The position numbers and the translations under genes were made by a program. Shown here in pieces: positions 1 to 64,000 of a stretch of DNA of 64,000 nt. Below the pieces are notes generated by a model. The model was not told the DNA's origin and ran no database searches. It saw nothing but the letters and a program-made list of their open reading frames with translations. Source of the stretch: Flavobacteriaceae bacterium (GTDB taxonomy: Bacteria; Bacteroidota; Bacteroidia; Flavobacteriales; Flavobacteriaceae); contig WUAI01000011.1 of the NCBI GenBank assembly GCA_009827225.1, forward strand, positions 1-64,000, read 5' to 3'. Position 1 is the first letter of the stretch. Each line of letters opens with the position of its first letter.

Positions 1-457
1 TTCCGGGTGTGGTGATATAGATAAGCTTCAACATGTTCAAATCTCTTAGCTCCTGCTTAATATCGGTCACCAAACCGGTATTGGTCTCTTCATCCACTTT
101 CAGTGCCACCATCACCTTACTCTGAAGCTCGGGACGTAATTTGGCTCTTAATTCGGTAAGGGCAAATTTAATATTGGAAAGATCGGTATACTTGTCTCCA
201 ATTTGAATTTTACCTTCTTTACCGTATTTATCCTGATAACGCGGACTTGGCTTTCCAGCATAAATAAACACAGAACGGTCCTTCTTTAGTTTTTCTACCT
301 GGTCTCCTTTTGGAAGTTTTTGCTGCACCAAAAGATTACTATCCCTAAGTACAGTTACTACCATAAAGAAGAAGAGCAGCATAAAAACAATATCTGGAAG
401 CGATGCTGTAGATATTGCGGGTAAAGCTCCGCTTTTTTTCTTCTTAAATTTTGACAT
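1..457 (-). CDS. ExbD/TolR-type biopolymer transport protein (3' end outside window)
   Basis: The reading frame starts at an ATG at 457 and stays open to the left edge, about 152 residues, so its C-terminus is missing. The N-terminus is a Lys-rich cytoplasmic tail followed by one membrane span (about residues 21-39) beginning LPDIVFMLLFFF; Asp22 sits where ExbD/TolR proteins carry the proton-coupling aspartate. A soluble periplasmic domain follows. ExbD proteins work with an ExbB/TolQ pentamer to turn the proton gradient into force on TonB or a similar protein. It is last in the operon read from 2346 leftwards, 12 bp after the larger ExbD. Family assignment is firm; whether the motor energises TonB, Tol or gliding/secretion is not shown by sequence. 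Confidence 0.88.
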   Translation of the reverse strand, partial: MSKFKKKKSGALPAISTASLPDIVFMLLFFFMVVTVLRDSNLLVQQKLPKGDQVEKLKKDRSVFIYAGKPSPRYQDKYGKEGKIQIGDKYTDLSNIKFALTELRAKLRPELQSKVMVALKVDEETNTGLVTDIKQELRDLNMLKLIYITTPG

Positions 458-469
458 CTTTTACTTTTT

Positions 470-1093
470 TTATTCTCCAGATTTCTTTGGTTCTGCTTCG
501 GAAAGTTTCAATGGGATTAACTTTTGAATGCTCTGAAGTTGTTCTTCAGCTTTTTCAATATTTCCATTGTAGTTTCCTTCGTCTATCGCTTTCTTTATTT
601 CAGTAAATTTCCATCCATAAAGGCGTTGTGATTCTCTATCCCTTAAAAAATTATAGGCTGCTACCAATTCGTTTTGTACAGCTATATACATTTTATAAGA
701 TGTTAATCGGTCGTTCTGAACCGAGATAACTGCTTTATCGGGGTTGTCTGAAGAATCTGGAAGCCTGGCGCCCTGGCAGAAGTTACAGTACTCTGGAGTT
801 CCGGCAGGAGCTCCACCATTGTCTATAAATTCAATGGCTGCTTGACGCAGATCTTTTAGGTCCATTAATTCTTCTTCAACCAGCAGTTGATCGTTTCTGT
901 TTACATTTACGATAAACAGGTTCTTCTCCTTAATGATTACATCTTCCGGAACATCTTCCTGAGGAGGTGGCAATTGACGTGCAATCCCTTTATCCTTCTC
1001 AATCGTAGTGGTTACGAGGAAAAAGATAAGCAGAAGGAAAGCTATGTCTGCCATAGATCCTGCATTAACTTCGGGTGTTGCTCTTCGGGCCAT
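470..1093 (-). CDS. ExbD/TolR-like protein with enlarged periplasmic domain
   Basis: 207 residues. One membrane span (about 14-32, MADIAFLLLIFFLVTTT) contains Asp16 in the position of the conserved ExbD aspartate. The periplasmic part is longer than usual for ExbD (about 140) and contains an inserted segment with a CNFC pair (Cys103, Cys106) before an ExbD-like core and a charged, probably helical tail. Expected role: stator partner of the ExbB-type protein encoded at 1540-2346. Its ATG overlaps the stop of the upstream gene in a TAATG arrangement at 1091-1095, which suggests translational coupling. The Cys pair could form a periplasmic disulphide or bind a metal; that is inference. Confidence 0.86.
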   Translation of the reverse strand: MARRATPEVNAGSMADIAFLLLIFFLVTTTIEKDKGIARQLPPPQEDVPEDVIIKEKNLFIVNVNRNDQLLVEEELMDLKDLRQAAIEFIDNGGAPAGTPEYCNFCQGARLPDSSDNPDKAVISVQNDRLTSYKMYIAVQNELVAAYNFLRDRESQRLYGWKFTEIKKAIDEGNYNGNIEKAEEQLQSIQKLIPLKLSEAEPKKSGE

Positions 1094-1521
1094 TATCTAC
1101 TTGTTAATTTTCTAACTCCGCTTAATACCATAGACCCAATGGCTACTATCGCTAGAATGTAAAACGTGTACAATCCGGCTCCAACCCATCTGGACCCACC
1201 TTCAGAGAGCATCTCACCATCTTGCAACGGTGTTTCCACTCCTTTGGCCATTCCGTAGGAAATCGCTACTACAACCAGGAAGGCTCCTATGGAGATAAGT
1301 GTCTTTTTTATATTTCCACCGGCAAGTCCTTTCAGTACAAACACAAGTACGAACAGAACTACAATAGCCAGTACGATGTAAGCGATATACATTAAAGGAT
1401 CTACTCCTTCACCTGTAGACTTCACTACGTCGTCTCCTTTGGATACAAGCATAACCCAGAATACCAAACCGGCCACCCCGAGTACTAATGCTACGATCCT
1501 TAATATTTTATATAAACCCAT
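1093..1521 (-). CDS. Small four-span membrane protein of the exbBD operon
   Basis: 142 residues with four predicted hydrophobic spans (about 5-26, 43-66, 74-92 and 113-135) and short hydrophilic connections. I recognise no enzyme or transporter motif. It lies between the ExbB-type gene (18 bp upstream) and the long ExbD gene (overlapping by one base), so it is probably co-translated with them and may be an accessory subunit of the same proton-driven motor. Its function is unknown; the assignment rests on context only. Confidence 0.8.
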   Translation of the reverse strand: MGLYKILRIVALVLGVAGLVFWVMLVSKGDDVVKSTGEGVDPLMYIAYIVLAIVVLFVLVFVLKGLAGGNIKKTLISIGAFLVVVAISYGMAKGVETPLQDGEMLSEGGSRWVGAGLYTFYILAIVAIGSMVLSGVRKLTSR

Positions 1522-1539
1522 TCTAATATGTGTTTTTAA

Positions 1540-2346
1540 TTATTTTTTGTTTTTGTAGTCTACCAACATATCGATCAATGTGATAGAAGCGTCTTCCATA
1601 CTGTTTACAATGCTATCAATCTTAGCAATGATGTAGTTGTAGAAGATCTGAAGGATAATAGCCACGATCAAACCAAATACTGTGGTCAAAAGTGCTACTT
1701 TAATACCTCCTGCTACAAGAGATGGGTTCATATCACCAGCAGACTGGATTTTATCAAAGGCAAAAATCATACCGATTACCGTACCCATGAATCCAAGCAT
1801 TGGTGCTAATGCGATAAACAATGAAATCCAAGAAACATTTTTCTCTAATTGTCCCATCTGAACTCCTCCATAAGAAACTACCGCTTTCTCAGCGGCCTCG
1901 ATACTCTCGTCGGCTCTGTCAAGACCTTGGTAATAAATAGAGGCAACGGGGCCCTTAGTGTTTCTACATACTTCTTTTGCAGCTTCGATACCTCCGCTGT
2001 TCAAAGCATCCTCAACATTGTTCGCCAATTTTTGAGTATTAGTTGTAGAAAGGTTTAAGAAAATAATTCTCTCAATAGCAATTGCTAAACCAAGAATTAA
2101 ACACAACAATACGATTCCCATAAATCCAGGACCTCCCTCGATAAAACGTTGTTTCAAATTTTGATGGAAACTAGGAGCGGCTTCTTCCGTAGAAGATCCT
2201 TCCTCATCCTGAACGAATGTAACTGTTGCAGTTGTTACTAACGATTGTGCATTAGTAGGCATTGTTTGAGCAGCGGTTGCATTCACATTAATTGTTCCTG
2301 CAAAAACCATTGCTGCAATTGCTAGAATAGAAAATAATTTTTTCAT
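1540..2346 (-). CDS. MotA/TolQ/ExbB proton channel family protein
   Basis: 268 residues. An N-terminal hydrophobic segment resembling a signal sequence ends near residue 27 (NATAAQ), followed by an acidic linker and three membrane spans (about 73-95, 172-197, 213-240). The pattern of one span, a long cytoplasmic loop, then two spans is that of ExbB/TolQ. The second span carries the family signature APMLGFMGTVIGMI. It should form the proton-conducting pentamer with the ExbD proteins encoded downstream. First gene of a four-gene operon. A -7-like box TATCTTTA (one mismatch to TAnnTTTG) reads leftwards at 2390-2383, about 37 bp before the ATG. Confidence 0.92.
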   Translation of the reverse strand: MKKLFSILAIAAMVFAGTINVNATAAQTMPTNAQSLVTTATVTFVQDEEGSSTEEAAPSFHQNLKQRFIEGGPGFMGIVLLCLILGLAIAIERIIFLNLSTTNTQKLANNVEDALNSGGIEAAKEVCRNTKGPVASIYYQGLDRADESIEAAEKAVVSYGGVQMGQLEKNVSWISLFIALAPMLGFMGTVIGMIFAFDKIQSAGDMNPSLVAGGIKVALLTTVFGLIVAIILQIFYNYIIAKIDSIVNSMEDASITLIDMLVDYKNKK

Positions 2347-2539
2347 TGCTATCGACTTAAAGTTTGTTTTTAGTTAAAGGTTTAAAGATATAAAAATAAT
2401 TAGTTAATGTGCAATAATATTGAGTTTGTGAAAGGTTATGATATCTTTCTTCTTAAATTTTTGAATTATTCAAAAAAGAACGGCCACCATGTTGTGAATT
2501 TACCCCAAATTAAACGTTACGCACACAGAACTTATTTTG

Positions 2540-2627
2540 CAGAGAGGAAGGGATTCGAACCCTCGATACGCTTTTGGCGTATACACACTTTCCAGGCGTG
2601 CGCCTTCGACCACTCGGCCACCTCTCT
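2540..2627 (-). tRNA. tRNA-Ser(GGA)
   Basis: Folds as a class II tRNA of 88 nt: acceptor stem AGAGAGG with CCTCTCT (7 bp), D-arm GCC/GGC, anticodon stem CACGC/GTGTG with loop CTGGAAA and anticodon GGA (complement at 2591-2593), long variable arm TACGC/GCGTA, and T-arm GAGGG TTCGAAT CCCTT. The discriminator is G, as expected for serine. The 3' CCA is not encoded (next bases CAA) and must be added by tRNA nucleotidyltransferase. It lies alone in the 358-bp gap between the ExbB operon and the asparaginase gene; nothing else was found in that gap except an AT-only hairpin at 2687-2710. Confidence 0.97.
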
Positions 2628-2704
2628 ATTTCAACTTTCCTTTATAATTAAAGGGTTGGCAAATAACAAAAAAAAATGGTTTGATACAATAAAATCAGGC
2701 TATT

Positions 2705-3733
2705 TTATTGCATTTCCCCGCGTAAAGATGTTTCAAACAGAGTTTTAAAACTTGGCCCCGAAATATGCTGTCCCAGCAGGTACATCATTTTGGCCAACGC
2801 AGCTTCGGAAGTAATGTCTTTGCCGGAGATCACCCCAATCTTCTTCAACTTCACACTGGTCTCGTACAACCCCATGTTCACACTTCCCCCGGCGCACTGG
2901 GTAACATTGACTACAGGAATTCCTTTTTTGATCAATTCTCTCAACTGATCGATAAGCCAGGCTTCATTGGTAAGGTTACCACTTCCATAAGACTCGAGAA
3001 TCACTCCTTTAAGTTTAGGGTAGTTGAATACGTATTCCGTTGTTTCGGCATCCAGACCGGGAAATACCTTTAATAACAGGATATTGGTTTCCAGGGTCGA
3101 ATGGATCTTGAATTTCTTCTTACTTTTCGGCACCCATAAATAATCTTCATTCACTATTAGGTGCACACCACTTTCTATAATGGGTGGATAATTCAGCGAA
3201 GCAAATGCTTCAAAATGTTCGGCGTTTAATTTCGTGGTTCGATTAGCCCGGTATAATTTATATTCAAAATACAATCCAACTTCTCTGATCACTGGCCGGC
3301 CATTCTTTCGAAGCGCCGCAATCTGGATGGAAGTAATAAGGTTTTCTTTTGCATCGGTACGCAGATCTCCAATGGGCAGCTGGGATCCGGTGAAAATTAC
3401 CGGTTTGGCCAGGTTCTCCAGCATAAAGCTCATGGCCGAAGCCGTATACGACATAGTATCGCTCCCATGGAGAACCACAAATCCATCAAACTCATCATAA
3501 TGTTCGGCAATAATACCGGCAAGATCCATCCAGTATTTGGGGTTCATGTTGGAACTATCGATGGGATTTTCAAAGCTGGTCGTCTCGATGGTGCAATCCA
3601 ACAATCGCAATTCCGGAATATGTTCCAGCAGATCCTCAAAATTGAAATTACGTAGGGCTCCGGTTTCAAATTCTTTGATCATGCCAATGGTTCCCCCGGT
3701 ATAGATCAGTAATATGTTAGGCTTTGCACTCAA
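2705..3733 (-). CDS. ansA: Type I L-asparaginase
   Basis: 342 residues, typical of cytoplasmic type I asparaginases, which hydrolyse asparagine to aspartate and ammonia. Visible signatures: YTGGTIGM at 11-18 (nucleophile Thr15), HGSDTM at 89-94 (Asp92, Thr93) and the loop with RTDAKENL near 125-132 (catalytic Lys129). There is no signal peptide, supporting the cytoplasmic housekeeping form rather than a periplasmic type II enzyme. It follows the TatD gene by 14 bp on the same strand, so the two are probably one transcript; this pairing looks like chance operon membership. The AT-only hairpin overlapping its stop codon may act as a weak terminator. Confidence 0.95.
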   Translation of the reverse strand: MSAKPNILLIYTGGTIGMIKEFETGALRNFNFEDLLEHIPELRLLDCTIETTSFENPIDSSNMNPKYWMDLAGIIAEHYDEFDGFVVLHGSDTMSYTASAMSFMLENLAKPVIFTGSQLPIGDLRTDAKENLITSIQIAALRKNGRPVIREVGLYFEYKLYRANRTTKLNAEHFEAFASLNYPPIIESGVHLIVNEDYLWVPKSKKKFKIHSTLETNILLLKVFPGLDAETTEYVFNYPKLKGVILESYGSGNLTNEAWLIDQLRELIKKGIPVVNVTQCAGGSVNMGLYETSVKLKKIGVISGKDITSEAALAKMMYLLGQHISGPSFKTLFETSLRGEMQ

Positions 3734-3747
3734 TAGAATAATCGTAA

Positions 3748-4512
3748 TTAAATTCCGAAGACCTCTTTGGAATTCGCAGTGGTAATGGTAGCTACTTCTT
3801 CTTCTGAAATATCATACACCTCAGCCACCTTCTTGCACACCAGGCTAAGATAACTACTTTCGTTCCTTTTTCCGCGATAAGGAACGGGAGAAAGGTAAGG
3901 GGAATCGGTCTCCAATACAATATGCCTGATGTCAATCTCATTGAGAAACCGGTCGATCTTACCATTCTTAAAGGTGACAACTCCACCAATTCCCAGTTTC
4001 ATGTTAAATCCGATGGCTCTCATAGCCTGTTCCTTGGTTCCGGTAAAGCAATGGAAAATTCCGTAGAGATCGTCATCACGCTCGGTTTCCAACACCTCAA
4101 AAATCTCATCAAAAGATTCCCGGCAATGGATCACGATGGGCAAATGATATCGTTTCGCAAGCTGAATCTGTTTTTTGAATGCTTTTTTTTGAATTTCCAA
4201 CGTAGACGTATCCCAGTATAAATCAATGCCGATCTCTCCCACTGCTACAAATTCCCGTTGCTCAAATTGGGTTTCCACATGTGCCAGTTCCTCTTCATAA
4301 TTCTCCTTTACCGAAGTAGGATGCAATCCCATCATTAAGTGGACATTGTTGGGATAATCCTGTTCAAGACGATACATGGCATCGGTGTAGGAGGAGTCGA
4401 TGGCAGGAATAAAGAAACGATGTATTCCGGCTGCAAGGGCTCGTTCCATCATTTCGGATCTGTCCTCATCAAAAGCTTCACTGTACAGGTGGGTATGAGT
4501 ATCCGTTAGCAT
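3748..4512 (-). CDS. tatD: TatD family metal-dependent hydrolase (DNase)
   Basis: 254 residues, full length for TatD. The TIM-barrel metal site is visible: HTH near the N-terminus (His6, His8), a central Glu in GEIGIDLYWD, HCRESFDE, FHCFTGT, and the terminal ETDSPYL motif followed by PYRGKRNESSYL. TatD proteins are Mg-dependent 3'-5' exonucleases or phosphoesterases acting on DNA. The ATG at 4512 overlaps the open frame of the divergent protease gene by two bases, but the real start of that gene is probably further away, at 4559. The asparaginase gene follows after 14 bp. Confidence 0.95.
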   Translation of the reverse strand: MLTDTHTHLYSEAFDEDRSEMMERALAAGIHRFFIPAIDSSYTDAMYRLEQDYPNNVHLMMGLHPTSVKENYEEELAHVETQFEQREFVAVGEIGIDLYWDTSTLEIQKKAFKKQIQLAKRYHLPIVIHCRESFDEIFEVLETERDDDLYGIFHCFTGTKEQAMRAIGFNMKLGIGGVVTFKNGKIDRFLNEIDIRHIVLETDSPYLSPVPYRGKRNESSYLSLVCKKVAEVYDISEEEVATITTANSKEVFGI

Positions 4513-4558
4513 GGAAGCAAAACTACCAATTTGTTATTTATCTTTACAAAAAAAACCG

Positions 4559-4996
4559 TTGACTTCACTTCGAAAATTTCAGGAAGACCAAAATTTCACA
4601 CGAATCCCTCTAAAAAGGCTTAATACCGGTCATTATAAACTGGAAGCCAGGATCAATGGCGTAAACGGCCAATTTATACTGGATACCGGTGCCTCCAACA
4701 GTTGTGTTGGGTTCGAAAGTGCTTCCAGGTTTCATTTGGATTCCGAAGAAAGCGATGTGAAAGCTGCGGGAGCCGGCGCAATTGATATGGAAACAATGAT
4801 TTCAAACGAAAATAAGCTCACTATAGGTAAAAAGGAAGTGCCAAACGTCGTTCTGGTGCTCTTTAACCTATCACACGTGAACAGTGCGTTGCAGCAAGTA
4901 GATGAAATTCCTGTTCATGGAATTCTGGGTGCGGATTTGCTCAAACGCATGAGAGCCGTGATCGATTATGGCCGTAATTGCCTGTACGTAAAGTAA
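4559..4996 (+). CDS. Retropepsin-like aspartic protease family protein (clan AA)
   Basis: About 145 residues if started at TTG 4559. The open frame extends to an ATG at 4511, but that start would overlap tatD and the family's conserved part begins at SLRKFQED. A -7-like box TATCTTTA (one mismatch to TAnnTTTG) at 4539-4546 lies inside the longer frame, also favouring 4559. The core shows FILDTGAS (catalytic Asp of the single DTG motif), a central flap-like region and a C-terminal ILGADLL motif, as in retropepsin-like proteins that work as homodimers. No signal peptide is seen with this start, so it would be cytoplasmic. Substrate unknown. The family call is good; the start is moderately sure. 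Confidence 0.85.
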   Translation: MTSLRKFQEDQNFTRIPLKRLNTGHYKLEARINGVNGQFILDTGASNSCVGFESASRFHLDSEESDVKAAGAGAIDMETMISNENKLTIGKKEVPNVVLVLFNLSHVNSALQQVDEIPVHGILGADLLKRMRAVIDYGRNCLYVK

Positions 4997-5059
4997 GACA
5001 TTGAGATTCTTAAGCGTATTTTTTACTAAATTTACCTGCTGTCCCCAAAAAAACAAATT

Positions 5060-7084
5060 TTGACAAAGAGCCTGTTTCTGGTCATAGTCGCTTATTTATT
5101 CATAGCTCCGGCAAACCTCTTTGCCCAGGAGAGCCGTTATTATAAACAAGTTCTGGATACCACCACCAATCCCGGTTTAAAACTGGAGATGCTGGATTCC
5201 CTTATCAGCAAATCACGCAGAACCAATACGGACGATTTTGTCAAATACAGTCTGGATTACATCGCATTGGCAAAAGAAATCGATAGCATAAGCAGTGCTG
5301 CTAAGAAGTTGATCAATGTGAGCTACAGCCTTACTTCGGTTAAAAATGAACCTCGAAAAACGCTCACCCTGGTAGATGGATTGCTGGCCCGTAAATACAA
5401 ACTGAAAGACAGCTTTTTGCTGGGAAGCTTATACCTTAAAAGAGGGGGCGCCAACTTCAGGCTGGACCTGGAAGAAGCGATCGAAGATTATAACAAAGCG
5501 ATCAAGAATTACAGTGCCACCGATTCGGTCCATATTGCCGACGCCTATCTTTTTAGTGGGCAGGCGTATTCCAATCTCGGTAATTTTGTCCCTGCCGGGG
5601 AGAACTACAAAAAGGCCTATGAGCTATTCGAATCACTGAAGGATTATGAATATATGTTCTATGCCCGCCAGGGAATTACGGCCATGTATAGTATGAACGG
5701 GTTTTACGACAAGGCCAAAGAGGAGCGGATAAAGAATATCGATAAGATCAAGGAACTTGGCCTCGACCATCATCTTACTACGGCCTACTACAACCAGGCT
5801 TTGGATTATCAAAAAATGGGGGACACCAAGCAATATTTTACCTACTTGCAGATGGCGGAGGATGCCATTAATAATTCACCCGCCGAAACGGTGAATACCA
5901 CCAATAAGTTGTATGTCTATTCCAAATTGGTGGATTACTATTGCGAGCAAAACGAAATCGCAAATGCCGAAAAATATCTGGCTATGCTGGTCGAGAATCA
6001 CAAACAAGGACCCGAGGATTTGATCAATCAAATTCAATATGACGATGCTATGGCAAATTATCATGTGGCTCTTGGAAACTACAATAAAGCCCTGGATCAT
6101 GCTACCAACCGTTTGGCGCATACGCGTTCCATAAAGATTGAAGAGGACATTATGACTTCCTATAAATTGCTGTCCGAGATATACGCAGCAAAAGGCAATT
6201 ATAAGTTGAGCCTTGAAAACAAGAACAACTACCTGGCTATTAAGGACTCCATATATAATAAGACCAGTGCCATTACGCTTGCTTACTATCAAACTTTGTA
6301 TGAGACGGAGAAAAAGGAAAATGAGCTGATTGAAAAAAATACCAGTATCCAGCTGCTTGAAAAAGACAATGAAGCTGCTAAGAAACGATTACTCTTTATT
6401 ATCATAGCTCTCATTTCTCTCTTCGGAATGGTCATCCTGTACCGCAATCGTCTGCGGATTAAGAACAAAAAGATCCGACAGGAAAAATTCAGTCAGGAGC
6501 TTCTGGTTTCACAAGAGGAAGAGCGAAGACGTATTTCTAAAGATCTCCATGATGGTTTAGGTCAAAGTTTGTTGTTGTTGAAAAACAAGGTGGTAAAAAC
6601 TCAAGATAATGAAACCAAAGAGCTGGTAGAAACTGCCATTGAAGAAGTTCGGTCGATCTCGCGAAACCTGCATCCGTTTCAGCTGCAGGAACTGGGAATT
6701 ACCAAAGCGATCAAAATGACGGTAAACCAGATCGATGAGAATACCGATCTATTTATTTCTTCTGAAATAGATAATATCGATAACTTGTTCAACAAAAAAC
6801 AGGAAGTCAATATATACCGTATCGTTCAGGAGGCATTGAGTAATATTTTGAAACATGCCAAAGCAGAAGCAGCAAAACTTGTGGTACGACGAGAACCGAA
6901 TATGGTTTATGTGACGGTTCGTGACAATGGTGTTGGATTTGACTTTTCTGAAAAATATCAAAATATGAAGTCCCTTGGGCTGAAAACTTTACTGGAACGA
7001 ACTAAATTCTTAAAAGGCCAGATGAAAATTCAGACCAAAAGGGAGAATGGCACACTTTTAGAGTTTCAATTTCCGACAGCATGA
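5060..7084 (+). CDS. TPR-repeat sensor histidine kinase (NarL/DegS type)
   Basis: 674 residues from a TTG start at 5060; the signal peptide (ending near ANLFAQ, residue 23) begins directly at this codon. Residues about 35-400 are helical TPR-like repeats in the periplasm, followed by a coiled coil, a single membrane span at about 443-461, a HisKA_3 dimerisation domain with EERRRISKDLHDGLGQ (phospho-acceptor His497), and a HATPase_c domain with the N-box VQEALSNILKHA and the G-box DNGVGFDF. It should phosphorylate the response regulator whose ATG overlaps its stop by 4 nt (7081-7084). No known ligand domain is present, so the stimulus is unknown; TPR sensors may bind peptides or envelope proteins. 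Confidence 0.93.
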   Translation: MTKSLFLVIVAYLFIAPANLFAQESRYYKQVLDTTTNPGLKLEMLDSLISKSRRTNTDDFVKYSLDYIALAKEIDSISSAAKKLINVSYSLTSVKNEPRKTLTLVDGLLARKYKLKDSFLLGSLYLKRGGANFRLDLEEAIEDYNKAIKNYSATDSVHIADAYLFSGQAYSNLGNFVPAGENYKKAYELFESLKDYEYMFYARQGITAMYSMNGFYDKAKEERIKNIDKIKELGLDHHLTTAYYNQALDYQKMGDTKQYFTYLQMAEDAINNSPAETVNTTNKLYVYSKLVDYYCEQNEIANAEKYLAMLVENHKQGPEDLINQIQYDDAMANYHVALGNYNKALDHATNRLAHTRSIKIEEDIMTSYKLLSEIYAAKGNYKLSLENKNNYLAIKDSIYNKTSAITLAYYQTLYETEKKENELIEKNTSIQLLEKDNEAAKKRLLFIIIALISLFGMVILYRNRLRIKNKKIRQEKFSQELLVSQEEERRRISKDLHDGLGQSLLLLKNKVVKTQDNETKELVETAIEEVRSISRNLHPFQLQELGITKAIKMTVNQIDENTDLFISSEIDNIDNLFNKKQEVNIYRIVQEALSNILKHAKAEAAKLVVRREPNMVYVTVRDNGVGFDFSEKYQNMKSLGLKTLLERTKFLKGQMKIQTKRENGTLLEFQFPTA

Positions 7085-7716
7085 AAACAAAATCCATCAT
7101 AATTGCCGATGACCATCCTCTTTTACTGAAGGGACTTCGTGATTTCCTGGTAGAAAAGGGCTACAATATTGTGGGTGTTGGAAATAATGGAAGGGAAGCC
7201 TACAACCTGATCACCAAACTGCAACCGGATATCGCAGTGCTGGATATTCAAATGCCTTATATGTCAGGTATAGAAATCGCCAAAAAATGTAACACCAATA
7301 ACTTTGATACGAAGGTTGTTCTCATCACATTTCACAAGGAGAAAGAATTGTACCGTGAAGCGACAGACCTCAATATATTTGGATATATCTTAAAAGAGTT
7401 TGCCCTCGAAGAAATTGAAAACTGTATTCAAACGGTTTCGGAGGGTCTGCCTTATTTCAGTCCGAAAATCAAAGCATTATTGGCCGAAAATTCGGTAAGT
7501 GAAAATGCATTGTCGCAACTTACTCCATCGGAAAGAAAGATCTTAAAATTGATTGCCAAGGATAAGACCAACAAGGAAATTGCATCGCTTTTATTTATCT
7601 CTTATCGTACTGTGGAAAAGCACCGCAGTAATATAATTACGAAGCTTCAGTTGGAGCCCAAAACCAACAGTTTATTGATTTGGGCGAAGGAACATCAGGA
7701 CAAACTACAGTCCTGA
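7081..7716 (+). CDS. LuxR/NarL-family response regulator
   Basis: 211 residues. The receiver domain (about 1-125) has the acidic pair Asp10-Asp11, phospho-acceptor Asp55 in AVLDIQMP, a TFH switch region and Lys in YILKEF. A GerE/LuxR helix-turn-helix occupies about 147-205 (LTPSERKILKLIAKDKTNKE onwards, then SYRTVEKHRSNI). It is the cognate partner of the TPR kinase, with start and stop codons overlapping in ATGA, so the pair is translationally coupled. No target operator can be identified from this window. Confidence 0.95.
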   Translation: MKTKSIIIADDHPLLLKGLRDFLVEKGYNIVGVGNNGREAYNLITKLQPDIAVLDIQMPYMSGIEIAKKCNTNNFDTKVVLITFHKEKELYREATDLNIFGYILKEFALEEIENCIQTVSEGLPYFSPKIKALLAENSVSENALSQLTPSERKILKLIAKDKTNKEIASLLFISYRTVEKHRSNIITKLQLEPKTNSLLIWAKEHQDKLQS

Positions 7717-7779
7717 TTTAAAAAAATTTACGTGTTAATACGTATTTAATTTTCGGAGCTATTTTCAGACCTTAGTGGT

Positions 7780-7917
7780 ATGGAAAAAGATCGATTAATC
7801 TCAGACGTTAAATCCCCTAAAGCGCATAACCTTAAGTGGTTATTTTACACGACGATGTTCTTATCTGCAGGGGTGATTCTAATGAACGTGATTAATTACT
7901 TTGTCTCTTATTTTTAA
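7780..7917 (+). CDS. Small single-span membrane protein, 45 residues
   Basis: An ATG-initiated frame of 45 residues: a charged N-terminus (MEKDRLISDVKSPK) and then one hydrophobic span (about residues 20-42, WLFYTTMFLSAG onwards) ending SYF. It has a plausible upstream box TAATTTTC (one mismatch to TAnnTTTG) and its own strong terminator starting 33 bp after the stop, so it can be an independent small gene. It lies downstream of the kinase/regulator pair on the same strand. I do not recognise it; codon use looks coding, but the short length limits certainty. Confidence 0.55.
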   Translation: MEKDRLISDVKSPKAHNLKWLFYTTMFLSAGVILMNVINYFVSYF

Positions 7918-7950
7918 GTTAATTTTAGCAAACTAACCAAGTTAATCAAA

Positions 7951-7977
7951 AAAGCCCGATGGAATGGATCGGGCTTT
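7951..7977. terminator. Bidirectional intrinsic terminator
   Basis: Ten-bp stem AAAGCCCGAT / ATCGGGCTTT with a 7-nt loop (GGAATGG), A-rich on the left and T-rich on the right, so it can end both the rightward small ORF and the leftward sucAB transcript (sucB ends at 8005). Confidence 0.9.
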
Positions 7978-8004
7978 TTGCATTTATCTAAATTGATTCT
8001 TTCT

Positions 8005-9213
8005 CTAAAGTTCCAGGGCTTTCTTCACATCGTTACCCATGAGCAATTCCTCAGGACTCTCCAGTGCCTCTTTAACGGCTACCAGGAATCCAACAGATTC
8101 GCGACCGTCGATGATCCTGTGATCATAACTCAAGGCAACGAACATCACAGGAGCGATCACAATTTCTCCATTCTTTACTATAGGACGTTCCACAATATTG
8201 TGCATCCCCAGAATTCCGGATTGCGGTGGGTTGATGATCGGTGTTGATAGCATACTTCCAAAAACACCGCCATTTGAAATAGTAAAAGTACCTCCGGTCA
8301 TTTCATCTACGGTGATTTGTCCGTCTCTGGCCCGGATCGCCAATCGTTTAACTTCGCTTTCCACACCTCGGAAAGTAAGGTTTTCAGCATTTCTGATCAC
8401 AGGTACCATCAGCCCTTTTGGTCCTGATACCGCGATTGAAATATCCTTATAGTCATAAGTGATCTTATAATCACCATCGATCATAGAATTCACGTCAGGA
8501 TAAAGCTCCAAAGCACGCACGACGGCAAGTGTAAAGAAGGACATAAATCCTAGGCTTACCCCGTGCTTCTCTTTAAAAGTTTCTTTGTACTGCTTTCTTA
8601 ATTCAAAAATTGGCCCCATGTCCACCTCATTGAACGTTGTGAGCATGGCGGTCTCATTCTTCGCAGCTACCAATCGCTCGGCAACTTTTCTACGAAGCAT
8701 TGACAGTTTCTTTCTTTCGCTGCCACGGCCTCCTGCTCCCGGAGATCCCATCGATGGCACTGCATTTTGAGCATCTTCCTTGGTGATTCTCCCATCACGC
8801 CCTGTGCCCGTTACTGTTGCCGGTTCAATCCCTTTTTCATCCAATATCTTTTTAGCAGCAGGGGAAGGTGTTCCAGTAGCGTAACTTTCTTTTTGTACAG
8901 GTTGTGGTTTGGACTCTTCTTTCTTCGGAGGAGCCTCACTTTTAGCTTCTGCAGGAGCTTCCGTTCCTTCTGGTTTCGGGGCCTCAGTATCGATAAGACA
9001 AACTACCTCGCCTACTGCTACAGCATCTCCTTCTTCAGCTTTCAATGTGATAATCCCACTGGCTTCCGCAGGTAATTCAAGCGTTGCTTTATCACTGTCG
9101 ACTTCGGCAATGGCCTGATCCTTTTCCACATAATCGCCGTCTTCCACCAGCCACTGTGCAATTTCAACTTCGGTAATTGATTCTCCCGGTGAGGGAACTT
9201 TCATTTCTAACAT
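8005..9213 (-). CDS. sucB: 2-oxoglutarate dehydrogenase E2, dihydrolipoyllysine succinyltransferase
   Basis: 402 residues. An N-terminal lipoyl domain (about 1-77) carries the lipoylation site Lys42 in EVDSDKATLEL. An Ala/Pro/Glu-rich linker follows, then a peripheral subunit-binding domain (about 115-150, SPAAKKILDEKGI) and the catalytic acyltransferase domain with the C-terminal SYDHRIIDGRE motif (His365, Asp369). It transfers succinyl groups to CoA in the TCA cycle. It lies 25 bp downstream of sucA in a two-gene operon; the E3 subunit is not in the window. The single lipoyl domain and the gene pairing favour the 2-oxoglutarate complex over pyruvate or branched-chain E2. Confidence 0.97.
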   Translation of the reverse strand: MLEMKVPSPGESITEVEIAQWLVEDGDYVEKDQAIAEVDSDKATLELPAEASGIITLKAEEGDAVAVGEVVCLIDTEAPKPEGTEAPAEAKSEAPPKKEESKPQPVQKESYATGTPSPAAKKILDEKGIEPATVTGTGRDGRITKEDAQNAVPSMGSPGAGGRGSERKKLSMLRRKVAERLVAAKNETAMLTTFNEVDMGPIFELRKQYKETFKEKHGVSLGFMSFFTLAVVRALELYPDVNSMIDGDYKITYDYKDISIAVSGPKGLMVPVIRNAENLTFRGVESEVKRLAIRARDGQITVDEMTGGTFTISNGGVFGSMLSTPIINPPQSGILGMHNIVERPIVKNGEIVIAPVMFVALSYDHRIIDGRESVGFLVAVKEALESPEELLMGNDVKKALEL

Positions 9214-9238
9214 AGTTCTCTTTTTTTCCTAGTTAGGA

Positions 9239-11989
9239 TTATGGTTTTGGTGTTTCAAAAACACTGTCGATTACTTCTTTATGTCTCGCTTTGGACCTCG
9301 TACTGCTACCTGCGGCAGGGGAGCTATAAACTCCTCTGGACGCCACACGTAATTTTACTTCATGGTTAAAATTCATGAGCATGAATCCCCAGGCTCCCAT
9401 ATTCTGGGGCTCTTCCTGGGCCCACACGTAGTCCGTCACTTCAGTATACTTATTAATGACTTCCTCAATTTGTGTCTTCGGAAGCGGGAACAACTGTTCA
9501 ATTCTTACCAGCGCAACATCATCTCGTCCATCCTGCTCTCTGCGTTCTAACAGATCGTAATAGAATTTACCGGTACAGAATACCAGTGACTTTATCTTCT
9601 TAACATCGCTGCTTTCATCATCGATCACTTCCTGGAAACTTCCTTTGGCCAATTCTTCTTTTGTGGACACCACTTTAGGATGTCGCAACAAACTCTTCGG
9701 TGTGAAGACAATAAGTGGTTTTCTGAAGTCCCATTTCATCTGTCGTCTCAACAAGTGGAAAAAGTTTGCGGGAGTCGTAACATCTGCAACGATCATATTA
9801 TCCCTGGAACACAATTGAAGATAACGTTCCATCCTGGCACTGGAGTGCTCAGATCCTTGCCCTTCATATCCATGCGGGAGGAGCATCACGAGTCCATTCT
9901 GAGTTTTCCACTTAGATTCGGCCGCCGAGATGTACTGATCCAGCATAATTTGTGCCCCGTTAGAAAAATCTCCAAACTGAGCTTCCCAAATCGTCAATGT
10001 TTCCGGGGTCGCCATCGAATAACCATAGTCGAATCCAACAACTCCATATTCAGATAACAAAGAATTGTAGATGTACATTTTTCCATCTACCCCAAGATTA
10101 TTGTGCAAATTGATCTCCTCCGCGTCATCTTCCGTTTTGATAATTGCGTGCCTGTGGGAGAAAGTACCACGTTCCACATCCTGTCCGGTAATTCGAACAT
10201 TGAAGCCTTCTTCCATCAAAGTTGCATAGGCCAGAAGTTCCCCCATGGCCCAATCCAGTTGATTGCTCTCGGTGTAGCGTTTGTTACGATCATCAACTAT
10301 TCGCTGAATTTTTCGGATAAACTTCTTGTCTTCGGGTAACTGAGAGATCCCTTTCGCCAGCCTATTCAATTTGCGAATACCAAAAGAGGTATCCATTTTC
10401 TTGAATATATCCTCCTGATTCCCGAGTCGATAGTTCTCCCAATCATCCGCCAAAATTTCGGTGATGACCGTTTTATCTTTTTTCCTGGAAGCTTCCAGAT
10501 CTTCCTCCAGGTCTTCCTTATAATGATTTTCTAATTGCTTCACATAACCCTCGTCAATGATATTCTGCGCTTTTAACTTTTCAGCGTAGATATCTCTCGG
10601 ATTAGGATGTTTGGAGATCGCTTTATATAACTTTGGTTGTGTAAATCTCGGCTCGTCACCTTCGTTATGCCCATATTTTCTATATCCTAGCACATCGATG
10701 AATACATCCCTTCCGAATTTCATTCGAAATTCCAAAGCAAAAGTAAAGGCATGACACACAGCCTCTACGTCATCAGCATTTACGTGCAGCACCGGAGATA
10801 AGGTCACTTTTCCAACATCCGTGGAATAGGTAGAGGACCTTCCATCTAAATAATTGGTGGTAAATCCTACCTGGTTATTAGCAACCACATGAATCGTACC
10901 TCCTGTTCGATATCCATCTAATTGTGCCATCTGGACTACCTCGTAAACCACTCCCTGTCCTGCAATAGCTGCATCTCCATGGATCAAAATGGGAAGAATT
11001 GCCTTTTCGTTGCCGTCCAACTGATTGTCCAGTTTCGCACGGGCGATTCCCTGGACTACAGCATTCACGGTTTCCAAATGCGATGGATTAGGGGCGAGAT
11101 CCATTCGAACCTCTTTCCCTTTGTCGGTTTTTCTGAAACTCGTCCAGCCCATATGGTATTTAACATCCCCGTCAAAAAGCTCGGCTTCGTCATATTCCTT
11201 GCTATCGAACTCACTGAAAATTGCTTCCGGAGATTTTCCAAATATATTCGCTAATACATTGAGCCTGCCTCGGTGGGCCATTCCCACTACGAACTGTTCA
11301 ATTCCCATATCTGAGCCTAATTCGATCAAAGTATCCAGGCCCGGAATAATTGAGTCGACTCCTTCTACCGAAAATCGTTTCTGCCCAACATATTTGGAAT
11401 GCAGAAAGGTTTCAAAAGACAAGGCTTCATTTAATTTCTTCAGAATATGCTTTTTCTCTTCGGGGGAATATTGCGGATGGTTGTCATCCTTGTTCAGCCA
11501 GTCCTGAATCCATTCAATTTCTTGAGGATTTCGGATATACATGTACTCCACTCCGATGGCATCACAATAGATGGCCTCCAGATGCGAAACGATCTCTCTC
11601 AATGTAGTTTTACCTAAGCCCAGCACCGATCCTGCTTCAAAAAGCGAATCGAGGTCTTCCTCACCAAGCTTAAAGTTTTCCAGGTCCAGCGTGGGGGAAT
11701 ATTTCCTACGCTCACGCACCGGGTTGGTCTTCGTGAATAAATGTCCGCGCGTACGATAACCATCAATAAGTTTGATAACCCGGAACTCTTTGACCAAATG
11801 TTCGTGCACACCCTCACCCACGGATTCGATCCCCAGAGCCTCCAATGACCCATTCTCAATTCCAAAATCAAATCCCTGAAAAAAAGAACGCCAGCTGGGT
11901 TCTATAGAATCTGGAAACTGTAAATACTTATCGTAGAGTTCTGCGATATAGGAAGGATGAACCGCATTCAGAAATGAAAATCTATCCAT
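9239..11989 (-). CDS. sucA: 2-oxoglutarate dehydrogenase E1 component
   Basis: 916 residues, as expected for SucA. Visible motifs: an N-terminal helical segment typical of OdhA (SYIAELYDKYLQFPDSIEPS), MAHRGRLNVLANIFGKS, the thiamine-diphosphate site HGDAAIAGQGVVYE, and GYEGQGSEHSSARMERYLQL in the transketolase-like half. It decarboxylates 2-oxoglutarate and succinylates the lipoyl group of SucB, encoded directly downstream. A perfect -7 box (CAAAAATA at 12029-12036, read leftwards as TATTTTTG) stands 39 bp before the ATG. Confidence 0.98.
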   Translation of the reverse strand: MDRFSFLNAVHPSYIAELYDKYLQFPDSIEPSWRSFFQGFDFGIENGSLEALGIESVGEGVHEHLVKEFRVIKLIDGYRTRGHLFTKTNPVRERRKYSPTLDLENFKLGEEDLDSLFEAGSVLGLGKTTLREIVSHLEAIYCDAIGVEYMYIRNPQEIEWIQDWLNKDDNHPQYSPEEKKHILKKLNEALSFETFLHSKYVGQKRFSVEGVDSIIPGLDTLIELGSDMGIEQFVVGMAHRGRLNVLANIFGKSPEAIFSEFDSKEYDEAELFDGDVKYHMGWTSFRKTDKGKEVRMDLAPNPSHLETVNAVVQGIARAKLDNQLDGNEKAILPILIHGDAAIAGQGVVYEVVQMAQLDGYRTGGTIHVVANNQVGFTTNYLDGRSSTYSTDVGKVTLSPVLHVNADDVEAVCHAFTFALEFRMKFGRDVFIDVLGYRKYGHNEGDEPRFTQPKLYKAISKHPNPRDIYAEKLKAQNIIDEGYVKQLENHYKEDLEEDLEASRKKDKTVITEILADDWENYRLGNQEDIFKKMDTSFGIRKLNRLAKGISQLPEDKKFIRKIQRIVDDRNKRYTESNQLDWAMGELLAYATLMEEGFNVRITGQDVERGTFSHRHAIIKTEDDAEEINLHNNLGVDGKMYIYNSLLSEYGVVGFDYGYSMATPETLTIWEAQFGDFSNGAQIMLDQYISAAESKWKTQNGLVMLLPHGYEGQGSEHSSARMERYLQLCSRDNMIVADVTTPANFFHLLRRQMKWDFRKPLIVFTPKSLLRHPKVVSTKEELAKGSFQEVIDDESSDVKKIKSLVFCTGKFYYDLLERREQDGRDDVALVRIEQLFPLPKTQIEEVINKYTEVTDYVWAQEEPQNMGAWGFMLMNFNHEVKLRVASRGVYSSPAAGSSTRSKARHKEVIDSVFETPKP

Positions 11990-12028
11990 AGTTGGAATAA
12001 AATGTGCTACTTTCTAGTAAAACGAATA

Positions 12029-12036
12029 CAAAAATA
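12029..12036 (-). promoter_or_regulatory. -7 box of the sucAB promoter
   Basis: Read on the minus strand the bases are TATTTTTG, an exact match to the Bacteroidota -7 consensus TAnnTTTG, 39 bp before the sucA ATG. No convincing TTG at -33 was found at 19-21 bp upstream. Confidence 0.55.
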
Positions 12037-12103
12037 CAACAAATCCAATAACTGAGCTTTTTTTTGATTTATATTTAAGAGAAAATTGAACGCTACATTA
12101 TCC

Positions 12104-12607
12104 ATGAAAAATCTAGTCTTCTTCTCATTGTTTTTTTGTGTCACATTCGTGGGATTTGCGCAGGATCAGGAACCTAATTTTTGGTCGAAAGTTCGATTTG
12201 GAGGAGGACTGGGTCTTAACTTCGGAAACAACTTTACCAGCATCACCGTGGCACCCAGTGCTATTTATGATTTCGATGAATTTTTCAGCCTGGGTCCGGG
12301 ATTGATATACAGCTATCAGAAGATCGATGATTTCCGAAGTACGCTCTATGGTGGTAGTATCATTGCGTTGGTAAATCCTATTCCCGAAATTCAGATCTCT
12401 GCGGAATTGGAACAGTTGCGGGTAAATCAAAAAACTGACGTCATTAATGGAACCATCGAAGATGACTTCTGGAATACGGCGCTGTTCATGGGTGCAGGCT
12501 ATCGCACTGGAGGAGTCACATTTGGAATACGATATAATATTTTGTTTGCCGATGACGACGGCGTTTATGCAGATGCCTGGAGTCCTTTTGTGAGGGTATT
12601 TTTCTAG
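12104..12607 (+). CDS. Probable small outer-membrane beta-barrel protein
   Basis: 167 residues from ATG 12104; the open frame reaches a TTG at 12086, but the signal peptide (MKNLVFFSLFFCVTFVGFAQ) starts at the ATG. The mature protein consists of alternating short strands rich in Gly and aromatic residues (VRFGGGLGLNFGNN, LGPGLIYSYQ, FMGAGYRTGGVTFGIRYNIL) and ends in an aromatic strand VRVFF, as in eight-stranded outer-membrane barrels. No family can be named. Its stop abuts the stop of the convergent polyprenyl synthase gene (12607/12608) with no space for a terminator. Confidence 0.85.
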   Translation: MKNLVFFSLFFCVTFVGFAQDQEPNFWSKVRFGGGLGLNFGNNFTSITVAPSAIYDFDEFFSLGPGLIYSYQKIDDFRSTLYGGSIIALVNPIPEIQISAELEQLRVNQKTDVINGTIEDDFWNTALFMGAGYRTGGVTFGIRYNILFADDDGVYADAWSPFVRVFF

Positions 12608-13582
12608 TTAGACGGTTCGGTTCATCAACCAGCTTCCGAATGCCTTTAGTTTCTTTTTGTTTTCTTCGGAAATTTTAATGGTTTCCAATACTTCAGATGC
12701 CTTTTGTGTATACTTCTCGATTTCCTCCTGGGTGGCTTCCGCAGCTCCTGATTGCTGGAAGATCTTCTTCACAATCTCTATCTTGTCGGTTGGATCTTTA
12801 GGACTCACACTATACAACCCTTCCAGTTCACCTACCTGATCCTGGCTGCTCAATTTTAGTGCTGTGAGATAAAGGAACGTTTTCTTATTGGCGATGATAT
12901 CTCCTCCGGTTTGCTTACCGAAGGTTTCCGGATCCCCGAAAGCGTCGAGATAGTCATCCTGCAGTTGAAAGGCGATCCCGAGATTTCTTCCATAGGAATA
13001 GATGTTCTCTTTGCAACTTTCAGAGGCTCCTGCAACGATCGCTCCCATTTTCATGGAAGCACCCACGAGAACTGCGGTCTTAAAATCGATCATATTGATA
13101 TATTCAGAAATGGAAACATCATCCCTGGTTTCGAAATCGACATCATATTGCTGACCCTCACAAACCTCAATGGCAGTTTTGCTGAAGAGCTTCGCCAACT
13201 CCTGAAAGAGATGGGCATCATAATGTTCAAATAACTGATACGCCAAAATTAACAAGGCATCACCCGAAAGGATTCCGGTATTGGTATCCCATTTTTCATG
13301 AACCGTTACGTGTCCTCGTCGTAAAGGAGCATCATCCATAATATCGTCATGGATAAGAGAGAAGTTATGGAAAAGTTCCACCGCCAATGCCGCATTAATG
13401 GCTTTCCCTTCTTCAGCCCCGAAAAAATCGGCAATCATAAGGGTGAGCACAGGCCGAAGTCTTTTACCTCCTAAAGAAAGAATATACTTGATAGGTTCAT
13501 AGAGCTGGGTAGGTTCTTTGAGCTCGATCGTTCCGTCCAGACTACCATTGAGTTGGTCGCTGTATTTCTTCAAAAATTCCAT
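12608..13582 (-). CDS. Polyprenyl diphosphate synthase (IspA/IspB family)
   Basis: 324 residues. Both aspartate-rich motifs of trans-prenyltransferases are present: the first, HDDIMDDAPLRRG (Asp79, Asp80, Asp83), and the second, FQLQDDYLDAFGD near residue 208, plus GGKRLRP at 38-44 for isopentenyl diphosphate binding. It extends allylic diphosphates with isopentenyl diphosphate for quinone or carotenoid side chains. The residue before the first motif that controls chain length (Phe-Ser-Leu-Ile) does not let me decide between C15/C20 and longer products by eye. Upstream it is divergent from the TetR operon. Confidence 0.93.
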   Translation of the reverse strand: MEFLKKYSDQLNGSLDGTIELKEPTQLYEPIKYILSLGGKRLRPVLTLMIADFFGAEEGKAINAALAVELFHNFSLIHDDIMDDAPLRRGHVTVHEKWDTNTGILSGDALLILAYQLFEHYDAHLFQELAKLFSKTAIEVCEGQQYDVDFETRDDVSISEYINMIDFKTAVLVGASMKMGAIVAGASESCKENIYSYGRNLGIAFQLQDDYLDAFGDPETFGKQTGGDIIANKKTFLYLTALKLSSQDQVGELEGLYSVSPKDPTDKIEIVKKIFQQSGAAEATQEEIEKYTQKASEVLETIKISEENKKKLKAFGSWLMNRTV

Positions 13583-13707
13583 GCGGTAAATTTCCCGCTA
13601 AAATACATCTTGAGAACCAAAGAGTCGCTAAAGAAATAATAAAAATAGAGGAACTACACTTCTTTTTACCAAAGTGTTAAATAAATGTAAAACTTTGGAA
13701 ACTTTAA

Positions 13708-13737
13708 TTGTTTTAAAAGTTTCCTCACCTATTTTTG
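13708..13737 (+). promoter_or_regulatory. Promoter of the TetR-TolC-HlyD-RND operon
   Basis: TTG at 13708-13710 and a perfect -7 box TATTTTTG at 13730-13737, with a 19-bp gap, fit the Bacteroidota sigma factor consensus. The predicted start of transcription is only about 4-6 nt before the ATG at 13747, so there is no room for a ribosome binding site. Confidence 0.7.
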
Positions 13738-13746
13738 CAGTCGATT

Positions 13747-14358
13747 ATGAAAGAGCGAATTATAGAAAAAGCAGCAGAAATGTTTATCAACCTTGGTTTC
13801 AAGAGTGTGACCATGGATGACATTGCTAATGAAATGGCGATCTCAAAAAAAACGATCTATGCTCATTTCAAAAACAAAACCGAATTGGTGGGTGAAGTCA
13901 CTCAAAATGTGTTTGATACCATTTGTTATGGTATCGATTTCATTTGCGAGTTAAATAAGAACCCAATTGAAGAGCTTTATGAGATTAAGAAGTTCGTAAT
14001 GCTTCAGTTAAAAAATGAAAAAGCTTCCCCGCAGTATCAATTGCAGAAATACTATCCGGAAATCCACGCATCCTTCAAAGTGAAGCATTTTGAAAAAATG
14101 AGTGAGTGTACCATTAGCAATTTGAAGCGAGGTGTTGAAATGGGATTGTATCGCGAAAACCTGAATATCGATTTCGTGGCGCGTATCTATTTCATTGGAG
14201 TGAGTGGAATCAAGGATGACCAATTATTCCCTGTTGAGCAGTTCCCCAAAGTAGAGTTGTTTGAGGAATACCTGGAGTATCATCTGCGTGGAATTGTAAC
14301 GAAAGAAGGACAGAAGACATTAAATAAATTCATAAAAACTACCGTACAAAATGTATAA
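13747..14358 (+). CDS. TetR/AcrR-family transcriptional regulator
   Basis: 203 residues from ATG 13747; a longer frame from TTG 13735 is unlikely because that TTG is part of the -7 promoter box. An N-terminal TetR helix-turn-helix is clear (IIEKAAEMFINLGFKSVTMD then DIANEMAISKKTIYAHFKNK), followed by a helical ligand-binding domain. First gene of an efflux operon, overlapping tolC by 8 nt, so it probably represses its own operon in response to a substrate of the pump. The mRNA should be leaderless or nearly so. Confidence 0.93.
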   Translation: MKERIIEKAAEMFINLGFKSVTMDDIANEMAISKKTIYAHFKNKTELVGEVTQNVFDTICYGIDFICELNKNPIEELYEIKKFVMLQLKNEKASPQYQLQKYYPEIHASFKVKHFEKMSECTISNLKRGVEMGLYRENLNIDFVARIYFIGVSGIKDDQLFPVEQFPKVELFEEYLEYHLRGIVTKEGQKTLNKFIKTTVQNV

Positions 14359-15724
14359 AATGATCGTTCTATTGGGTATTTGCCTAACAACCGCAACTAC
14401 CTTGGCTCAAAATGCAAAGAGCTATGAATTCTCGCTGGAAGAAGCGATCACTTTTGCACTCGATAGCAACTATACTGCTATGAATGCCAGAAGGGATATT
14501 GCCAAAGCGATTAAGCAAAAGTGGGAAGCCACCGCCGCCGGATTACCTCAACTGGACGCTAACGTTGCTTACAACAACAACCTTAAGCTTCCGGTCACAC
14601 TAATCCCTGCTGAGATTACCGGTGGGGAACCTGGAACATTTACGCCAGTGACTTTCGGAACCCAGCAAAATGCTTCAGCGACAGCCACCTTAAATCAGTT
14701 GATTTTCGATGGAAGCTACCTTGTAGGCTTACAGGCCGCCAAGGCATTTCTTAATTATTCTGAAAATTTCAACGAAAAAACCAGGTTGGAGGTTCGCAAA
14801 GGGGTGATCAATGCCTATGGAAGTGTTTTACTCGCTGAAGAATTGCAACAGATCTTTCAGAAGAACACAGAAACTGTTAGAAAAAATCTGGATGAAACAC
14901 GCAAGATCTATGAAAATGGTTTGGCTGAGGAAGAAGATGTAGAACAATTAGAAATCACCTTGCTGGATCTCGAGATCAACCTTCAAAATACCGAGCGAAC
15001 GTTGGGTATTGCGAAAGAAATGTTCAATGTAGCGTTGGGTATCGATGTTCGTTCGGAGGTGAACCTAACCGAAGATCTTGATGCACTGGCCAACGAGAAC
15101 ATTGAATTAGGTTTGATCGACAGCCCATTGAAAATGGAGGAAAATGTAGATTATAAGATCGCTTATAATCTGACCGAGCAACGCAGTCTGGAGATGAAAC
15201 AGGAAAAGAGTCGGGCACTACCCAGCTTGAATGCCTTCATTAATTATGGAACGCAGGCGTTCAATGACGACTTCACATTCCTGGATACCGACCAACAGTG
15301 GTTTCAACAATCAACTTTGGGATTAAGCCTGAACATCCCCATCTTTAGTAGTGGGCTACGCGGTGCGAAGACGCAACAGGCACGAATCGCTTTAGAACAG
15401 GCTGAAACTCAGCTGAAAGAAACCATGGAAAATATCCGTCTGGAGTATGATACTGCCAAAAGCAATTACACCTATTCCATAGACAAATATGAAAATGCCA
15501 AAAAGAACCTCGGTTTGGCCGAAAGAATTGAAAACAAGAACCAAATAAAATTCAGAGAGGGATTGGCAAGCAGCTTTGATCTTAGACAAGCACAATCCCA
15601 ACTCTATTCTGCTCAAACACAATATTTTCAATCCATGTTGGATCTGATCAATTCAAAAGCAGATATAGAAACTGTCCTGAACACTCCCCAGTTAAGGATA
15701 GACTCAAAAGACATAAATCGATAA
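14351..15724 (+). CDS. TolC-family outer-membrane efflux protein
   Basis: 457 residues with a signal peptide (MYKMIVLLGICLTTATTLAQ) and the two repeated long-helix segments of the OEP/TolC fold (LEEAITFALDSNYTAMNARR at 27-46 and the later SRALPSLNAFINYG and QARIALEQAETQLKETMENI regions). It forms the outer-membrane exit duct of a tripartite pump with the adaptor and RND permease encoded next. The ATG overlaps the end of the TetR gene by 8 nt. Confidence 0.95.
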   Translation: MYKMIVLLGICLTTATTLAQNAKSYEFSLEEAITFALDSNYTAMNARRDIAKAIKQKWEATAAGLPQLDANVAYNNNLKLPVTLIPAEITGGEPGTFTPVTFGTQQNASATATLNQLIFDGSYLVGLQAAKAFLNYSENFNEKTRLEVRKGVINAYGSVLLAEELQQIFQKNTETVRKNLDETRKIYENGLAEEEDVEQLEITLLDLEINLQNTERTLGIAKEMFNVALGIDVRSEVNLTEDLDALANENIELGLIDSPLKMEENVDYKIAYNLTEQRSLEMKQEKSRALPSLNAFINYGTQAFNDDFTFLDTDQQWFQQSTLGLSLNIPIFSSGLRGAKTQQARIALEQAETQLKETMENIRLEYDTAKSNYTYSIDKYENAKKNLGLAERIENKNQIKFREGLASSFDLRQAQSQLYSAQTQYFQSMLDLINSKADIETVLNTPQLRIDSKDINR

Positions 15725-15757
15725 TAAACACACTTTGCCACCCATTAAAAACTAAGC

Positions 15758-16927
15758 ATGAAAAAAGCAATCACATTATTTGCCGCCTTATTGATTCTCG
15801 TATCCTGTGGTGGAGACGAAAGTAAAAAATCAGTAGAAGATCTTATCGCCGAAGGCAACCTGGAATCTATCCGTGCCCGACGATCAGCGATAAAGCTAGA
15901 AGAGACAGCGATCCAGCAACAACTAAAGGAACTGGACGACGCAATCAAAGAACTGGATAGCACAGACAACTCTGCTCTGGTTACCACTCAAAATCTGAAC
16001 GATACAATTTTCAAACATTTCATTGAGATTCAGGGAAATGTTGAAACCAAACAAAATGTAATTATTTATCCGGAATACCAGGGAGTACTTACACGGGTCC
16101 TTGTAAAAGAAGGAGATCGTGTTCGGAAAGGTCAACTATTGGCAAAGATCGACGATGGAGGTCTGGGAAGCCAGTTAAGCCAATTAGATGTGCAGGCACA
16201 GCTTGCGAAGACAACTTATGAAAGACAAAAAAGGTTGTGGGACCAAAAGATTGGGTCCGAAATTCAGTTCCTGGAGGCAAAAACCAACTATGAGTCTGCA
16301 AAAAATGCAGTGGATCAATTGAAAAGTCAGTTAGGTAAAACTTCAATCCGGGCTCCTTTCAGCGGAGTAATTGATGACGTAATCACTGACCAGGGAACTG
16401 TAGTGGCTCCGGGGCAGGGCGTTTTCAGAATTGTAAATCTGAAAGATATGTATATCAAGGCCGATGTACCTGAAAGATTCCTAGCTAGTGTAACTCCAGG
16501 GAAAGAAGTGGCTATTGAAATACCTATGCTGGGGCAAACTTTAATGTCTACGGTTCGCCAGACAGGAAATTATATCAATCCTAACAATCGCTCATTTTCA
16601 ATCGAGGTGGATGTTCCTAATAACGACGGGAATGTAAAACCAAATTTGACAGCCAAAGTGAAGATCAATGACTATTCTAACGAGAGTGCTATTCTTATCC
16701 CACTGAATGTGATTTCAGAAAATGCCGAAAATCAGCAATACGTATACAAAGCAATTTCCAACGGAGAAGAGGACAAAGCGGTTGCGGAAAGAATGATCAT
16801 TACTACGGGTAAAACACAAGGGGACCTGATTGAAGTACTGGAAGGGCTTAACGCCGGAGACGTTATTATCGTTGAAGGTGCACGAAGTGTAAAAGATGGA
16901 CAGGAAGTTAAAATCATAAACTACTAG
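15758..16927 (+). CDS. RND efflux periplasmic adaptor (HlyD/MFP family lipoprotein)
   Basis: 389 residues. The lipobox LVSC gives an acylated Cys17, then a short coiled coil (about 25-65) not usual in AcrA-type adaptors. The lipoyl-like halves (GVLTRVLVKEGDRVRKGQLL and SIRAPFSGVIDDVITDQGTV) flank a helical hairpin, followed by a beta-barrel and membrane-proximal domain. It links the RND permease to TolC. It starts 33 bp after the TolC gene and ends 2 bp before the permease gene. Confidence 0.94.
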   Translation: MKKAITLFAALLILVSCGGDESKKSVEDLIAEGNLESIRARRSAIKLEETAIQQQLKELDDAIKELDSTDNSALVTTQNLNDTIFKHFIEIQGNVETKQNVIIYPEYQGVLTRVLVKEGDRVRKGQLLAKIDDGGLGSQLSQLDVQAQLAKTTYERQKRLWDQKIGSEIQFLEAKTNYESAKNAVDQLKSQLGKTSIRAPFSGVIDDVITDQGTVVAPGQGVFRIVNLKDMYIKADVPERFLASVTPGKEVAIEIPMLGQTLMSTVRQTGNYINPNNRSFSIEVDVPNNDGNVKPNLTAKVKINDYSNESAILIPLNVISENAENQQYVYKAISNGEEDKAVAERMIITTGKTQGDLIEVLEGLNAGDVIIVEGARSVKDGQEVKIINY

Positions 16928-16929
16928 AG

Positions 16930-19900
16930 ATGAGTGCGAAGAAAAGAAAGCAAGTAGATAAGGAGTTTCGACTGTCCAGTTGGGCCATCGACAACCCCAC
17001 CATTATATGGGTGATGATCTCAATCTTCCTGGTTTTGGGATTGAGTGCCTATTTCAGCATGCCACGGGAAAACTTCCCGGAGATTAACGAAACCAAGATT
17101 TATATATCTGTTCCCTATCCGGGGAATACAGCGGAGGATATCGAGCGTCTTATCATAGATCCTCTCGAGGATAAGCTCCGCAATATTTCGAATGTAGTGG
17201 AGATTCTCTCAACCTCCCAGGAGGACTATGGAATCATTACAGTAGAATTCGACGAAAATATAACCGTAGAACAGGCAAAACAGAAAGTGAAGGACGAGGT
17301 TGATAGTGAAACCTCCAACGAGGATTGGCCTACCTTCAATAATGCGAAAGTGGAACCCACTGTGTTCGATCTTAGTTTGTCCGAGGAAATGCCAATCATG
17401 AATATCAATATTCGCGGGGACTATCCGGTAGATCGTTTGAAAGAATTCGCAGAATATCTCCAGGATGAAATCGAAGCCCTGGAAGAGATCAAAGCTGCCG
17501 ATATTCGAGGTGCCCAGGAAAAAGAAGTGGAAGTTGCCGTTGATATCTATAAAATGATGGCTGCTAAGGTGAGCTTCGATGATGTGATCAATTCTATTCG
17601 AAATGAGAACACTACTATTTCCGCAGGAAATATGATCTCAAGTGGTCAGCGGCGAACCATTCGCGTTTTAGGAGAGATCAATGAACCTTCTGAATTGGAG
17701 AATTTCGTTGTTAAGTCTGAAAATGGAAATGCGATCTACCTGAGGGACATTGCCCAGGTGCGTTTTGAAGAAGAAGATAAAACGACCTATGCCCGGGAGG
17801 AAGGCGAGAGCGTGGTGATGCTGGATATAAAGAAGCGTTCCGGAAAGAACATGATCGAAGCAGTCGAAAAGATTGACGTGATCATGCTGGAAGCTGCTGA
17901 TGTGCTTCCCCCGGACCTGAACATTACCAAAGCAAATGACCAATCGGCAAAAACTGAAAACCAGGTAAGCGACCTGGTGAACAATATCATCTTCGGAATT
18001 ATCCTGGTTGTTACTGTATTGATGTTCTTCCTTGGATTCCGAAATGCCTTATTCGTTGGTTTTGCGATACCGATGTCGATGTTCATGAGTTTCATGATAC
18101 TTTCCGCCGTAGGATACACCATGAACACCATGATTCTTTTTGCCCTCATTATGGGGCTGGGAATGCTGGTGGATAATGGAATTGTGGTAGTTGAAAATGT
18201 CTACCGACTCATGGATGAAGAAGGTATGTCCAGGATTCAGGCTGCAAAGAAAGGTATTGGAGAGATTGCTTTTCCGATCATCATCTCCACCGTAACCACG
18301 GTGGCGGCTTTTGTACCATTAGGAATGTGGCCCGGAGTAATGGGAGAATTCATGATCTATTTCCCGATCACCTTATCTGTTGTACTCGGATCGTCCTTAT
18401 TCGTTGCCATATTTATCAACTCCATGTTGGTTTCAAAATATATGGAAGTAGGCGAACGTGTATTAACCAAGAAACAATTATTCCGTTTAACAGCCATTAT
18501 GGTGCCCATCGGAATCTTTATCATGTTGATTGGTGGCGCCGTTCGTGGATTAGGATCACTGATCATTTTAGTCGCTATCCTATTCTGGATCTACCGATAT
18601 GTACTTAAGAATCTTGCCATAGGCTTTCAGAAGAAAATATTATCGCGAATCGAAAAAAGCTATCAGAAATTCTTGACCTGGGCATTGGGAGGCCGTCGTC
18701 CGGTATTATTTGTAGTTGGGATCTTTAGTTTGTTGATCATTACATTTATGGGCTTTGGAGCTTCTATGGGAAGCGGACGTACCAAGGTTGAATTTTTCCC
18801 GGATAATACCCCGAACCAGATCATTGTATATATCGAATATCCTGAAGGAACCGATATCGATAAAACCAATGCGATCACTAAAGAGATCGAGCAACGGGTT
18901 TATCAGGAGGTGAACAATCAGGAATATATGGAAAGTGCGAGCTACAACTTCCTCGTAGAATCTGCGGTTTCCCAGGTGGGAGAAGGTGCCGGGAATCCAA
19001 ATACCGATGGTGGTAGTAGCGCTGAAATGCCTCATCGTGCTAAGATTACTGCTACGATGCGGGAATATAAATACCGTAATGGCAAGGACAGTGAAGTATT
19101 GCGTAAACGAGTTCAGGAAGCCTTAAAGGGTATCTATCCGGGGGTCGCTATTTCCGTGGAAAAAGATGCTGTGGGTCCACCTGCCGGTTATCCGATCAAT
19201 ATCGAAATTGAAGGGAAGAATTACGAGGAATTGATTGCCACTGCCGAACGCATGCGAAACTTCATCAATTCGAAAAACATTCCTGGAATCGATGAATTGA
19301 AAATCGACGTGAATAAGGGTAAACCTTCTATGCAGGTCATCGTCGATCGTCAAAAATCTGGTGAACTCGGAGTTGCTGCCGGTCTTGTAGGTAACCAATT
19401 GAGAAGATCACTTTTCGGTGAAAAGGCGGGCATCTATAAGAAGGATGGAGAAGATTATGATATTTATGTGCGGTTCGATAAGAACGAACGTTATGATCCT
19501 TCTGCATTGTTCAATCAGAATATAACCTTCCGAGATCAGGCCTCTGGAAAAATAAAGGAAATCCCTGTGTCGGCTGTCGCTTCTCAGAAGAACACCTCAT
19601 CCTTTAGTGCGATCAAACATCGTGATAACAAACGAGTGGTTACGCTCTATTCCGCATTAGCACCCGGATTTATCGATGCAGGTGCCATCGTGACTCAAAT
19701 CCAGGCCGAGATGCAAAGTTTCGAAGGAGTTCCTGCGGGAATTGATTTCGATTATACAGGTCAGATCGAGGAACAAACCAAACAGCAGAATTTCCTTAAC
19801 GGAGCCTTTATGGCAGGGTTAGGATTGATCTTCCTGATCCTCATCTTCCAATTCAGCTCGATTTCTAAACCTACGATCATTATGATCTCAATATTCCTGA

Positions 19901-20439
19901 GTTTTATCGGGGTGTTCGGTGGTATCCTGCTCACAGGTTCTTCGTTTGTGATTATGATGACCATGATGGGTATTATATCGTTGGCGGGAATTGTGGTGAA
20001 CAATAGCGTGGTACTTCTGGATTATACCCAGTTGCTCATAGACCGCAAAATTGTGGAATTAGATCTCGAGGACAATGCTTTGCTATCGAAAGAACAAGTA
20101 AAAGAGATCATCGTTCGAGGAGGACGGGCTCGTTTACGACCGGTAATCCTTACTGCGATTACGACGGTACTGGGGCTGATCCCACTGGCTATTGGGGTGA
20201 ATATTGATTTCTTCAGTTTATTCTCAGAGTTCGATCCAAAATTCTATTTGGGCGGTGACAATGTGATTTTCTGGGGGCCATTGGCCTGGGCGGTTATCTA
20301 TGGTTTGATCATCGCAACCTTCCTCACATTGATCATTGTGCCTACCTTATTCTTTATCATCTATAGAATAAAGATCCGACTTCGAAACTGGCGAAACAAG
20401 CCGGAAGAAAAAGAAGAAGCATTACCTAAGGCAGCGTAA
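16930..20439 (+). CDS. Efflux RND transporter permease
   Basis: 1169 residues, longer than AcrB (1049). It has twelve expected spans in two repeats, large periplasmic loops, and the fourth-span motif GLGMLVDNGIVVVENVYRLM. Here the aspartate pair of AcrB-type pumps is replaced by Asp415-Asn416, so only one of the two proton-relay aspartates is present at this position. Extra length comes partly from an inserted hydrophobic segment near residues 512-560 between the half repeats and a charged C-terminal tail. It exports an unknown compound by proton antiport. The motif does not match the heavy-metal (CzcA) signature well, so a drug, lipid or metabolite pump is more likely. Confidence 0.94.
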   Translation: MSAKKRKQVDKEFRLSSWAIDNPTIIWVMISIFLVLGLSAYFSMPRENFPEINETKIYISVPYPGNTAEDIERLIIDPLEDKLRNISNVVEILSTSQEDYGIITVEFDENITVEQAKQKVKDEVDSETSNEDWPTFNNAKVEPTVFDLSLSEEMPIMNINIRGDYPVDRLKEFAEYLQDEIEALEEIKAADIRGAQEKEVEVAVDIYKMMAAKVSFDDVINSIRNENTTISAGNMISSGQRRTIRVLGEINEPSELENFVVKSENGNAIYLRDIAQVRFEEEDKTTYAREEGESVVMLDIKKRSGKNMIEAVEKIDVIMLEAADVLPPDLNITKANDQSAKTENQVSDLVNNIIFGIILVVTVLMFFLGFRNALFVGFAIPMSMFMSFMILSAVGYTMNTMILFALIMGLGMLVDNGIVVVENVYRLMDEEGMSRIQAAKKGIGEIAFPIIISTVTTVAAFVPLGMWPGVMGEFMIYFPITLSVVLGSSLFVAIFINSMLVSKYMEVGERVLTKKQLFRLTAIMVPIGIFIMLIGGAVRGLGSLIILVAILFWIYRYVLKNLAIGFQKKILSRIEKSYQKFLTWALGGRRPVLFVVGIFSLLIITFMGFGASMGSGRTKVEFFPDNTPNQIIVYIEYPEGTDIDKTNAITKEIEQRVYQEVNNQEYMESASYNFLVESAVSQVGEGAGNPNTDGGSSAEMPHRAKITATMREYKYRNGKDSEVLRKRVQEALKGIYPGVAISVEKDAVGPPAGYPINIEIEGKNYEELIATAERMRNFINSKNIPGIDELKIDVNKGKPSMQVIVDRQKSGELGVAAGLVGNQLRRSLFGEKAGIYKKDGEDYDIYVRFDKNERYDPSALFNQNITFRDQASGKIKEIPVSAVASQKNTSSFSAIKHRDNKRVVTLYSALAPGFIDAGAIVTQIQAEMQSFEGVPAGIDFDYTGQIEEQTKQQNFLNGAFMAGLGLIFLILIFQFSSISKPTIIMISIFLSFIGVFGGILLTGSSFVIMMTMMGIISLAGIVVNNSVVLLDYTQLLIDRKIVELDLEDNALLSKEQVKEIIVRGGRARLRPVILTAITTVLGLIPLAIGVNIDFFSLFSEFDPKFYLGGDNVIFWGPLAWAVIYGLIIATFLTLIIVPTLFFIIYRIKIRLRNWRNKPEEKEEALPKAA

Positions 20440-20445
20440 TAATAG

Positions 20446-20477
20446 AAAAACCCTTTCAACAGTATGAAAGGGTTTTT
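20446..20477. terminator. Bidirectional intrinsic terminator between the efflux operon and susD
   Basis: Perfect 12-bp stem AAAAACCCTTTC / GAAAGGGTTTTT with an 8-nt loop, T-rich on both strands; it separates two converging operons. Confidence 0.93.
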
Positions 20478-20503
20478 CTTTTGGCTAATTAGAAGGAATC
20501 AAT

Positions 20504-21832
20504 TTATTGATTCTCCGTTAATGGAATGGGGAATTCACTCCATACGTCATCGTCGGGACGATCCAATGGCAGATCTCCAAGACGGTTGTAACGTCTCATA
20601 TCGATCCATCTGTGACCTTCCGCAAACAACGAATATCTTCTCTGATTAAGCATCTCATCAGTAAGAGAAGCAGAATCGGTACCTCCGCCATAGTTACCTA
20701 AACCGGCGCTATTACGGATGATGTTCAATGCATTCACAGCTTCTCCGGAGTTTCCGGAAATGTTGGCTTCAGCATACAACAAGATCAACTCCTCGTTGCG
20801 AATGATAGGGATATTGTCTGTAAGAGATGTATATCGATTCACAATATAATCTCCGGTGAGATCATCCAGTGTAATTGTTTCACCTAACTGAATGGTTTTA
20901 CCAGCCACACGAGTATCTCCTGCTTCTGCTTCACTCACGAATAAAGGTTGCACTATTCTTGCTTGAGCTTCGGAAGAACCTCCTGCAGAGATGAACAATG
21001 GATTTGCAATATCCGTTTGGTCTTGTGAGAATGTATAATATACTCCTGTATTCAGGTCACCATTCAAACTTAGGAACGATTCATTCAATGCTGAAAGTAC
21101 CGCTCCCGAGTTGCCCTGGTAGGCAGCTACACGCGCAGCAATAGCACGGTTGAACTGACGGAATGTTCCCGGAGTATCGAAGCCGGCAAATCCAGACGTC
21201 AACGAAAATGGGAAACTTCCACCACCGTTATTTAGCTGAGAGGCCCCCTCTGTGAGGAAACTCTGAATTCCTTCCAGAGCAGCCGTACGTCCAACGAATG
21301 GGCCTAGGTTGTTCTCATCTGAAACATCCAGGCGAATACCTCCTTCGTTGGTAAGGTTTAGATTGAGCAACAATTCATAGGCAATGAAGGTATTGAGTAA
21401 TCCCCGTGCGGCATTCACTTCCTGTTGCGTAAATTGACCGGACAAGTCCTGGCTGTCAAAGAATCCTAATATCAGGTTGGCGTTCTTAACCGTTCTGTAA
21501 CGACTCGCCCATGGACCTGTTATATAGAATGTGTTATTATCAAGAACAGAATTTTGTCCTCCTAAAAGATCTGTCGTAAACCGTGGATCTGATCCAGAGA
21601 ATCTCCAATACTCTCTTCCGATCACACCACAATCATCATAGTAAGTCCCTAATCGAAGACGAGAACTATAAAGTACCCCTCCAATTAAATCCTGTAAATC
21701 TCCACGAGTGAGACTCTCTGCAAACGCAGTGGACTCCGGACCATTCAAGTCTACGATTTCTTCAATATTACACGATACGGTTCCCACCAAAAGTGCAATG
21801 AAGAAACTGATTTTATATATATAATTTTTCAT
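20504..21832 (-). CDS. SusD/RagB-family outer-membrane lipoprotein
   Basis: 442 residues; signal peptide with lipobox TVSC and acylated Cys21. The helical SusD/RagB architecture is recognisable: an N-terminal segment around ALSRGDLQ-like helices, the middle region (FNRAIAARVAAYQGN) of the TPR-like part, and the C-terminal signatures PIIRNEELILLYAEA and the RRYSLFAEGHRWIDMRRYNR region. At 442 residues it is shorter than many starch-type SusDs. It binds substrate on the cell surface as the lid of the SusC transporter encoded just upstream (11 bp). No glycoside hydrolase, sulfatase or peptidase gene lies beside the pair, so the substrate cannot be inferred. Confidence 0.94.
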   Translation of the reverse strand: MKNYIYKISFFIALLVGTVSCNIEEIVDLNGPESTAFAESLTRGDLQDLIGGVLYSSRLRLGTYYDDCGVIGREYWRFSGSDPRFTTDLLGGQNSVLDNNTFYITGPWASRYRTVKNANLILGFFDSQDLSGQFTQQEVNAARGLLNTFIAYELLLNLNLTNEGGIRLDVSDENNLGPFVGRTAALEGIQSFLTEGASQLNNGGGSFPFSLTSGFAGFDTPGTFRQFNRAIAARVAAYQGNSGAVLSALNESFLSLNGDLNTGVYYTFSQDQTDIANPLFISAGGSSEAQARIVQPLFVSEAEAGDTRVAGKTIQLGETITLDDLTGDYIVNRYTSLTDNIPIIRNEELILLYAEANISGNSGEAVNALNIIRNSAGLGNYGGGTDSASLTDEMLNQRRYSLFAEGHRWIDMRRYNRLGDLPLDRPDDDVWSEFPIPLTENQ

Positions 21833-21843
21833 AATGTATTTTT

Positions 21844-24825
21844 TTAGAAATTAACTCCTACGTGAAACAAAAATCTTTTCGACGATGGGAAAGGAGTAAC
21901 CTCAATTCCTGTAAATGCAGTATTCCCACCGAAGTTAGAAACTTCAGGATCATAACTGTTATAGTCGAAAATATTAACCAGATTGGTTCCGGAGAATCCT
22001 AATCGTACGCCATCAATAGCGCCGCCTAAAAGTCCGTCCAAGAACTTGTCTGGCACGCTATAGTAGAAACCTAATTCACGTAATCTGAGATAAGATGCAT
22101 CTTCGATGAAAACTTCAGCCGAAGATCCTAACTGACTCAATCTGTAGGGTCCATTACCAAGTGTTCCACTTGGGTCAAGATCGATTGTATCGTAATCATG
22201 AGTGGTTCCGTTCAGGTCGGAAAGAAGTGTAGTAAGGTTCACATTATCCCCTCCATTTTTCCATTGCCATAGAAACTTCAATTCTAAGTTTCTCCATTGA
22301 AGGACATTGTCGAATGCCATTTGGAAATCGGGTTCTGCATCACCGAAAACCTGGAATCCGGACTCGTCAGGGTTGGGTCCTATACCTACTAACTGGGTAG
22401 CACTTCTACCTTCTTCGATTCGATACGTACCTAAAGTAGCTCCGAAGGCTCCAATATTAAATGGCGCCACATCGAGCTGTGTAATTTCGGAAGTGTTTTT
22501 AAAGAAATTCACACCAAACTCCCATAGGAAATCGTCGGTATCAACCGGAATGGTGTAAAGACCTAACTCCCATCCTTTGTTTTCCAATTCACCTGCGTTG
22601 GAAATCTCGGTGGTGAAACCTGTGGAAGGCTCCAAAGCTGAGCGCAAGATCAAATCTTCAACAGTTTTGATATAATAGGTTCCTTCAAAGGAAATTCGGC
22701 CTCCAAAGAATCCAAGGTCAATACCAAATTCCAATTCTTTTTGTCTTTCAAAAGCAAGGTCGGGTGATCCCTTGATCCCTACCAGAGAAATACCTAATAG
22801 TCCATCCGTAGAGAATGAGTTATAGGAAGTAAACTTCCCACCAATTGGTGGAATGTTTCCTGCTTCTCCGTAGGCTGCTCTAATTTTGAAAGCATCCCAT
22901 TTTGAATCCTCATTCCAGAAACCAAAGTTATTTAAGTTGACCGCTAAGGATCCCTTCGGAAAATAAAAGATCTCATTAGGATCTCCATTATTCGAAGACT
23001 TGTCTCCTCTTACGCCCAGAGTGGCGATGAACTTATCCTGGAAGTTGATCTCTTCCTGAATAAAGAAACCGGATTCCTCTACTTTGGCTCTCGTTTGGTT
23101 CACACCAGTATTCGCGGCCTGGTCTACATTGCTTTCAGAAGCAACCAGTCCCGTAGCGGTGATTAGTTGAGTATTCTGATCAAAGAATAAACGTGTGGCA
23201 CCTAACTGAGTTCGGAAATTGATGTCATTATTTGTTTCGTAATTATGTACCAGGAATCCCTGAAGGTTATAGTTTTTATTCTGAGTATCCCCTTGAATAG
23301 AAACTCCATTAAGTCCTCCATTGGCAGGCTTCTGGAATTGAAGTTCTTTTGGGAACAATGCTCTGGATTGCTGTCCATAAACGTCAAGTCCCCCACCTAA
23401 GATCAACTCAAGACTTTGTTTATCCGTTTTGAAAATATCAATGGTGGCAGAACCTCCCATGATAAACCTGTTTACCTTTTCATTATTGGTCACCAGATCT
23501 CTCGTTTGTAACGGGTTAGAAGCTCCCGAGGGATTGTCCGGATAAACTCCGTTGGCATCCGGGAATAATTGTAACCATGGTGTAGTTCCTGTTAAGGTTA
23601 CCCCGATAGTGGTTCCTGAGTTATCGTTATTAAAGAATCCACGATCTGAAGATGAATTCACAAAATTTGTACTTAGAGAAAGGTCTAACCACTCTTTAGG
23701 TTTGTGATTCAGATTCATGCGAAGAGACAATTTTTCATATCCTGTTCTTCGCACAATACCGTCTTCATTATTGTAGGCAACACTTGCATAATATTTGGTG
23801 TCCTTGTTTCCTCCGGACATGCTGAAATTGGTAATGCTGTGAATACCTTTTTCACCATACAATTCATTTTCATAATCGATGATACGTCCTTGACTCTGAG
23901 CCGTCACAAAATCCTGGGCTGCACTTTCACCAAAGGTGTCCAATACTCGGGATTCTGTGTAATCTCTTAAACCAAGAAGATTTACAGCTTCTGTCCAACC
24001 AACGGATTGATTGAACTTAAACTTCGTTTCACCTGATTTACCGCGCTTCGTGGTAATAATAACTACCCCGGCTGCTGCTCGAGAACCATAGATGGCCGCT
24101 GCGGAAGCACCTTTCAAAATTTCAATTCTTTCTACATCATCCGGGTTTAAATCCGCAATACGGTTGGAAGCGTTATCCTGCAATAGGGCAGCGCTGTTTC
24201 CTCCGGCTGCTGCAGCAGATACTGCATTCAAACCAGCTGCGATGGAAGAGTTATCCACATAGACTCCGTCTACAATATACAGAGGCTGAGTATTCCCCTG
24301 GATAGACGTAACTCCACGTAATCTTACGGAAAGACCCCCTCCCGGTGCTCCGGAGTTCTGATTGATAACCACCCCGGTAAATTTTCCATAAAGGGCTCCG
24401 TCCAGAGTTGGTGGCGGTGTGGTTCCCGCAATTTTCTCGGCGGAGATCGAAGCAACTGCGTTGGCCGAATTACTTCTTTTAATGGATGTTGCCAGACCCG
24501 TGACGATCACTTCTTCCAGTGCTTCGGCTGATTCCGCCATTGTGATGTTCACAGTACCAGCAGAGGTAACTGCTCGTTCCACTGTTTCGTAACCCAAAGA
24601 CGAGATAACTAACGTAGCGGGCAGGCTTCCAACGTCGATGGAGTAGTTACCATCCACATCGGTGGTTGTCCCGTTTGAAGTCCCTTGTTCAATCACATTT
24701 GCAAAAGGAACAGGTTCCCCGGCATCTGTGCTTACCGTACCTGAAATCGTATTTTGCGCAAACACGAAACAAGGAAAAAGGAATAAAAACAGGAGAACCC
24801 TGTAGTTAAGGTTGTTTTGTTTCAT
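21844..24825 (-). CDS. SusC/RagA-family TonB-linked outer-membrane transporter
   Basis: 993 residues: signal peptide, carboxypeptidase-like regulatory domain (about 25-105: ISGTVSTDAGEPVPFANV), a short TonB-interacting segment (EALEEVIVTGLATSIKRSNS), a plug domain (about 130-250, with LYIVDGVYVDN and IEILKGASAAAIYGSRAA) and a 22-strand barrel. These are textbook SusC features. With SusD it forms a TonB-driven uptake complex for oligomers. First gene of a two-gene operon; the upstream 200 bp towards aspS is AT-rich and should hold its promoter, but no box matched well. Confidence 0.96.
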   Translation of the reverse strand: MKQNNLNYRVLLFLFLFPCFVFAQNTISGTVSTDAGEPVPFANVIEQGTSNGTTTDVDGNYSIDVGSLPATLVISSLGYETVERAVTSAGTVNITMAESAEALEEVIVTGLATSIKRSNSANAVASISAEKIAGTTPPPTLDGALYGKFTGVVINQNSGAPGGGLSVRLRGVTSIQGNTQPLYIVDGVYVDNSSIAAGLNAVSAAAAGGNSAALLQDNASNRIADLNPDDVERIEILKGASAAAIYGSRAAAGVVIITTKRGKSGETKFKFNQSVGWTEAVNLLGLRDYTESRVLDTFGESAAQDFVTAQSQGRIIDYENELYGEKGIHSITNFSMSGGNKDTKYYASVAYNNEDGIVRRTGYEKLSLRMNLNHKPKEWLDLSLSTNFVNSSSDRGFFNNDNSGTTIGVTLTGTTPWLQLFPDANGVYPDNPSGASNPLQTRDLVTNNEKVNRFIMGGSATIDIFKTDKQSLELILGGGLDVYGQQSRALFPKELQFQKPANGGLNGVSIQGDTQNKNYNLQGFLVHNYETNNDINFRTQLGATRLFFDQNTQLITATGLVASESNVDQAANTGVNQTRAKVEESGFFIQEEINFQDKFIATLGVRGDKSSNNGDPNEIFYFPKGSLAVNLNNFGFWNEDSKWDAFKIRAAYGEAGNIPPIGGKFTSYNSFSTDGLLGISLVGIKGSPDLAFERQKELEFGIDLGFFGGRISFEGTYYIKTVEDLILRSALEPSTGFTTEISNAGELENKGWELGLYTIPVDTDDFLWEFGVNFFKNTSEITQLDVAPFNIGAFGATLGTYRIEEGRSATQLVGIGPNPDESGFQVFGDAEPDFQMAFDNVLQWRNLELKFLWQWKNGGDNVNLTTLLSDLNGTTHDYDTIDLDPSGTLGNGPYRLSQLGSSAEVFIEDASYLRLRELGFYYSVPDKFLDGLLGGAIDGVRLGFSGTNLVNIFDYNSYDPEVSNFGGNTAFTGIEVTPFPSSKRFLFHVGVNF

Positions 24826-24993
24826 AATTACTAAGTTTTTGTTAATTACCCGAATTTACTTTTAATTCTTCAGTATAACTAAATATTGATTGATTTTTTT
24901 TCAATGAAAAGTCCGTTTTATCGAGATGTATTCAAAATGACTGATCTTCATACAACTACGATTAAAATAGTAGGTAATCGCCTATAATCTTAT

Positions 24994-25001
24994 TAAATTT
25001 G
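24994..25001 (+). promoter_or_regulatory. -7 box of the aspS promoter
   Basis: TAAATTTG matches TAnnTTTG exactly and lies 25 bp before the aspS ATG, giving a short leader of about 20 nt. No clear -33 TTG at the usual distance. Confidence 0.6.
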
Positions 25002-25026
25002 CAGCCTCTTTCAGAATAAAAACAAG

Positions 25027-26784
25027 ATGTACAGAACTCACAATAACGGCGAATTACGCGCGTCAAACATCAACCAGGAAGTAACATTATCGGGCTGGAC
25101 CCAGAAGATCCGAAATAAAGGATTCATGATTTGGTTGGATCTCAGAGATCGCTACGGCCTTACCCAGCTTATTTTTGACGAAGAGCGAAGCCCTAAAGAA
25201 GTGATGCAAACAGCTGCGAATCTGGGACGGGAATTTGTCATTCAGATCAAAGGAACCGTGATCGAAAGAGAATCTAAAAATCCTGCAATGCCAACAGGAG
25301 ATATCGAGATATTGGTGAAAGAACTAATTGTTCTTAACGAATCGCTCACCCCTCCATTTACCATCGAAGATGATACGGATGGTGGTGAAGATTTACGCAT
25401 GAAATACCGTTATCTGGATATACGCCGGAATCCGGTACGCGAGAACCTGATCTTCCGTCATAAAGTGACCATGGCAGTAAGAAATTACTTATCAGCCAAA
25501 GATTTTGTGGAGATCGAAACTCCCTATTTGATCAAATCCACTCCGGAAGGAGCCCGAGATTTTGTGGTGCCCTCCAGGATGAATGCCGGTCAATTTTATG
25601 CCTTGCCACAATCTCCGCAAACATTTAAGCAACTGCTTATGGTGGGCGGAATGGACAAATATTTTCAGATTGTGAAATGTTTCAGAGATGAAGATTTGCG
25701 AGCCGATCGTCAACCTGAATTCACACAGATCGATTGTGAAATGGCTTTTGTAGAACAGGAAGATATTTTACAAACCTTTGAAGGCCTTACCCGCCATTTG
25801 CTGAAAGAGATTAATGGTGTGGAAGTGGGGGAATTCCCCAGGATGACCTACGACGAAGCCATGTACAGATATGGAAATGACAAACCTGATATCCGATTCG
25901 GAATGGAATTCGGTTATTTAAATGAAGTAGCTCAACATAAAGAATTCAATGTATTCAATAATGCGGAAGTTGTTATTGGTATTGCCATCCCAGGTGGAAA
26001 CAGTTACACCCGAAAGGAGATCGACAAACTGATCGATTGGGTGAAGCGTCCCCAAATAGGAGCCTTGGGAATGGTGTATTGTCGTTGTAACGATGATGGT
26101 AGTTATAAATCTTCGGTAGATAAGTTTTATGACCAGGAGGATCTGGCGCGCTGGAGTGAAGTGACCGGGGCTAAGTCCGGTGATCTTATATGTGTTCTTT
26201 CCGGGGATACCGAAAAAGTTCGAGCGCAAATGAGCGCTCTAAGAATGGAAGTTGCTGAACGTCTTGGTTTGAGAAAAGCAGATGAATTTGCTCCTCTATG
26301 GGTGGTGGATTTTCCTTTATTGGAATGGGATGAAGACACCGAGCGCTTTCATGCGATGCACCATCCATTTACGTCTCCCAAGCCTGGGCAAATGGAATTA
26401 TTGAAAACCAATCCGGGAGATGTAAAAGCCAATGCATACGATTTGGTACTTAACGGAAATGAAATTGGTGGTGGTTCCATTCGTATCCATGATAAGGATA
26501 TTCAATCCAAGATGTTTGATTATTTAGGTTTTACTGAAGAAGAGGCTAAAGCCCAATTTGGATTCCTGATGGATGCCTTTCAGTATGGTGCCCCTCCTCA
26601 TGGAGGCATTGCCTTCGGGCTGGATCGTTTGGTATCTATCCTGGGCGGCCAGGAAACCATAAGGGATTTCATAGCATTTCCGAAGAATAATGCGGGACGC
26701 GATGTGATGATCGATGCCCCTGCTCCTATTGATAAAGAACAATTGGTAGAACTCAACCTGAAACTCGATATTTCAGAAGAATGA
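25027..26784 (+). CDS. aspS: Aspartate--tRNA ligase
   Basis: 585 residues, the bacterial AspRS length. It has an N-terminal OB-fold anticodon-binding domain ([20 protein letters not shown]), class II motif 2 ([18 protein letters not shown]), the flipping loop/QSPQ motif ([20 protein letters not shown]), the bacterial GAD insertion domain (about 290-410), and motif 3 ([15 protein letters not shown]). It charges tRNA-Asp. The downstream small membrane gene overlaps its stop in ATGA, indicating a shared transcript. Confidence 0.98.
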
Positions 26785-27026
26785 AATATTTTCTAATCAT
26801 ATCTTTTCTGGCTATTGCAATAACGGTAAGTTATGGCTTTTATATCAAACCTGAGGATTTACAGAAGGGAGAATTCCTTATTGGAATCTCGGTAGCGGCT
26901 TTATTCTTTGTGTGGATGCCCATTTTTATCTATCACAGATGGAAGGACCGGAGCTTTAAGGACTATATGCTCACCAAGGAAAATATTGATAAAATGCGCG
27001 AAGAAGGCAGTAAGAAAAATCTGTAA
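26781..27026 (+). CDS. Small two-span membrane protein
   Basis: 81 residues: an N-terminal hydrophobic helix (about 2-21), a short polar turn ([11 protein letters not shown]), a second span (about 33-52) and a basic C-terminal tail. The ATG overlaps the aspS stop by 4 nt, so translation is coupled. I recognise no family. The strong coupling to an aminoacyl-tRNA synthetase gene is probably an arrangement for expression only. Confidence 0.8.
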
Positions 27027-27123
27027 ATCAGCAGGTTTTAAAAAATAGTTACCATTTCTTAACCTACCGCAATATAAATCGCTTACCTTTACTACTTATT
27101 ATTAATACTTATTTTTATTTACA

Positions 27124-27321
27124 ATGGAAGGAACAGTAAAGTTTTTTAACGAATCCAAAGGTTACGGATTTATCACCAACGATGAAACCGGGAAAGACAT
27201 TTTCGTACATGTCACCGGCCTCAATGGGGAAGCCCTCAATGAAGGCGACAAGGTTGAGTACGTTGAAGAAGAAGGAAGAAAAGGAATGGTCGCTGCACAA
27301 GTGCGAGTGATCCATGATTAA
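27124..27321 (+). CDS. Cold-shock domain protein
   Basis: 65 residues, complete CspA-type OB fold with both RNA-binding motifs: KGYGFIT (RNP1) and DIFVHVT (RNP2). It binds single-stranded RNA and melts secondary structure. It is preceded by an AT-rich leader with a -7-like box TACCTTTA at 27084-27091 and followed by its own terminator, so it is monocistronic. Whether it is cold-induced cannot be told; many paralogues are constitutive. Confidence 0.96.
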   Translation: MEGTVKFFNESKGYGFITNDETGKDIFVHVTGLNGEALNEGDKVEYVEEEGRKGMVAAQVRVIHD

Positions 27322-27345
27322 GATATATGTTAACCAAGTTAAAAG

Positions 27346-27362
27346 CCCTCCTGTTTGGAGGG
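27346..27362 (+). terminator. Intrinsic terminator of the cold-shock gene
   Basis: Stem CCCTCC / GGAGGG with loop TGTTT followed by TTTTTT; it also separates the cold-shock gene from the convergent tadA gene, whose stop is at 27367. Confidence 0.85.
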
Positions 27363-27366
27363 TTTT

Positions 27367-27816
27367 TTAGTTTAAATTTCTTTTTTCGATAAAAAACTTC
27401 TTGAGGATATTGGAGGCTTCCTCTTCTAGAATTCCTCCTTCCAGAACTGTTTTGGGATGAAGCTTTGTATTCATCACTATGCATCCACGTTGTTCATCCC
27501 TGGCCCCATAGACAATCTTTGAAATCTGACTCCAGTATAAGGCCCCGGCACACATCTGGCAGGGCTCGATCGTTACATAGAGGGTGCAATCTGTGAGATA
27601 CTTCCCTCCTAAATAGTTCGCCGCTGCGGTGATTGCCTGCATTTCGGCATGGGCTGTGACGTCATTCAAAGTTTCCGTGAGGTTGTGGGCACGTGCAATG
27701 ATTTGATTCTTTACAACTACTACAGCACCTATAGGAATTTCTCCTTTTTCATAAGCGGCTTCAGCCTCTTGGAGCGCCTTTTTCATGAAATAATTATCGT
27801 CGAATGCCGTGATCAT
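27367..27816 (-). CDS. tadA: tRNA-specific adenosine deaminase / CDA-fold nucleoside deaminase
   Basis: 149 residues with the zinc site of cytidine-deaminase-fold enzymes: HAE at 56-58 (His56 ligand, Glu58 proton shuttle) and PCQMC at 85-89 (Cys86, Cys89). EIPIGAVVV and the YGARD segment are typical of TadA, which converts the wobble adenosine of tRNA-Arg to inosine. Family members active on guanine or other bases look similar, so the tRNA substrate is likely but not proven. It diverges from dxs. Confidence 0.9.
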   Translation of the reverse strand: MITAFDDNYFMKKALQEAEAAYEKGEIPIGAVVVVKNQIIARAHNLTETLNDVTAHAEMQAITAAANYLGGKYLTDCTLYVTIEPCQMCAGALYWSQISKIVYGARDEQRGCIVMNTKLHPKTVLEGGILEEEASNILKKFFIEKRNLN

Positions 27817-27856
27817 AGAATCGTTTGAACCTCAACAAAAGTACAATTTCAAACCG

Positions 27857-27864
27857 TATCTTTG
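27857..27864 (+). promoter_or_regulatory. -7 box immediately before dxs
   Basis: TATCTTTG matches TAnnTTTG exactly and ends 4 nt before the GTG at 27869, so transcription would begin at or next to the start codon. A TTTG at 27824-27827 is too distant to be a standard -33. Confidence 0.55.
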
Positions 27865-27868
27865 CGAG

Positions 27869-29644
27869 GTGCCAAATAAGTTATTGGATAGCGTCAATGA
27901 GCCTTCGGATTTCCGAGGATTTAACGAAGTAGAACTCGAGCAACTTGCCAGTGAACTTCGTGAGTTCATCATAAATATCGTAGCCACCAAGGCGGGACAT
28001 TTGGGTGCCAGCCTAGGTGTTGTGGAACTAACCATCGCCTTGCACTATGTATTCAACACACCGGACGACATCTTGGTTTGGGATGTAGGTCATCAGGCAT
28101 ACGGTCATAAGATCCTTACCGGAAGAAGAAAAGATTTCCATACCAATCGCCAGTTGGGAGGTATCAGCGGTTTTCCTAAAATTTCTGAAAGCAATTATGA
28201 TGCCTTCGGAACCGGACATAGCAGCACGGCAATCTCAGCTACGCTGGGAATGGCAATTGCTTCGCAATTGACAGGTGCTGCAAAGCAGCATATTGCCGTG
28301 GTAGGTGACGCCTCCATTGCTAGTGGAATGGCCTTCGAAGCACTCAATCATGCAGGGGTCACTAAAACTAATTTGTTGGTTATTCTCAACGACAATGCCA
28401 TTGGAATTGACCCCAGTGTGGGAGCGCTCAAAGAATACCTTACCAAGGTTACTTTGGAAAGAACTCCGGATACCGATAATGTGTTTGAAGCCTTGAATTT
28501 TAATTATTCCGGTCCTGTGGACGGACATGATCTGCCTTTATTGATAAAGGAATTGCAGCGACTAAAAACGTTGGATGGACCTAAACTGCTGCATGTCATC
28601 ACAAAAAAAGGGAAGGGACTAAAACAAGCCGAAGAAGATCAGATAAAATATCACGCCCCTGGGAAGTTCGATGCGCAAACCGGAGATATTCCGCCGAAAA
28701 ATGACGATCATCTGCCTCCAAAATTCCAGGATGTGTTTGGACATACGCTTGTGGAACTGGCAAGGGAGAATGATAAGATTATTGGAATTACACCAGCCAT
28801 GCCAACGGGTAGCTCTCTAAAATATATGATGGAGGAGTTTCCGGACCGTGCCTTCGATGTGGGCATTGCCGAACAACACGCGGTCACCCTGGCAGCGGGA
28901 TTGTCAACTCAGGAAATGACTGTGTATTGTAACATTTATTCCACCTTTTTACAACGTGCTTACGACCAGGTGATACATGATGTATGTCTTCAGGATTTAC
29001 CGGTTATATTTTGCCTGGACAGGGCCGGATTGGTGGGAGAAGATGGCGCCACCCATCACGGTATATTCGATCTCACCTATTTGAGGTGTGTTCCCAATCT
29101 TGTCATCGCTGCGCCAAGTGATGCGATCGAATTGCGCAATATATTATACACGGCCCAACTGGGACAGGAACATCCAATGGCCATTCGCTATCCCAGGGGA
29201 AGAGGGACCATAGTGGACTGGAGAAATGATTTTGCTGAAATTGCTATCGGAAAGGGAGTAACCAAGAGGAAAGGATCTTCCATAGCCGTGGTTAGCCTGG
29301 GTACGGTGGCTTCAGATATTTCAGCAGTAATTGAAGGCCTTACTCCTGAAGAAAAATCAAAAATAGGATGGTTCGACATGCGCTTCCTAAAACCGCTGGA
29401 TGAAACACTTTTGCATGAGGTGTTTCAGAACTATTCAGAAGTAATAACCATCGAGGACGGTGTTAAGGCTGGAGGATTTGGTAGTGCCATTCTTGAATTT
29501 GCGTCTCAAAACCAATATAAAAACGACGTAGTGGTGTTGGGTATTCCGGATCGGTTTATTGAACAGGGCAGTATCCTGGAATTGAAAGAAGATGCGGGAA
29601 TATCTCAAGCTGACATACGTCGAACCCTTCAGAAATACCTATAA
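27869..29644 (+). CDS. dxs: 1-deoxy-D-xylulose-5-phosphate synthase
   Basis: 591 residues from GTG 27869. The open frame reaches back to a GTG at 27809, but those 20 residues (MIIESFEPQQ and on) contain the promoter box and are unlike the family; conserved sequence begins at PNKLLD. Thiamine-diphosphate and transketolase motifs are visible: DVGHQAYGHKILTGR, GDASIASGMAFEALNHAG, ILNDN, and AEQHAVTLAAGLS with the catalytic Glu. It condenses pyruvate and glyceraldehyde-3-phosphate in the first step of the methylerythritol phosphate route, supplying precursors for the polyprenyl synthase at 12.6-13.6 kb. Confidence 0.96.
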   Translation: MPNKLLDSVNEPSDFRGFNEVELEQLASELREFIINIVATKAGHLGASLGVVELTIALHYVFNTPDDILVWDVGHQAYGHKILTGRRKDFHTNRQLGGISGFPKISESNYDAFGTGHSSTAISATLGMAIASQLTGAAKQHIAVVGDASIASGMAFEALNHAGVTKTNLLVILNDNAIGIDPSVGALKEYLTKVTLERTPDTDNVFEALNFNYSGPVDGHDLPLLIKELQRLKTLDGPKLLHVITKKGKGLKQAEEDQIKYHAPGKFDAQTGDIPPKNDDHLPPKFQDVFGHTLVELARENDKIIGITPAMPTGSSLKYMMEEFPDRAFDVGIAEQHAVTLAAGLSTQEMTVYCNIYSTFLQRAYDQVIHDVCLQDLPVIFCLDRAGLVGEDGATHHGIFDLTYLRCVPNLVIAAPSDAIELRNILYTAQLGQEHPMAIRYPRGRGTIVDWRNDFAEIAIGKGVTKRKGSSIAVVSLGTVASDISAVIEGLTPEEKSKIGWFDMRFLKPLDETLLHEVFQNYSEVITIEDGVKAGGFGSAILEFASQNQYKNDVVVLGIPDRFIEQGSILELKEDAGISQADIRRTLQKYL

Positions 29645-29645
29645 A

Positions 29646-29673
29646 AAAAGAGGCCTCAAATGAAGCCTCTTTT
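29646..29673. terminator. Bidirectional intrinsic terminator after dxs
   Basis: Stem AAAAGAGGC / GCCTCTTTT with a 10-nt loop, starting two bases after the dxs stop; it also ends the convergent M36 protease transcript (stop at 29694). Confidence 0.88.
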
Positions 29674-29693
29674 CTATTTTATCTATCCGATAA

Positions 29694-32267
29694 TTATCGA
29701 ATGATCAACTTAGTGGTATGTGAATAGTTACCTCCGTCGATTTTCACTACATAGATTCCGGCAGATAACTCAGACGCATCAATGATCGCCTGGTTTCCTA
29801 ACTCGATATCCTGAGAGAATACCTGTCTTCCGTTCATGTCGAAAATAGAAACATTGGTGTCACCAAGGTTCACTACAGAAGTAATATTGATAGCTCCGTA
29901 ACTTGGGTTAGGATACACTCTGAAGTTCTTATCAAAATTAACATCCCCAGTACCTAAGTTACACTCGGCAGGAAGGTCGAACGCCTCTACCTGGTCGATT
30001 CTGCTGGAAACACTTCCCTGGTCTGCACTAAATCCACATCCTCTGTTAGCAAAAGCATTCCAGATCAAACATTTATTAACTCCACCATTTGCCAATTCAT
30101 CAGCCATCAAGATAGCATCTCTACCATCTACAAATCCTGGGCTACATGATTGCAATTTCATACCATCGGTAACTAATTGCATCGCGATATTGTTTCCTCC
30201 GGTACCATTGTACAAGTCGGCGTCAAATCCATACTCGTCAATTAATAACCAAGTCATATCCCAAAGCATGGTGGCCCATACAAATCCAATTCCGTGAGGC
30301 TGACTCACATTGAAATTCGTGTCGGCATAAGTATAATTATTTACTGAGAAATCAGTACTATAGGGTGCCTCTCTAATTCCGTTCGGATTTCCGGAAGCAT
30401 AGTGTGCAAGACCTCTTACATCTGCTCCTGTATCACCAGGTTGCATGGTCATCATTAACCCAAGATAGTCACTCCATCCTTCACCCATTTGCTCACCGTT
30501 GTTCAAACAGTTCACATTGGAAGGTCCTCCCGTTAAACGGTTGGAAACACCATGCGCATATTCGTGAGCAATAATTTCGTTATCCAAATCACCGTCGATT
30601 TGTGGTGCAATGTTATCACCAAAAATAGTTCCGTTTACGGTATTAGACAGTGCTTCAGCTATGATAGCTTCACCATCTGTATCGGAAACCATGAATAATG
30701 GAATCGTTACCTGGTTCCCAAAGTCACCGGGAGCCATGGTAATAGGATCACCAGCTACATTGTTAACCATAATTACTGCTACTGCTCCTTCATTTTCGAC
30801 CGCAAGTGCTTTAAAACCAAACTCACATTCTCCTCTTCGAATGACGACAATTTTACCACTGAGTGCTCCTCCATTAGTAACGTTGTCACAAGCATCATTA
30901 GGATCAGTAGAAGCACCGGCATTATCATCTTCAACAACAACTAAATCCTCAGTGATTCCAGGAAGATTTGGGAAAGCTCCACCAAAGTTAGCTGGAACTC
31001 CTTGATAAGTTCCCGCAAGAGGACCATTATTAATAGTTAAGATATCGACAGGACCAGAAGCAGCTGACCATAGGAACATCTGCATTCTAGGATTACTACC
31101 ATCCGGAGGTGTTGCAAAGTTTGCGTTGTTGGTTCCTCCACCGTCTTGTGCATCAGCGTTTACAGAATCACTTCCGGCTCCACCATTTCCATAGTTGTTC
31201 TCCTGGAAGTTTCCGTTGGCTTCATCGAAACCGTACTGGTACATAAAGTCATGACAAAGGTTGTTCCAATAGAACAAATTGGTAGTAGCTGCATCAACGT
31301 AAACAGCGGGTTGGCTGTTAAGATCGTATGGGAAATCAAAACTTAAGGTCGGACCTCCATCGGGAGATGCTCCGGTTCCGTTATTCGCGTTTTGATCTTC
31401 CTGAGCCCAAACATTGTTCCCTCGGGTAATAGTGAATTCAGCTCCACCAGCACCATTTATATCGTGCCATCCAAATGGAGAAGCGGTAAGATCTTCAGGA
31501 CTTACTACTAACTCATCTGCCCCATCTAACGGGCTACTATATGGCAATGGGAAAACGCGATATTCCGCACCTCCCAATGACTCTTCAGAGTAACCTTTGA
31601 AAAGAAAGTTGGTCTTCCCAAGGTTAGCATGAGAGTGATCACCATGTCCAAAAGTACAATTGATCACCCAGTCGGTCTTGTCAAGCATTTGTCCGTTCAC
31701 TGCATCAATTCGAACACTGTAATAGTGGCTGGCATCCAATAAGTAGATACTAAGGTCCCATGCAAGACGGATGGTATTATCCTCCATTGGCATATAAACC
31801 AATTTTACAGGGATTTCATTTAAAGAAAGGTTCCCATTTGAGAATAAATAGGTATTCCCTTCCGAAGAAATCAACTCAATTCCAGTAGGTGCTGGTAAAT
31901 TAAGCGAGGTCGCCGCTCTGGAAATAGCCTGGTTTGCCGTTACCGAAGGGCTTGAAGTATTTACCCTTGTTTGCACATTGCTCTGGAATGACATCGCTCC
32001 CGAAACAACCGTACCATTTTTAATGGCAAAACTTGAAGTCGAGTTAAATACAGGAATGCCGTTGTGCAATTGGTCGGCGTGAACAGTGTAAACCTGCATA
32101 CTCTTCGAATATGCCGAATTCTCCACTTCAACCGCCGATACGTCGGCCGACGTCAGACCCATCTGAGCCCGGTTACTATTTAAGTAACTGGTAATGGCCT
32201 GATTAAATTCTTGTGCGCCTGCTATGCTAAATGATAAGAAAGCAAACAGGTAAAGTAATTTTTTCAT
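29694..32267 (-). CDS. Secreted M36 (fungalysin-type) metallopeptidase with PA domain and T9SS sorting domain
   Basis: 857 residues. Domains in order: signal peptide ending AGAQ; an FTP-like propeptide (about 20-190) that keeps the enzyme inactive; the M36 catalytic domain interrupted near residues 420-555 by a protease-associated (PA) domain (SGKIVVIRRGECEFGFKALA); zinc motif HEYAH at 568-572 (His568, Glu569, His572) with a third ligand Glu in GEGWSDY; and a C-terminal type IX sorting domain (FRVYPNPSYGAINI to TKLIIR). It should be exported and anchored or released by the type IX system to digest external protein. Monogenic, with terminators on both sides. Confidence 0.95.
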   Translation of the reverse strand: MKKLLYLFAFLSFSIAGAQEFNQAITSYLNSNRAQMGLTSADVSAVEVENSAYSKSMQVYTVHADQLHNGIPVFNSTSSFAIKNGTVVSGAMSFQSNVQTRVNTSSPSVTANQAISRAATSLNLPAPTGIELISSEGNTYLFSNGNLSLNEIPVKLVYMPMEDNTIRLAWDLSIYLLDASHYYSVRIDAVNGQMLDKTDWVINCTFGHGDHSHANLGKTNFLFKGYSEESLGGAEYRVFPLPYSSPLDGADELVVSPEDLTASPFGWHDINGAGGAEFTITRGNNVWAQEDQNANNGTGASPDGGPTLSFDFPYDLNSQPAVYVDAATTNLFYWNNLCHDFMYQYGFDEANGNFQENNYGNGGAGSDSVNADAQDGGGTNNANFATPPDGSNPRMQMFLWSAASGPVDILTINNGPLAGTYQGVPANFGGAFPNLPGITEDLVVVEDDNAGASTDPNDACDNVTNGGALSGKIVVIRRGECEFGFKALAVENEGAVAVIMVNNVAGDPITMAPGDFGNQVTIPLFMVSDTDGEAIIAEALSNTVNGTIFGDNIAPQIDGDLDNEIIAHEYAHGVSNRLTGGPSNVNCLNNGEQMGEGWSDYLGLMMTMQPGDTGADVRGLAHYASGNPNGIREAPYSTDFSVNNYTYADTNFNVSQPHGIGFVWATMLWDMTWLLIDEYGFDADLYNGTGGNNIAMQLVTDGMKLQSCSPGFVDGRDAILMADELANGGVNKCLIWNAFANRGCGFSADQGSVSSRIDQVEAFDLPAECNLGTGDVNFDKNFRVYPNPSYGAINITSVVNLGDTNVSIFDMNGRQVFSQDIELGNQAIIDASELSAGIYVVKIDGGNYSHTTKLIIR

Positions 32268-32369
32268 AGTCTTTAGTTTATGATTTTAATAACGAAAATT
32301 GATTTTTTGCTAAAAGCCCCTAAATATACTGCCTAATATTAACTTTCTTCTAATAAAAATTCATAAATC

Positions 32370-33701
32370 TTAGACTTTCCCCTGTATTTTTTGATAAATC
32401 TGCAATGAATTGCCATCGGTGAGTTGAGCCACAAAATTGCAGGTCTGGATCAAATTGTGATAAAGTGACCTCTGGTGGGAAACTTGAAAATCGGCCTGAT
32501 CCAAAATAAGACGATCGTAATGTCTTATGTTTCCGGAAATATCCCTTTCAACGGCCTGTGTGAAGGTATCCAAAATCGAATTCAGGATAGAGTAACCAGC
32601 GATCTCTTTGTCTACTACTTCTCTGCTACGGTAGATTTTTTCTACGGAAATTTTAAGGATATCATCAATTTGAGCGCGATACTTGCTTCGGTCCATCAAA
32701 GCTTCATGAAAGTTCCCTTTCATAATTTGGTCCTCATTGGCGAGAAATATGTCAACGGCTTCCTGAATAAGCGTATTAATCGCCAGGGATCTTAAATAGG
32801 CCAATCGGTCGGAAGACCTGGTAAGTGCAGTGTATTTGGTGGTATTGATGTTATGCTTTACCAGTTTTACCAAATACTCCAAAGCAAACTCTTCTTCGAT
32901 CCAACCCAGGTTGATGCCGTCTTCAAAATCAATAATGGTATAGCAAATATCGTCTGCTGCTTCCACCAAAAAAGCCAAAGGGTGACGACTATATCTACCA
33001 TCTCCCTGTTCCAGTAATCCAAGTTCCTCGGCTACTTCTCTGAAGAAGGGTACGTCTTCCTGGAATACCCCAAACTTCTTATCCGAGATTTGCGAAGTAG
33101 GCTTTTTGGGCAAAGACTCTTTCGGGTATTTAATAAAAGCTCCTAAGGTGGCGTAAGACAATCGTAATCCGCCGGTTAGTCCATTTTTTGATTCGGTTAG
33201 AATTTTGAATCCGTTGGCGTTCCCTTCAAAATCCACTAAATCCTGGTATTCTTTTTCCGAAAGCTGCGATTGGAATCGTTGGCCATTTCCATTCTTGAAA
33301 TAATCGCCCATTGCCTTTTCCCCGCTGTGACCAAATGGAGGATTTCCGATATCGTGAGCCAAAGCAGCAGCGGCGACTATGGCTCCAAAATCGTTGAAGC
33401 GATAACCGTGAGTATCCTGCAATTGAGGATGTTTTTCCAAGAGGGCCTTTCCCACAGCCCTCCCCAATGATCGCCCTACAACGCTCACCTCCAGGCTATG
33501 AGTGAGCCGCGTATGAACGAAGGAAGTTTTGGATAATGGGATGACCTGGGTCTTGTCTTGCAAACTTCGGAAAGCAGAAGAAAAAATAATACGATCGTAA
33601 TCCACTTCAAACCCTAATCGGGTTTCATCCTGTTCCAGTCGAATTCGCTTTCCGGTGTCTCCTTGCCTACGTAAAGAAAGGAGTCGTTCCCATTGCATCA
33701 T
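32370..33701 (-). CDS. dgt: Deoxyguanosinetriphosphate triphosphohydrolase (dGTPase, HD family)
   Basis: 443 residues. The metal-binding HD motif is seen as HSLEV and AHDIGNPPFGHSGE, with a further Asp in AADDICYTIIDFE; the start region RLLSLRRQGD and RIIFSSAFRSLQDKTQV are typical of Dgt proteins. It releases triphosphate from dGTP and related dNTPs, setting dNTP balance; ribonucleotide reductase and dCMP deaminase are encoded elsewhere in the window. Two adjacent ATGs (MM) are possible starts. Divergent from the TonB receptor gene across a 263-bp region with repeated motifs. Confidence 0.95.
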   Translation of the reverse strand: MMQWERLLSLRRQGDTGKRIRLEQDETRLGFEVDYDRIIFSSAFRSLQDKTQVIPLSKTSFVHTRLTHSLEVSVVGRSLGRAVGKALLEKHPQLQDTHGYRFNDFGAIVAAAALAHDIGNPPFGHSGEKAMGDYFKNGNGQRFQSQLSEKEYQDLVDFEGNANGFKILTESKNGLTGGLRLSYATLGAFIKYPKESLPKKPTSQISDKKFGVFQEDVPFFREVAEELGLLEQGDGRYSRHPLAFLVEAADDICYTIIDFEDGINLGWIEEEFALEYLVKLVKHNINTTKYTALTRSSDRLAYLRSLAINTLIQEAVDIFLANEDQIMKGNFHEALMDRSKYRAQIDDILKISVEKIYRSREVVDKEIAGYSILNSILDTFTQAVERDISGNIRHYDRLILDQADFQVSHQRSLYHNLIQTCNFVAQLTDGNSLQIYQKIQGKV

Positions 33702-33792
33702 ATAGCCTCAATTTAAAGGCAGAAAGATAAAAGTTTATTTGATGGAATCGAATAAAATCGAACAGAACATTTCAGCATTTAATAAATTCAAA

Positions 33793-33880
33793 TTAACCTT
33801 CAATTAACCCTACGATTTTAAGTTTGAACTTGAAAAATCTAAATAATTACAGTTAACAATTATCTAACATAATCATTACG
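33793..33880. promoter_or_regulatory. 11-bp-phased direct repeats upstream of the TonB receptor (candidate response-regulator sites)
   Basis: Two clusters. TTAACC at 33793-33798 and again at 33804-33809, exactly 11 bp apart, within AATTAACC repeats; and TTAACA at 33853-33858, CTAACA at 33864-33869 and a weaker ATTACG at 33875-33880, again in 11-bp steps. Such spacing is typical of tandem half-sites bound by PhoB/OmpR-type regulators, and the TTAACC core resembles the cyanobacterial Pho box. The receptor ATG is at 33965; a -7-like TTCCTTTG lies at 33934-33941. Confidence 0.45.
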
Positions 33881-33964
33881 ATAAACTAAGGGAAGCATAA
33901 CATTGGGGTAACTGGTTGACGTCCATTTTAAAGTTCCTTTGCACCAAATAAGTAACTATTATTG

Positions 33965-36742
33965 ATGAAACAAATTATTACTCTTTGTGCGTTATTACTA
34001 CAAGCCGTACTCTTTGCACAAACTGGGACCATTGAAGGTTCGTTAACCGACACTGAACAGAACAACGAGCCTCTCCCTTTTGCCAACATAATCATCAAAG
34101 GAACCACCCAAGGGACCACTTCAGATTTTGATGGAAATTATATCATAGAAAATGTAGCTCCCGGTATATATACTTTGGAATTTAGTTTTGTGGGATACGA
34201 AACATTAGAGATTCCCAACGTCACTGTGGAGGCTGAAAAATATACTCGTATTGATGCAGGGCTAGGAGCCAGCGCAGCCACACTGGATGAAGTTGTGATC
34301 AAAGTACAAACGAGTCGTGAAAGAGAAGAAGCGCTATTACTGGAACAGAAGAAAGCCGTAATGGTAAAAGAAAGTATTGGTGCAGAGCAGCTTGCTAAAT
34401 TAGGAGTTTCTGATGCATCTACTGCAACCACGAAAATTTCCGGAGTAAATAAAACCGACGGAACAGGTGACATTTTTGTTCGAGGATTAGGAGATCGTTA
34501 TTTGTATACGACCTTAAATGGATTACCAATTCCTTCTGATGATATCGAAAGAAAGAACATTGATCTTTCTCTTTTCCCAACCCGATTGATCCAGAGTATT
34601 TCTGTTTCTAAAACAACAAGCGCCAGCACTTCTGCCGATCAGGCTTCAGGTAATATCGATATTACCTCAAAAGAATTGTCCGGTAATAGTCTGCTCAACG
34701 TACAGGCCGGGACTTCTGTAAATACCAACGTGATGGAAGATGGTGTTTTCGACAATTTCAAAGTATCCCCAAACCAAGAGGATGTAAACTTCGGGGTTTA
34801 TGTAAGAGACTTAAATACAGAGGAGGCTATCACGCAGCAATCGTGGAACCCGATCCAGGAAAGCGCTCCTATCAATTCAACAATAGCCATAAGCGCTGGA
34901 AAAAAGATAGGGGACAACCTAAAGGTATTGTTAACCGCGGGACAAACATCTAATTACGAATACCGAAATGGAGTGTTTCGTCAATTTCGTTCCAACTTTA
35001 TAGATGATTCTATTACCGACGCAATCACCTGGAGAAAGACAGTTGCTACTTCAGGATTGTTCCATGCGCGATATAAGGCCGGAGAAAAAAATACATTAAA
35101 GTTCAATACGCTTGTGATCAACAAGTTGGAAGACAATGTGTTCGAAGGTGGACGAGCCGGTAACTCAACCATATTTGAAGAAACAGATCCGGGAGAAGGA
35201 TTTTTCCAATTCATTCGTGACCAGAACATTAAAAAGACTTTGTTATCAGTTACTCAGTTGTCCGGTTCCCATGAGATTTCAGAAAGAAATACTTTAACCT
35301 GGGCCGGAGGTTACAATTATGTGAGTGCCGATGAGCCGAATCGTATTCGAAACGAAGTAAACTTCAATGAAGATATTGTTCAATTAGGTAGAACCGGTGG
35401 TTTCCAGCAACGGAAGAGTATTCAGCTTATTGAAGATGTGGAATACAATGGGTTGATCAATGATTTGATCAAAATCGTGGATGGAGAAGAACGATTTTTA
35501 CATATGAACGTCGGTGGAAATTATCGATACAAAACTCGAGATTTCCGATCAAGATTTGTAGGTGTGGAAGAAGCTTTTACCAATGCCATTAATCCGAACT
35601 CTATCGATGAGATCTCTGATATTTTTACCGAAACAAATTTCACCAACAATATCCTTGACCTAAATATCTTGACCCCCGACTTCTACGAAGGGACCTTGCA
35701 AAGTATTGCCGCGTACATGGACCTCACCGGTTCCATTGGGAAATTAAGCGTGCAGGCTGGTTTGCGATTCCAAAAGGATGATATCGATGTAGAATTCGAT
35801 GTAAATAACTTCCCAGGAAGATTGGGTTCTTCTACAAAGAACTATCGTCGATTATATCCTTCGATAAATGTGAAGTATGCTTTCAACGACAAGCATAGTC
35901 TGAGATTTGCTAATAGCAGCACTCAAACGCTGCCTGAATTCAAAGAGATCGCTCCATTTGAATATGTATCACCTCAAGGACAGGTTACCCGCGGTAATCC
36001 GAATGTTGAAGCGTCCACCAACTACGTATATGACCTTAAGTACGAGTTCTTTCCTACCAATGATCAATTGGTTTCTATAACCGGATTTTATAAGCGAATC
36101 GAAGATCCGATTAACAAAGTACAGGACCGTGGCTCGGCAGGGGTATTCTCTTATTTCAATTCGGGAGATAAAGCTGAAGTGTTTGGATTGGAATTGGAAG
36201 CTCGTGTAAATATCATCGATAATGAAGAAGGAGAAGGATCTAAAGTAAGATTCAATTTCAATGCTTCGCGAATGTGGCATGAGCAGGACCTTAAAGAAGT
36301 ATTCGATGAACAAGGGAACTTTATAAGAACCTTCCGCTATAAAGGACTTACTGAAACAGATCTACAAGGAGCCTCCGATTGGATTGTGAATGGATCACTA
36401 AACTTTGACACCAATAATGAAAAGCCATTCACGGCTTCCTTGGTTGGAAACTATGCTTCAGACAGAGTATTTGCTCTTGGAGCTCCGGAATTCCAGACTT
36501 CCAGTGACACCAACTATAACGATGCCATTGTAGAGAACGGTTTTGTAACTCTGGACCTAGTACTCAGAAAAGAATTTGGAGAACACTGGAGAATAAGCTT
36601 AACAGGAAGAAATTTAATTAATCCTGAAATAAAACGAACACAACTGGTCCGTCCAAGTACGACAGGAATTGAGACAGAAGAAACTGTGCTCTCATACACC
36701 CGTGGTAGACAGATAGGACTCAGCCTAAACTATACATTTTAA
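33965..36742 (+). CDS. TonB-dependent outer-membrane receptor with carboxypeptidase-like N-terminal domain
   Basis: 925 residues from ATG 33965 (a TTG at 33962 is less likely). Signal peptide to about residue 20, a carboxypeptidase regulatory-like domain (GTIEGSLTDTEQNNEPLPFA and following to about 105), a plug domain (about 130-240: KISGVNKTDGTGDIFVRGLG, GLPIPSD) and a beta-barrel ending in an aromatic residue (LSLNYTF). It is not a SusC type: no SusD is adjacent. The next gene, 26 bp downstream, encodes a duplicated beta-helix lipoprotein, and a phosphate transporter follows. I infer a role in phosphate or organophosphate uptake from this context and from the upstream repeats; the substrate is not shown by sequence. 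Confidence 0.93.
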   Translation: MKQIITLCALLLQAVLFAQTGTIEGSLTDTEQNNEPLPFANIIIKGTTQGTTSDFDGNYIIENVAPGIYTLEFSFVGYETLEIPNVTVEAEKYTRIDAGLGASAATLDEVVIKVQTSREREEALLLEQKKAVMVKESIGAEQLAKLGVSDASTATTKISGVNKTDGTGDIFVRGLGDRYLYTTLNGLPIPSDDIERKNIDLSLFPTRLIQSISVSKTTSASTSADQASGNIDITSKELSGNSLLNVQAGTSVNTNVMEDGVFDNFKVSPNQEDVNFGVYVRDLNTEEAITQQSWNPIQESAPINSTIAISAGKKIGDNLKVLLTAGQTSNYEYRNGVFRQFRSNFIDDSITDAITWRKTVATSGLFHARYKAGEKNTLKFNTLVINKLEDNVFEGGRAGNSTIFEETDPGEGFFQFIRDQNIKKTLLSVTQLSGSHEISERNTLTWAGGYNYVSADEPNRIRNEVNFNEDIVQLGRTGGFQQRKSIQLIEDVEYNGLINDLIKIVDGEERFLHMNVGGNYRYKTRDFRSRFVGVEEAFTNAINPNSIDEISDIFTETNFTNNILDLNILTPDFYEGTLQSIAAYMDLTGSIGKLSVQAGLRFQKDDIDVEFDVNNFPGRLGSSTKNYRRLYPSINVKYAFNDKHSLRFANSSTQTLPEFKEIAPFEYVSPQGQVTRGNPNVEASTNYVYDLKYEFFPTNDQLVSITGFYKRIEDPINKVQDRGSAGVFSYFNSGDKAEVFGLELEARVNIIDNEEGEGSKVRFNFNASRMWHEQDLKEVFDEQGNFIRTFRYKGLTETDLQGASDWIVNGSLNFDTNNEKPFTASLVGNYASDRVFALGAPEFQTSSDTNYNDAIVENGFVTLDLVLRKEFGEHWRISLTGRNLINPEIKRTQLVRPSTTGIETEETVLSYTRGRQIGLSLNYTF

Positions 36743-36768
36743 CAATTCAATCAAGTAAATTAAAAACT

Positions 36769-38709
36769 ATGAAACAAATTAAATCCTTTGCAGCCATTTT
36801 CGCTGTATTAAGTATGTTATTCGCTACAGGTTGTAGCAGCGATGACGGTGGATTCACGCAAACCGATGATGGTAGTGAAGAAGAAGTTACCGATCTATCG
36901 GGGAACTTAGAGTCGGATAGAATTTTGGATGCCTCTTTCCAATATAATATTACAGGTCCTTATTTAGTAAAATCAGGAGCTACTTTAACCATTCCAGCCG
37001 GAACCGTGATCACCACTACGGGTGGAACCGACAAGTATATTGCGGTTGAACAAGGTGCAATGATCGATATCCAGGGAACTGCCTCCCTTCCGGTTATCAT
37101 GAGATCTTCTCAAGATCCATGGGGTGGACTTCTTCTTTGCGGAGAAGCTCCTACTACTGAAGGTGTGGACGCAATCGCTGAGGTAGGTGGTCTTATCTAT
37201 GGTGGAACTAATGCTAACGATAGTTCTGGTAACATTGATTATCTAATCATCGAGGATTCAGGAGCGCAAATCAACTCCGAGTCTCAGTACAACGGTCTTA
37301 CACTATATTCTGTAGGTAGCGGTACTTCAATCGACAACGTGGCTATCATCGACGGTACTGATGACGGTGTTGAGTTCTTTGGTGGAACAGTATCCGTAAC
37401 CAACCTATATCTTGAAAACAACGAAGATGATGCTGTGGACTGGACTGAAGGATGGAATGGAACTGTAACTAATACTTATGTACTTCATACTATCGAAGGT
37501 TTCTCTACTGCAGTGGAAGCTGATGGTGACAACGCCAACCCTAAATTGATGAACTTCACTGCAAACTCTACCACTGGTGGAACTGCACTTCAGTTCAAAA
37601 AAGAATCGGGTGCTACGATTACCAACCTTGCCTTAATTGGTTATGAAACTTCTATCGATATGAAAGATGATGGTCCATTATCGAACGTGATCATCGAGGG
37701 AGAAGATGGAGATCCAAACAATACTTACATTGCGCCTCCAACTGTGGACGTGACTATCTTTGACTGGGTATCTTCGAACAGCACAGGAGATTCCTTTACC
37801 ATCCTTGAAGGTGATGTAACAGGAACTGTAACTCTTGATCCTAACACAAACTACCTGTTGAACAACTCTTACATTGTTCAAAGCGGTGGAAAATTGATCA
37901 TCCCGGCAGGAACAAAGATCACTGCTAGAGATGGTGGTGTAGATGTGTACATCGCCGTGTTGAAAGGAGGACAAATCGAAATCAACGGAACTGCAAGTGA
38001 CCCAGTAGTGATGTCTTCACAGTCTGCCCAACCGGGTGATTGGGGAGGATTAACAATCTGTGGTGACGGGCCAACTACTGAAGGTATCGATGCTATTGCC
38101 GAAGTAGGAGGATTTGTATACGGAGGGAACAATCCTAACGATGATTCAGGAAATATCGATTATTTGGTAATTCTTGGAACAGGAGCTCAGATCAACTCAG
38201 AATCTCAATATAACGGAGTATCACTTTACGCAGTAGGAGATCAGACTAGCATTAATAACCTTGCTGTGATCAATGGTGCTGATGATGGTATCGAATTCTT
38301 CGGTGGAACAGTAAGTGCTACTAACTTATATTTCGAAAATAACGAAGATGATTCTGTAGACTGGACTGAAGGATGGAACGGTGGTATCACCAATACATAT
38401 GTATTACATGAGATCGATGGATTCTCTACTGCCATTGAAGCCGATGGTGATAACTTCAACCCTTCGGTTACTAACTTCACTGCAGTTTCCAGTACAGGAG
38501 GAATTGCACTTCAGTACAAAAAGGAATCCGGAGCTACAATGACGAACGTCCTTCTTACCGACTATGCAACTAACGTTGACATGAAGGATGACGGACCTGT
38601 ATCCAACATCATTGTAGATGGAGTACCAATGACAACCGTAGACGACGATGTATTTAACGGAACTGCCGTAGATATCTCAGGTTGGTCTTGGATTAACGCA
38701 AGATTGTAA
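36769..38709 (+). CDS. Surface lipoprotein made of two tandem beta-helix repeats
   Basis: 646 residues. The lipobox ATGC gives acylated Cys22, followed by SSDDGG; an SDD-type acidic motif after the cysteine fits the Bacteroidota surface-export signal. The rest is a near-complete internal duplication with an offset of 307 residues: each half has a strand-rich entry (GATLTIPAGT / GGKLIIPAGT), then PTTEGxDAIAEVGG, GNIDYL, AQINSESQYNG, DDGxEFFGGTVS, NNEDDxVDWTEGWNG, TYVLH, GFSTAxEADGDN and KKESGAT. The pattern suggests right-handed beta-helices. It probably partners the TonB receptor encoded 26 bp upstream, as SusD does SusC, but shares no SusD features. Acidic conserved blocks (DD, EDD) could bind calcium or substrate. 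Substrate unknown. Confidence 0.88.
   Translation: MKQIKSFAAIFAVLSMLFATGCSSDDGGFTQTDDGSEEEVTDLSGNLESDRILDASFQYNITGPYLVKSGATLTIPAGTVITTTGGTDKYIAVEQGAMIDIQGTASLPVIMRSSQDPWGGLLLCGEAPTTEGVDAIAEVGGLIYGGTNANDSSGNIDYLIIEDSGAQINSESQYNGLTLYSVGSGTSIDNVAIIDGTDDGVEFFGGTVSVTNLYLENNEDDAVDWTEGWNGTVTNTYVLHTIEGFSTAVEADGDNANPKLMNFTANSTTGGTALQFKKESGATITNLALIGYETSIDMKDDGPLSNVIIEGEDGDPNNTYIAPPTVDVTIFDWVSSNSTGDSFTILEGDVTGTVTLDPNTNYLLNNSYIVQSGGKLIIPAGTKITARDGGVDVYIAVLKGGQIEINGTASDPVVMSSQSAQPGDWGGLTICGDGPTTEGIDAIAEVGGFVYGGNNPNDDSGNIDYLVILGTGAQINSESQYNGVSLYAVGDQTSINNLAVINGADDGIEFFGGTVSATNLYFENNEDDSVDWTEGWNGGITNTYVLHEIDGFSTAIEADGDNFNPSVTNFTAVSSTGGIALQYKKESGATMTNVLLTDYATNVDMKDDGPVSNIIVDGVPMTTVDDDVFNGTAVDISGWSWINARL
36890..38700 (+). 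repeat. Internal gene duplication within the beta-helix lipoprotein
   Basis: Two halves in the same frame with an offset of 921 bp (for example ACTACTGAAGG at 37153 and ACTACTGAAGG at 38074). The protein halves stay strongly similar while the DNA has diverged at many third positions, so the duplication is old and both halves are under selection. Confidence 0.85.
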
Positions 38710-38735
38710 TAATCTTTCATAATAGTTTTCTTACT

Positions 38736-38767
38736 AAAAAAGGCTGTCGATTTTGACAGCCTTTTTT
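38736..38767. terminator. Bidirectional intrinsic terminator
   Basis: Perfect 13-bp stem AAAAAAGGCTGTC / GACAGCCTTTTTT with loop GATTTT, between the beta-helix gene and the convergent YwqK-like gene. Confidence 0.94.
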
Positions 38768-38785
38768 TTTCGAATACTATATTAA

Positions 38786-39151
38786 CTAAGGTTTGTTACT
38801 CACCACTCGAGTACCGGTAACTTCCCAGGTTTTTACTTCAGAAATTCTCGAATCTACATAGCGAACTTCTTTCTTGGTATTTCCATTATAGAAGGTCCAT
38901 GTGCCCACTTTTTCTCCATTATCATAAAAAGCCTTAGCGGTGTGAATTCCATTATTGTCATAACTATTCCACTCCCCTTGCAACTTTCCGTCTTTGGTGT
39001 AAAATCCTACCTGGGCTACTTCACCATTATCATGGTACAAGGTGGCCGAAATCAAATCTCCAGTCAATTCTAACTTCTTTTGTTTGTCAATCTGTGCCAT
39101 AACCGGAACAGCTAACAACGCAACGATAATAAGTACTGCAAATCTTTTCAT
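38786..39151 (-). CDS. Secreted YwqK/MORN-like repeat protein
   Basis: 121 residues with a signal peptide (MKRFAVLIIVALLAVPVMAQ). The mature part has three short repeats of the YwqK/MORN type, each with a Tyr/Phe and Asp-Asn-Gly turn: LYHDNGEVAQVGFY, SYDNNGIHTAKAFY, FYDNGEKVGTWTFY. Such proteins are common and of unclear function in Flavobacteriaceae; annotation as an antitoxin is not supported here, since no toxin gene is nearby. It has a good promoter (TTG at 39208-39210 and TAGATTTG at 39180-39187, minus strand), and a phased ACA repeat array overlaps that promoter. Confidence 0.85.
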   Translation of the reverse strand: MKRFAVLIIVALLAVPVMAQIDKQKKLELTGDLISATLYHDNGEVAQVGFYTKDGKLQGEWNSYDNNGIHTAKAFYDNGEKVGTWTFYNGNTKKEVRYVDSRISEVKTWEVTGTRVVSNKP

Positions 39152-39179
39152 AATAGGGCATTTATTAATGATTACTTTA

Positions 39180-39234
39180 CAAATCTAACAATATATTCAC
39201 AATTAAACAACATTTACATAACATTAATTTTACA
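39180..39234 (-). promoter_or_regulatory. Promoter with five 11-bp-phased TGT half-sites
   Basis: On the minus strand a perfect -7 box TAGATTTG (39187-39180) has TTG at -33 (39210-39208) with a 20-bp gap. Across it, hexamers ending in ACA on the plus strand recur every 11 bp: CTAACA 39185, TTCACA 39196, ACAACA 39207, ATAACA 39218, TTTACA 39229. The phase fits a tandem response-regulator site controlling the YwqK-like gene and possibly the divergent phosphate transporter. Confidence 0.45.
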
Positions 39235-39364
39235 TTAACTCTATATATAACTGTATTTCAACACTTTATGATTTTATTATTTTCACTTATCTAATAAGAT
39301 TCTATCATAGAAAAAGACTACAAGTTGATTGGCGAACCTTTTCCTACATGAGCCTCTAAAACTC

Positions 39365-39409
39365 ATAACCTTTTCGTAACATACTCTTCGAAAAATAATA
39401 TCAATTTTG
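39365..39409 (+). promoter_or_regulatory. Candidate Pho-box-like repeat and promoter of the phosphate transporter
   Basis: ATAACC at 39365-39370 and GTAACA at 39376-39381 lie 11 bp apart and end 20 bp before CAATTTTG (39402-39409, one mismatch to TAnnTTTG), so the repeats cover the -33 region, where an activator of the PhoB type would bind. The transporter ATG is at 39432. Confidence 0.45.
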
Positions 39410-39431
39410 CCTATCCTTTCTTCGGAAATTT

Positions 39432-41699
39432 ATGGACAACATTTACCTAATCATGCTTATTGCTCTGGCTGTTTTGGCCATCGCCGACCTTGTTGTTGGA
39501 GTGAGTAATGACGCTGTGAACTTCCTGAATTCGGCCATCGGATCCAAGGCTGTTTCTTTCCGAACCATTATGATCGTTGCCAGTATAGGGATCGCCTTCG
39601 GTGCCCTGTCTTCCAGTGGAATGATGGAAGTGGCCCGTAAGGGAATTTTTGTCCCGGGGGAATTTTATTTCGACGAAATCATGATCATATTTATGGCAGT
39701 AATGATCACAGACATCCTGCTGTTGGATTTCTTCAATAGCCTGGGTCTGCCTACCTCGACCACCGTATCCATTGTGTTCGAATTATTGGGAGCTGCGGTG
39801 TGTATGTCCATACTAAAGATCTATGAAAACGACGACACCATCCTGTCCTTAGGAAATTATATCAATTCTGAAAAAGCCACTGAAATTATCCTGGGAATAT
39901 TACTCTCGGTGGTAGTGGCATTTACCGTTGGAGCCATCGTACAATATGTATCCCGTTATCTCCTTACGTTTAATTTTGAAAAGAAACCGGTCTGGATTGC
40001 TTCCATTTTTGGTGGGCTGGCCATCACCTCCATTTCGTATTTCATTATCATTAAAGGATTAAAGGGGGCGGCCATTCTTCCCGAAGAATTCAATGTATGG
40101 GCCAAGAACAACCTCTGGGAATTCATAGGACTCAATGCCCTATTCTGGACTATTATTTCGGCTGCAATTATCTCCTTCTTAAAAACCAATATTTACAAAC
40201 TTATTATCGTGGTAGGAACTTTTGCCCTAGCCATGGCTTTTGCCGGAAATGACCTGGTGAACTTTATCGGAGTACCCATGGCAGCCTATCAGTCTTACCT
40301 GGCATGGACCGCCGAGTTCGCGTTGAACGGTACACTTGCTACCGAATTCAGCATGGAGAGTCTGTCGGCCAAAGTACCCACACAACCACTACTCTTATTA
40401 CTCGCAGGAGTGATCATGGTGCTAACCTTATGGTTTAGCGAAAAAGCGCGACGGGTAGTTAAAACATCGGTGGATCTTTCCAGACAAGAAGAGGTCAAAG
40501 AACGCTTCAAACCCAACTGGCTGTCGCAAAATCTTGTAAGAGGGGTGATCGCGATGAATCGTGGAGTGAGCTATGTGCTACCCAAAAGCTCTCAGCAAAG
40601 AATATCGGATCGTTTTGCGCCTAACCATGCTTCGAAAATCTTAGATGCAGATGCACCTGCGTTTGATATGGTTCGGGCCGCAGTGAACCTGGTAGTCGCC
40701 AGTGTCTTGATATCCATAGCAACAGGAATGAAGTTACCGCTTTCTACTACCTATGTGACCTTTATGGTAGCGATGGGATCTTCCCTGGCCGACCGTGCCT
40801 GGGGAAGCGATAGTGCGGTGTATCGTGTCGCGGGTGTGATCAATGTTATTGGAGGATGGTTTATGACGGCCATCACGGCATTTGGTGCTGCGGCATTGAT
40901 GGCTTTACTACTCTATCACTTTGGCGGATATGCGTTGACCGTATTATTATTATTGGCGTTAATCCTGGTAGGAAGAGGTTATCTGAAAGGTGCCAGAGAT
41001 ACTCGCGAAATCAAAGAAGAGTTGGAATTCAGAAAAGCGGAAAGTTCTTCGGTGATGGGGGTGATTGAAGAAAGTTCGCCTAATGTTTCTACTGTGATGA
41101 AACGAGGGGGAAAACTCATCTCAAATACCATTGAAAATCTTGCCAAACAGGATCTAAAAAAGTTACGTGCAGCGAGAGACTATGGAGAAAGGCTTTCTGA
41201 TGAGATGGATGATCTCAAAAATCACGTTTTCTATTATATTAAAAATCTGGATGGAGATCTTCCCGGAGCCAGTCGCTTCTATTTATTGGTTCAGGACTCG
41301 CTGGAAGATTTAGTGCAGTCACTTACCTTCATCAGCAAAACCAGTCATAAGCACGTCAAGAATGGTCATAAGGGATTGCGTTTTAATCAAATTCGTGATC
41401 TCAAAGAAATTGAAGAGAGAATTCTTACCCTTTTCAAAAATGTGAGAAAGGAATTCGACAATCAAACCTACGACAATCTTCCAAACATACTCGAAGAGAA
41501 ACAGGACCTGTTGAATTTTATTTCCGATGAAATTGAGAAACAAATCCAGCGCACTGCCGACCCTGAAGCTAGTGCGAAGAACTCTTCTCTGTATTTCAGT
41601 CTACTATTGGAATTCAAAGATATCGTGGAGGAAACCATGATATTACTCGAGCAATATTTTGTGGAGTACAGCAACTCCAAAAAACCAGATATACTTTAA
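39432..41699 (+). CDS. PiT-family inorganic phosphate transporter with C-terminal PhoU-like domain
   Basis: 755 residues. The N-terminal two thirds is a PiT permease with duplicated signature segments (GVSNDAVNFLNSAIGSKAVS and FAGNDLVNFIGVPMAAYQSY) and GLPTSTTVS / KLPLSTTYVT motifs in about ten to twelve spans. Residues about 545-755 are soluble and helical (TREIKEELEFRKAE; DYGERLSDEMDDLKNHVFYY; KEIEERILTLFKNVRKEF), resembling PhoU/DUF47 proteins, normally separate partners of PiT. So transporter and regulator seem fused. It imports phosphate with a cation. Repeats at -33 suggest control by phosphate status. Confidence 0.93.
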   Translation: MDNIYLIMLIALAVLAIADLVVGVSNDAVNFLNSAIGSKAVSFRTIMIVASIGIAFGALSSSGMMEVARKGIFVPGEFYFDEIMIIFMAVMITDILLLDFFNSLGLPTSTTVSIVFELLGAAVCMSILKIYENDDTILSLGNYINSEKATEIILGILLSVVVAFTVGAIVQYVSRYLLTFNFEKKPVWIASIFGGLAITSISYFIIIKGLKGAAILPEEFNVWAKNNLWEFIGLNALFWTIISAAIISFLKTNIYKLIIVVGTFALAMAFAGNDLVNFIGVPMAAYQSYLAWTAEFALNGTLATEFSMESLSAKVPTQPLLLLLAGVIMVLTLWFSEKARRVVKTSVDLSRQEEVKERFKPNWLSQNLVRGVIAMNRGVSYVLPKSSQQRISDRFAPNHASKILDADAPAFDMVRAAVNLVVASVLISIATGMKLPLSTTYVTFMVAMGSSLADRAWGSDSAVYRVAGVINVIGGWFMTAITAFGAAALMALLLYHFGGYALTVLLLLALILVGRGYLKGARDTREIKEELEFRKAESSSVMGVIEESSPNVSTVMKRGGKLISNTIENLAKQDLKKLRAARDYGERLSDEMDDLKNHVFYYIKNLDGDLPGASRFYLLVQDSLEDLVQSLTFISKTSHKHVKNGHKGLRFNQIRDLKEIEERILTLFKNVRKEFDNQTYDNLPNILEEKQDLLNFISDEIEKQIQRTADPEASAKNSSLYFSLLLEFKDIVEETMILLEQYFVEYSNSKKPDIL

Positions 41700-41736
41700 T
41701 CGTAACTCCGTGGTCGATCGCTTGATTCAAATTGTC

Positions 41737-41744
41737 TAAATTTG
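41737..41744 (+). promoter_or_regulatory. -7 box of the DUF6503-like gene
   Basis: TAAATTTG matches TAnnTTTG exactly, 20 bp before the ATG at 41765; no good -33 was found. Confidence 0.5.
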
Positions 41745-41764
41745 AGCATTAATCTTTATCGATC

Positions 41765-42478
41765 ATGAGGTTCCTTTTTATTTTTTGTTCTTTTTTCTTT
41801 CTTCTGAAATCCAATGCTCAAGAATTGACGGGAGAACAACTTTTGGAGAAAACCATCGCCTTTCATGATCCCGGAGGAAACTGGGAAACCTTCAGTGGAA
41901 CATTGAACGTCACTATGGAAACCCCGAAGGCCTCTCCCAGAAAGAGCACCATTGTGATCGACCTTCCGAAGGAACATTTCGAAGTAACCGCACGGCGTGA
42001 TACGAACACCACAAAATATTCGATCACCAAGGGAGCTTGTACCATCACCTTTAACGGAGAAACTAATATTTCCGAAGAAATCAAAAAGAAAAACAACCTG
42101 AGTTGTGAGCGGGCCAACCTGTATAAAAACTATTACACTTATCTGTATGGTCTTCCCATGAAGCTAAAAGATCCGGGAACCAAAATTGCCTCGAACGTAG
42201 CGCGACGAAATTTTAAAGGGAAGGAATACCTGATGATGAAAGTCTCTTACGATGAAGGCGTGGGCAGCGATGTTTGGTTCTTCTATTTCGATCCCAAGAC
42301 CTATGCCATGGAAGTATATCAATTCTTTAAAGGGAACCCTTTTGGAATGGGGAAAGATACGGGTGAATATATTTTACTTTCTGAAATGAAGACTATCGAA
42401 GGGATCAAAATGCCCAAAGTACGGGCCTGGTATTATAACAAAGACGACAAGTACCTGGGCACTGATATCCTGGAATAA
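41765..42478 (+). CDS. Exported DUF6503-like protein
   Basis: 237 residues with a signal peptide (ending KSNAQ). The mature sequence has a LolA-like pattern of amphipathic strands: TGEQLLEKTIAFHDPGGNWE, WETFSGTLNVTM, YLYGLPMKLKDPGT, and a C-terminal EGIKMPKVRAWYYNKDDKYL. These fit the DUF6503 group of flavobacterial periplasmic or outer-membrane proteins, whose role is unknown. Cys102 and Cys118 or near may form a disulphide. It is monocistronic, with its own promoter and a terminator overlapping its stop codon. Confidence 0.8.
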   Translation: MRFLFIFCSFFFLLKSNAQELTGEQLLEKTIAFHDPGGNWETFSGTLNVTMETPKASPRKSTIVIDLPKEHFEVTARRDTNTTKYSITKGACTITFNGETNISEEIKKKNNLSCERANLYKNYYTYLYGLPMKLKDPGTKIASNVARRNFKGKEYLMMKVSYDEGVGSDVWFFYFDPKTYAMEVYQFFKGNPFGMGKDTGEYILLSEMKTIEGIKMPKVRAWYYNKDDKYLGTDILE

Positions 42479-42507
42479 AAAAAGGAAGGCTTTCACCTTC
42501 CTTTTTT
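42478..42507. terminator. Bidirectional intrinsic terminator
   Basis: Stem AAAAAAGGAAGG / CCTTCCTTTTTT with loop CTTTCA; its first base is the last base of the upstream stop codon. It also ends the convergent nrdA transcript (stop at 42524). Confidence 0.92.
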
Positions 42508-42523
42508 CAATATAACACTTAAA

Positions 42524-44947
42524 TTAAGAGCCACACATCAAGCAATCCTCATCATCTTCGGCATCACGAGATTTGGCTAATAATTCTCGTAATTCTTGTG
42601 CGGTTAAAGGTTTATCACTGGCTGCCGAGGTTGCCTCCACTTCGGTTTCGGCCATGACCGGTGCCGGTTCTTTTTTGGTTTCGTTCTTAAGCGTAAACTT
42701 AATGGCGTCTACGGCACTCTTGGTTCTCAAGTAGTACATTCCCGTTTTGAGTCCGCTCTTCCAGGCATAGAAATGCATGGAGGTCAATTTCGCCATATTA
42801 GCATTCTCCATAAAGAGGTTTAGCGACTGGGATTGATCGATGAAGTATCCTCTGTGACGTGACATATCGATGATGTCCTTCATGCTCAATTCCCAAACGG
42901 TTTTATATAACTCTTTCAATTCCTGCGGAATGATGTCCACATTCTGGATGGATCCGTTGGCTCTCATTATCTCTTCCTTCAAATCGTCGTTCCATAGACC
43001 TAGTTTCACTAAATCCTCCAGAAGGTGCTTGTTCACAACAATGAACTCACCGGACAATACTCTTCGCGTGTAGATGTTGGAAGTGTATGGCTCGAAAGCT
43101 TCATTGTTTCCAAGAATTTGTGAGGTAGAAGCCGTTGGCATAGGCGCTACCAGCAGGGAGTTTCGCACTCCGTGTTTCTTCACGTCTTTTCTCAGCTTGG
43201 CCCAATCCCATCTTCCGCTTAACTCTTCGTCTTTGATATTCCATAAGTTGTGCTGGAATTCTCCTTTAGAGATCGGAGAACCTTTATAAGTTTCATAAGG
43301 CCCATCCACTTTTGCTTCCTCCATCGATGCCGATACGGCTGCAAAATATAAGGTCTCAAAAATCTCCTGGTTCAGTTTCTTGGCTTCATCGCTGGTAAAT
43401 GGTAAACGAAGCATGATAAAGGTATCTGCCAGTCCCTGAACACCGAGTCCTACCGGACGGTGACGGAAATTAGAATTCTCTGCCTCTTTCACCGGATAAT
43501 AGTTGCGGTCGATCACACGGTTAAGGTTCTTGGTTACTCGCCTGGTTACGTTGAACAATTCTTGATGATCGAACTCTCCATTCTTGATGAACATCGGCAG
43601 TGCGATGGAAGCGAGGTTACACACGGCTACTTCATCAGGAGAGGTATACTCCAGGATCTCTGTACATAGGTTGGATGAACGAATCGTTCCTAAATTCTGC
43701 TGGTTACTCTTGCGGTTCGCAGCATCCTTGTACAACATGTAAGGGGTCCCGGTTTCGATTTGAGATTCGAGAATTTTCTCCCAAAGTTCTCTTGCCTTGA
43801 TTGTTTTGCGACCACGGTCCTCGGCTTCATACTTCAGATACAGTTTCTCAAATTCTTCACTGTGACTGTCAAATAATCCCGGGCATTCGTTAGGACACAT
43901 CAAAGTCCATTCTCCATCATCCTGAACTCGTTTCATGAATAGATCCGGAATCCACATGGCGTAGAAAAGATCGCGCGCACGCATTTCTTCCTTACCGTGA
44001 TTCTTCTTCAAATCCAGGAAATCGAAAATATCGGCATGCCATGGTTCTACATAAATGGCAAAACTTCCTTTTCTTTTTCCGCCGCCCTGGTCCACATATC
44101 TGGCAGTGTCATTGAAAACTCGCAGCATAGGAACAATACCGTTTGAGGTTCCGTTAGTTCCCGCTATGTAAGATCCCGTAGCACGGATGTTGTGAATAGA
44201 CAATCCAATACCTCCGGCCGATTGTGAGATTTTCGCCGTTTGTTTCAAGGTATCGTAGATCCCATCAATACTATCATCCTTCATCGCCAGTAAGAAACAA
44301 GACGACATCTGTGGCTTTGGAGTCCCACTGTTGAAAAGAGTTGGAGTTGCGTGAGTGAAATACTTCTTCGACATCAACTCGTAAGTCTCTTTGGCTGCTT
44401 CCAGATCATTGAGGTGGATACCAATTGAAACTCTCATGAGCATATGCTGAGGCCGCTCTGCAATTTGCCCGTTCAATTTCAGAAGGTAGGAACGCTCCAG
44501 GGTTTTAAATCCGAAATAATCATACCCAAAATCACGGTTATAGATGATCGTGGAATCCAGTTCATCAGCATTGTCTTTGATGATCTTGTACACTTCGTCG
44601 CTAAGTAATGGAGCTTTCTTGCCTGTACGCGGATTTACATATTCGTACAGGTCTGTCATTACTTCGGAAAAGGTCTTTTTGGTGTTCTTGTGAAGGTTGG
44701 ACACCGAAATTCTTGCAGCTAGTCTCGCATAATCGGGATGTGAAACCGTCATAGTAGCAGCGATCTCTGCTGCCAGCGTATCCAATTCACTTGTAGTTAC
44801 CCCATCATACAAACCTTCAATAACCCGCATGGCTACTTTCACCGGGTCTACCAATTCGTTTAATCCGTAACACAATTTTCGAACCCTTGCGGTGATCTTA
44901 TCGAACATTATGGGTTCTTTGCGGCCGTCTCTTTTAATTACATTCAT
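42524..44947 (-). CDS. nrdA: Ribonucleoside-diphosphate reductase, alpha subunit (class Ia)
   Basis: 807 residues if started at ATG 44947 ([12 protein letters not shown]), where family similarity begins; an in-frame ATG at 44998 would add 17 residues ([17 protein letters not shown]). An N-terminal ATP-cone ([18 protein letters not shown]) precedes the R1 barrel, with the substrate-site cysteine region SSCFLLAM, the NLCTEI segment with active-site residues, and a C-terminal tail DCLMCGS whose Cys pair shuttles electrons. It makes deoxynucleotides from ribonucleoside diphosphates. It is second in the operon after nrdB. Confidence 0.96.
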
Positions 44948-45069
44948 TGTTCTTACTGGTTGATATTTGAAAAATTCGATAAAATTCTCTTGCTGCATGA
45001 TGTCAAATCACACATTATCAAGAGTTTAAATTAAAATCCGCTGCCTTGGGGCGGGCAAACGGAAGTTGA

Positions 45070-46047
45070 TTAAAAATCTGCGTCGAAGCTAATCTTATTC
45101 GCTTCTTTGTCTTTATTGGTTACCCCAGCTTTCTGATATTCTGAAACTCTCTTTTCGAAGAAGTTCGTTTTCCCCTGAAGTGAGATCATATCCATAAAGT
45201 CGAATGGATTGCTGGCGTTGTATTCTTTCTCACAACCTAATTCCACCAACAAACGGTCGGTTACGAATTCCAGGTATTGGGTCATGAGCTTCGCATTCAT
45301 TCCTATAAGGCTTACCGGAAGAGATTCGGTGATGAATTCTCTTTCGATATTTAAGGCGTCTACTAGTATTCCACGAATTCGTTCTTTAGGTACTTTGTTG
45401 ATCAGGTGATGATTGTGCAGGTGCACGGCAAAATCACAGTGAACTCCTTCGTCGCGGGATATCAATTCATTGGAGAAAGTAAGCCCAGGCATCAATCCGC
45501 GTTTTTTCAACCAGAAAATAGAACAAAAGGCCCCGCTGAAGAATATTCCTTCCACGGCTGCAAATGCGATCAGTCGTTCAGCAAAACTTGGACTCTCGAT
45601 CCATTTTAATGCCCAATCGGCCTTTTTCTTAATGGCCGGAAAATTCTCGATCGCTTTGAAAAGAACATCTTTTTCCTTGTCGTCCTTCACATAGGTGTCA
45701 ATGAGTAACGAATAGGTTTCGCTATGAATGTTCTCCATCATGATCTGGAAGCCATAGAAAAACTTAGCCTCGCTATACTGAACTTCATTTACAAAGTTCT
45801 CGGCCAAATTTTCATTCACGATCCCATCACTTGCTGCAAAAAACGCCAAAATGTGTTTGATGAAATAGCGTTCATCATCATTCAGCTTTGAGGTCCAATC
45901 TGTCAAATCCTGGTGCAAATCAATCTCTTCTGCGGTCCAAAAACTCGCTTCAGATTTCTTATACCATTCCCAAATATCATGATGTTGAATAGGGAAAATT
46001 ACAAATCGATCCTTGTTTTCTGCTAAAATGGGTTCTACTGCACTCAT
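45070..46047 (-). CDS. nrdB: Ribonucleoside-diphosphate reductase, beta subunit (class Ia)
   Basis: 325 residues. The diiron and radical site is of the eukaryote-like class Ia type: [16 protein letters not shown] gives Glu105, His108 and the radical Tyr112; [12 protein letters not shown] supplies the second Glu and His set. It generates the tyrosyl radical for NrdA, encoded downstream. The order beta then alpha is common in Flavobacteriaceae. RBS-like AAGGA precedes the ATG. A -7-like box (CATATTTG on the minus strand, 46106-46099) would give a leader of about 45 nt. TTTTCAACA boxes lie about 40-60 bp above it. Confidence 0.97.
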
Positions 46048-46145
46048 TGTCCTTCGTTTTTAAATTTTGTTGTATGATTTCTGATTACTAGGGACTAACA
46101 AATATGGAAAATTTTAGAACGAAAAAGAGAAAAATGAGATTTAGG

Positions 46146-46357
46146 TTTTCAACAAAGTTTTCAACACGTAAGTATTAGCATTGTTATTATTCTAATGTTA
46201 AAATAATTACTTAAATTATTGATAATCAATTATTTAAGTATAATCCCTCAAAGTTATGAACAATTAAATAAATTCCCGTTGAAAACCCCAAAAGGCTGTG
46301 AATTTACGGTACTTCGACAACAATTTCGTAACGTTTTGGTAACCTGTTTTTTCAACA
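46146..46357. other. Cluster of TTTTCAACA (DnaA-box-like) motifs upstream of nrdBA
   Basis: TTTTCAACA occurs at 46146-46154 and 46158-46166 in tandem with 12-bp period, again at 46349-46357, and as CGTTGAAAA (8 of 9 on the other strand) at 46277-46285. The core is related to the DnaA box TTATCCACA. They lie in the 422-bp gap between nrdB and the next gene, which is otherwise AT-rich, with no convincing ORF. Either a DnaA-regulated nrd promoter or part of a replication origin would fit. Confidence 0.45.
46208..46240. repeat. 33-bp near-perfect palindrome, AT-rich
   Basis: Arms TACTTAAAT and ATTTAAGTA enclose ATTGAT A ATCAAT; the only mismatches are two T:T positions (46217 and 46231) around centre 46224. 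It has no T-tract after it and is not a terminator. A dimeric regulator site, a cruciform or an unwinding element are possible. Confidence 0.8.
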
Positions 46358-46422
46358 CAATTTCTTGAGAAAAAAAATGAACAATGCCGATGAAAAACAT
46401 CAAACTTTAACATAGAAAGTAA

Positions 46423-46448
46423 AAAACCGAAGCGCGAACTTCGGTTTT
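46423..46448. terminator. Intrinsic terminator of the lipoprotein gene
   Basis: Stem AAAACCGAAG / CTTCGGTTTT with loop CGCGAA, 22 bp past the stop of the leftward gene at 46470; T-rich on both strands. Confidence 0.88.
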
Positions 46449-46469
46449 GATTTTTATTTAAGAAATGAA

Positions 46470-47072
46470 TCAACCTAAATCATCAGCATCCAATTCATCG
46501 ATCGCATCCCAGGTTTCGTCAATATCCATATTTGTCCCTGTGGCGTCGAAATAAAATCGATTATCCTTCATAAATTGAATGGTACTTCGATTGTTGTTTT
46601 TCTGATATTCCTCAATGGCTTTCATGCCTTTCTTTTTCACCGTACGGCGAGTACTGTATTCATTCTCTTCTTCGAAATCCTGTGAAAATAGAATGCGAAC
46701 TCCGGCCGTAGCCGCGGCACCCATCTCTCCTGCTCCATCCATCACTTGTATTCTAAATTTCTTCGACTTGTCTTCGTTGGTATACGTCGCTTCCACCATC
46801 GCAATATTCATATAAGACCCTTGCCCTGCTTTATAACTGGTGCGCTTCATTCCATTGATCTCCTCGGGCAGCCATGACTTTAACTCATCATTGGTGAGCG
46901 GAGTGACATCCTTTAATTCCTCCATGTCTTTTTGCATATCATTGAGTTCCTTGAAGGCTTCTTTGGTATTGGATACGTTTTGCTTGGTCTCTTTGATCTT
47001 CTTGGACACCGGATTGTCTTTACATCCGACCAATAAACTTACGGCCATTACGGCCAGTAGTATTCTTTTCAT
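46470..47072 (-). CDS. Lipoprotein of unknown function
   Basis: 200 residues. The lipobox LVGC gives acylated Cys17, then a charged helical stretch (about 20-57, KKIKETKQNVSNTKEAFKEL) likely to form a coiled coil. The following domain has mixed strands and helices (MKRTSYKAGQGSYMNIAMVE; FRIQVMDGAGEMGAAATAGV) and ends with an acidic tail. I cannot name the family; it resembles the general periplasmic lipoproteins of Flavobacteriaceae. Monocistronic, with its own terminator. Confidence 0.85.
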   Translation of the reverse strand: MKRILLAVMAVSLLVGCKDNPVSKKIKETKQNVSNTKEAFKELNDMQKDMEELKDVTPLTNDELKSWLPEEINGMKRTSYKAGQGSYMNIAMVEATYTNEDKSKKFRIQVMDGAGEMGAAATAGVRILFSQDFEEENEYSTRRTVKKKGMKAIEEYQKNNNRSTIQFMKDNRFYFDATGTNMDIDETWDAIDELDADDLG

Positions 47073-47168
47073 AATTATACGTTGTTAGATTGAAAATATA
47101 GTATAGCTAAGTTAATGATAATCAAAACACTACCATTAACCCAAATGGGTTATTTTTTAAGAAAATTC

Positions 47169-47732
47169 CTAAAGAGTGGCCGCTACCTTTTCCAACTCCA
47201 GATACCAATTTTCCCCGAAGCGTCGTATTAGCGCAGCCTTGACAAACTTGTATACCGGAACCTGTAAGGAAGCCCCCAGGGTGCAGGCGTCGTCGCAAAT
47301 GGGCCATCGATGGTAATTCACGGCGGCAAACTCGCTGTAATCCTGTACGCGCACTGGATACAAATGGCAAGAGATGGGTTTCTGGAAATCTACGGCCCCG
47401 GCGTTATACGCATCTTCAATTCCGCAACTCGCAATGCCATTATCCTTAAAAGTCACGTAGGCGCACTCCTTACCGTTTACAAGTGGGGTTTCCAACTCCT
47501 CCAACTTGGACACAATGTGAGTTCCTTGTGCTTCAATAGCGGCGACTCCTTCGGGTCTAAGAAAAGGTTTGACTTTCGGGTATATCTCAGCCAGGATTTC
47601 AGTTTCTTCGGAAGTAACCGGAGCCCCGGCTTCTCCCTCAATGCAGCAGGCTCCTTTGCAAGCGCTTAAATTGCATACGAAGTCTTTTTCGATGAGGTCT
47701 TCAGAAACGATGGTTTTGCCTAATTGAAACAT
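47169..47732 (-). CDS. DUF3109 family protein (Cys-rich)
   Basis: 187 residues. An N-terminal cluster of cysteines (CNLSACKGACC: Cys20, Cys25, Cys29, Cys30) continues as in the YkgJ/DUF3109 type of metal-chelating proteins, with later Cys residues at YNAGAVDFQKPISCHLYPVR and WPICDDACTLG. The spacing suggests a zinc or iron-sulphur site. No signal peptide, so cytoplasmic. No known function. It diverges from the MarC gene. Confidence 0.85.
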   Translation of the reverse strand: MFQLGKTIVSEDLIEKDFVCNLSACKGACCIEGEAGAPVTSEETEILAEIYPKVKPFLRPEGVAAIEAQGTHIVSKLEELETPLVNGKECAYVTFKDNGIASCGIEDAYNAGAVDFQKPISCHLYPVRVQDYSEFAAVNYHRWPICDDACTLGASLQVPVYKFVKAALIRRFGENWYLELEKVAATL

Positions 47733-47810
47733 GGCGCAAAGATAAAATGTTTCAGAAATTTTCAGCAGAAAATATAGCCACGACTGTTACAAAACCTAAA
47801 GTATAATCGC

Positions 47811-47818
47811 TAATTTTG
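47811..47818 (+). promoter_or_regulatory. -7 box of the marC promoter
   Basis: TAATTTTG matches TAnnTTTG exactly, 15 bp before the first ATG (47834) and 21 bp before the second (47840), giving a very short leader of about 10-17 nt. Confidence 0.6.
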
Positions 47819-47833
47819 CATCTTCAAACACGC

Positions 47834-48421
47834 ATGGTCATGACTCTGAATGCCAAAGAAATATTTACAGCCAGTATGGTACTTTTTGCTGTGATCGATA
47901 TCGTGGGAAATATTCCCATCGTAATCTCATTACGGAAAAAAGCCGGACATATTCATAGTGAAAAAGCATCGATTATCGCTGCAGTAGTGATGACGGTATT
48001 CCTATTCCTGGGAGAGAGTATTCTGAACCTTATCGGTATCAACGTGAATGAATTTGCCGTAGCAGGTGCCTTCATATTATTCTTTATCGCCCTTGAAATG
48101 ATTCTTGGCATCACTCTGTTTAAAGACGACGGAAGCAGCCCGGATGTAGCCTCGATCTTCCCCCTGGCCTTCCCGATGCTGGCCGGACCAGGAAGCCTTA
48201 CTACACTTCTGTCTTTAAGAGCCGAATATGCTCTTGAAAATGTGATCGTAGCGATCATCATCAACATCATAGTTATTTACATCGTGCTTAAAACCTCAGC
48301 ACGTTTACAGCGGTTTTTAGGAAAGAATGGAATCGCTATTATCCAAAAGGTATTTGGAGTTATCTTACTGGCCATCGCCGTGAAATTGTTTACCTCGAAT
48401 ATTCAGGAATTATTTACCTAA
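47834..48421 (+). CDS. MarC/UPF0056 family integral membrane protein
   Basis: 195 residues from ATG 47834 (a TTG at 47816 lies inside the -7 box and can be excluded; ATG 47840 is also possible). Six spans in a MarC pattern: EIFTASMVLFAVIDIVGNIP, then GAFILFFIALEMILG, and the conserved FPLAFPMLAGPGSLTTLLSL with the Pro-Gly turn, then a C-terminal KVFGVILLAIAVKLF. Once linked to multiple antibiotic resistance, the family's real role is unknown. The next small gene follows after 4 bp. Confidence 0.92.
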   Translation: MVMTLNAKEIFTASMVLFAVIDIVGNIPIVISLRKKAGHIHSEKASIIAAVVMTVFLFLGESILNLIGINVNEFAVAGAFILFFIALEMILGITLFKDDGSSPDVASIFPLAFPMLAGPGSLTTLLSLRAEYALENVIVAIIINIIVIYIVLKTSARLQRFLGKNGIAIIQKVFGVILLAIAVKLFTSNIQELFT

Positions 48422-48425
48422 GCAC

Positions 48426-48620
48426 ATGAAAATATTTATCTACGTCATTATTATTGTGGGAATTGGGCTTATCGCGCTCAATATTACCAAACTGGATTTC
48501 AATGATTTGTTTGCAGGAGAAAGTGCTGTGGCCTTGATAGGAATCTTTGCTGCCGCCTGTGCGATTCTGCTAATGCTAATTCTACGAACTTCCTTATTGA
48601 TCAAGAAGAAAAACAAGTAA
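48426..48620 (+). CDS. Small two-span membrane protein
   Basis: 64 residues with two hydrophobic helices (about 3-22 and 36-55), a short acidic loop (KLDFNDLFAGE) and a basic tail (KKKNK). It starts 4 bp after marC, so the two are co-transcribed. No family recognised. Its stop is 2 bp from the stop of the convergent peptidase gene. Confidence 0.8.
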   Translation: MKIFIYVIIIVGIGLIALNITKLDFNDLFAGESAVALIGIFAAACAILLMLILRTSLLIKKKNK

Positions 48621-48622
48621 GG

Positions 48623-50212
48623 CTAATCCTCGGTCGTATCTAATTGAAGTACTTTTTCGATCATGGGATCTCCCTGGTTTAAGAAGAACTCATAAGTATT
48701 GGTATCGAAAATTTGCTGAGCAATGTTTGCCTTTAACGCTCGCTTGATCTCACCACGATAATTGCTAATATCGATCTGTGCTTCTTCCAGGCGTGAGTAT
48801 GAGATAAAATCACTGATCAACGCATCGTCCGGTTGAAAATCTGCAGTGAATTCCTCCCTGGACATCCCATCAAATTGTTCCCTGTTGGCTTCCAGGTACT
48901 CGAAAATAAAGTAGCTCATGAAACCATAGCGTGACACGTATTCGAGCGTTTCATTTTCAACACTGGTATCTTTGGGAACGAAAACGTCCGGAATGATTCC
49001 ACCACCTCCATATACGATCTTCCCCTTCGGTGTTTTGAATTTCAAAGAGTCTGCCACGGGGATGCTGTCGGCACTGATGAGTTCCCCATTTCGATATCGC
49101 TTTTCATAGTCGCGGTAGTAATTTCCGTTACCATTTCCGTAGGGTCGTTGGATAGATCGACCCGTGGGGGTATAATATCTGGCTATGGTAAGACGCACAG
49201 CACTCCCATCTCCCAGAGACATTTCCCGTTGTACCAATCCTTTGCCGAAACTTCTCCGGCCAACAATCACTCCTTTGTCATTATCCTGCAGGGCTCCTGC
49301 AACGATCTCACTGGCTGAAGCTGAATTTTCATTGATCAGCACGTATACGGCCCCTTCTTCAAAATCGCCTCGCTTGGTGGCATAGGTTTTATTTTCGTCG
49401 CCGTTTTTGTTTCGCGTAATAAGCACCAGTTTATCGTCTTTCAGAAACTCATCCGCGATTCGTTCCGCGGCAGAAATATAGCCTCCCGGATTGTCTCTCA
49501 AATCTAGCACCAAGCTGTTTATCCCCTGATCCTGTAATTCCTCAAGGGCATTTTTAAACTCCTTGAAGGTGGTCTCCGAAAAACGGTTCACCTTGATGTA
49601 ACCAAGCTCATCGGTAAGTTTATAAGAGGCATCCACGCTCACCAATGGCACGCGTTTTCTTTTCAGCGTAACGTTGAGTAGTTTATCTTCTCCTTTGCGA
49701 TAGACTTTTAGTTTCACTTTAGAATTGATCTCCCCTTTCAGGTATTTTGAAATGCTGTCCCGATCGATATCTTCCCCGAAAAGTTTCTTCCCGTCGGCAT
49801 AAAGAATGCGATCTCCTCCTTTGATACCTGCACTTTCTGCAGGGCCTCCTTTGATGGCTCGAATTACTGCAATCGAATCGTTATAAGGGTAAAAACTGAT
49901 CCCAATACCCACAAAATTCCCGCGCATGTCATCTGCGTTATCTTCGTATTGATCTACAGGAATATACACCGAATGAGGATCCAGGTTTTCCAGAATTCCA
50001 TTTACGGTGACGTCCACAATGCTATCGGTATTTACATCATCTACATACTCGTAGTCGATATAATCGATTAACCGGTTGAGTTTATCCTTTTTGGAATTGG
50101 TAGCAAATATCTTTTCGTTGGTATCGTTGAAATTTAGTTTGGATCCAAGGAAAACACCTGCCGCCACAGCGACACCCAAAATCAAAGGCAAGTATTTCTT
50201 AGTATTCGACAT
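48623..50212 (-). CDS. S41-family C-terminal processing peptidase
   Basis: 529 residues. One N-terminal hydrophobic segment (about 7-24) serves as signal or anchor. A PDZ domain (about 100-180, GIGISFYPYNDSIAVIRAIK and GPAESAGIKGGD) precedes the S41 core with LVLDLRDNPGG, catalytic Ser299 in NSASASEI and Lys324 in SFGKGLVQ, the Ser-Lys dyad of CtpA-type proteases. It trims or degrades envelope proteins in the periplasm. Ends 2 bp from a convergent gene; the dCMP deaminase gene lies 1 bp upstream, so they form an operon. Confidence 0.95.
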   Translation of the reverse strand: MSNTKKYLPLILGVAVAAGVFLGSKLNFNDTNEKIFATNSKKDKLNRLIDYIDYEYVDDVNTDSIVDVTVNGILENLDPHSVYIPVDQYEDNADDMRGNFVGIGISFYPYNDSIAVIRAIKGGPAESAGIKGGDRILYADGKKLFGEDIDRDSISKYLKGEINSKVKLKVYRKGEDKLLNVTLKRKRVPLVSVDASYKLTDELGYIKVNRFSETTFKEFKNALEELQDQGINSLVLDLRDNPGGYISAAERIADEFLKDDKLVLITRNKNGDENKTYATKRGDFEEGAVYVLINENSASASEIVAGALQDNDKGVIVGRRSFGKGLVQREMSLGDGSAVRLTIARYYTPTGRSIQRPYGNGNGNYYRDYEKRYRNGELISADSIPVADSLKFKTPKGKIVYGGGGIIPDVFVPKDTSVENETLEYVSRYGFMSYFIFEYLEANREQFDGMSREEFTADFQPDDALISDFISYSRLEEAQIDISNYRGEIKRALKANIAQQIFDTNTYEFFLNQGDPMIEKVLQLDTTED

Positions 50213-50213
50213 T

Positions 50214-50642
50214 TCAGTTTAAATTTTCAATGTGTGTAACTTCCACTCCGGCTTTTTCCAAAAACCGAAGTCCCGCTCCATCCTTGTACTTATGATGGTA
50301 CACCAATCGTTTTATGCCTGCCTGGTGAATCAATTTGCTGCATTCCTTACAGGGCGACATAGTGATGTACAAGGTTGCACCAACACAGGACTGGGTAGAT
50401 CCGGCTACTTTGGAAATCGCATTGGCCTCCGCATGAAGGACGTACCATTTGGTATATCCATCATCATCTTCGCAGATATTTTCAAATCCCGTGGGAGTTC
50501 CATTATATCCGTCGCTAATGATCATCTTATCTTTCACGATCAAAGCACCCACCTGTTTACGTTTACAATACGACAACTTGCTCCATTCCTGCGCCATTCT
50601 GAGGTAGGCGATATCGTATTGTAGTTGTTTATTGCTTTTCAT
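50214..50642 (-). CDS. dCMP deaminase (ComEB-type)
   Basis: 142 residues from ATG 50642; the open frame reaches TTG 50654 but the family begins at MKSNK. Zinc-site motifs: HAE at 70-72 (His70, Glu72) and PCKEC at 97-101 (Cys98, Cys101); GYNGTPTGFENI is typical of deoxycytidylate deaminases, which make dUMP for thymidylate synthesis. Another cysteine/histidine set may bind a second zinc. It ends one base before the peptidase gene. With nrdAB and dgt it shows a nucleotide-pool theme over a wider region, not one operon. Confidence 0.93.
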   Translation of the reverse strand: MKSNKQLQYDIAYLRMAQEWSKLSYCKRKQVGALIVKDKMIISDGYNGTPTGFENICEDDDGYTKWYVLHAEANAISKVAGSTQSCVGATLYITMSPCKECSKLIHQAGIKRLVYHHKYKDGAGLRFLEKAGVEVTHIENLN

Positions 50643-50743
50643 TGGCGGTATCAAGCGAAATTAAGTGGAACTTTTAGGCTATCAAAAATAGTGGGTGTTA
50701 AATCTTTCCGAAAGTTTAAATGTGTTTTTTTCTGAAAAATCGC

Positions 50744-51322
50744 CTAAAACGGCCAATTTTCGATAAGCATTGGAAGCGTCATCCCAATCACAATCGAAGA
50801 AACAACCAGTATCCAGTCTCTCCTGTTGAAGCGAAACAGATATTTGGCCAGAATTCCGATGACCACCACGGCGAGGACCACGATAATTTGTGCCATTTCA
50901 ATTCCCAGGGCAAACTCAATGAGTGGCCAAATTTCCTTATCATCATTGATCTCGTTAAAATACCGGCCAAAACCAAAGCCATGAATCAATCCGAAAAATA
51001 AGGTGACTGCATATAAGACCATGGAAGACTTTCTTTCCTGTTCTCTGGAAGCCGTTGCCAGATTGTAAAGAGCGGCAGAAATAATGGTAATTGGAATCAA
51101 AAATTCTATCCAGGTGCTGGAGACACTTACTACTTCATAGTTGGTAAGAAATAAGGACAATGTATGCCCTAAAGTAAATACGGTAACGAGTATTAGTAAC
51201 CGTTTCCAGGAATCCAAAGAATAGGCCGCACAAAGCACTATGATAAACAATACGTGATCATAAGCCTGCCAATCCAGCACATGCTCTAATCCCAACGTAA
51301 AGTAAAACCAGAATTCAGACAT
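50744..51322 (-). CDS. HupE/UreJ family membrane protein
   Basis: 192 residues with about six spans. It begins directly with FYFTLGLEHVLDWQAYDHVL, and the conserved His-rich positions of the HupE/UreJ_2 fold are visible: EHVLDWQAYDH, FTLGHTLSL and GLIHGFGFG. Family members are thought to be nickel or metal permeases, but no urease or hydrogenase gene is near, so a metal transport role is unproven. No signal peptide or extra domain. Followed after about 100 bp by the deaminase operon on the same strand. Confidence 0.87.
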   Translation of the reverse strand: MSEFWFYFTLGLEHVLDWQAYDHVLFIIVLCAAYSLDSWKRLLILVTVFTLGHTLSLFLTNYEVVSVSSTWIEFLIPITIISAALYNLATASREQERKSSMVLYAVTLFFGLIHGFGFGRYFNEINDDKEIWPLIEFALGIEMAQIIVVLAVVVIGILAKYLFRFNRRDWILVVSSIVIGMTLPMLIENWPF

Positions 51323-51407
51323 CTATTTGGGGAATTACAATGGCTAAAGGTAACCAATGTAGTATAGATTTCATAACTTTATGGGACGGCATCTCTAAAC
51401 AACCGCT

Positions 51408-52109
51408 ATGAAAAATATTTGTCTGCTGCTCTGCCTTGGCCTATACGCACATTTTAGTTTTAGTCAGGATCCGGTCCTTACTGATAACAACTGGTACATC
51501 GATTATATGTTTATCGATGATACAGAGCATCCTTCACCCATTGGGGGTATTGGGATCATCGATCCTAATCTTTACTTTGAAACTTCAGATGTTTACGGCA
51601 TCATCGATCCTTTCAGTGATAGTTTCTTTGCACAGGTGGATTATCACCCGACCGATCCAATATTTACATTGTTTGATATGGGAATCACCCTTCCCGGGTG
51701 CCAAGCGTACTGTGAATTTGCCGGTCTTTATTTTCAGTTGCTCGCCGGAGATTTTATTGAAAACACATTTGAATATTCCGTAGTGAACAATTCGGATGGC
51801 TCCTTATCACTCACCATAACCGATATGGAGGGAGACTTTGCCGTGTTCAATGATTTTCCACCATTGGGAATTGAAGACTTTTCGAACGACTCCATTCAGA
51901 TATATCCGAATCCAGTTTCCGAGATTTTGAATATCAATTCGAAACTGCCATGGAGCGAGTTTTTCGTTTACGATATGTGGGGGCGTCAAGTTTTAGAAGG
52001 AGGGTCTTCCACCTCATCAATGGATGTATCTGAACTTCATTCAGGAACATACCTGATCATGATCGAAGCCGGAATGGATCGATTTATCAAAAAATTCACC
52101 AAAAACTAG
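51408..52109 (+). CDS. Secreted protein with type IX sorting domain, unknown N-terminal domain
   Basis: 233 residues: signal peptide (ending FSFSQ), a short domain of about 130 residues (TDNNWYIDYMFIDD, GIIDPNLYFE) with two cysteines in LPGCQAYCEFAG, and a C-terminal type A sorting domain (IYPNPVSEILNI, VYDMWGRQVLEGG, ELHSGTYLIMIEAG) that directs export by the type IX system. The N-domain matches nothing I know; small size suggests a binding module rather than an enzyme. Its stop lies 2 bp from the convergent small cbb3-cluster gene. Confidence 0.88.
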   Translation: MKNICLLLCLGLYAHFSFSQDPVLTDNNWYIDYMFIDDTEHPSPIGGIGIIDPNLYFETSDVYGIIDPFSDSFFAQVDYHPTDPIFTLFDMGITLPGCQAYCEFAGLYFQLLAGDFIENTFEYSVVNNSDGSLSLTITDMEGDFAVFNDFPPLGIEDFSNDSIQIYPNPVSEILNINSKLPWSEFFVYDMWGRQVLEGGSSTSSMDVSELHSGTYLIMIEAGMDRFIKKFTKN

Positions 52110-52111
52110 GA

Positions 52112-52246
52112 TTATTTATCTTTTTTGTCGCCGCCCTTGGCCAAATTAAGTACCACCAATATCATGATGGCGGAAACAATTAAAAATGCAGCGAGGAAAT
52201 AGGTTCCCGCTGCCCAGTCTACTAAAGGAATATTCTGAGCTATCAT
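52112..52246 (-). CDS. 44-residue single-span protein at the end of the cbb3 cluster
   Basis: ATG-initiated frame: MIAQNIPLVDWAAGTYFLAA leads into one hydrophobic helix (about 14-35), then a lysine-rich tail (KGGDKKDK). The ATG lies 1 bp after the stop of the SafE-like gene, so it is translated with the cluster. Size, topology and position recall small subunits of cbb3 oxidases such as CcoM or CcoQ, but there is no sequence motif to prove it. Too short for many gene finders. Confidence 0.7.
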   Translation of the reverse strand: MIAQNIPLVDWAAGTYFLAAFLIVSAIMILVVLNLAKGGDKKDK

Positions 52247-52247
52247 A

Positions 52248-52997
52248 CTATAATTTTTTTGCGTTCGTATTTTCCATAGATGAATCGGTCATGTTCGAAT
52301 GACAATTCATTGTACCATCCACCATTTCGGTTTTTGGTTTGGGCGAGACATAAGGTATTCCAAGACCCATTCCGCGTAGAATAAACAGGCAGCCCATCAA
52401 GGCAACCACCACGGGTATGGTTCTTCTTATTTTTTGTTTCACTTTTCCAGTGATGAAATTTCCGAGGTAAACAGCGGTGGTCATTAAAGGAATCGTTCCA
52501 AGGCCAAAGACTGCCATATACGCACTTCCTTCCAGGGCATTTCCCGAAGCGATGGCTCCGAAAACGGCAACATAAACAAGTCCACATGGAAGGAATCCGT
52601 TTAAGAAACCTATGGTAAAAAACGTATCGGATGTCTTGCGCTTCAACGCTTTCCCCATGCCGCTTTTTACTTTTGAAATCAATCGGTAAAGCGGACGAGA
52701 AATGCTATACTTGTTAAGCAATTCCTGGGGTATAATGACTAAAGCGATCATCACTATTCCAATGGCGATGGAGAGTTGTTGCTGCACTCCGAACAGACTC
52801 AAACTTTTTCCCACCAAACCAAATAACAATCCGATAATACTGTAGGCGAGAATTCTTCCGAAGTGATACAAAAAGATCTGAAAGTTCTTTCTGCGTGTTG
52901 AACTACGATCTACGGGTAGTAAAAAGGCAATAGGACCACACATTCCCACACAATGGAAACTTCCTGCCAGTCCTAATATGAGTGCCGTCCACAACAT
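52248..52997 (-). CDS. SafE/UreH-type membrane protein of the cbb3 maturation cluster
   Basis: 249 residues with six to seven spans. It starts MLWTALILGLAGSFHCVGMC: His15, Cys16 and Cys20 form an HCxxxC motif, and GFLNGFLPCGLVY repeats a Pro-Cys motif, as in the DsbD/TauE-like (UreH_2) proteins found beside ccoGHIS genes. A role in copper or thiol supply for oxidase assembly is inferred from these and from context. Annotation as a sulfite exporter is probably misleading. Starts 1 bp after ccoH ends. Confidence 0.86.
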   Translation of the reverse strand: MLWTALILGLAGSFHCVGMCGPIAFLLPVDRSSTRRKNFQIFLYHFGRILAYSIIGLLFGLVGKSLSLFGVQQQLSIAIGIVMIALVIIPQELLNKYSISRPLYRLISKVKSGMGKALKRKTSDTFFTIGFLNGFLPCGLVYVAVFGAIASGNALEGSAYMAVFGLGTIPLMTTAVYLGNFITGKVKQKIRRTIPVVVALMGCLFILRGMGLGIPYVSPKPKTEMVDGTMNCHSNMTDSSMENTNAKKL

Positions 52998-52998
52998 G

Positions 52999-53445
52999 CT
53001 AGTACACTATTGATTCTTTATGTAAATATTGTTCGCCTTCATAATTCCATGCAATGGTTATGTTCCAGCGACCGTCCAACAAACGATTGTCAGGTATGAG
53101 CAAATTTGAGCCAGATAAGACTAATGGAAAGTCAAAATCCAGTTGTTCGTTAGACGGTCTATAAAGGAACACGGTTCCCTCGATTCTCGCGGGATCGAAG
53201 GAAGTGGGAAAATGTATTAACCAACCATCGGAAACACGTTCACCACTTATTTTTTCTGAAAGATCTTTTGAGTTTTGCTGTGCATCTATCTCCTGTTGAT
53301 AGACCATCTCTTTTTTGTAATAGTCCTGCGTCACCAGGTCATGGCTGTACTTATCGTCGGTACTCATTTTAATCACAAAGAATAAAATGAACGCAATGAA
53401 AAGTACCATTCCAATAACCAATCCTGTTCCCCAATTAATTTTCAT
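52999..53445 (-). CDS. ccoH: FixH/CcoH family protein
   Basis: 148 residues with one N-terminal span (about 8-28) and a periplasmic beta domain (HFPTSFDPARIEGTVFLYRP; LLIPDNRLLDGRWNITIAWN). Family members are needed for assembly of the cbb3 oxidase and interact with its subunits and the copper ATPase. It lies 6 bp downstream of ccoG and 1 bp upstream of the SafE-like gene, in normal cluster order. Confidence 0.9.
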   Translation of the reverse strand: MKINWGTGLVIGMVLFIAFILFFVIKMSTDDKYSHDLVTQDYYKKEMVYQQEIDAQQNSKDLSEKISGERVSDGWLIHFPTSFDPARIEGTVFLYRPSNEQLDFDFPLVLSGSNLLIPDNRLLDGRWNITIAWNYEGEQYLHKESIVY

Positions 53446-53451
53446 AATCTC

Positions 53452-54870
53452 TTAATTATAACTACGAGGCCCTAAAAAGGCTGTAGTTGTTGTTTCTATT
53501 AATTCTTCTCCACTGTACACCCCGATCTTCAATCGGTCTTTATCCCCGCTCAAGGCGCTATTATTGATTTCTATGAACAATGTCCCTTCATCCAGCCCTT
53601 GCTTGGGAACGGTAAGCGCACCTTGCTTTACCATTTTAATCTCTCCCTTATGCGACAGCAACTTAAACTGAACGTCTTCGATAGAGGCTGTGGTTTTATT
53701 CACCAGTTTATAGGTATACACATTGCTGATGATATTCTCGGCCTTGCGCTCATATAGCTGACCCGGTAATCTTAAAATCCTTGCTTCCACATCATTCCGA
53801 AGGAATAACATTCCTACAAATACTGTGATCAATATTCCCAACACTGCCGTGTATCCTTTGAGCCTTGGATTGAAAGTAAATCTTGCTTTCTTCTCAATAT
53901 TATCTTCACTGGCATACCGTATTAGTCCTTTTGGCAAATTCACCGATTCCATCATGTGGTCACAAGCATCGATACAGGCGGTACAATTCACACATTCCAG
54001 TTGGGTTCCGTTTCGAATATCTATTCCGGTAGGACACACATGCACACATTGAAAACAATCGATACAGTCACCTTTCCCGGTGGAAGGTCGGTCTTCGTTT
54101 TTTCTGAACTTAGCCCGGCCTGCTTCCTTTTCTCCGCGCTTATGATCGTAGGCAACAACAATGGATTTATTATCCAGCAGTACTCCCTGTAATCGTCCGT
54201 AAGGACAGGCAATGATACATACCTGCTCCCGAAACCAGGCAAACACAAAGTAGAATACCCCCGTAAATATGAGCAGCGAAATAAACGTGCTCAGATGTTT
54301 CATAGGACCATTCGTAACATATAATATAAGCCTGTCACTACCGATGAGATAAGCTAAGAAGATGTTTGCGATGAGGAACGAAATGATAAAGAATATTGAC
54401 CATTTAAGTGTTCTTTTTCGAATCTTCTCGGCGTTCCACGGCATCTTGCTAAGCCTTATTTGCTTACCGCGATCTCCATCAATCCAGTATTCGATTCTGC
54501 GGAAGACCATCTCCATAAAAATGGTCTGCGGACAAACCCATCCACAGAATAGGCGTCCGAAGGCAACCGTAAACAGTATCACAAAAACTACCCCGATGAT
54601 CATCATGATCACGAACAGGTGAAAATCCTGTGGCCAGAATGGAAAGCCGAAGATATTGAATCGTCTTTCCAGGACATTAAGCATGATAAACTGGTTGCCA
54701 TTTACGGTTATAAATGGAGCCGCAAACAGGAAAGCCAACAGGAAATAGCTAACCACCTTTCGGTATTCGTAAAACCTGCCGAAGGGTTTTTTGGGAAATA
54801 ACCAGGCCCTTTTCCCTTCGGAAGTTACCGTTGCAATACTATCTCTGAACTTTTCCGTTTCCTCACTCAT
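53452..54870 (-). CDS. ccoG: Cytochrome c oxidase accessory protein CcoG (FixG/RdxA)
   Basis: 472 residues with about five spans. CGWVCPQ (Cys109, Cys113) and CIIACPYGR precede two ferredoxin-type 4Fe-4S clusters (CIDCFQCVHVCPTG and CVNCTACIDACD). A C-terminal immunoglobulin-like domain is periplasmic. It is thought to reduce copper for insertion into the cbb3 oxidase. Operon position between ccoP and ccoH fits. Confidence 0.96.
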   Translation of the reverse strand: MSEETEKFRDSIATVTSEGKRAWLFPKKPFGRFYEYRKVVSYFLLAFLFAAPFITVNGNQFIMLNVLERRFNIFGFPFWPQDFHLFVIMMIIGVVFVILFTVAFGRLFCGWVCPQTIFMEMVFRRIEYWIDGDRGKQIRLSKMPWNAEKIRKRTLKWSIFFIISFLIANIFLAYLIGSDRLILYVTNGPMKHLSTFISLLIFTGVFYFVFAWFREQVCIIACPYGRLQGVLLDNKSIVVAYDHKRGEKEAGRAKFRKNEDRPSTGKGDCIDCFQCVHVCPTGIDIRNGTQLECVNCTACIDACDHMMESVNLPKGLIRYASEDNIEKKARFTFNPRLKGYTAVLGILITVFVGMLFLRNDVEARILRLPGQLYERKAENIISNVYTYKLVNKTTASIEDVQFKLLSHKGEIKMVKQGALTVPKQGLDEGTLFIEINNSALSGDKDRLKIGVYSGEELIETTTTAFLGPRSYN

Positions 54871-54905
54871 CCTGCCTGCTTAATTCAAATATCGTTTCGA
54901 ATTAT

Positions 54906-55862
54906 TTAGTTGTTCATCGTAATAGAAGCAGCGGTACTATCCACCACGACTTCATTAGTTTCCTCAGCAGGCACTACCTCCGCTTCCGGGTCTACCCATA
55001 TTTCCCCTTCGGGATCCTTAGGTTCAGCCGGGGTCGTCCCCTGGAAAGTAAGCAGGTAACTGGATACCTGTGCGATTTCACTTGGTTTCAATTCAGATTT
55101 CCATGATACCATACCTTTTCCATCGCGTCCACCCTCCATGATGGTATTGAAGACGTTCTTGATTCCTCCACCTAAGATCCAATACTCATCGGTTAGGTTC
55201 GGACCAATACCTCCTCCACCATCAGCTTTATGACATGCCACACAGCTGGTATTGAAAATTGCCTTACCGGCACTTAAATCGGCCGCATCCGTAAGAAGTT
55301 CAACGGTATTCACATCCACCAGATCCTTTGCGGTTTTCTTGTACTCTTCGATCGCGAGACGAGCTTCATTCATCTCGATCTCGTATTCCTCGGTTTGTGT
55401 GGTTCCATCGAAAATATGGTACCGTGCCAGGTAAATAGCTGCGAAGATGATGGTAGCATAGAACCCATACACCCACCATGGTGGTAGCGTATTGTCCAGT
55501 TCTTTTATTCCGTCATAATTATGATCCAGGATAATTTCTCCTTCTTCTTCCATGGGTCTTCCTCCTGCGAGTTTCTTATAAACCCTTTTGATCCATCCGA
55601 ATCTTTTTTCTTTTCGTTCGGCCTCTGCTTTCAAATAACGTGCCTGTCCTGCTTCATCTAATCCTCTCCACAGAATGCTTTTCAATGAAGCTGAAATGAT
55701 TTCCACTGCGATGGCCAGTAAGAAGAGCATTCCCAGTACAGCCCATACGATCGGGTATTTAATGACAACTATTTCTTCACCCGGCGCCAGAGTATATTCC
55801 AGCAGCAGGTAAGCTACGGTCATAAAAAGTGTTACGCGTAAATAAGATGCTGCTGTGTTCAT
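54906..55862 (-). CDS. ccoP: cbb3-type cytochrome c oxidase subunit III (CcoP)
   Basis: 318 residues. Two or three spans (about 9-22, 33-57, 130-147) and one cytochrome c domain with CVACH (Cys207, Cys210, His211) and a candidate axial Met251 (GKGMVSW). Proteobacterial CcoP has two haem c groups; only one CxxCH is present here. An N-terminal extension of some 120 residues with two spans precedes the usual CcoP anchor. It passes electrons from soluble cytochromes to CcoO. The start overlaps the CcoQ-like gene by 4 nt. Confidence 0.93.
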   Translation of the reverse strand: MNTAASYLRVTLFMTVAYLLLEYTLAPGEEIVVIKYPIVWAVLGMLFLLAIAVEIISASLKSILWRGLDEAGQARYLKAEAERKEKRFGWIKRVYKKLAGGRPMEEEGEIILDHNYDGIKELDNTLPPWWVYGFYATIIFAAIYLARYHIFDGTTQTEEYEIEMNEARLAIEEYKKTAKDLVDVNTVELLTDAADLSAGKAIFNTSCVACHKADGGGGIGPNLTDEYWILGGGIKNVFNTIMEGGRDGKGMVSWKSELKPSEIAQVSSYLLTFQGTTPAEPKDPEGEIWVDPEAEVVPAEETNEVVVDSTAASITMNN

Positions 55863-56044
55863 AGGATTTCTTCTTTTGAGTTATCTAATGGAATATTGCT
55901 TACTTCTTTTATATGTTCCTTCTTGGCCGTAAAAACCCACCAGAAGAGGGCGACGAAAAAGATGAAAAAGATCAACAGCGAGATGATTGGATACACCTCC
56001 ACTCCGTCTATGTTTTCTAAATTTCCTTTGATGAATTTCAACAT
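55859..56044 (-). CDS. ccoQ: CcoQ-like small subunit of cbb3 oxidase
   Basis: 61 residues with one span (about 19-38, SLLIFFIFFVALFWWVFTAK) and a charged tail. Its size, topology and position between ccoNO and ccoP are those of CcoQ/FixQ, which stabilises the complex. It overlaps ccoP by 4 nt and follows ccoNO by 2 bp. Confidence 0.85.
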   Translation of the reverse strand: MLKFIKGNLENIDGVEVYPIISLLIFFIFFVALFWWVFTAKKEHIKEVSNIPLDNSKEEIL

Positions 56045-56046
56045 GA

Positions 56047-58251
56047 CTATTTGGATTTAGTAGCTGAAGCTTCAGCTGTATTTTTAACTTTAATATCGGT
56101 TCCCAATCGCTGTAAGTAGGCGATCAACGCAACTACTTCACGATTTCTCATCTCTACGAACGGCTCACCATTGTCGGCCGCAAATTTCTTGTCGGCCTCA
56201 TAGGTTTTGGCGAAGTCCGGATCGTTATACAGGTTTTGTTCTATCAAGGTACCCTGTTCATCCATCCATTCCTGAGCACGGTCGATCTCCTCCTGGGTAT
56301 ATGGAACCCCCAAAGTTACCATCGCTTCCATCTTAGCCTGTGTCATAGATTTATCGAGTTCGTTCCGAATTAGCCATTTATAGGATGGCATGATGGAACC
56401 GGACGAGGTACTCTGGGGGTCATAAAAGTGGTTGAGATGCCAATTGTCTGAATACTTTCCACCTACTCTTAACAAATCGGGTCCGGTACGTTTACTACCC
56501 CATAAGAATGGATGATCGTACACATACTCTCCGGATTTAGAGTATTCACCATAACGTTCTACTTCACTTCGGAAAGGACGTATCATTTGAGAGTGACACG
56601 CATTACAACTTTCCCTAATATAAATGTCTCTACCCTCAAGTTCGAGCGGTGTATATGGTTTGACACTAGTTATTTTAGGAACATAATCGTCCACCATGAG
56701 TGAAGGAATAATCTGTACCATACCACCGATAAGAATCGCAATTGTTGCATATATAGTTAGCTTCACAGGCCTTCTTTCCAGCCAGGTGTGGTATCCTTCT
56801 TTAGCAGTTCTTCTCTTAGGAACTCTTTGCAATGGAACTGCTTCGGCCAATTCGTCGGTCACTTTTGAACCTTGAGCTACTGTTTTAGCAATGTTATATA
56901 ACAACATTAATGCACCTATAATAAATAGGGTTCCACCAATAGCTCTCATCCAATACATCGGGATAATCTCGCTTACCGTTTCGAGGAAGTTTCCATAGGT
57001 AAGGGTACCGTCCGGATTGAACTGCTTCCACATCGATGCCTGAACAAATCCTGCAACGTACATGGGAAGCGCATACATTATAATTCCTAAGGTTCCGATC
57101 CAGAAGTGCGCATTCGCCCACTTGGTAGACCATAAGCTTGTTTTAAATAATTTAGGAACCAACCAATAGATCATACCGAAGGTCAGGAATCCATTCCATG
57201 CCAGGGCTCCTACGTGAACGTGAGCAATTACCCAATCGCTAAAGTGAGCGATTGCATTTACGTTTTTCAGGGACAACATAGGTCCTTCGAAAGTGGCCAT
57301 ACCATATCCCGTAATCGCTACCACCATAAATTTAAGTACGGGGCTGGTTCGAACTTTATCCCATGCTCCTCTCAAGGTGAGAAGTCCGTTGATCATACCT
57401 CCCCAACTTGGGGCGATCAACATCACAGAAAAGGCAACACCAAGGTTCTGAGCCCAATCAGGTAATGAAGAATACAACAAGTGGTGTGGCCCTGCCCAGA
57501 TATAAATAAAGATCAGTGACCAGAAGTGAACAATCGAAAGTCGGTACGAATAGACCGGACGATTGGCCGCTTTAGGTACGAAATAGTACATCAACCCAAG
57601 GAAAGGAGTTGTTAGGAAAAATGCTACGGCATTATGCCCGTACCACCATTGCACCAAAGCATCCTGCACTCCTGCGTAAAAAGAATAACTCTTCAAGGCA
57701 CTTACCGGCAATTCGATGCTGTTCACAATGTGTAAAACGGCGACAGTTACAAACGTGGCCAGATAGAACCAAATGGCAACATACAAGTGTCGTTGGCGAC
57801 GCTTTAATATGGTCCCGATCAGGTTAGCACCAAACGCTACCCAGATAATGGCGATTGCGATGTCGAACGGCCATTCCAGTTCTGCGTATTCCTTTGAAGT
57901 TGTATAACCGAGGGGTAAAGTAATGGCGGCCCCTACGATAATCGCCTGCCATCCCCAGAAATTCAGTTTACTTAAAAAGTTACTCCACATTCTCGCTTTT
58001 AAAAGGCGCTGCGTCGAGTAATAAACTCCTGCGAAAATGGCATTCCCCACAAACGCAAAAATCACCGCGTTGGTGTGTAAAGGACGTAAGCGGCCAAAAC
58101 TGAGCCAGGAAATCCCGTCGGTTAGGTTGGGAAAGAGAAACATAAAAGCGAGCAATAGACCCACCAACATTCCAACGACTCCCCAAATAATGGTCGCCCA
58201 AATGAAATTTTTAACGATTTTATTATCGTAGTAAAACTGTTGTAATTCCAT
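56047..58251 (-). CDS. ccoNO: Fused cbb3-type cytochrome c oxidase subunits I and II (CcoN-CcoO)
   Basis: 734 residues. The N-terminal about 490 residues are CcoN (12 spans; histidine ligands in PLHTNAVIF, WYGHNAVAFFLTTP, WAGPHHLLYSSLPDW and HVHVGALAWNG). The C-terminal about 220 residues are CcoO, anchored by one span and with the haem c motif CNACHSQMIRPF near residue 550. The two subunits, separate in most bacteria, are one chain, as usual in Bacteroidota. It reduces oxygen with high affinity and pumps protons. Confidence 0.97.
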   Translation of the reverse strand: MELQQFYYDNKIVKNFIWATIIWGVVGMLVGLLLAFMFLFPNLTDGISWLSFGRLRPLHTNAVIFAFVGNAIFAGVYYSTQRLLKARMWSNFLSKLNFWGWQAIIVGAAITLPLGYTTSKEYAELEWPFDIAIAIIWVAFGANLIGTILKRRQRHLYVAIWFYLATFVTVAVLHIVNSIELPVSALKSYSFYAGVQDALVQWWYGHNAVAFFLTTPFLGLMYYFVPKAANRPVYSYRLSIVHFWSLIFIYIWAGPHHLLYSSLPDWAQNLGVAFSVMLIAPSWGGMINGLLTLRGAWDKVRTSPVLKFMVVAITGYGMATFEGPMLSLKNVNAIAHFSDWVIAHVHVGALAWNGFLTFGMIYWLVPKLFKTSLWSTKWANAHFWIGTLGIIMYALPMYVAGFVQASMWKQFNPDGTLTYGNFLETVSEIIPMYWMRAIGGTLFIIGALMLLYNIAKTVAQGSKVTDELAEAVPLQRVPKRRTAKEGYHTWLERRPVKLTIYATIAILIGGMVQIIPSLMVDDYVPKITSVKPYTPLELEGRDIYIRESCNACHSQMIRPFRSEVERYGEYSKSGEYVYDHPFLWGSKRTGPDLLRVGGKYSDNWHLNHFYDPQSTSSGSIMPSYKWLIRNELDKSMTQAKMEAMVTLGVPYTQEEIDRAQEWMDEQGTLIEQNLYNDPDFAKTYEADKKFAADNGEPFVEMRNREVVALIAYLQRLGTDIKVKNTAEASATKSK

Positions 58252-58259
58252 AGTTGATT

Positions 58260-58469
58260 CTATTTCTGATTTAAATTGATTGGTTTATTATCTGAGGGAT
58301 CATCAGTTTCGGTTTCACTGATGTCCAATAGTTCATCTTCAAAAAGCATACGCACAGAAGGAGTATAGGTGTCGTCATATTGCCCTTTCCGTACTGAAAC
58401 AATAAAGGCAATAAAAAAAACGATCGCTACACATACACTGATCGCTAAAAGCATATAAATGATACTCAT
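58260..58469 (-). CDS. ccoS: cbb3-type cytochrome oxidase assembly protein CcoS
   Basis: 69 residues with one span (about 4-26) and the CcoS-typical KGQYDD motif followed by PSVRMLFEDEL. It is needed for cofactor loading of the oxidase. Placed between ccoI (67 bp upstream) and ccoNO (8 bp downstream), as expected. Confidence 0.93.
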   Translation of the reverse strand: MSIIYMLLAISVCVAIVFFIAFIVSVRKGQYDDTYTPSVRMLFEDELLDISETETDDPSDNKPINLNQK

Positions 58470-58536
58470 ACCTTACCTGAATTCTGGGTTAAAAATATCC
58501 TCGTCTTCTTCGGAATAAAATGACATCGGTCAGCTT

Positions 58537-60951
58537 TTATGATTTAATTTTAGCATTCAATTTCCTGCTTACTACTTGTGTAAAGATTGTGGTGAAAACC
58601 ACAATACTTATAGAACTCAATGGCATGAGAATAGCTGCCACAACAGGTTCTAAATGTCCTGTGACGGCAAATCCCAAACCGATCAAGTTATATAGTAAAG
58701 ACAAAAGAAAACTCCATTTGATAATCGAGATTCCCTTGCTCGATAATTTCAGAAAACGGGTAATATCTTTAAACCTTGATGCATCGAGAATTCCATCACA
58801 GGCGGGTGAAAACACGTTGATGTCTTCGGAAATTACCAACCCCACATCACTCTGAGCCAATGCCCCGGCATCATTCAACCCATCACCGATCATCATTACC
58901 TTGTGACCATTTTGTTGCAAACGCTTTACGAACACAAGTTTATCATCCGGTTTGTGATTGAAATGCAGGGAAACGCTTTCGGGTAGCCGAGTGGTGAGGT
59001 ATTCTTTCTCCCCTTCATTATCTCCGGAGAGGACTGCAAGTCTATGGGTAGCAGAAAGGTTTTCAAATATTTCATCGATCCCTTTTCGGTATGAATTCTG
59101 AAAGAGGTAATACCCCTTGTATTCGTCATTACTCGTAATATGCACCTCGGTCCTGTTCAGATCTTTTTCAGGCCCTTTTCCGGCCTCACGATCCGACACA
59201 TAGGTATACGATCCTACTTTGATATCCTGCCCTTTATACGACGCCTGTATTCCTTTACCTACTTTTTCCTCAAATTCATCAAGGGTAAGGATTTGCTCGG
59301 CATGAAGCATTTCATATAAAGAACGACTCAATGGATGATTGGAGGCGCGTAAGGTTGAATTCAACAATAATTCCTCCTCTGCACTCAGGGCGATACCGTT
59401 ATAGGTAATGGTATTTTTATGGTGAGTTGTAAGCGTTCCTGTTTTATCAAAAATGACAGTATCCACCGCTGCCAGGCGCTCAATAGTTTGCGCCTCTTTG
59501 AGATAGAGCTTGTTCCTTCCAAAAATCCGAAGCAGATTTCCTAATGTAAATGGTGCGGCTAATGCGATGGCACATGGGCAAGCCACAATAAGAACTGCGG
59601 TAAAGACATTGAACGCCTTGGAAGGATCCAGGTAGAGCCAAATAATTGTGGTGATAATCGCGATGCTTAATACCGCAATGGTAAAATGTTTGCTGATGCT
59701 GTTGGTGAGATTCTGAAATCTACCCTTACCCTCTTTGCTGAAAACTTCATTACTCCAAAGTTGAGTGAGGTAACTTTGTTCCACTACTTTAATCACCTCT
59801 ACTTCAATACTACCGGTTTTTTGTCGGCCACCAGCGTATATTTTTTCACCGGACTCTTTAATTACCGGTATGGCTTCACCAGTAACGAAACTATAGTCGA
59901 TCAGGGCATCTCCTTTCAGTAAGATACAGTCGGCTGGAATAATCTCTTCATTTCTTATTAGAATATGATCTCCCTGTTTCAGATCATAAATCTGCACCTG
60001 CTCTTCCTCTACCGGTTGATAGATGCCCTTTCTGTTAATTCGGGTAACCGCCATGGGGAAATACGATTTATAGTCACGTTCGAACGACAGGAATGCGTAG
60101 GTTTTTTGCTGAAAGAACTTTCCTAGTAACAAGAAAAACACGAGTCCGTTGAGACTATCAAAAAATCCTGATCCCCAATCAAAAACTATGTCGATCGTAC
60201 TTCGAATGAACAGGGTGGCAATCCCCAATGCAATCGGAACATCGATATTTAAAATCTTTGATTGTAAGCCTTTATATGCCGAAATGAAGTAACCGCTACC
60301 AGAGTAGAATACCACCGGCAATGAAAAGGCAAACATCAACCATCGGAACAAATGCTTGAATCGCTCCAGCCAAAATTCATTCACTTCAAAATATTCAGGA
60401 AATGACAGGAACATCACATTTCCAAAAGCAAAACCAGCAACCCCCAATTTGTATATCAGAGATCTGTCAATATGTTTCGGTTTCTTAGAGAAGTCTTCCA
60501 GACTGATATTGGGTTCGTATCCAATACGGGATAACAAGATGACCAGTTCTTTGAGGGAGATATTTTCCGAAGAAAAGGTGATTCGAATCGTCTTTTCCGG
60601 GAAATTTACCAGGGAGGACTTAATCGCCGAAATTAACCGCGATAGATTTTCAAGAACCCAGATACATGAGCTACAATGCATGCTGGGAACAAGGAAATTA
60701 ACTACACTGGTGCTGCCTTCATCAAACTCCAGAAGTTTGGCGACGATATCCGGATTCTCCAGATAATCGAATTTGCCATCGGTTAATTCCGGCGAGATCC
60801 CGGGTGTGTTCTCAAGGTCGTAGTAATAATCGAGATCGTTCGTGCTGAAGATCTCATAAACGGTTTTACATCCATTGCAGCAAAATGACTTTTCCTCAAA
60901 CACGATGGTTTGTGTGTCACAGGAATCTCCGCAATGAAAACAAAGTTGCAT
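58537..60951 (-). CDS. ccoI: Copper-exporting P1B-type ATPase for oxidase assembly (CcoI)
   Basis: 804 residues. An N-terminal Cys-rich zinc-ribbon-like segment (CFHCGDSC, CCNGC; Cys4, 7, 11, 24, 25, 28) precedes a heavy-metal-associated domain with MHCSSC (Cys92, Cys95 or near). Eight spans include the metal motif CPCAIALAAP; the phosphorylation site is DKTGTLT and the hinge GDGLNDAGAL. This ATPase moves copper to the periplasm for the CuB site of cbb3 oxidase. It is the first gene of the cluster, with a perfect -7 box (TATGTTTG) 45 bp upstream. Confidence 0.95.
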   Translation of the reverse strand: MQLCFHCGDSCDTQTIVFEEKSFCCNGCKTVYEIFSTNDLDYYYDLENTPGISPELTDGKFDYLENPDIVAKLLEFDEGSTSVVNFLVPSMHCSSCIWVLENLSRLISAIKSSLVNFPEKTIRITFSSENISLKELVILLSRIGYEPNISLEDFSKKPKHIDRSLIYKLGVAGFAFGNVMFLSFPEYFEVNEFWLERFKHLFRWLMFAFSLPVVFYSGSGYFISAYKGLQSKILNIDVPIALGIATLFIRSTIDIVFDWGSGFFDSLNGLVFFLLLGKFFQQKTYAFLSFERDYKSYFPMAVTRINRKGIYQPVEEEQVQIYDLKQGDHILIRNEEIIPADCILLKGDALIDYSFVTGEAIPVIKESGEKIYAGGRQKTGSIEVEVIKVVEQSYLTQLWSNEVFSKEGKGRFQNLTNSISKHFTIAVLSIAIITTIIWLYLDPSKAFNVFTAVLIVACPCAIALAAPFTLGNLLRIFGRNKLYLKEAQTIERLAAVDTVIFDKTGTLTTHHKNTITYNGIALSAEEELLLNSTLRASNHPLSRSLYEMLHAEQILTLDEFEEKVGKGIQASYKGQDIKVGSYTYVSDREAGKGPEKDLNRTEVHITSNDEYKGYYLFQNSYRKGIDEIFENLSATHRLAVLSGDNEGEKEYLTTRLPESVSLHFNHKPDDKLVFVKRLQQNGHKVMMIGDGLNDAGALAQSDVGLVISEDINVFSPACDGILDASRFKDITRFLKLSSKGISIIKWSFLLSLLYNLIGLGFAVTGHLEPVVAAILMPLSSISIVVFTTIFTQVVSRKLNAKIKS

Positions 60952-60995
60952 AAATTAATTTGCTCAAATACCTTGTGCAAAGGTGAAGAGGGGAG

Positions 60996-61021
60996 CAAAC
61001 ATAAAACATGATAAAAGTCAG
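60996..61021 (-). promoter_or_regulatory. ccoI promoter with possible FNR/CRP-type site
   Basis: Minus-strand -7 box TATGTTTG (61003-60996) is an exact match. Directly upstream lies CTGACTTTTATCAT (61021-61008), which agrees with TTGATnnnnATCAA at 7 of 10 defined positions. Its centre is about 25 bp upstream of the predicted start, closer than a typical activator site, so it may repress or be chance. Confidence 0.35.
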
Positions 61022-61084
61022 TTTCACTCGAATATTTCAGCCCCAATGCTGACAATTATCATAGTATTCAAATAACATGACTTC

Positions 61085-61092
61085 TAGCTTTG
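61085..61092 (+). promoter_or_regulatory. -7 box of the universal stress protein gene
   Basis: TAGCTTTG matches TAnnTTTG exactly and lies 20 bp before the ATG at 61113. It sits inside the longer open frame that starts at 61077, favouring the later start. Confidence 0.55.
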
Positions 61093-61112
61093 TCCTAACA
61101 AACTTGAAGATT

Positions 61113-61943
61113 ATGAGAAATATCTTATTACCAACCGACTTCTCCGAAAATTCACGCAATGCCATGGAGTATGCATTAGAGATGCTGCACGGGCAGGATT
61201 GCAACTTTAGCATTTTAAACGTTCAGACTACTGGAGAGTTTGTCTTGGATGATTTTTACGCTGCTTCAGCAAATGCTTCTGTTCACCAGGCAATATTGAG
61301 TGATAACAAGAAAAAACTGAAAGAATTCATCACCAGCTTTGAGGAAAAGTATCAGAACGAAAATTTTGAATTCCACTCATTCGTGGATTATGACGCATTT
61401 ACCGATGCCATCCAGCAAATAGTGAATTCTCAGGATATCGATTTGATCATCATGGGTTCCAACGGGGCCACCGATGCCAGCGAGGTCCTTTTTGGAAGTC
61501 ATACGCTGAAAGTGATCCGAAATGTAAATTGCCCTGTACTTATCATCCCGGAAGACTACAAGTTTTCGGGCATGAAATCCGTGTTGTTTACGGCAAATAC
61601 ATGTAAGGATCTGAAGCACGAATCCGCCAAACCGATTAAGGATTTACTCGACAACTTTGATCCCGAATTGCATTTATTGAAAATAAAGAAAGCCGCTAAT
61701 GGCCCTACACATCAGTGCACCTCTTGCCTGGTGGATGTATTACAGGACATTGAGTATACATCACATACCGTGCGTGGGATTCCATTGCCTATGGCTGTGG
61801 ACGCTTTTGTACAACTCAATACGGTAGATCTGCACGCCACTTTCGTGGAACGCGAATCTTTCATGGATCGATTCTTATTTGGATCGGAAACCAGCAAATT
61901 AAGTTATGCCACGCGAGTTCCATTGCTGGTAATGCACAAATAG
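61113..61943 (+). CDS. Tandem-domain universal stress protein
   Basis: 276 residues from ATG 61113 (the in-frame ATG at 61077 lies upstream of the promoter box). The N-terminal Usp domain begins NILLPTDFSENSRNAMEYAL and has the ATP-binding pattern Gly-x2-Gly-x9-Gly-Ser in MGSNG to FGS. The C-terminal half is a degenerate Usp domain with a CTSC pair (THQCTSCLVD) and a closing RVPLLVMHK strand. Such proteins often respond to low oxygen or energy; its position next to ccoI and beside a D-lactate-type dehydrogenase fits. Convergent with the dehydrogenase gene, stops 1 bp apart. Confidence 0.93.
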   Translation: MRNILLPTDFSENSRNAMEYALEMLHGQDCNFSILNVQTTGEFVLDDFYAASANASVHQAILSDNKKKLKEFITSFEEKYQNENFEFHSFVDYDAFTDAIQQIVNSQDIDLIIMGSNGATDASEVLFGSHTLKVIRNVNCPVLIIPEDYKFSGMKSVLFTANTCKDLKHESAKPIKDLLDNFDPELHLLKIKKAANGPTHQCTSCLVDVLQDIEYTSHTVRGIPLPMAVDAFVQLNTVDLHATFVERESFMDRFLFGSETSKLSYATRVPLLVMHK

Positions 61944-61944
61944 A

Positions 61945-62937
61945 TTAGTTCAGTTCATTCTCCACATCCATTCCAACTTCCCAACGGGTAAAATTGTGCA
62001 TGGTTGTATCTGCAATTTTTGCAATGGCTTCTTCAGTAACGAACGCCTGGTGCGGCGTGAGGACTACTTTCGGGTGATCGATGAGTTCCTGCAGTAGCGG
62101 GTCATCAAGTTTTTCTTTTTCAGAATGATCATAGAAAAACACCCCGTGTTCTTTTTCATACACGTCGGCAGCGTAGCCTTTTATCTTACCTCCATCCAGG
62201 GCATCCAATATGTCCCTGGTATTTACAATAGCACCCCGCGCGATATTTACAATTACAGAATTTGGTCGTGCCGATTGCAACAATTTTTTGTCAAACATAT
62301 GATGAGTTTCGGAATTAAGAGGCACACTAATAAAAAGTACATCGCTGCGTTCTATCAAGCCTTTTAAGGAGGTATATTGAATCCCATAATTTCGAGCAAG
62401 CTCTTTATTCAAAACTAAATCATGACCCCATATTTCACATCCAAAACCGTGCATGATCTTGGTGATCACACTACCGATACGTCCAGTCCCTAATACACCC
62501 ACGTTTTTTTGATACAGGTCAAACCCCATAAGATTCCCCAAGAGGAAATTGTATTGTTTAATTTGTTGATGAGAAGTGAGCAATTTACGATTGAGAGCCA
62601 TCAGCAATGCAACCGCATGTTCGGCGATGGCATGAGGAGAATATTTCGGCACATGGGCCACTTTAATTCCCAATTTTCTGGCCATAAAAAGGTTGATATT
62701 GTCATAGCCCGTAGATCTCAGGCTAATAAATTTGACCCCAAAATCTTTGAGCTTCTCCAACACCACGGAACTGGCGTCGTCTGCCGAAAAAATGGAAATC
62801 CCATCATAACCAAGCGCCTTCATGGCCGTATGGGTTGTTAAACGTTCCGGAATGAAGGTAATATCATGTTTCTGGTTATTGGATTTTTCCAAAAACGGAA
62901 TCTCAAAATCCTTGGCGCTATAGAACAATATTTTCAT
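61945..62937 (-). CDS. ldhA: D-2-hydroxyacid dehydrogenase, D-lactate dehydrogenase-like
   Basis: 330 residues, full length for the LdhA type. Nucleotide-binding GVLGTGRIGS (GxGxxG), followed by GHDLV; catalytic Arg in NIARGAIVNT, Glu in the following helix, and His in TPHQAFVTEEA. It interconverts pyruvate and D-lactate with NAD(H), useful in oxygen limitation; that is family knowledge and the sequence fits the D-lactate branch (HAIAEHAVALLMALNRKL). Neighbouring cbb3 and Usp genes support a low-oxygen setting. Confidence 0.88.
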   Translation of the reverse strand: MKILFYSAKDFEIPFLEKSNNQKHDITFIPERLTTHTAMKALGYDGISIFSADDASSVVLEKLKDFGVKFISLRSTGYDNINLFMARKLGIKVAHVPKYSPHAIAEHAVALLMALNRKLLTSHQQIKQYNFLLGNLMGFDLYQKNVGVLGTGRIGSVITKIMHGFGCEIWGHDLVLNKELARNYGIQYTSLKGLIERSDVLFISVPLNSETHHMFDKKLLQSARPNSVIVNIARGAIVNTRDILDALDGGKIKGYAADVYEKEHGVFFYDHSEKEKLDDPLLQELIDHPKVVLTPHQAFVTEEAIAKIADTTMHNFTRWEVGMDVENELN

Positions 62938-62964
62938 CGACTCGAGATTTGAATAGGGAGCATT

Positions 62965-63603
62965 TTATATATCCAGAATTAATAGTTGTTTATTCTCCAG
63001 AGTACTCAATAAGGTTTTCACGTAATCCCGGATACTTTTAGAGCGGTTGTCATTTTCTACGATATCAATATTTCCGCTCCAAATCAATTCTCGTTCTTTA
63101 TCCGGACAAATACAGTATAGGTTCGTCTCCGCGTGATAAAGCTTATACGACTGGTAGGCCAACTTGGTATTGAAAGCACCTTGTGATTCAAAATAGTCCT
63201 CTTTAAAGCTGTTGAATGTATCATTGAAGTCCCTTATTTCCTGAACCGCACTTACCTTATCCTCCACACCAGTTACTTTTGAAAACAAAATGGCGTCGAA
63301 ACCTGCTTCCAGCAATTGTTGCTCGATCTCATCCAATTCGTCTTCGGTTTTCTTTTCATCGGTAAAAGACGTTTCAAAAAAATCGATACTTCTAACAGCG
63401 GCCACATCGTTCTTTTCCAGTTGTTGTGTTAACTGGGTTTCAAATTCCTTACGCAATCCAAGGTCTTCTGCCATACCGATGACTAATACTTTGTTTGAAT
63501 AGAAATCGGCGGTATCCGGGCTTTTCCAGTCATTCACCAATTTACTGGATGAACAAGAACTAAGAAGACCGGCGATAATTGTAACTAAGATGATTGATCT
63601 CAT
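62965..63603 (-). CDS. Lipoprotein of unknown function
   Basis: 212 residues. Signal peptide with lipobox LSSC and acylated Cys17 followed by SSSK. The mature domain has a Rossmann-like beginning (NKVLVIGMAEDLGLRKEFET) and a later FDAILFSKVTGVED strand, similar in shape to the TolB N-terminal or DUF4136-type outer-membrane lipoproteins. I cannot assign a function. It is 27 bp upstream of the dehydrogenase gene and may share its transcript. Confidence 0.82.
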   Translation of the reverse strand: MRSIILVTIIAGLLSSCSSSKLVNDWKSPDTADFYSNKVLVIGMAEDLGLRKEFETQLTQQLEKNDVAAVRSIDFFETSFTDEKKTEDELDEIEQQLLEAGFDAILFSKVTGVEDKVSAVQEIRDFNDTFNSFKEDYFESQGAFNTKLAYQSYKLYHAETNLYCICPDKERELIWSGNIDIVENDNRSKSIRDYVKTLLSTLENKQLLILDI

Positions 63604-63632
63604 AATAAATAGGTTAAGGATTGATGATAGGA

Positions 63633-64000
63633 TTAATTAAGAAGTCTTTTTTGTTTTTGAGCTTTCATGATACGTTTGATAAGCATGAAAATCTCTTTTT
63701 TAGTTTTTCTGAAATCGGACTCATAAGAAAGTACTTTGATCTTCAATGCGTGGTGTTCAACTTTGAAGGCCTTCTCTTCCTGAATCTGATCTTCTCCGTC
63801 CACCAGAATTTCCATCTTATTGGAATGCGCAGCCACCTCTTTGAGGAGTTCTTTTAATACTTTGTCCTCCTTCGAAAGTTCTGTGATAACCCTGAAGCTC
63901 TTTTTATAAATCTCCCCGGAGATAAGATTCAAGGTATAGTTTTCTATCAATGAATTGAGAAACTGAATCTCGTCTTTGATGAAACGCAATTCACTTAGCC
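63633..64000 (-). CDS. Coiled-coil protein of unknown function (5' end outside window)
   Basis: At least 122 residues. The frame stays open to the right edge (L-S-E-L-R-F-I-K-D-E), and the only in-window start is a TTG at 63989 within conserved-looking helix sequence, so the true start is probably beyond 64000. The protein is highly charged and helical (ELSKEDKVLKELLKEVAAHS; EEKAFKVEHHALKIKVLSYE) and is likely a coiled coil, cytoplasmic. No family recognised. It stops 29 bp before the lipoprotein start. Confidence 0.7.
   Translation of the reverse strand, partial: LSELRFIKDEIQFLNSLIENYTLNLISGEIYKKSFRVITELSKEDKVLKELLKEVAAHSNKMEILVDGEDQIQEEKAFKVEHHALKIKVLSYESDFRKTKKEIFMLIKRIMKAQKQKRLLN

Follow-up and report, generated by a model that had tools for sequence, protein, structure and literature searches.

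The locus analysed here lies in a 64 kb stretch of Flavobacteriaceae DNA (hereafter, the window). On the forward strand, a TonB-dependent receptor of 925 aa (33965..36742, its start taken as the ATG at 33965), with a CarboxypepD_reg-like domain, a plug and a barrel, is followed by a 646 aa lipoprotein (36769..38709) with two tandem beta-helix-like domains and a lipobox identified by eye. Further downstream, a reverse-strand gene (38786..39151) encoding a small protein with a MORN-like repeat (Pfam MORN_2, below gathering score) stands divergent from a forward-strand PiT phosphate transporter (39432..41699; Pfam PHO4, 107.1 bits against a cut-off of 33.7) with a C-terminal extension. The original prediction saw in these genes and the repeats among them a locus for phosphate starvation, controlled by a PhoB-type regulator, and this main inference is supported by the sequence comparisons reported here.

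Proteins of the locus

AlphaFold2 modelling of the receptor (mean pLDDT 83.0, pTM 0.79) yielded a generic TonB-receptor fold, whose matches in the PDB are generic TonB receptors bearing no hint of a ligand; its score against the SusC/RagA family TIGR04056 (58.2 bits) lies below the cut-off of 368.25. The duplication proposed for the lipoprotein is evident in its two halves, which are 65% identical over 273 residues. Searches of Pfam and NCBIfam returned no match for this protein, and a sequence search for a solved relative returned none, its one match (E 0.94) being attributable to chance. The AlphaFold2 model of the lipoprotein is mostly beta (mean pLDDT 88.7, pTM 0.54), with beta-helix proteins as its best PDB matches. 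The earlier proposal that the receptor operates without SusD agrees with this predicted beta-helix-like fold and with the lack of a family match. Six congeners encode a 36-38% identical receptor accompanied by a one-domain lipoprotein.

We infer that the receptor and the lipoprotein form a complex, and the substrate of the receptor may be phosphate or an organophosphate. It is possible, if rather doubtful, that under the same regulation the lipoprotein acts not as a capture protein but as an enzyme (polygalacturonase-like) or, as suggested for ElpS, as an activator of a secreted phosphatase, an alternative that concerns its function only and is compatible with the regulatory part of the explanation preferred below. 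Carbohydrate-active beta-helix enzymes do appear among the weak structural matches, and ElpS overproduction raises alkaline phosphatase activity, ElpS itself seeming to be no phosphatase in the available text (PMC2996285). The absence of any family match and the poor quality of the structural matches (query-normalised TM <=0.22 among the matches listed) argue against this alternative, and a surface complex fits the pairing of receptor and lipoprotein, which holds for 79 of the best 80 among 175 loci.

The PiT gene is the only PHO4 gene found in the window's genome. The idea that its C-terminal extension is a fused PhoU/DUF47 domain found no support, Pfam giving a weak unrelated match and profile comparison a probability of 0.1; a search of the PDB with the extension produced weak helical matches only. 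A PstS candidate in the same genome was discarded, the sole PF12849 match (C36) looking by eye like a LysR-type regulator. No RNA family was found in a search of positions 33600-42500.

Paired TAAC half-sites and their conservation

The repeats described in the original prediction are all present at their reported positions and contain TAAC pairs with an 11-bp period, starting at 33794/33805, 33854/33865 and 39366/39377. The pattern TAAC-N7-TAAC occurs six times on the forward strand of the window and never on the reverse strand, and four of the six copies fall within the receptor and PiT promoters. An additional pair at 33898/33909, missing from the original set, constitutes the promoter-proximal box of the receptor (33898..33912, forward strand), identified by motif scan, orthologue conservation and its distance to a TTTG. 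The second TAAC of this box is followed after 25 bp by TTTGC (33938..33942, forward strand), the presumed -7 element, and 44 bp (4 x 11) ahead of the box lies the upstream box previously described as TTAACA-n5-CTAACA (33854..33868, forward strand). The PiT promoter box, formerly ATAACC-n5-GTAACA (39366..39380, forward strand), was supported by the same three lines of evidence and shows the same 25 bp between its second TAAC and a TTTGC presumed to be the -7 element (39406..39410, forward strand). The distal pair (TTAACC-n5-TTAACC; 33794..33808, forward strand) is present but out of phase, and its standing as a conserved site was rejected since the closest orthologues show no counterpart at that position; it may be a chance or private site.

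Conservation was assessed upstream of receptor orthologues from the best 80 of 175 loci, dropping L044 (no receptor match) and L050 (match from residue 71), so that 78 loci and the window provide 79 receptor regions; the 27 of these 80 loci with a PiT match provide, with the window, 28 PiT regions. The repeats, which the original prediction had expected to recur ahead of orthologues, do so: within this set of the best 80 of 175 loci, TAAC-N7-TAAC occurs in 68/79 receptor regions, against a mean of 1.3 and a maximum of 5 in 30 dinucleotide shuffles, and in 23/28 PiT regions (shuffles: mean 0.5, maximum 2), with 10/79 and 3/28 regions, respectively, carrying it on the opposite strand. This is the loosest among three patterns tried, the two stricter ones being rarer in the same loci (7/79 and 25/79 receptor regions, 0/28 and 0/28 PiT regions). 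Exactly 25 bp separate the second TAAC from a TTTG in 37/79 receptor and 13/28 PiT regions from the best 80 of 175 loci; counted by pairs, this gap accounts for 37 of 116 receptor pairs and 13 of 27 PiT pairs, and every other gap for 5 or fewer. More than half of the receptor regions of that set (42/79) thus fall short of the full architecture, the one that has TTTG at 25 bp. In many receptor promoters another box lies further upstream, at a distance of 33 or 44 bp, both whole multiples of 11. Nine receptor loci among the best 80 of 175 have titles that point to a host outside the flavobacteria, and eight of these nine lack the box.

The ACA array noted between the lipoprotein and PiT genes indeed advances in five exact 11-bp steps (39188, 39199, 39210, 39221, 39232), but its reading as a PiT element linking the lipoprotein and PiT genes was rejected. 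The five phased half-sites (39186..39236, forward strand; conserved core 39219-39236) belong to the promoter of MORN, the divergent gene, relative to which they are inverted. In a set of 20 loci plus the window, from which loci with a match on the other strand or a short flank had been dropped, TAAC-N7-T[AT]AC, a pattern picked after the sequences had been viewed, is found on the strand opposite MORN in 19 of 21 regions and on the same strand in none, with shuffles giving a mean of 1.0 and a maximum of 4.

That the repeats merely reflect chance in AT-rich DNA, as had been allowed for some of them, finds a footing in the shortness of the motif and the lack of conservation of the 33794 pair, for which chance may indeed suffice. 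For the sites at 33898, 33854, 39219 and 39366 this account is refuted, and as a general explanation it is contradicted by the shuffles and by the reversed-pattern control and gene assignment described below, leaving it a negligible probability. The TAAC repeats are a real, conserved and strictly spaced DNA switch ahead of phosphate-uptake and regulator genes in many relatives.

Genes downstream of the box and the PhoB-like regulator

Scanning 149 genomes of the family with TAAC-N7-TAAC-N25-TTTGC returned 333 matches, against 41 for a reversed-pattern control. Genes were assigned to 70 of the 333 (those of 30 loci and 40 more in listed order), a reading that left aside four other matches in the window's genome. 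Among these 70 sites, 26 lie ahead of moxR, 23 ahead of PiT and 12 ahead of the window's receptor family, and 62 precede one of these genes or a lipoprotein, with the lipoprotein and pirin labels resting on queries from the same loci (L135 vs P0002: 30%). Because the reversed control itself yields 41 matches in 149 genomes, the sites at pirin and at a peptidase-like gene (M23 by eye) in the window's genome are probably due to chance. plcP was examined and dismissed as a conserved family target: the full site that plcP carries in the window's genome is kept in 0/15 orthologues drawn from 40 relatives, two of the 15 carrying a TAAC pair without it, and one plcP-like gene outside the family (L281) has a site 168 bp upstream.

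Outside the family, the class Bacteroidia contributed 66 sites against 39 for the control. All 66 enter the class-wide count, 20 first chosen by eye for half-sites resembling TAACATT and the other 46 read afterwards. Phosphate-linked genes (PstS, PiT, DUF47, Na/Pi cotransporter, OprP-like porin, PlcP and phoB) follow 26 of the 66, a number close to the excess over control (27), and TonB receptors follow four more. Some of these assignments are approximate: L280 is OprP-like by 38% identity only, with no Pfam match; L260 and L261 were judged porin-like by eye and have DUF47 downstream; and in L277 and L310 a small ORF precedes the phoB-like genes.

The moxR gene, the commonest target among the sites read, lacks an obvious phosphate role. 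An improbable alternative is that a PhoB-like regulator binds the box while its main signal in Flavobacteriaceae is other than phosphate (e.g. envelope or oxidative stress via MoxR-Bat), with phosphate genes as only some of its targets. The size of the moxR class is consistent with this, as is the poorer survival of Riemerella phoP and phoR mutants in H2O2 (PMC9603813, PMC5399024); in the available text, moreover, pstS is up in the double mutant and the 50 direct targets of Riemerella PhoP include no annotated phosphate-uptake gene. On the other hand, 35 of the other 44 family sites stand ahead of PiT or the receptor, the box outside the family is found at PstS, DUF47, PiT, Na/Pi cotransporter, OprP-like porin and phoB, and a similar receptor and lipoprotein of F. 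johnsoniae are reported, in the part of the study available, to rise on depletion of phosphate and not of nitrogen or iron (PMC8115612).

The window's genome encodes a PhoB-like regulator (G000:C50), adjoining a histidine kinase, on a contig other than the window's. Its two best NCBIfam matches, TIGR02154 and NF053854, both fall below their curated cut-offs (217.8 against 296.2 bits and 207.7 against 270 bits). In 35 of the best 80 among 175 loci phoB is a neighbour of the receptor, counting matches above 300 bits and leaving six weaker matches uncounted, and the gene order in orthologous loci is glycosyltransferase-phoR-phoB-receptor-lipoprotein. Upstream of phoB orthologues the box is inverted in 24/30 and forward in 2/30, and the inverted box persists in 18/23 where the fetched flank holds no receptor or lipoprotein match; outside the family, a forward box lies 65 bp ahead of phoB in L314 and L316. 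No single gap was found between the inverted phoB box and the -7 element, distances being diffuse and most often 42-45 bp.

OmpR-family regulators besides PhoB likewise use 11-bp repeats, and a regulator other than the PhoB-like protein might read the box, phoB being merely one of its targets. Binding by the PhoB-like protein is here a prediction, and the Riemerella motif has been noted as resembling that of ArcA in the available text (PMC9603813). We nevertheless judge this reading very improbable: according to the same partial source, Riemerella PhoP, with core TTTAACA, binds in vitro the promoter of moxR, the gene behind the largest class of sites, and the window's genome offers few further OmpR-type regulators (four PF00486 matches, one without a receiver domain by eye).

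Proposed regulation and comparison with known systems

The recurrence of the box ahead of phosphate-uptake and regulator genes in relatives suggests that the locus is very probably switched on at phosphate shortage. We consider it quite probable that it forms a module in which a PhoB-like regulator acts on TAAC pairs, the receptor and lipoprotein import a phosphorus compound and PiT operates at the inner membrane. The response regulator would bind TAAC half-sites paired with an 11-bp period, in inverted orientation at phoB and MORN. Because the second half-site ahead of the receptor and PiT genes ends 25 bp before the -7 element TTTGC and lies over the -33 region, the regulator most likely activates by replacing a -33 contact; E. 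coli PhoB replaces the contact at -35. The -7 TTTG we take to mark a Bacteroidota-type promoter. When phosphate is scarce, the surface beta-helix lipoprotein and the TonB-dependent receptor would be made and would capture a phosphorus compound and import it through the outer membrane, PiT carrying phosphate over the inner membrane.

With more reserve, we lean towards a broader interpretation in which TAAC-N7-TAAC-N25-TTTGC serves as the Pho box of Bacteroidia in general and has a single favoured arrangement relative to the promoter. In Flavobacteriaceae its strict form would mark the conserved promoters of PiT, of the receptor and its beta-helix lipoprotein, and of the MoxR-Bat operon, three in all; at phoB and MORN the operator would be inverted. 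The Bat operon would thus be a long-standing, unexplained part of the phosphate regulon, and the receptor and lipoprotein together would import phosphorus through the outer membrane without a SusD. Given a box with preferred spacing, candidate phosphate-regulated genes could be listed from sequence in marine, soil and gut Bacteroidota, and what the MoxR-Bat operon and the abundant phosphate-induced surface lipoproteins do can be put to a direct test.

Proteobacteria, Gram-positives and cyanobacteria have Pho boxes that are well defined. Our literature search, based on partial texts, found no defined Bacteroidota Pho box, the closest being the similar Riemerella PhoP motif (PMC9603813); in the portions available, a Pho box is mentioned for pst of Bacteroides fragilis with no sequence given (PMC3547664), and putative Pho boxes are given for plcP clusters of marine bacteria (PMC4796936).

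The closest counterpart of the locus is the PUSIV/phoBR region of F. johnsoniae, likened by gene order and description, whose proteins are presumably orthologues of those here. Fjoh_0541 and 0543-0546 encode, in that order, a glycosyltransferase, PhoR, PhoB, a TonB-dependent receptor and a lipoprotein (IPR011050), the order shared with orthologous loci. As far as the available text goes, phosphate depletion, and it alone, raises the receptor (8.02), the lipoprotein (9.91) and PhoB (3.06; column 'FC', log2FC in the text), OprP (Fjoh_0542) and PhoR are not induced, PiT is missing from the table, no promoter motif is described and the term 'Pho box' is absent (PMC8115612). The regions differ in that Fjoh_0542 sits between the glycosyltransferase and phoR, whereas in the window the pair adjoins PiT and phoBR lies on another contig.

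Riemerella anatipestifer PhoP/PhoR, likened by description and probably orthologous as well, exerts direct positive control over moxR-Bat and binds upstream of its own operon (PMC9603813, PMC5399024); DAP-seq gave the core TTTAACA, the moxR promoter was shifted in a band-shift assay and MoxR/BatA/BatC are down in the phoP mutant (PMC9603813). Its phosphate role is uncertain, the available texts of both papers describe no 11-bp/25-bp architecture, and among the 50 direct targets with differential expression, none annotated for phosphate uptake, 34 are repressed rather than activated (PMC9603813).

ElpS and Cc0171 of Caulobacter crescentus offer a further parallel by description. ElpS, which FI-FIII are said to resemble (PMC8115612), is a surface lipoprotein of phosphate starvation, and its gene is found together with one for a TonB-dependent receptor; the system differs in belonging to an alphaproteobacterium and in its type II secretion-dependent release, and cc0171 is not phosphate-regulated in the available text (PMC2996285). 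SusCD loci likewise combine a TonB receptor with a lipoprotein, but the pair here has no SusD and its receptor fails the SusC/RagA cut-off. The Pho boxes of E. coli and cyanobacteria are direct repeats of 11-bp period overlapping the -35 region, with a TTAAC-like core in cyanobacteria, whereas here the -7 element is TTTG, presumably of Bacteroidota type, and the preferred gap is 25 bp. Three features of PhoB-type Pho boxes recur here and in relatives: 11-bp direct repeats at a preferred promoter distance, known phosphate genes downstream, and a box at the regulator gene itself.

Paired TAAC boxes at the receptor and PiT promoters

The locus encodes a 925-aa TonB-dependent receptor (33965-36742, forward strand), a 646-aa lipoprotein (36769-38709, forward strand) whose two halves share 65% identity over 273 aa, a small, divergently encoded MORN-like protein (38786-39151) and a PiT transporter (39432-41699, forward strand). 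The original prediction had described TAAC-like repeats in 11-bp phase before the receptor and PiT genes, at coordinates that are correct, and had suggested searching orthologous upstream regions for a shared motif. We directly observed such a box, TAAC-N7-TAAC, its conservation and promoter geometry, and the genes below it. It precedes the receptor in 68/79 regions (350 bp before the gene; 30 dinucleotide shuffles, mean 1.3, maximum 5; opposite strand, 10/79) and PiT in 23/28 (shuffles, mean 0.5, maximum 2; opposite strand, 3/28), counts that do not translate into probabilities, since the sequences are related and hence not independent. The box is absent from 8/9 receptor loci whose record titles give non-flavobacterial hosts. 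In front of the receptor, the spacing between TAAC elements has maxima at 11, 22, 33 and 44 bp, and 19, 30 and 52 bp form another series. The second TAAC lies exactly 25 bp from TTTG in 37/116 receptor pairs (37/79 regions) and 13/27 PiT pairs, each other gap being seen at most five times. Bacteroidota promoters have TTTG as their -7 element, and the second half-site thus overlies the -33 region. Within the window, the full form TAAC-N7-TAAC-N25-TTTGC occurs only at 33898-33942 and 39366-39410.

A search with the lipoprotein yielded 80 named orthologous loci, the top-scoring 80 of 175; in 79 of them a receptor match lies directly upstream of the lipoprotein, and Flavobacteriaceae provide its closest named relatives among these 80. 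Six of eight congeners (L212-L217) have a receptor just 36-38% identical and a lipoprotein with a single domain (393-397 aa in complete copies); in the congener G007, this distant pair occupies the position that the pair has in the window, with MORN and a 75% identical PiT after it. The congeners' pair reflects either replacement or deep divergence, and the joint variation of receptor and lipoprotein fits a physical pair. As the receptor is modeled as a generic TonB receptor, and the lipoprotein as a tandem beta-helix with weak structural matches, carbohydrate-active enzymes among them, phosphate, phosphodiester and phosphorylated glycan stand side by side as candidate substrates. In two orthologous loci, MORN and PiT are separated by a Porin_O_P gene (L017, 9829-11052; L018, 9814-11016), and the window has none there. 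Phosphate import in this organism (assembly in 80 contigs) probably depends mainly on PiT, because it is the only PHO4 gene found in the genome and the sole PstS-family match looks LysR-like by eye. The conserved C-terminal extension of PiT (about 235 residues, 40992-41699), in which no similarity to PhoU or DUF47 was detected, is possibly a regulatory domain.

Targets of the box within and beyond Flavobacteriaceae

The strict form has 333 matches in 135 of 149 family genomes, against 41 matches in 37 genomes for a reversed-pattern control. Among the 70 sites inspected for gene assignment, the most frequent target is moxR, with 26 sites beginning 78-98 bp before the gene. Another 23 sit upstream of PiT, at 62-76 bp, 12 upstream of receptors of the window-receptor family (L147 weakly so, at 26% identity and 179 bp), and one each before a beta-helix-like lipoprotein and, in the window's genome, pirin; the seven sites lacking an assignment agree with the 12% expected from the control. 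The window's genome has five strict sites, before the receptor, PiT, moxR (G000:C11:13642-13686, minus strand, locus L097, outside the window, same gap), pirin and a peptidase-like gene. With moxR the most frequent target in the family, the MoxR-Bat operon seems to belong to the core of the PhoB-like regulon. A gene for a PlcP-like phosphoesterase in this genome also has a full site (N25, TTTG; G000:C80:39619-39662), absent from the 15 family orthologues examined.

Outside the family, 145 genomes of the class yielded 66 strict matches versus 39 for the control, a far weaker enrichment than within it. Inspection of all 66 placed 26 before phosphate-linked genes: DUF47/PhoU_div (6), a porin then PhoU_div (2), PHO4 (4), PstS (2), a Na/Pi cotransporter (1), Porin_O_P (4, plus one OprP-like), phoB (2), a small ORF then a phoB-like gene (2), a PlcP-like gene (1) and a beta-helix protein (1). 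The porins, PlcP-like gene and beta-helix protein are softer evidence; counting strictly, genes for phosphate transport or its control make up 19/66. TonB receptors lie behind four more sites, others precede unrelated genes or genes without identification, and 12 of 46 sites examined for it fall inside long open frames. The excess over control, 27, is close to the phosphate-linked count. The class-wide scan links the box with phosphate without drawing on the locus in the window.

The PhoB-like regulator and putative inverted operators

An OmpR-type regulator with a kinase is encoded on another contig (C50) of the window's genome; its top NCBIfam matches are PhoB, with scores below curated cut-offs. 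In 35 of the best 80 of 175 loci, an orthologue of this regulator (75-81% identity) is the receptor's divergently transcribed neighbour, with the kinase present in all 35 and a glycosyltransferase in 24 at the score cut-off used. Across 40 relatives, the box is inverted at 24/30 phoB genes, its far edge mostly 82-99 bp before the start, and forward at 2/30. A receptor or lipoprotein match adjoins phoB in 7/30, and 18 of the other 23 have the inverted box. In two genomes outside the family (L277:264-491 and L310:264-491), the box stands before a 76-aa protein followed by phoB-like genes.

The five-step ACA array noted in the original prediction is the sole one in the window to reach four or more steps with an 11-bp period, and periods 7-10 and 12-15 gave none of that length; it stands on the MORN side (39186-39236). 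The pattern TAAC-N7-T[AT]AC, fixed after the sequences were inspected, occurs opposite to the MORN strand in 19/21 regions (shuffles, mean 1.0, maximum 4), mostly 55-80 bp before the start, and on its strand in 0/21. In 10 cases 34-35 bp separate it from TTTG, with fewer for any other gap. This strand preference and spacing mark the predicted MORN operator as inverted, as at phoB.

Proposed regulon and comparison with known systems

PhoB regulons are already known. With the box recurring before phosphate-linked genes in both scans, the phosphate-starvation locus originally predicted gains support, and we regard it as very probable that the locus is a phosphate-starvation module under a PhoB-like regulator reading TAAC pairs. 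It is somewhat favored, with less assurance, that TAAC-N7-TAAC-N25-TTTGC constitutes a general Bacteroidia Pho box, acting in Flavobacteriaceae at the PiT, receptor/lipoprotein and MoxR-Bat promoters and inverted at phoB and MORN, with Bat an old regulon member and the receptor/lipoprotein pair a SusD-free phosphorus importer. PhoB would activate from the -33 position, the upstream box would give the receptor extra induction, and receptor and lipoprotein would import a phosphorus compound. Phosphate induction and regulator binding are suggested here by analogy, from the accessible literature on relatives.

In the available Riemerella data, the PhoP DAP-seq motif has the core TTTAACA, purified PhoP gives a band shift with the moxR promoter, and a phoP mutant has lower MoxR, BatA and BatC (PMC9603813). 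That moxR turns up both there and among the family sites supports, as a separate line of evidence, the reading of the box by such a regulator. However, none of the 50 direct PhoP targets tabulated is annotated as a phosphate-uptake gene and 34 are repressed (PMC9603813), while pstS is reported to be 8-fold higher in a double mutant (PMC5399024); we rate both readings slightly lower because the target tables lack an annotated phosphate-uptake gene. Beyond the Riemerella motif, the literature searched (few subscription papers, no preprints) yielded no account that defines such a box in Bacteroidota. In Bacteroides fragilis, phoB deletion almost abolishes pstC expression at low phosphate, and the accessible text names a Pho box without giving its sequence (PMC3547664); putative Pho boxes are also described in plcP clusters of marine bacteria (PMC4796936). 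Phosphate depletion in Flavobacterium johnsoniae raises the receptor, lipoprotein and PhoB by 8.02, 9.91 and 3.06 (column 'FC', where the text speaks of log2FC), with PhoR and OprP not raised and PiT absent from the induction table, as far as the available data extend (PMC8115612). The gene set of the 35 phoB-receptor loci agrees with Fjoh_0541 and Fjoh_0543-0546 of its phoBR locus, PUSIV, although F. johnsoniae, unlike those loci, has OprP (Fjoh_0542) between Fjoh_0541 and Fjoh_0543 in the published account.
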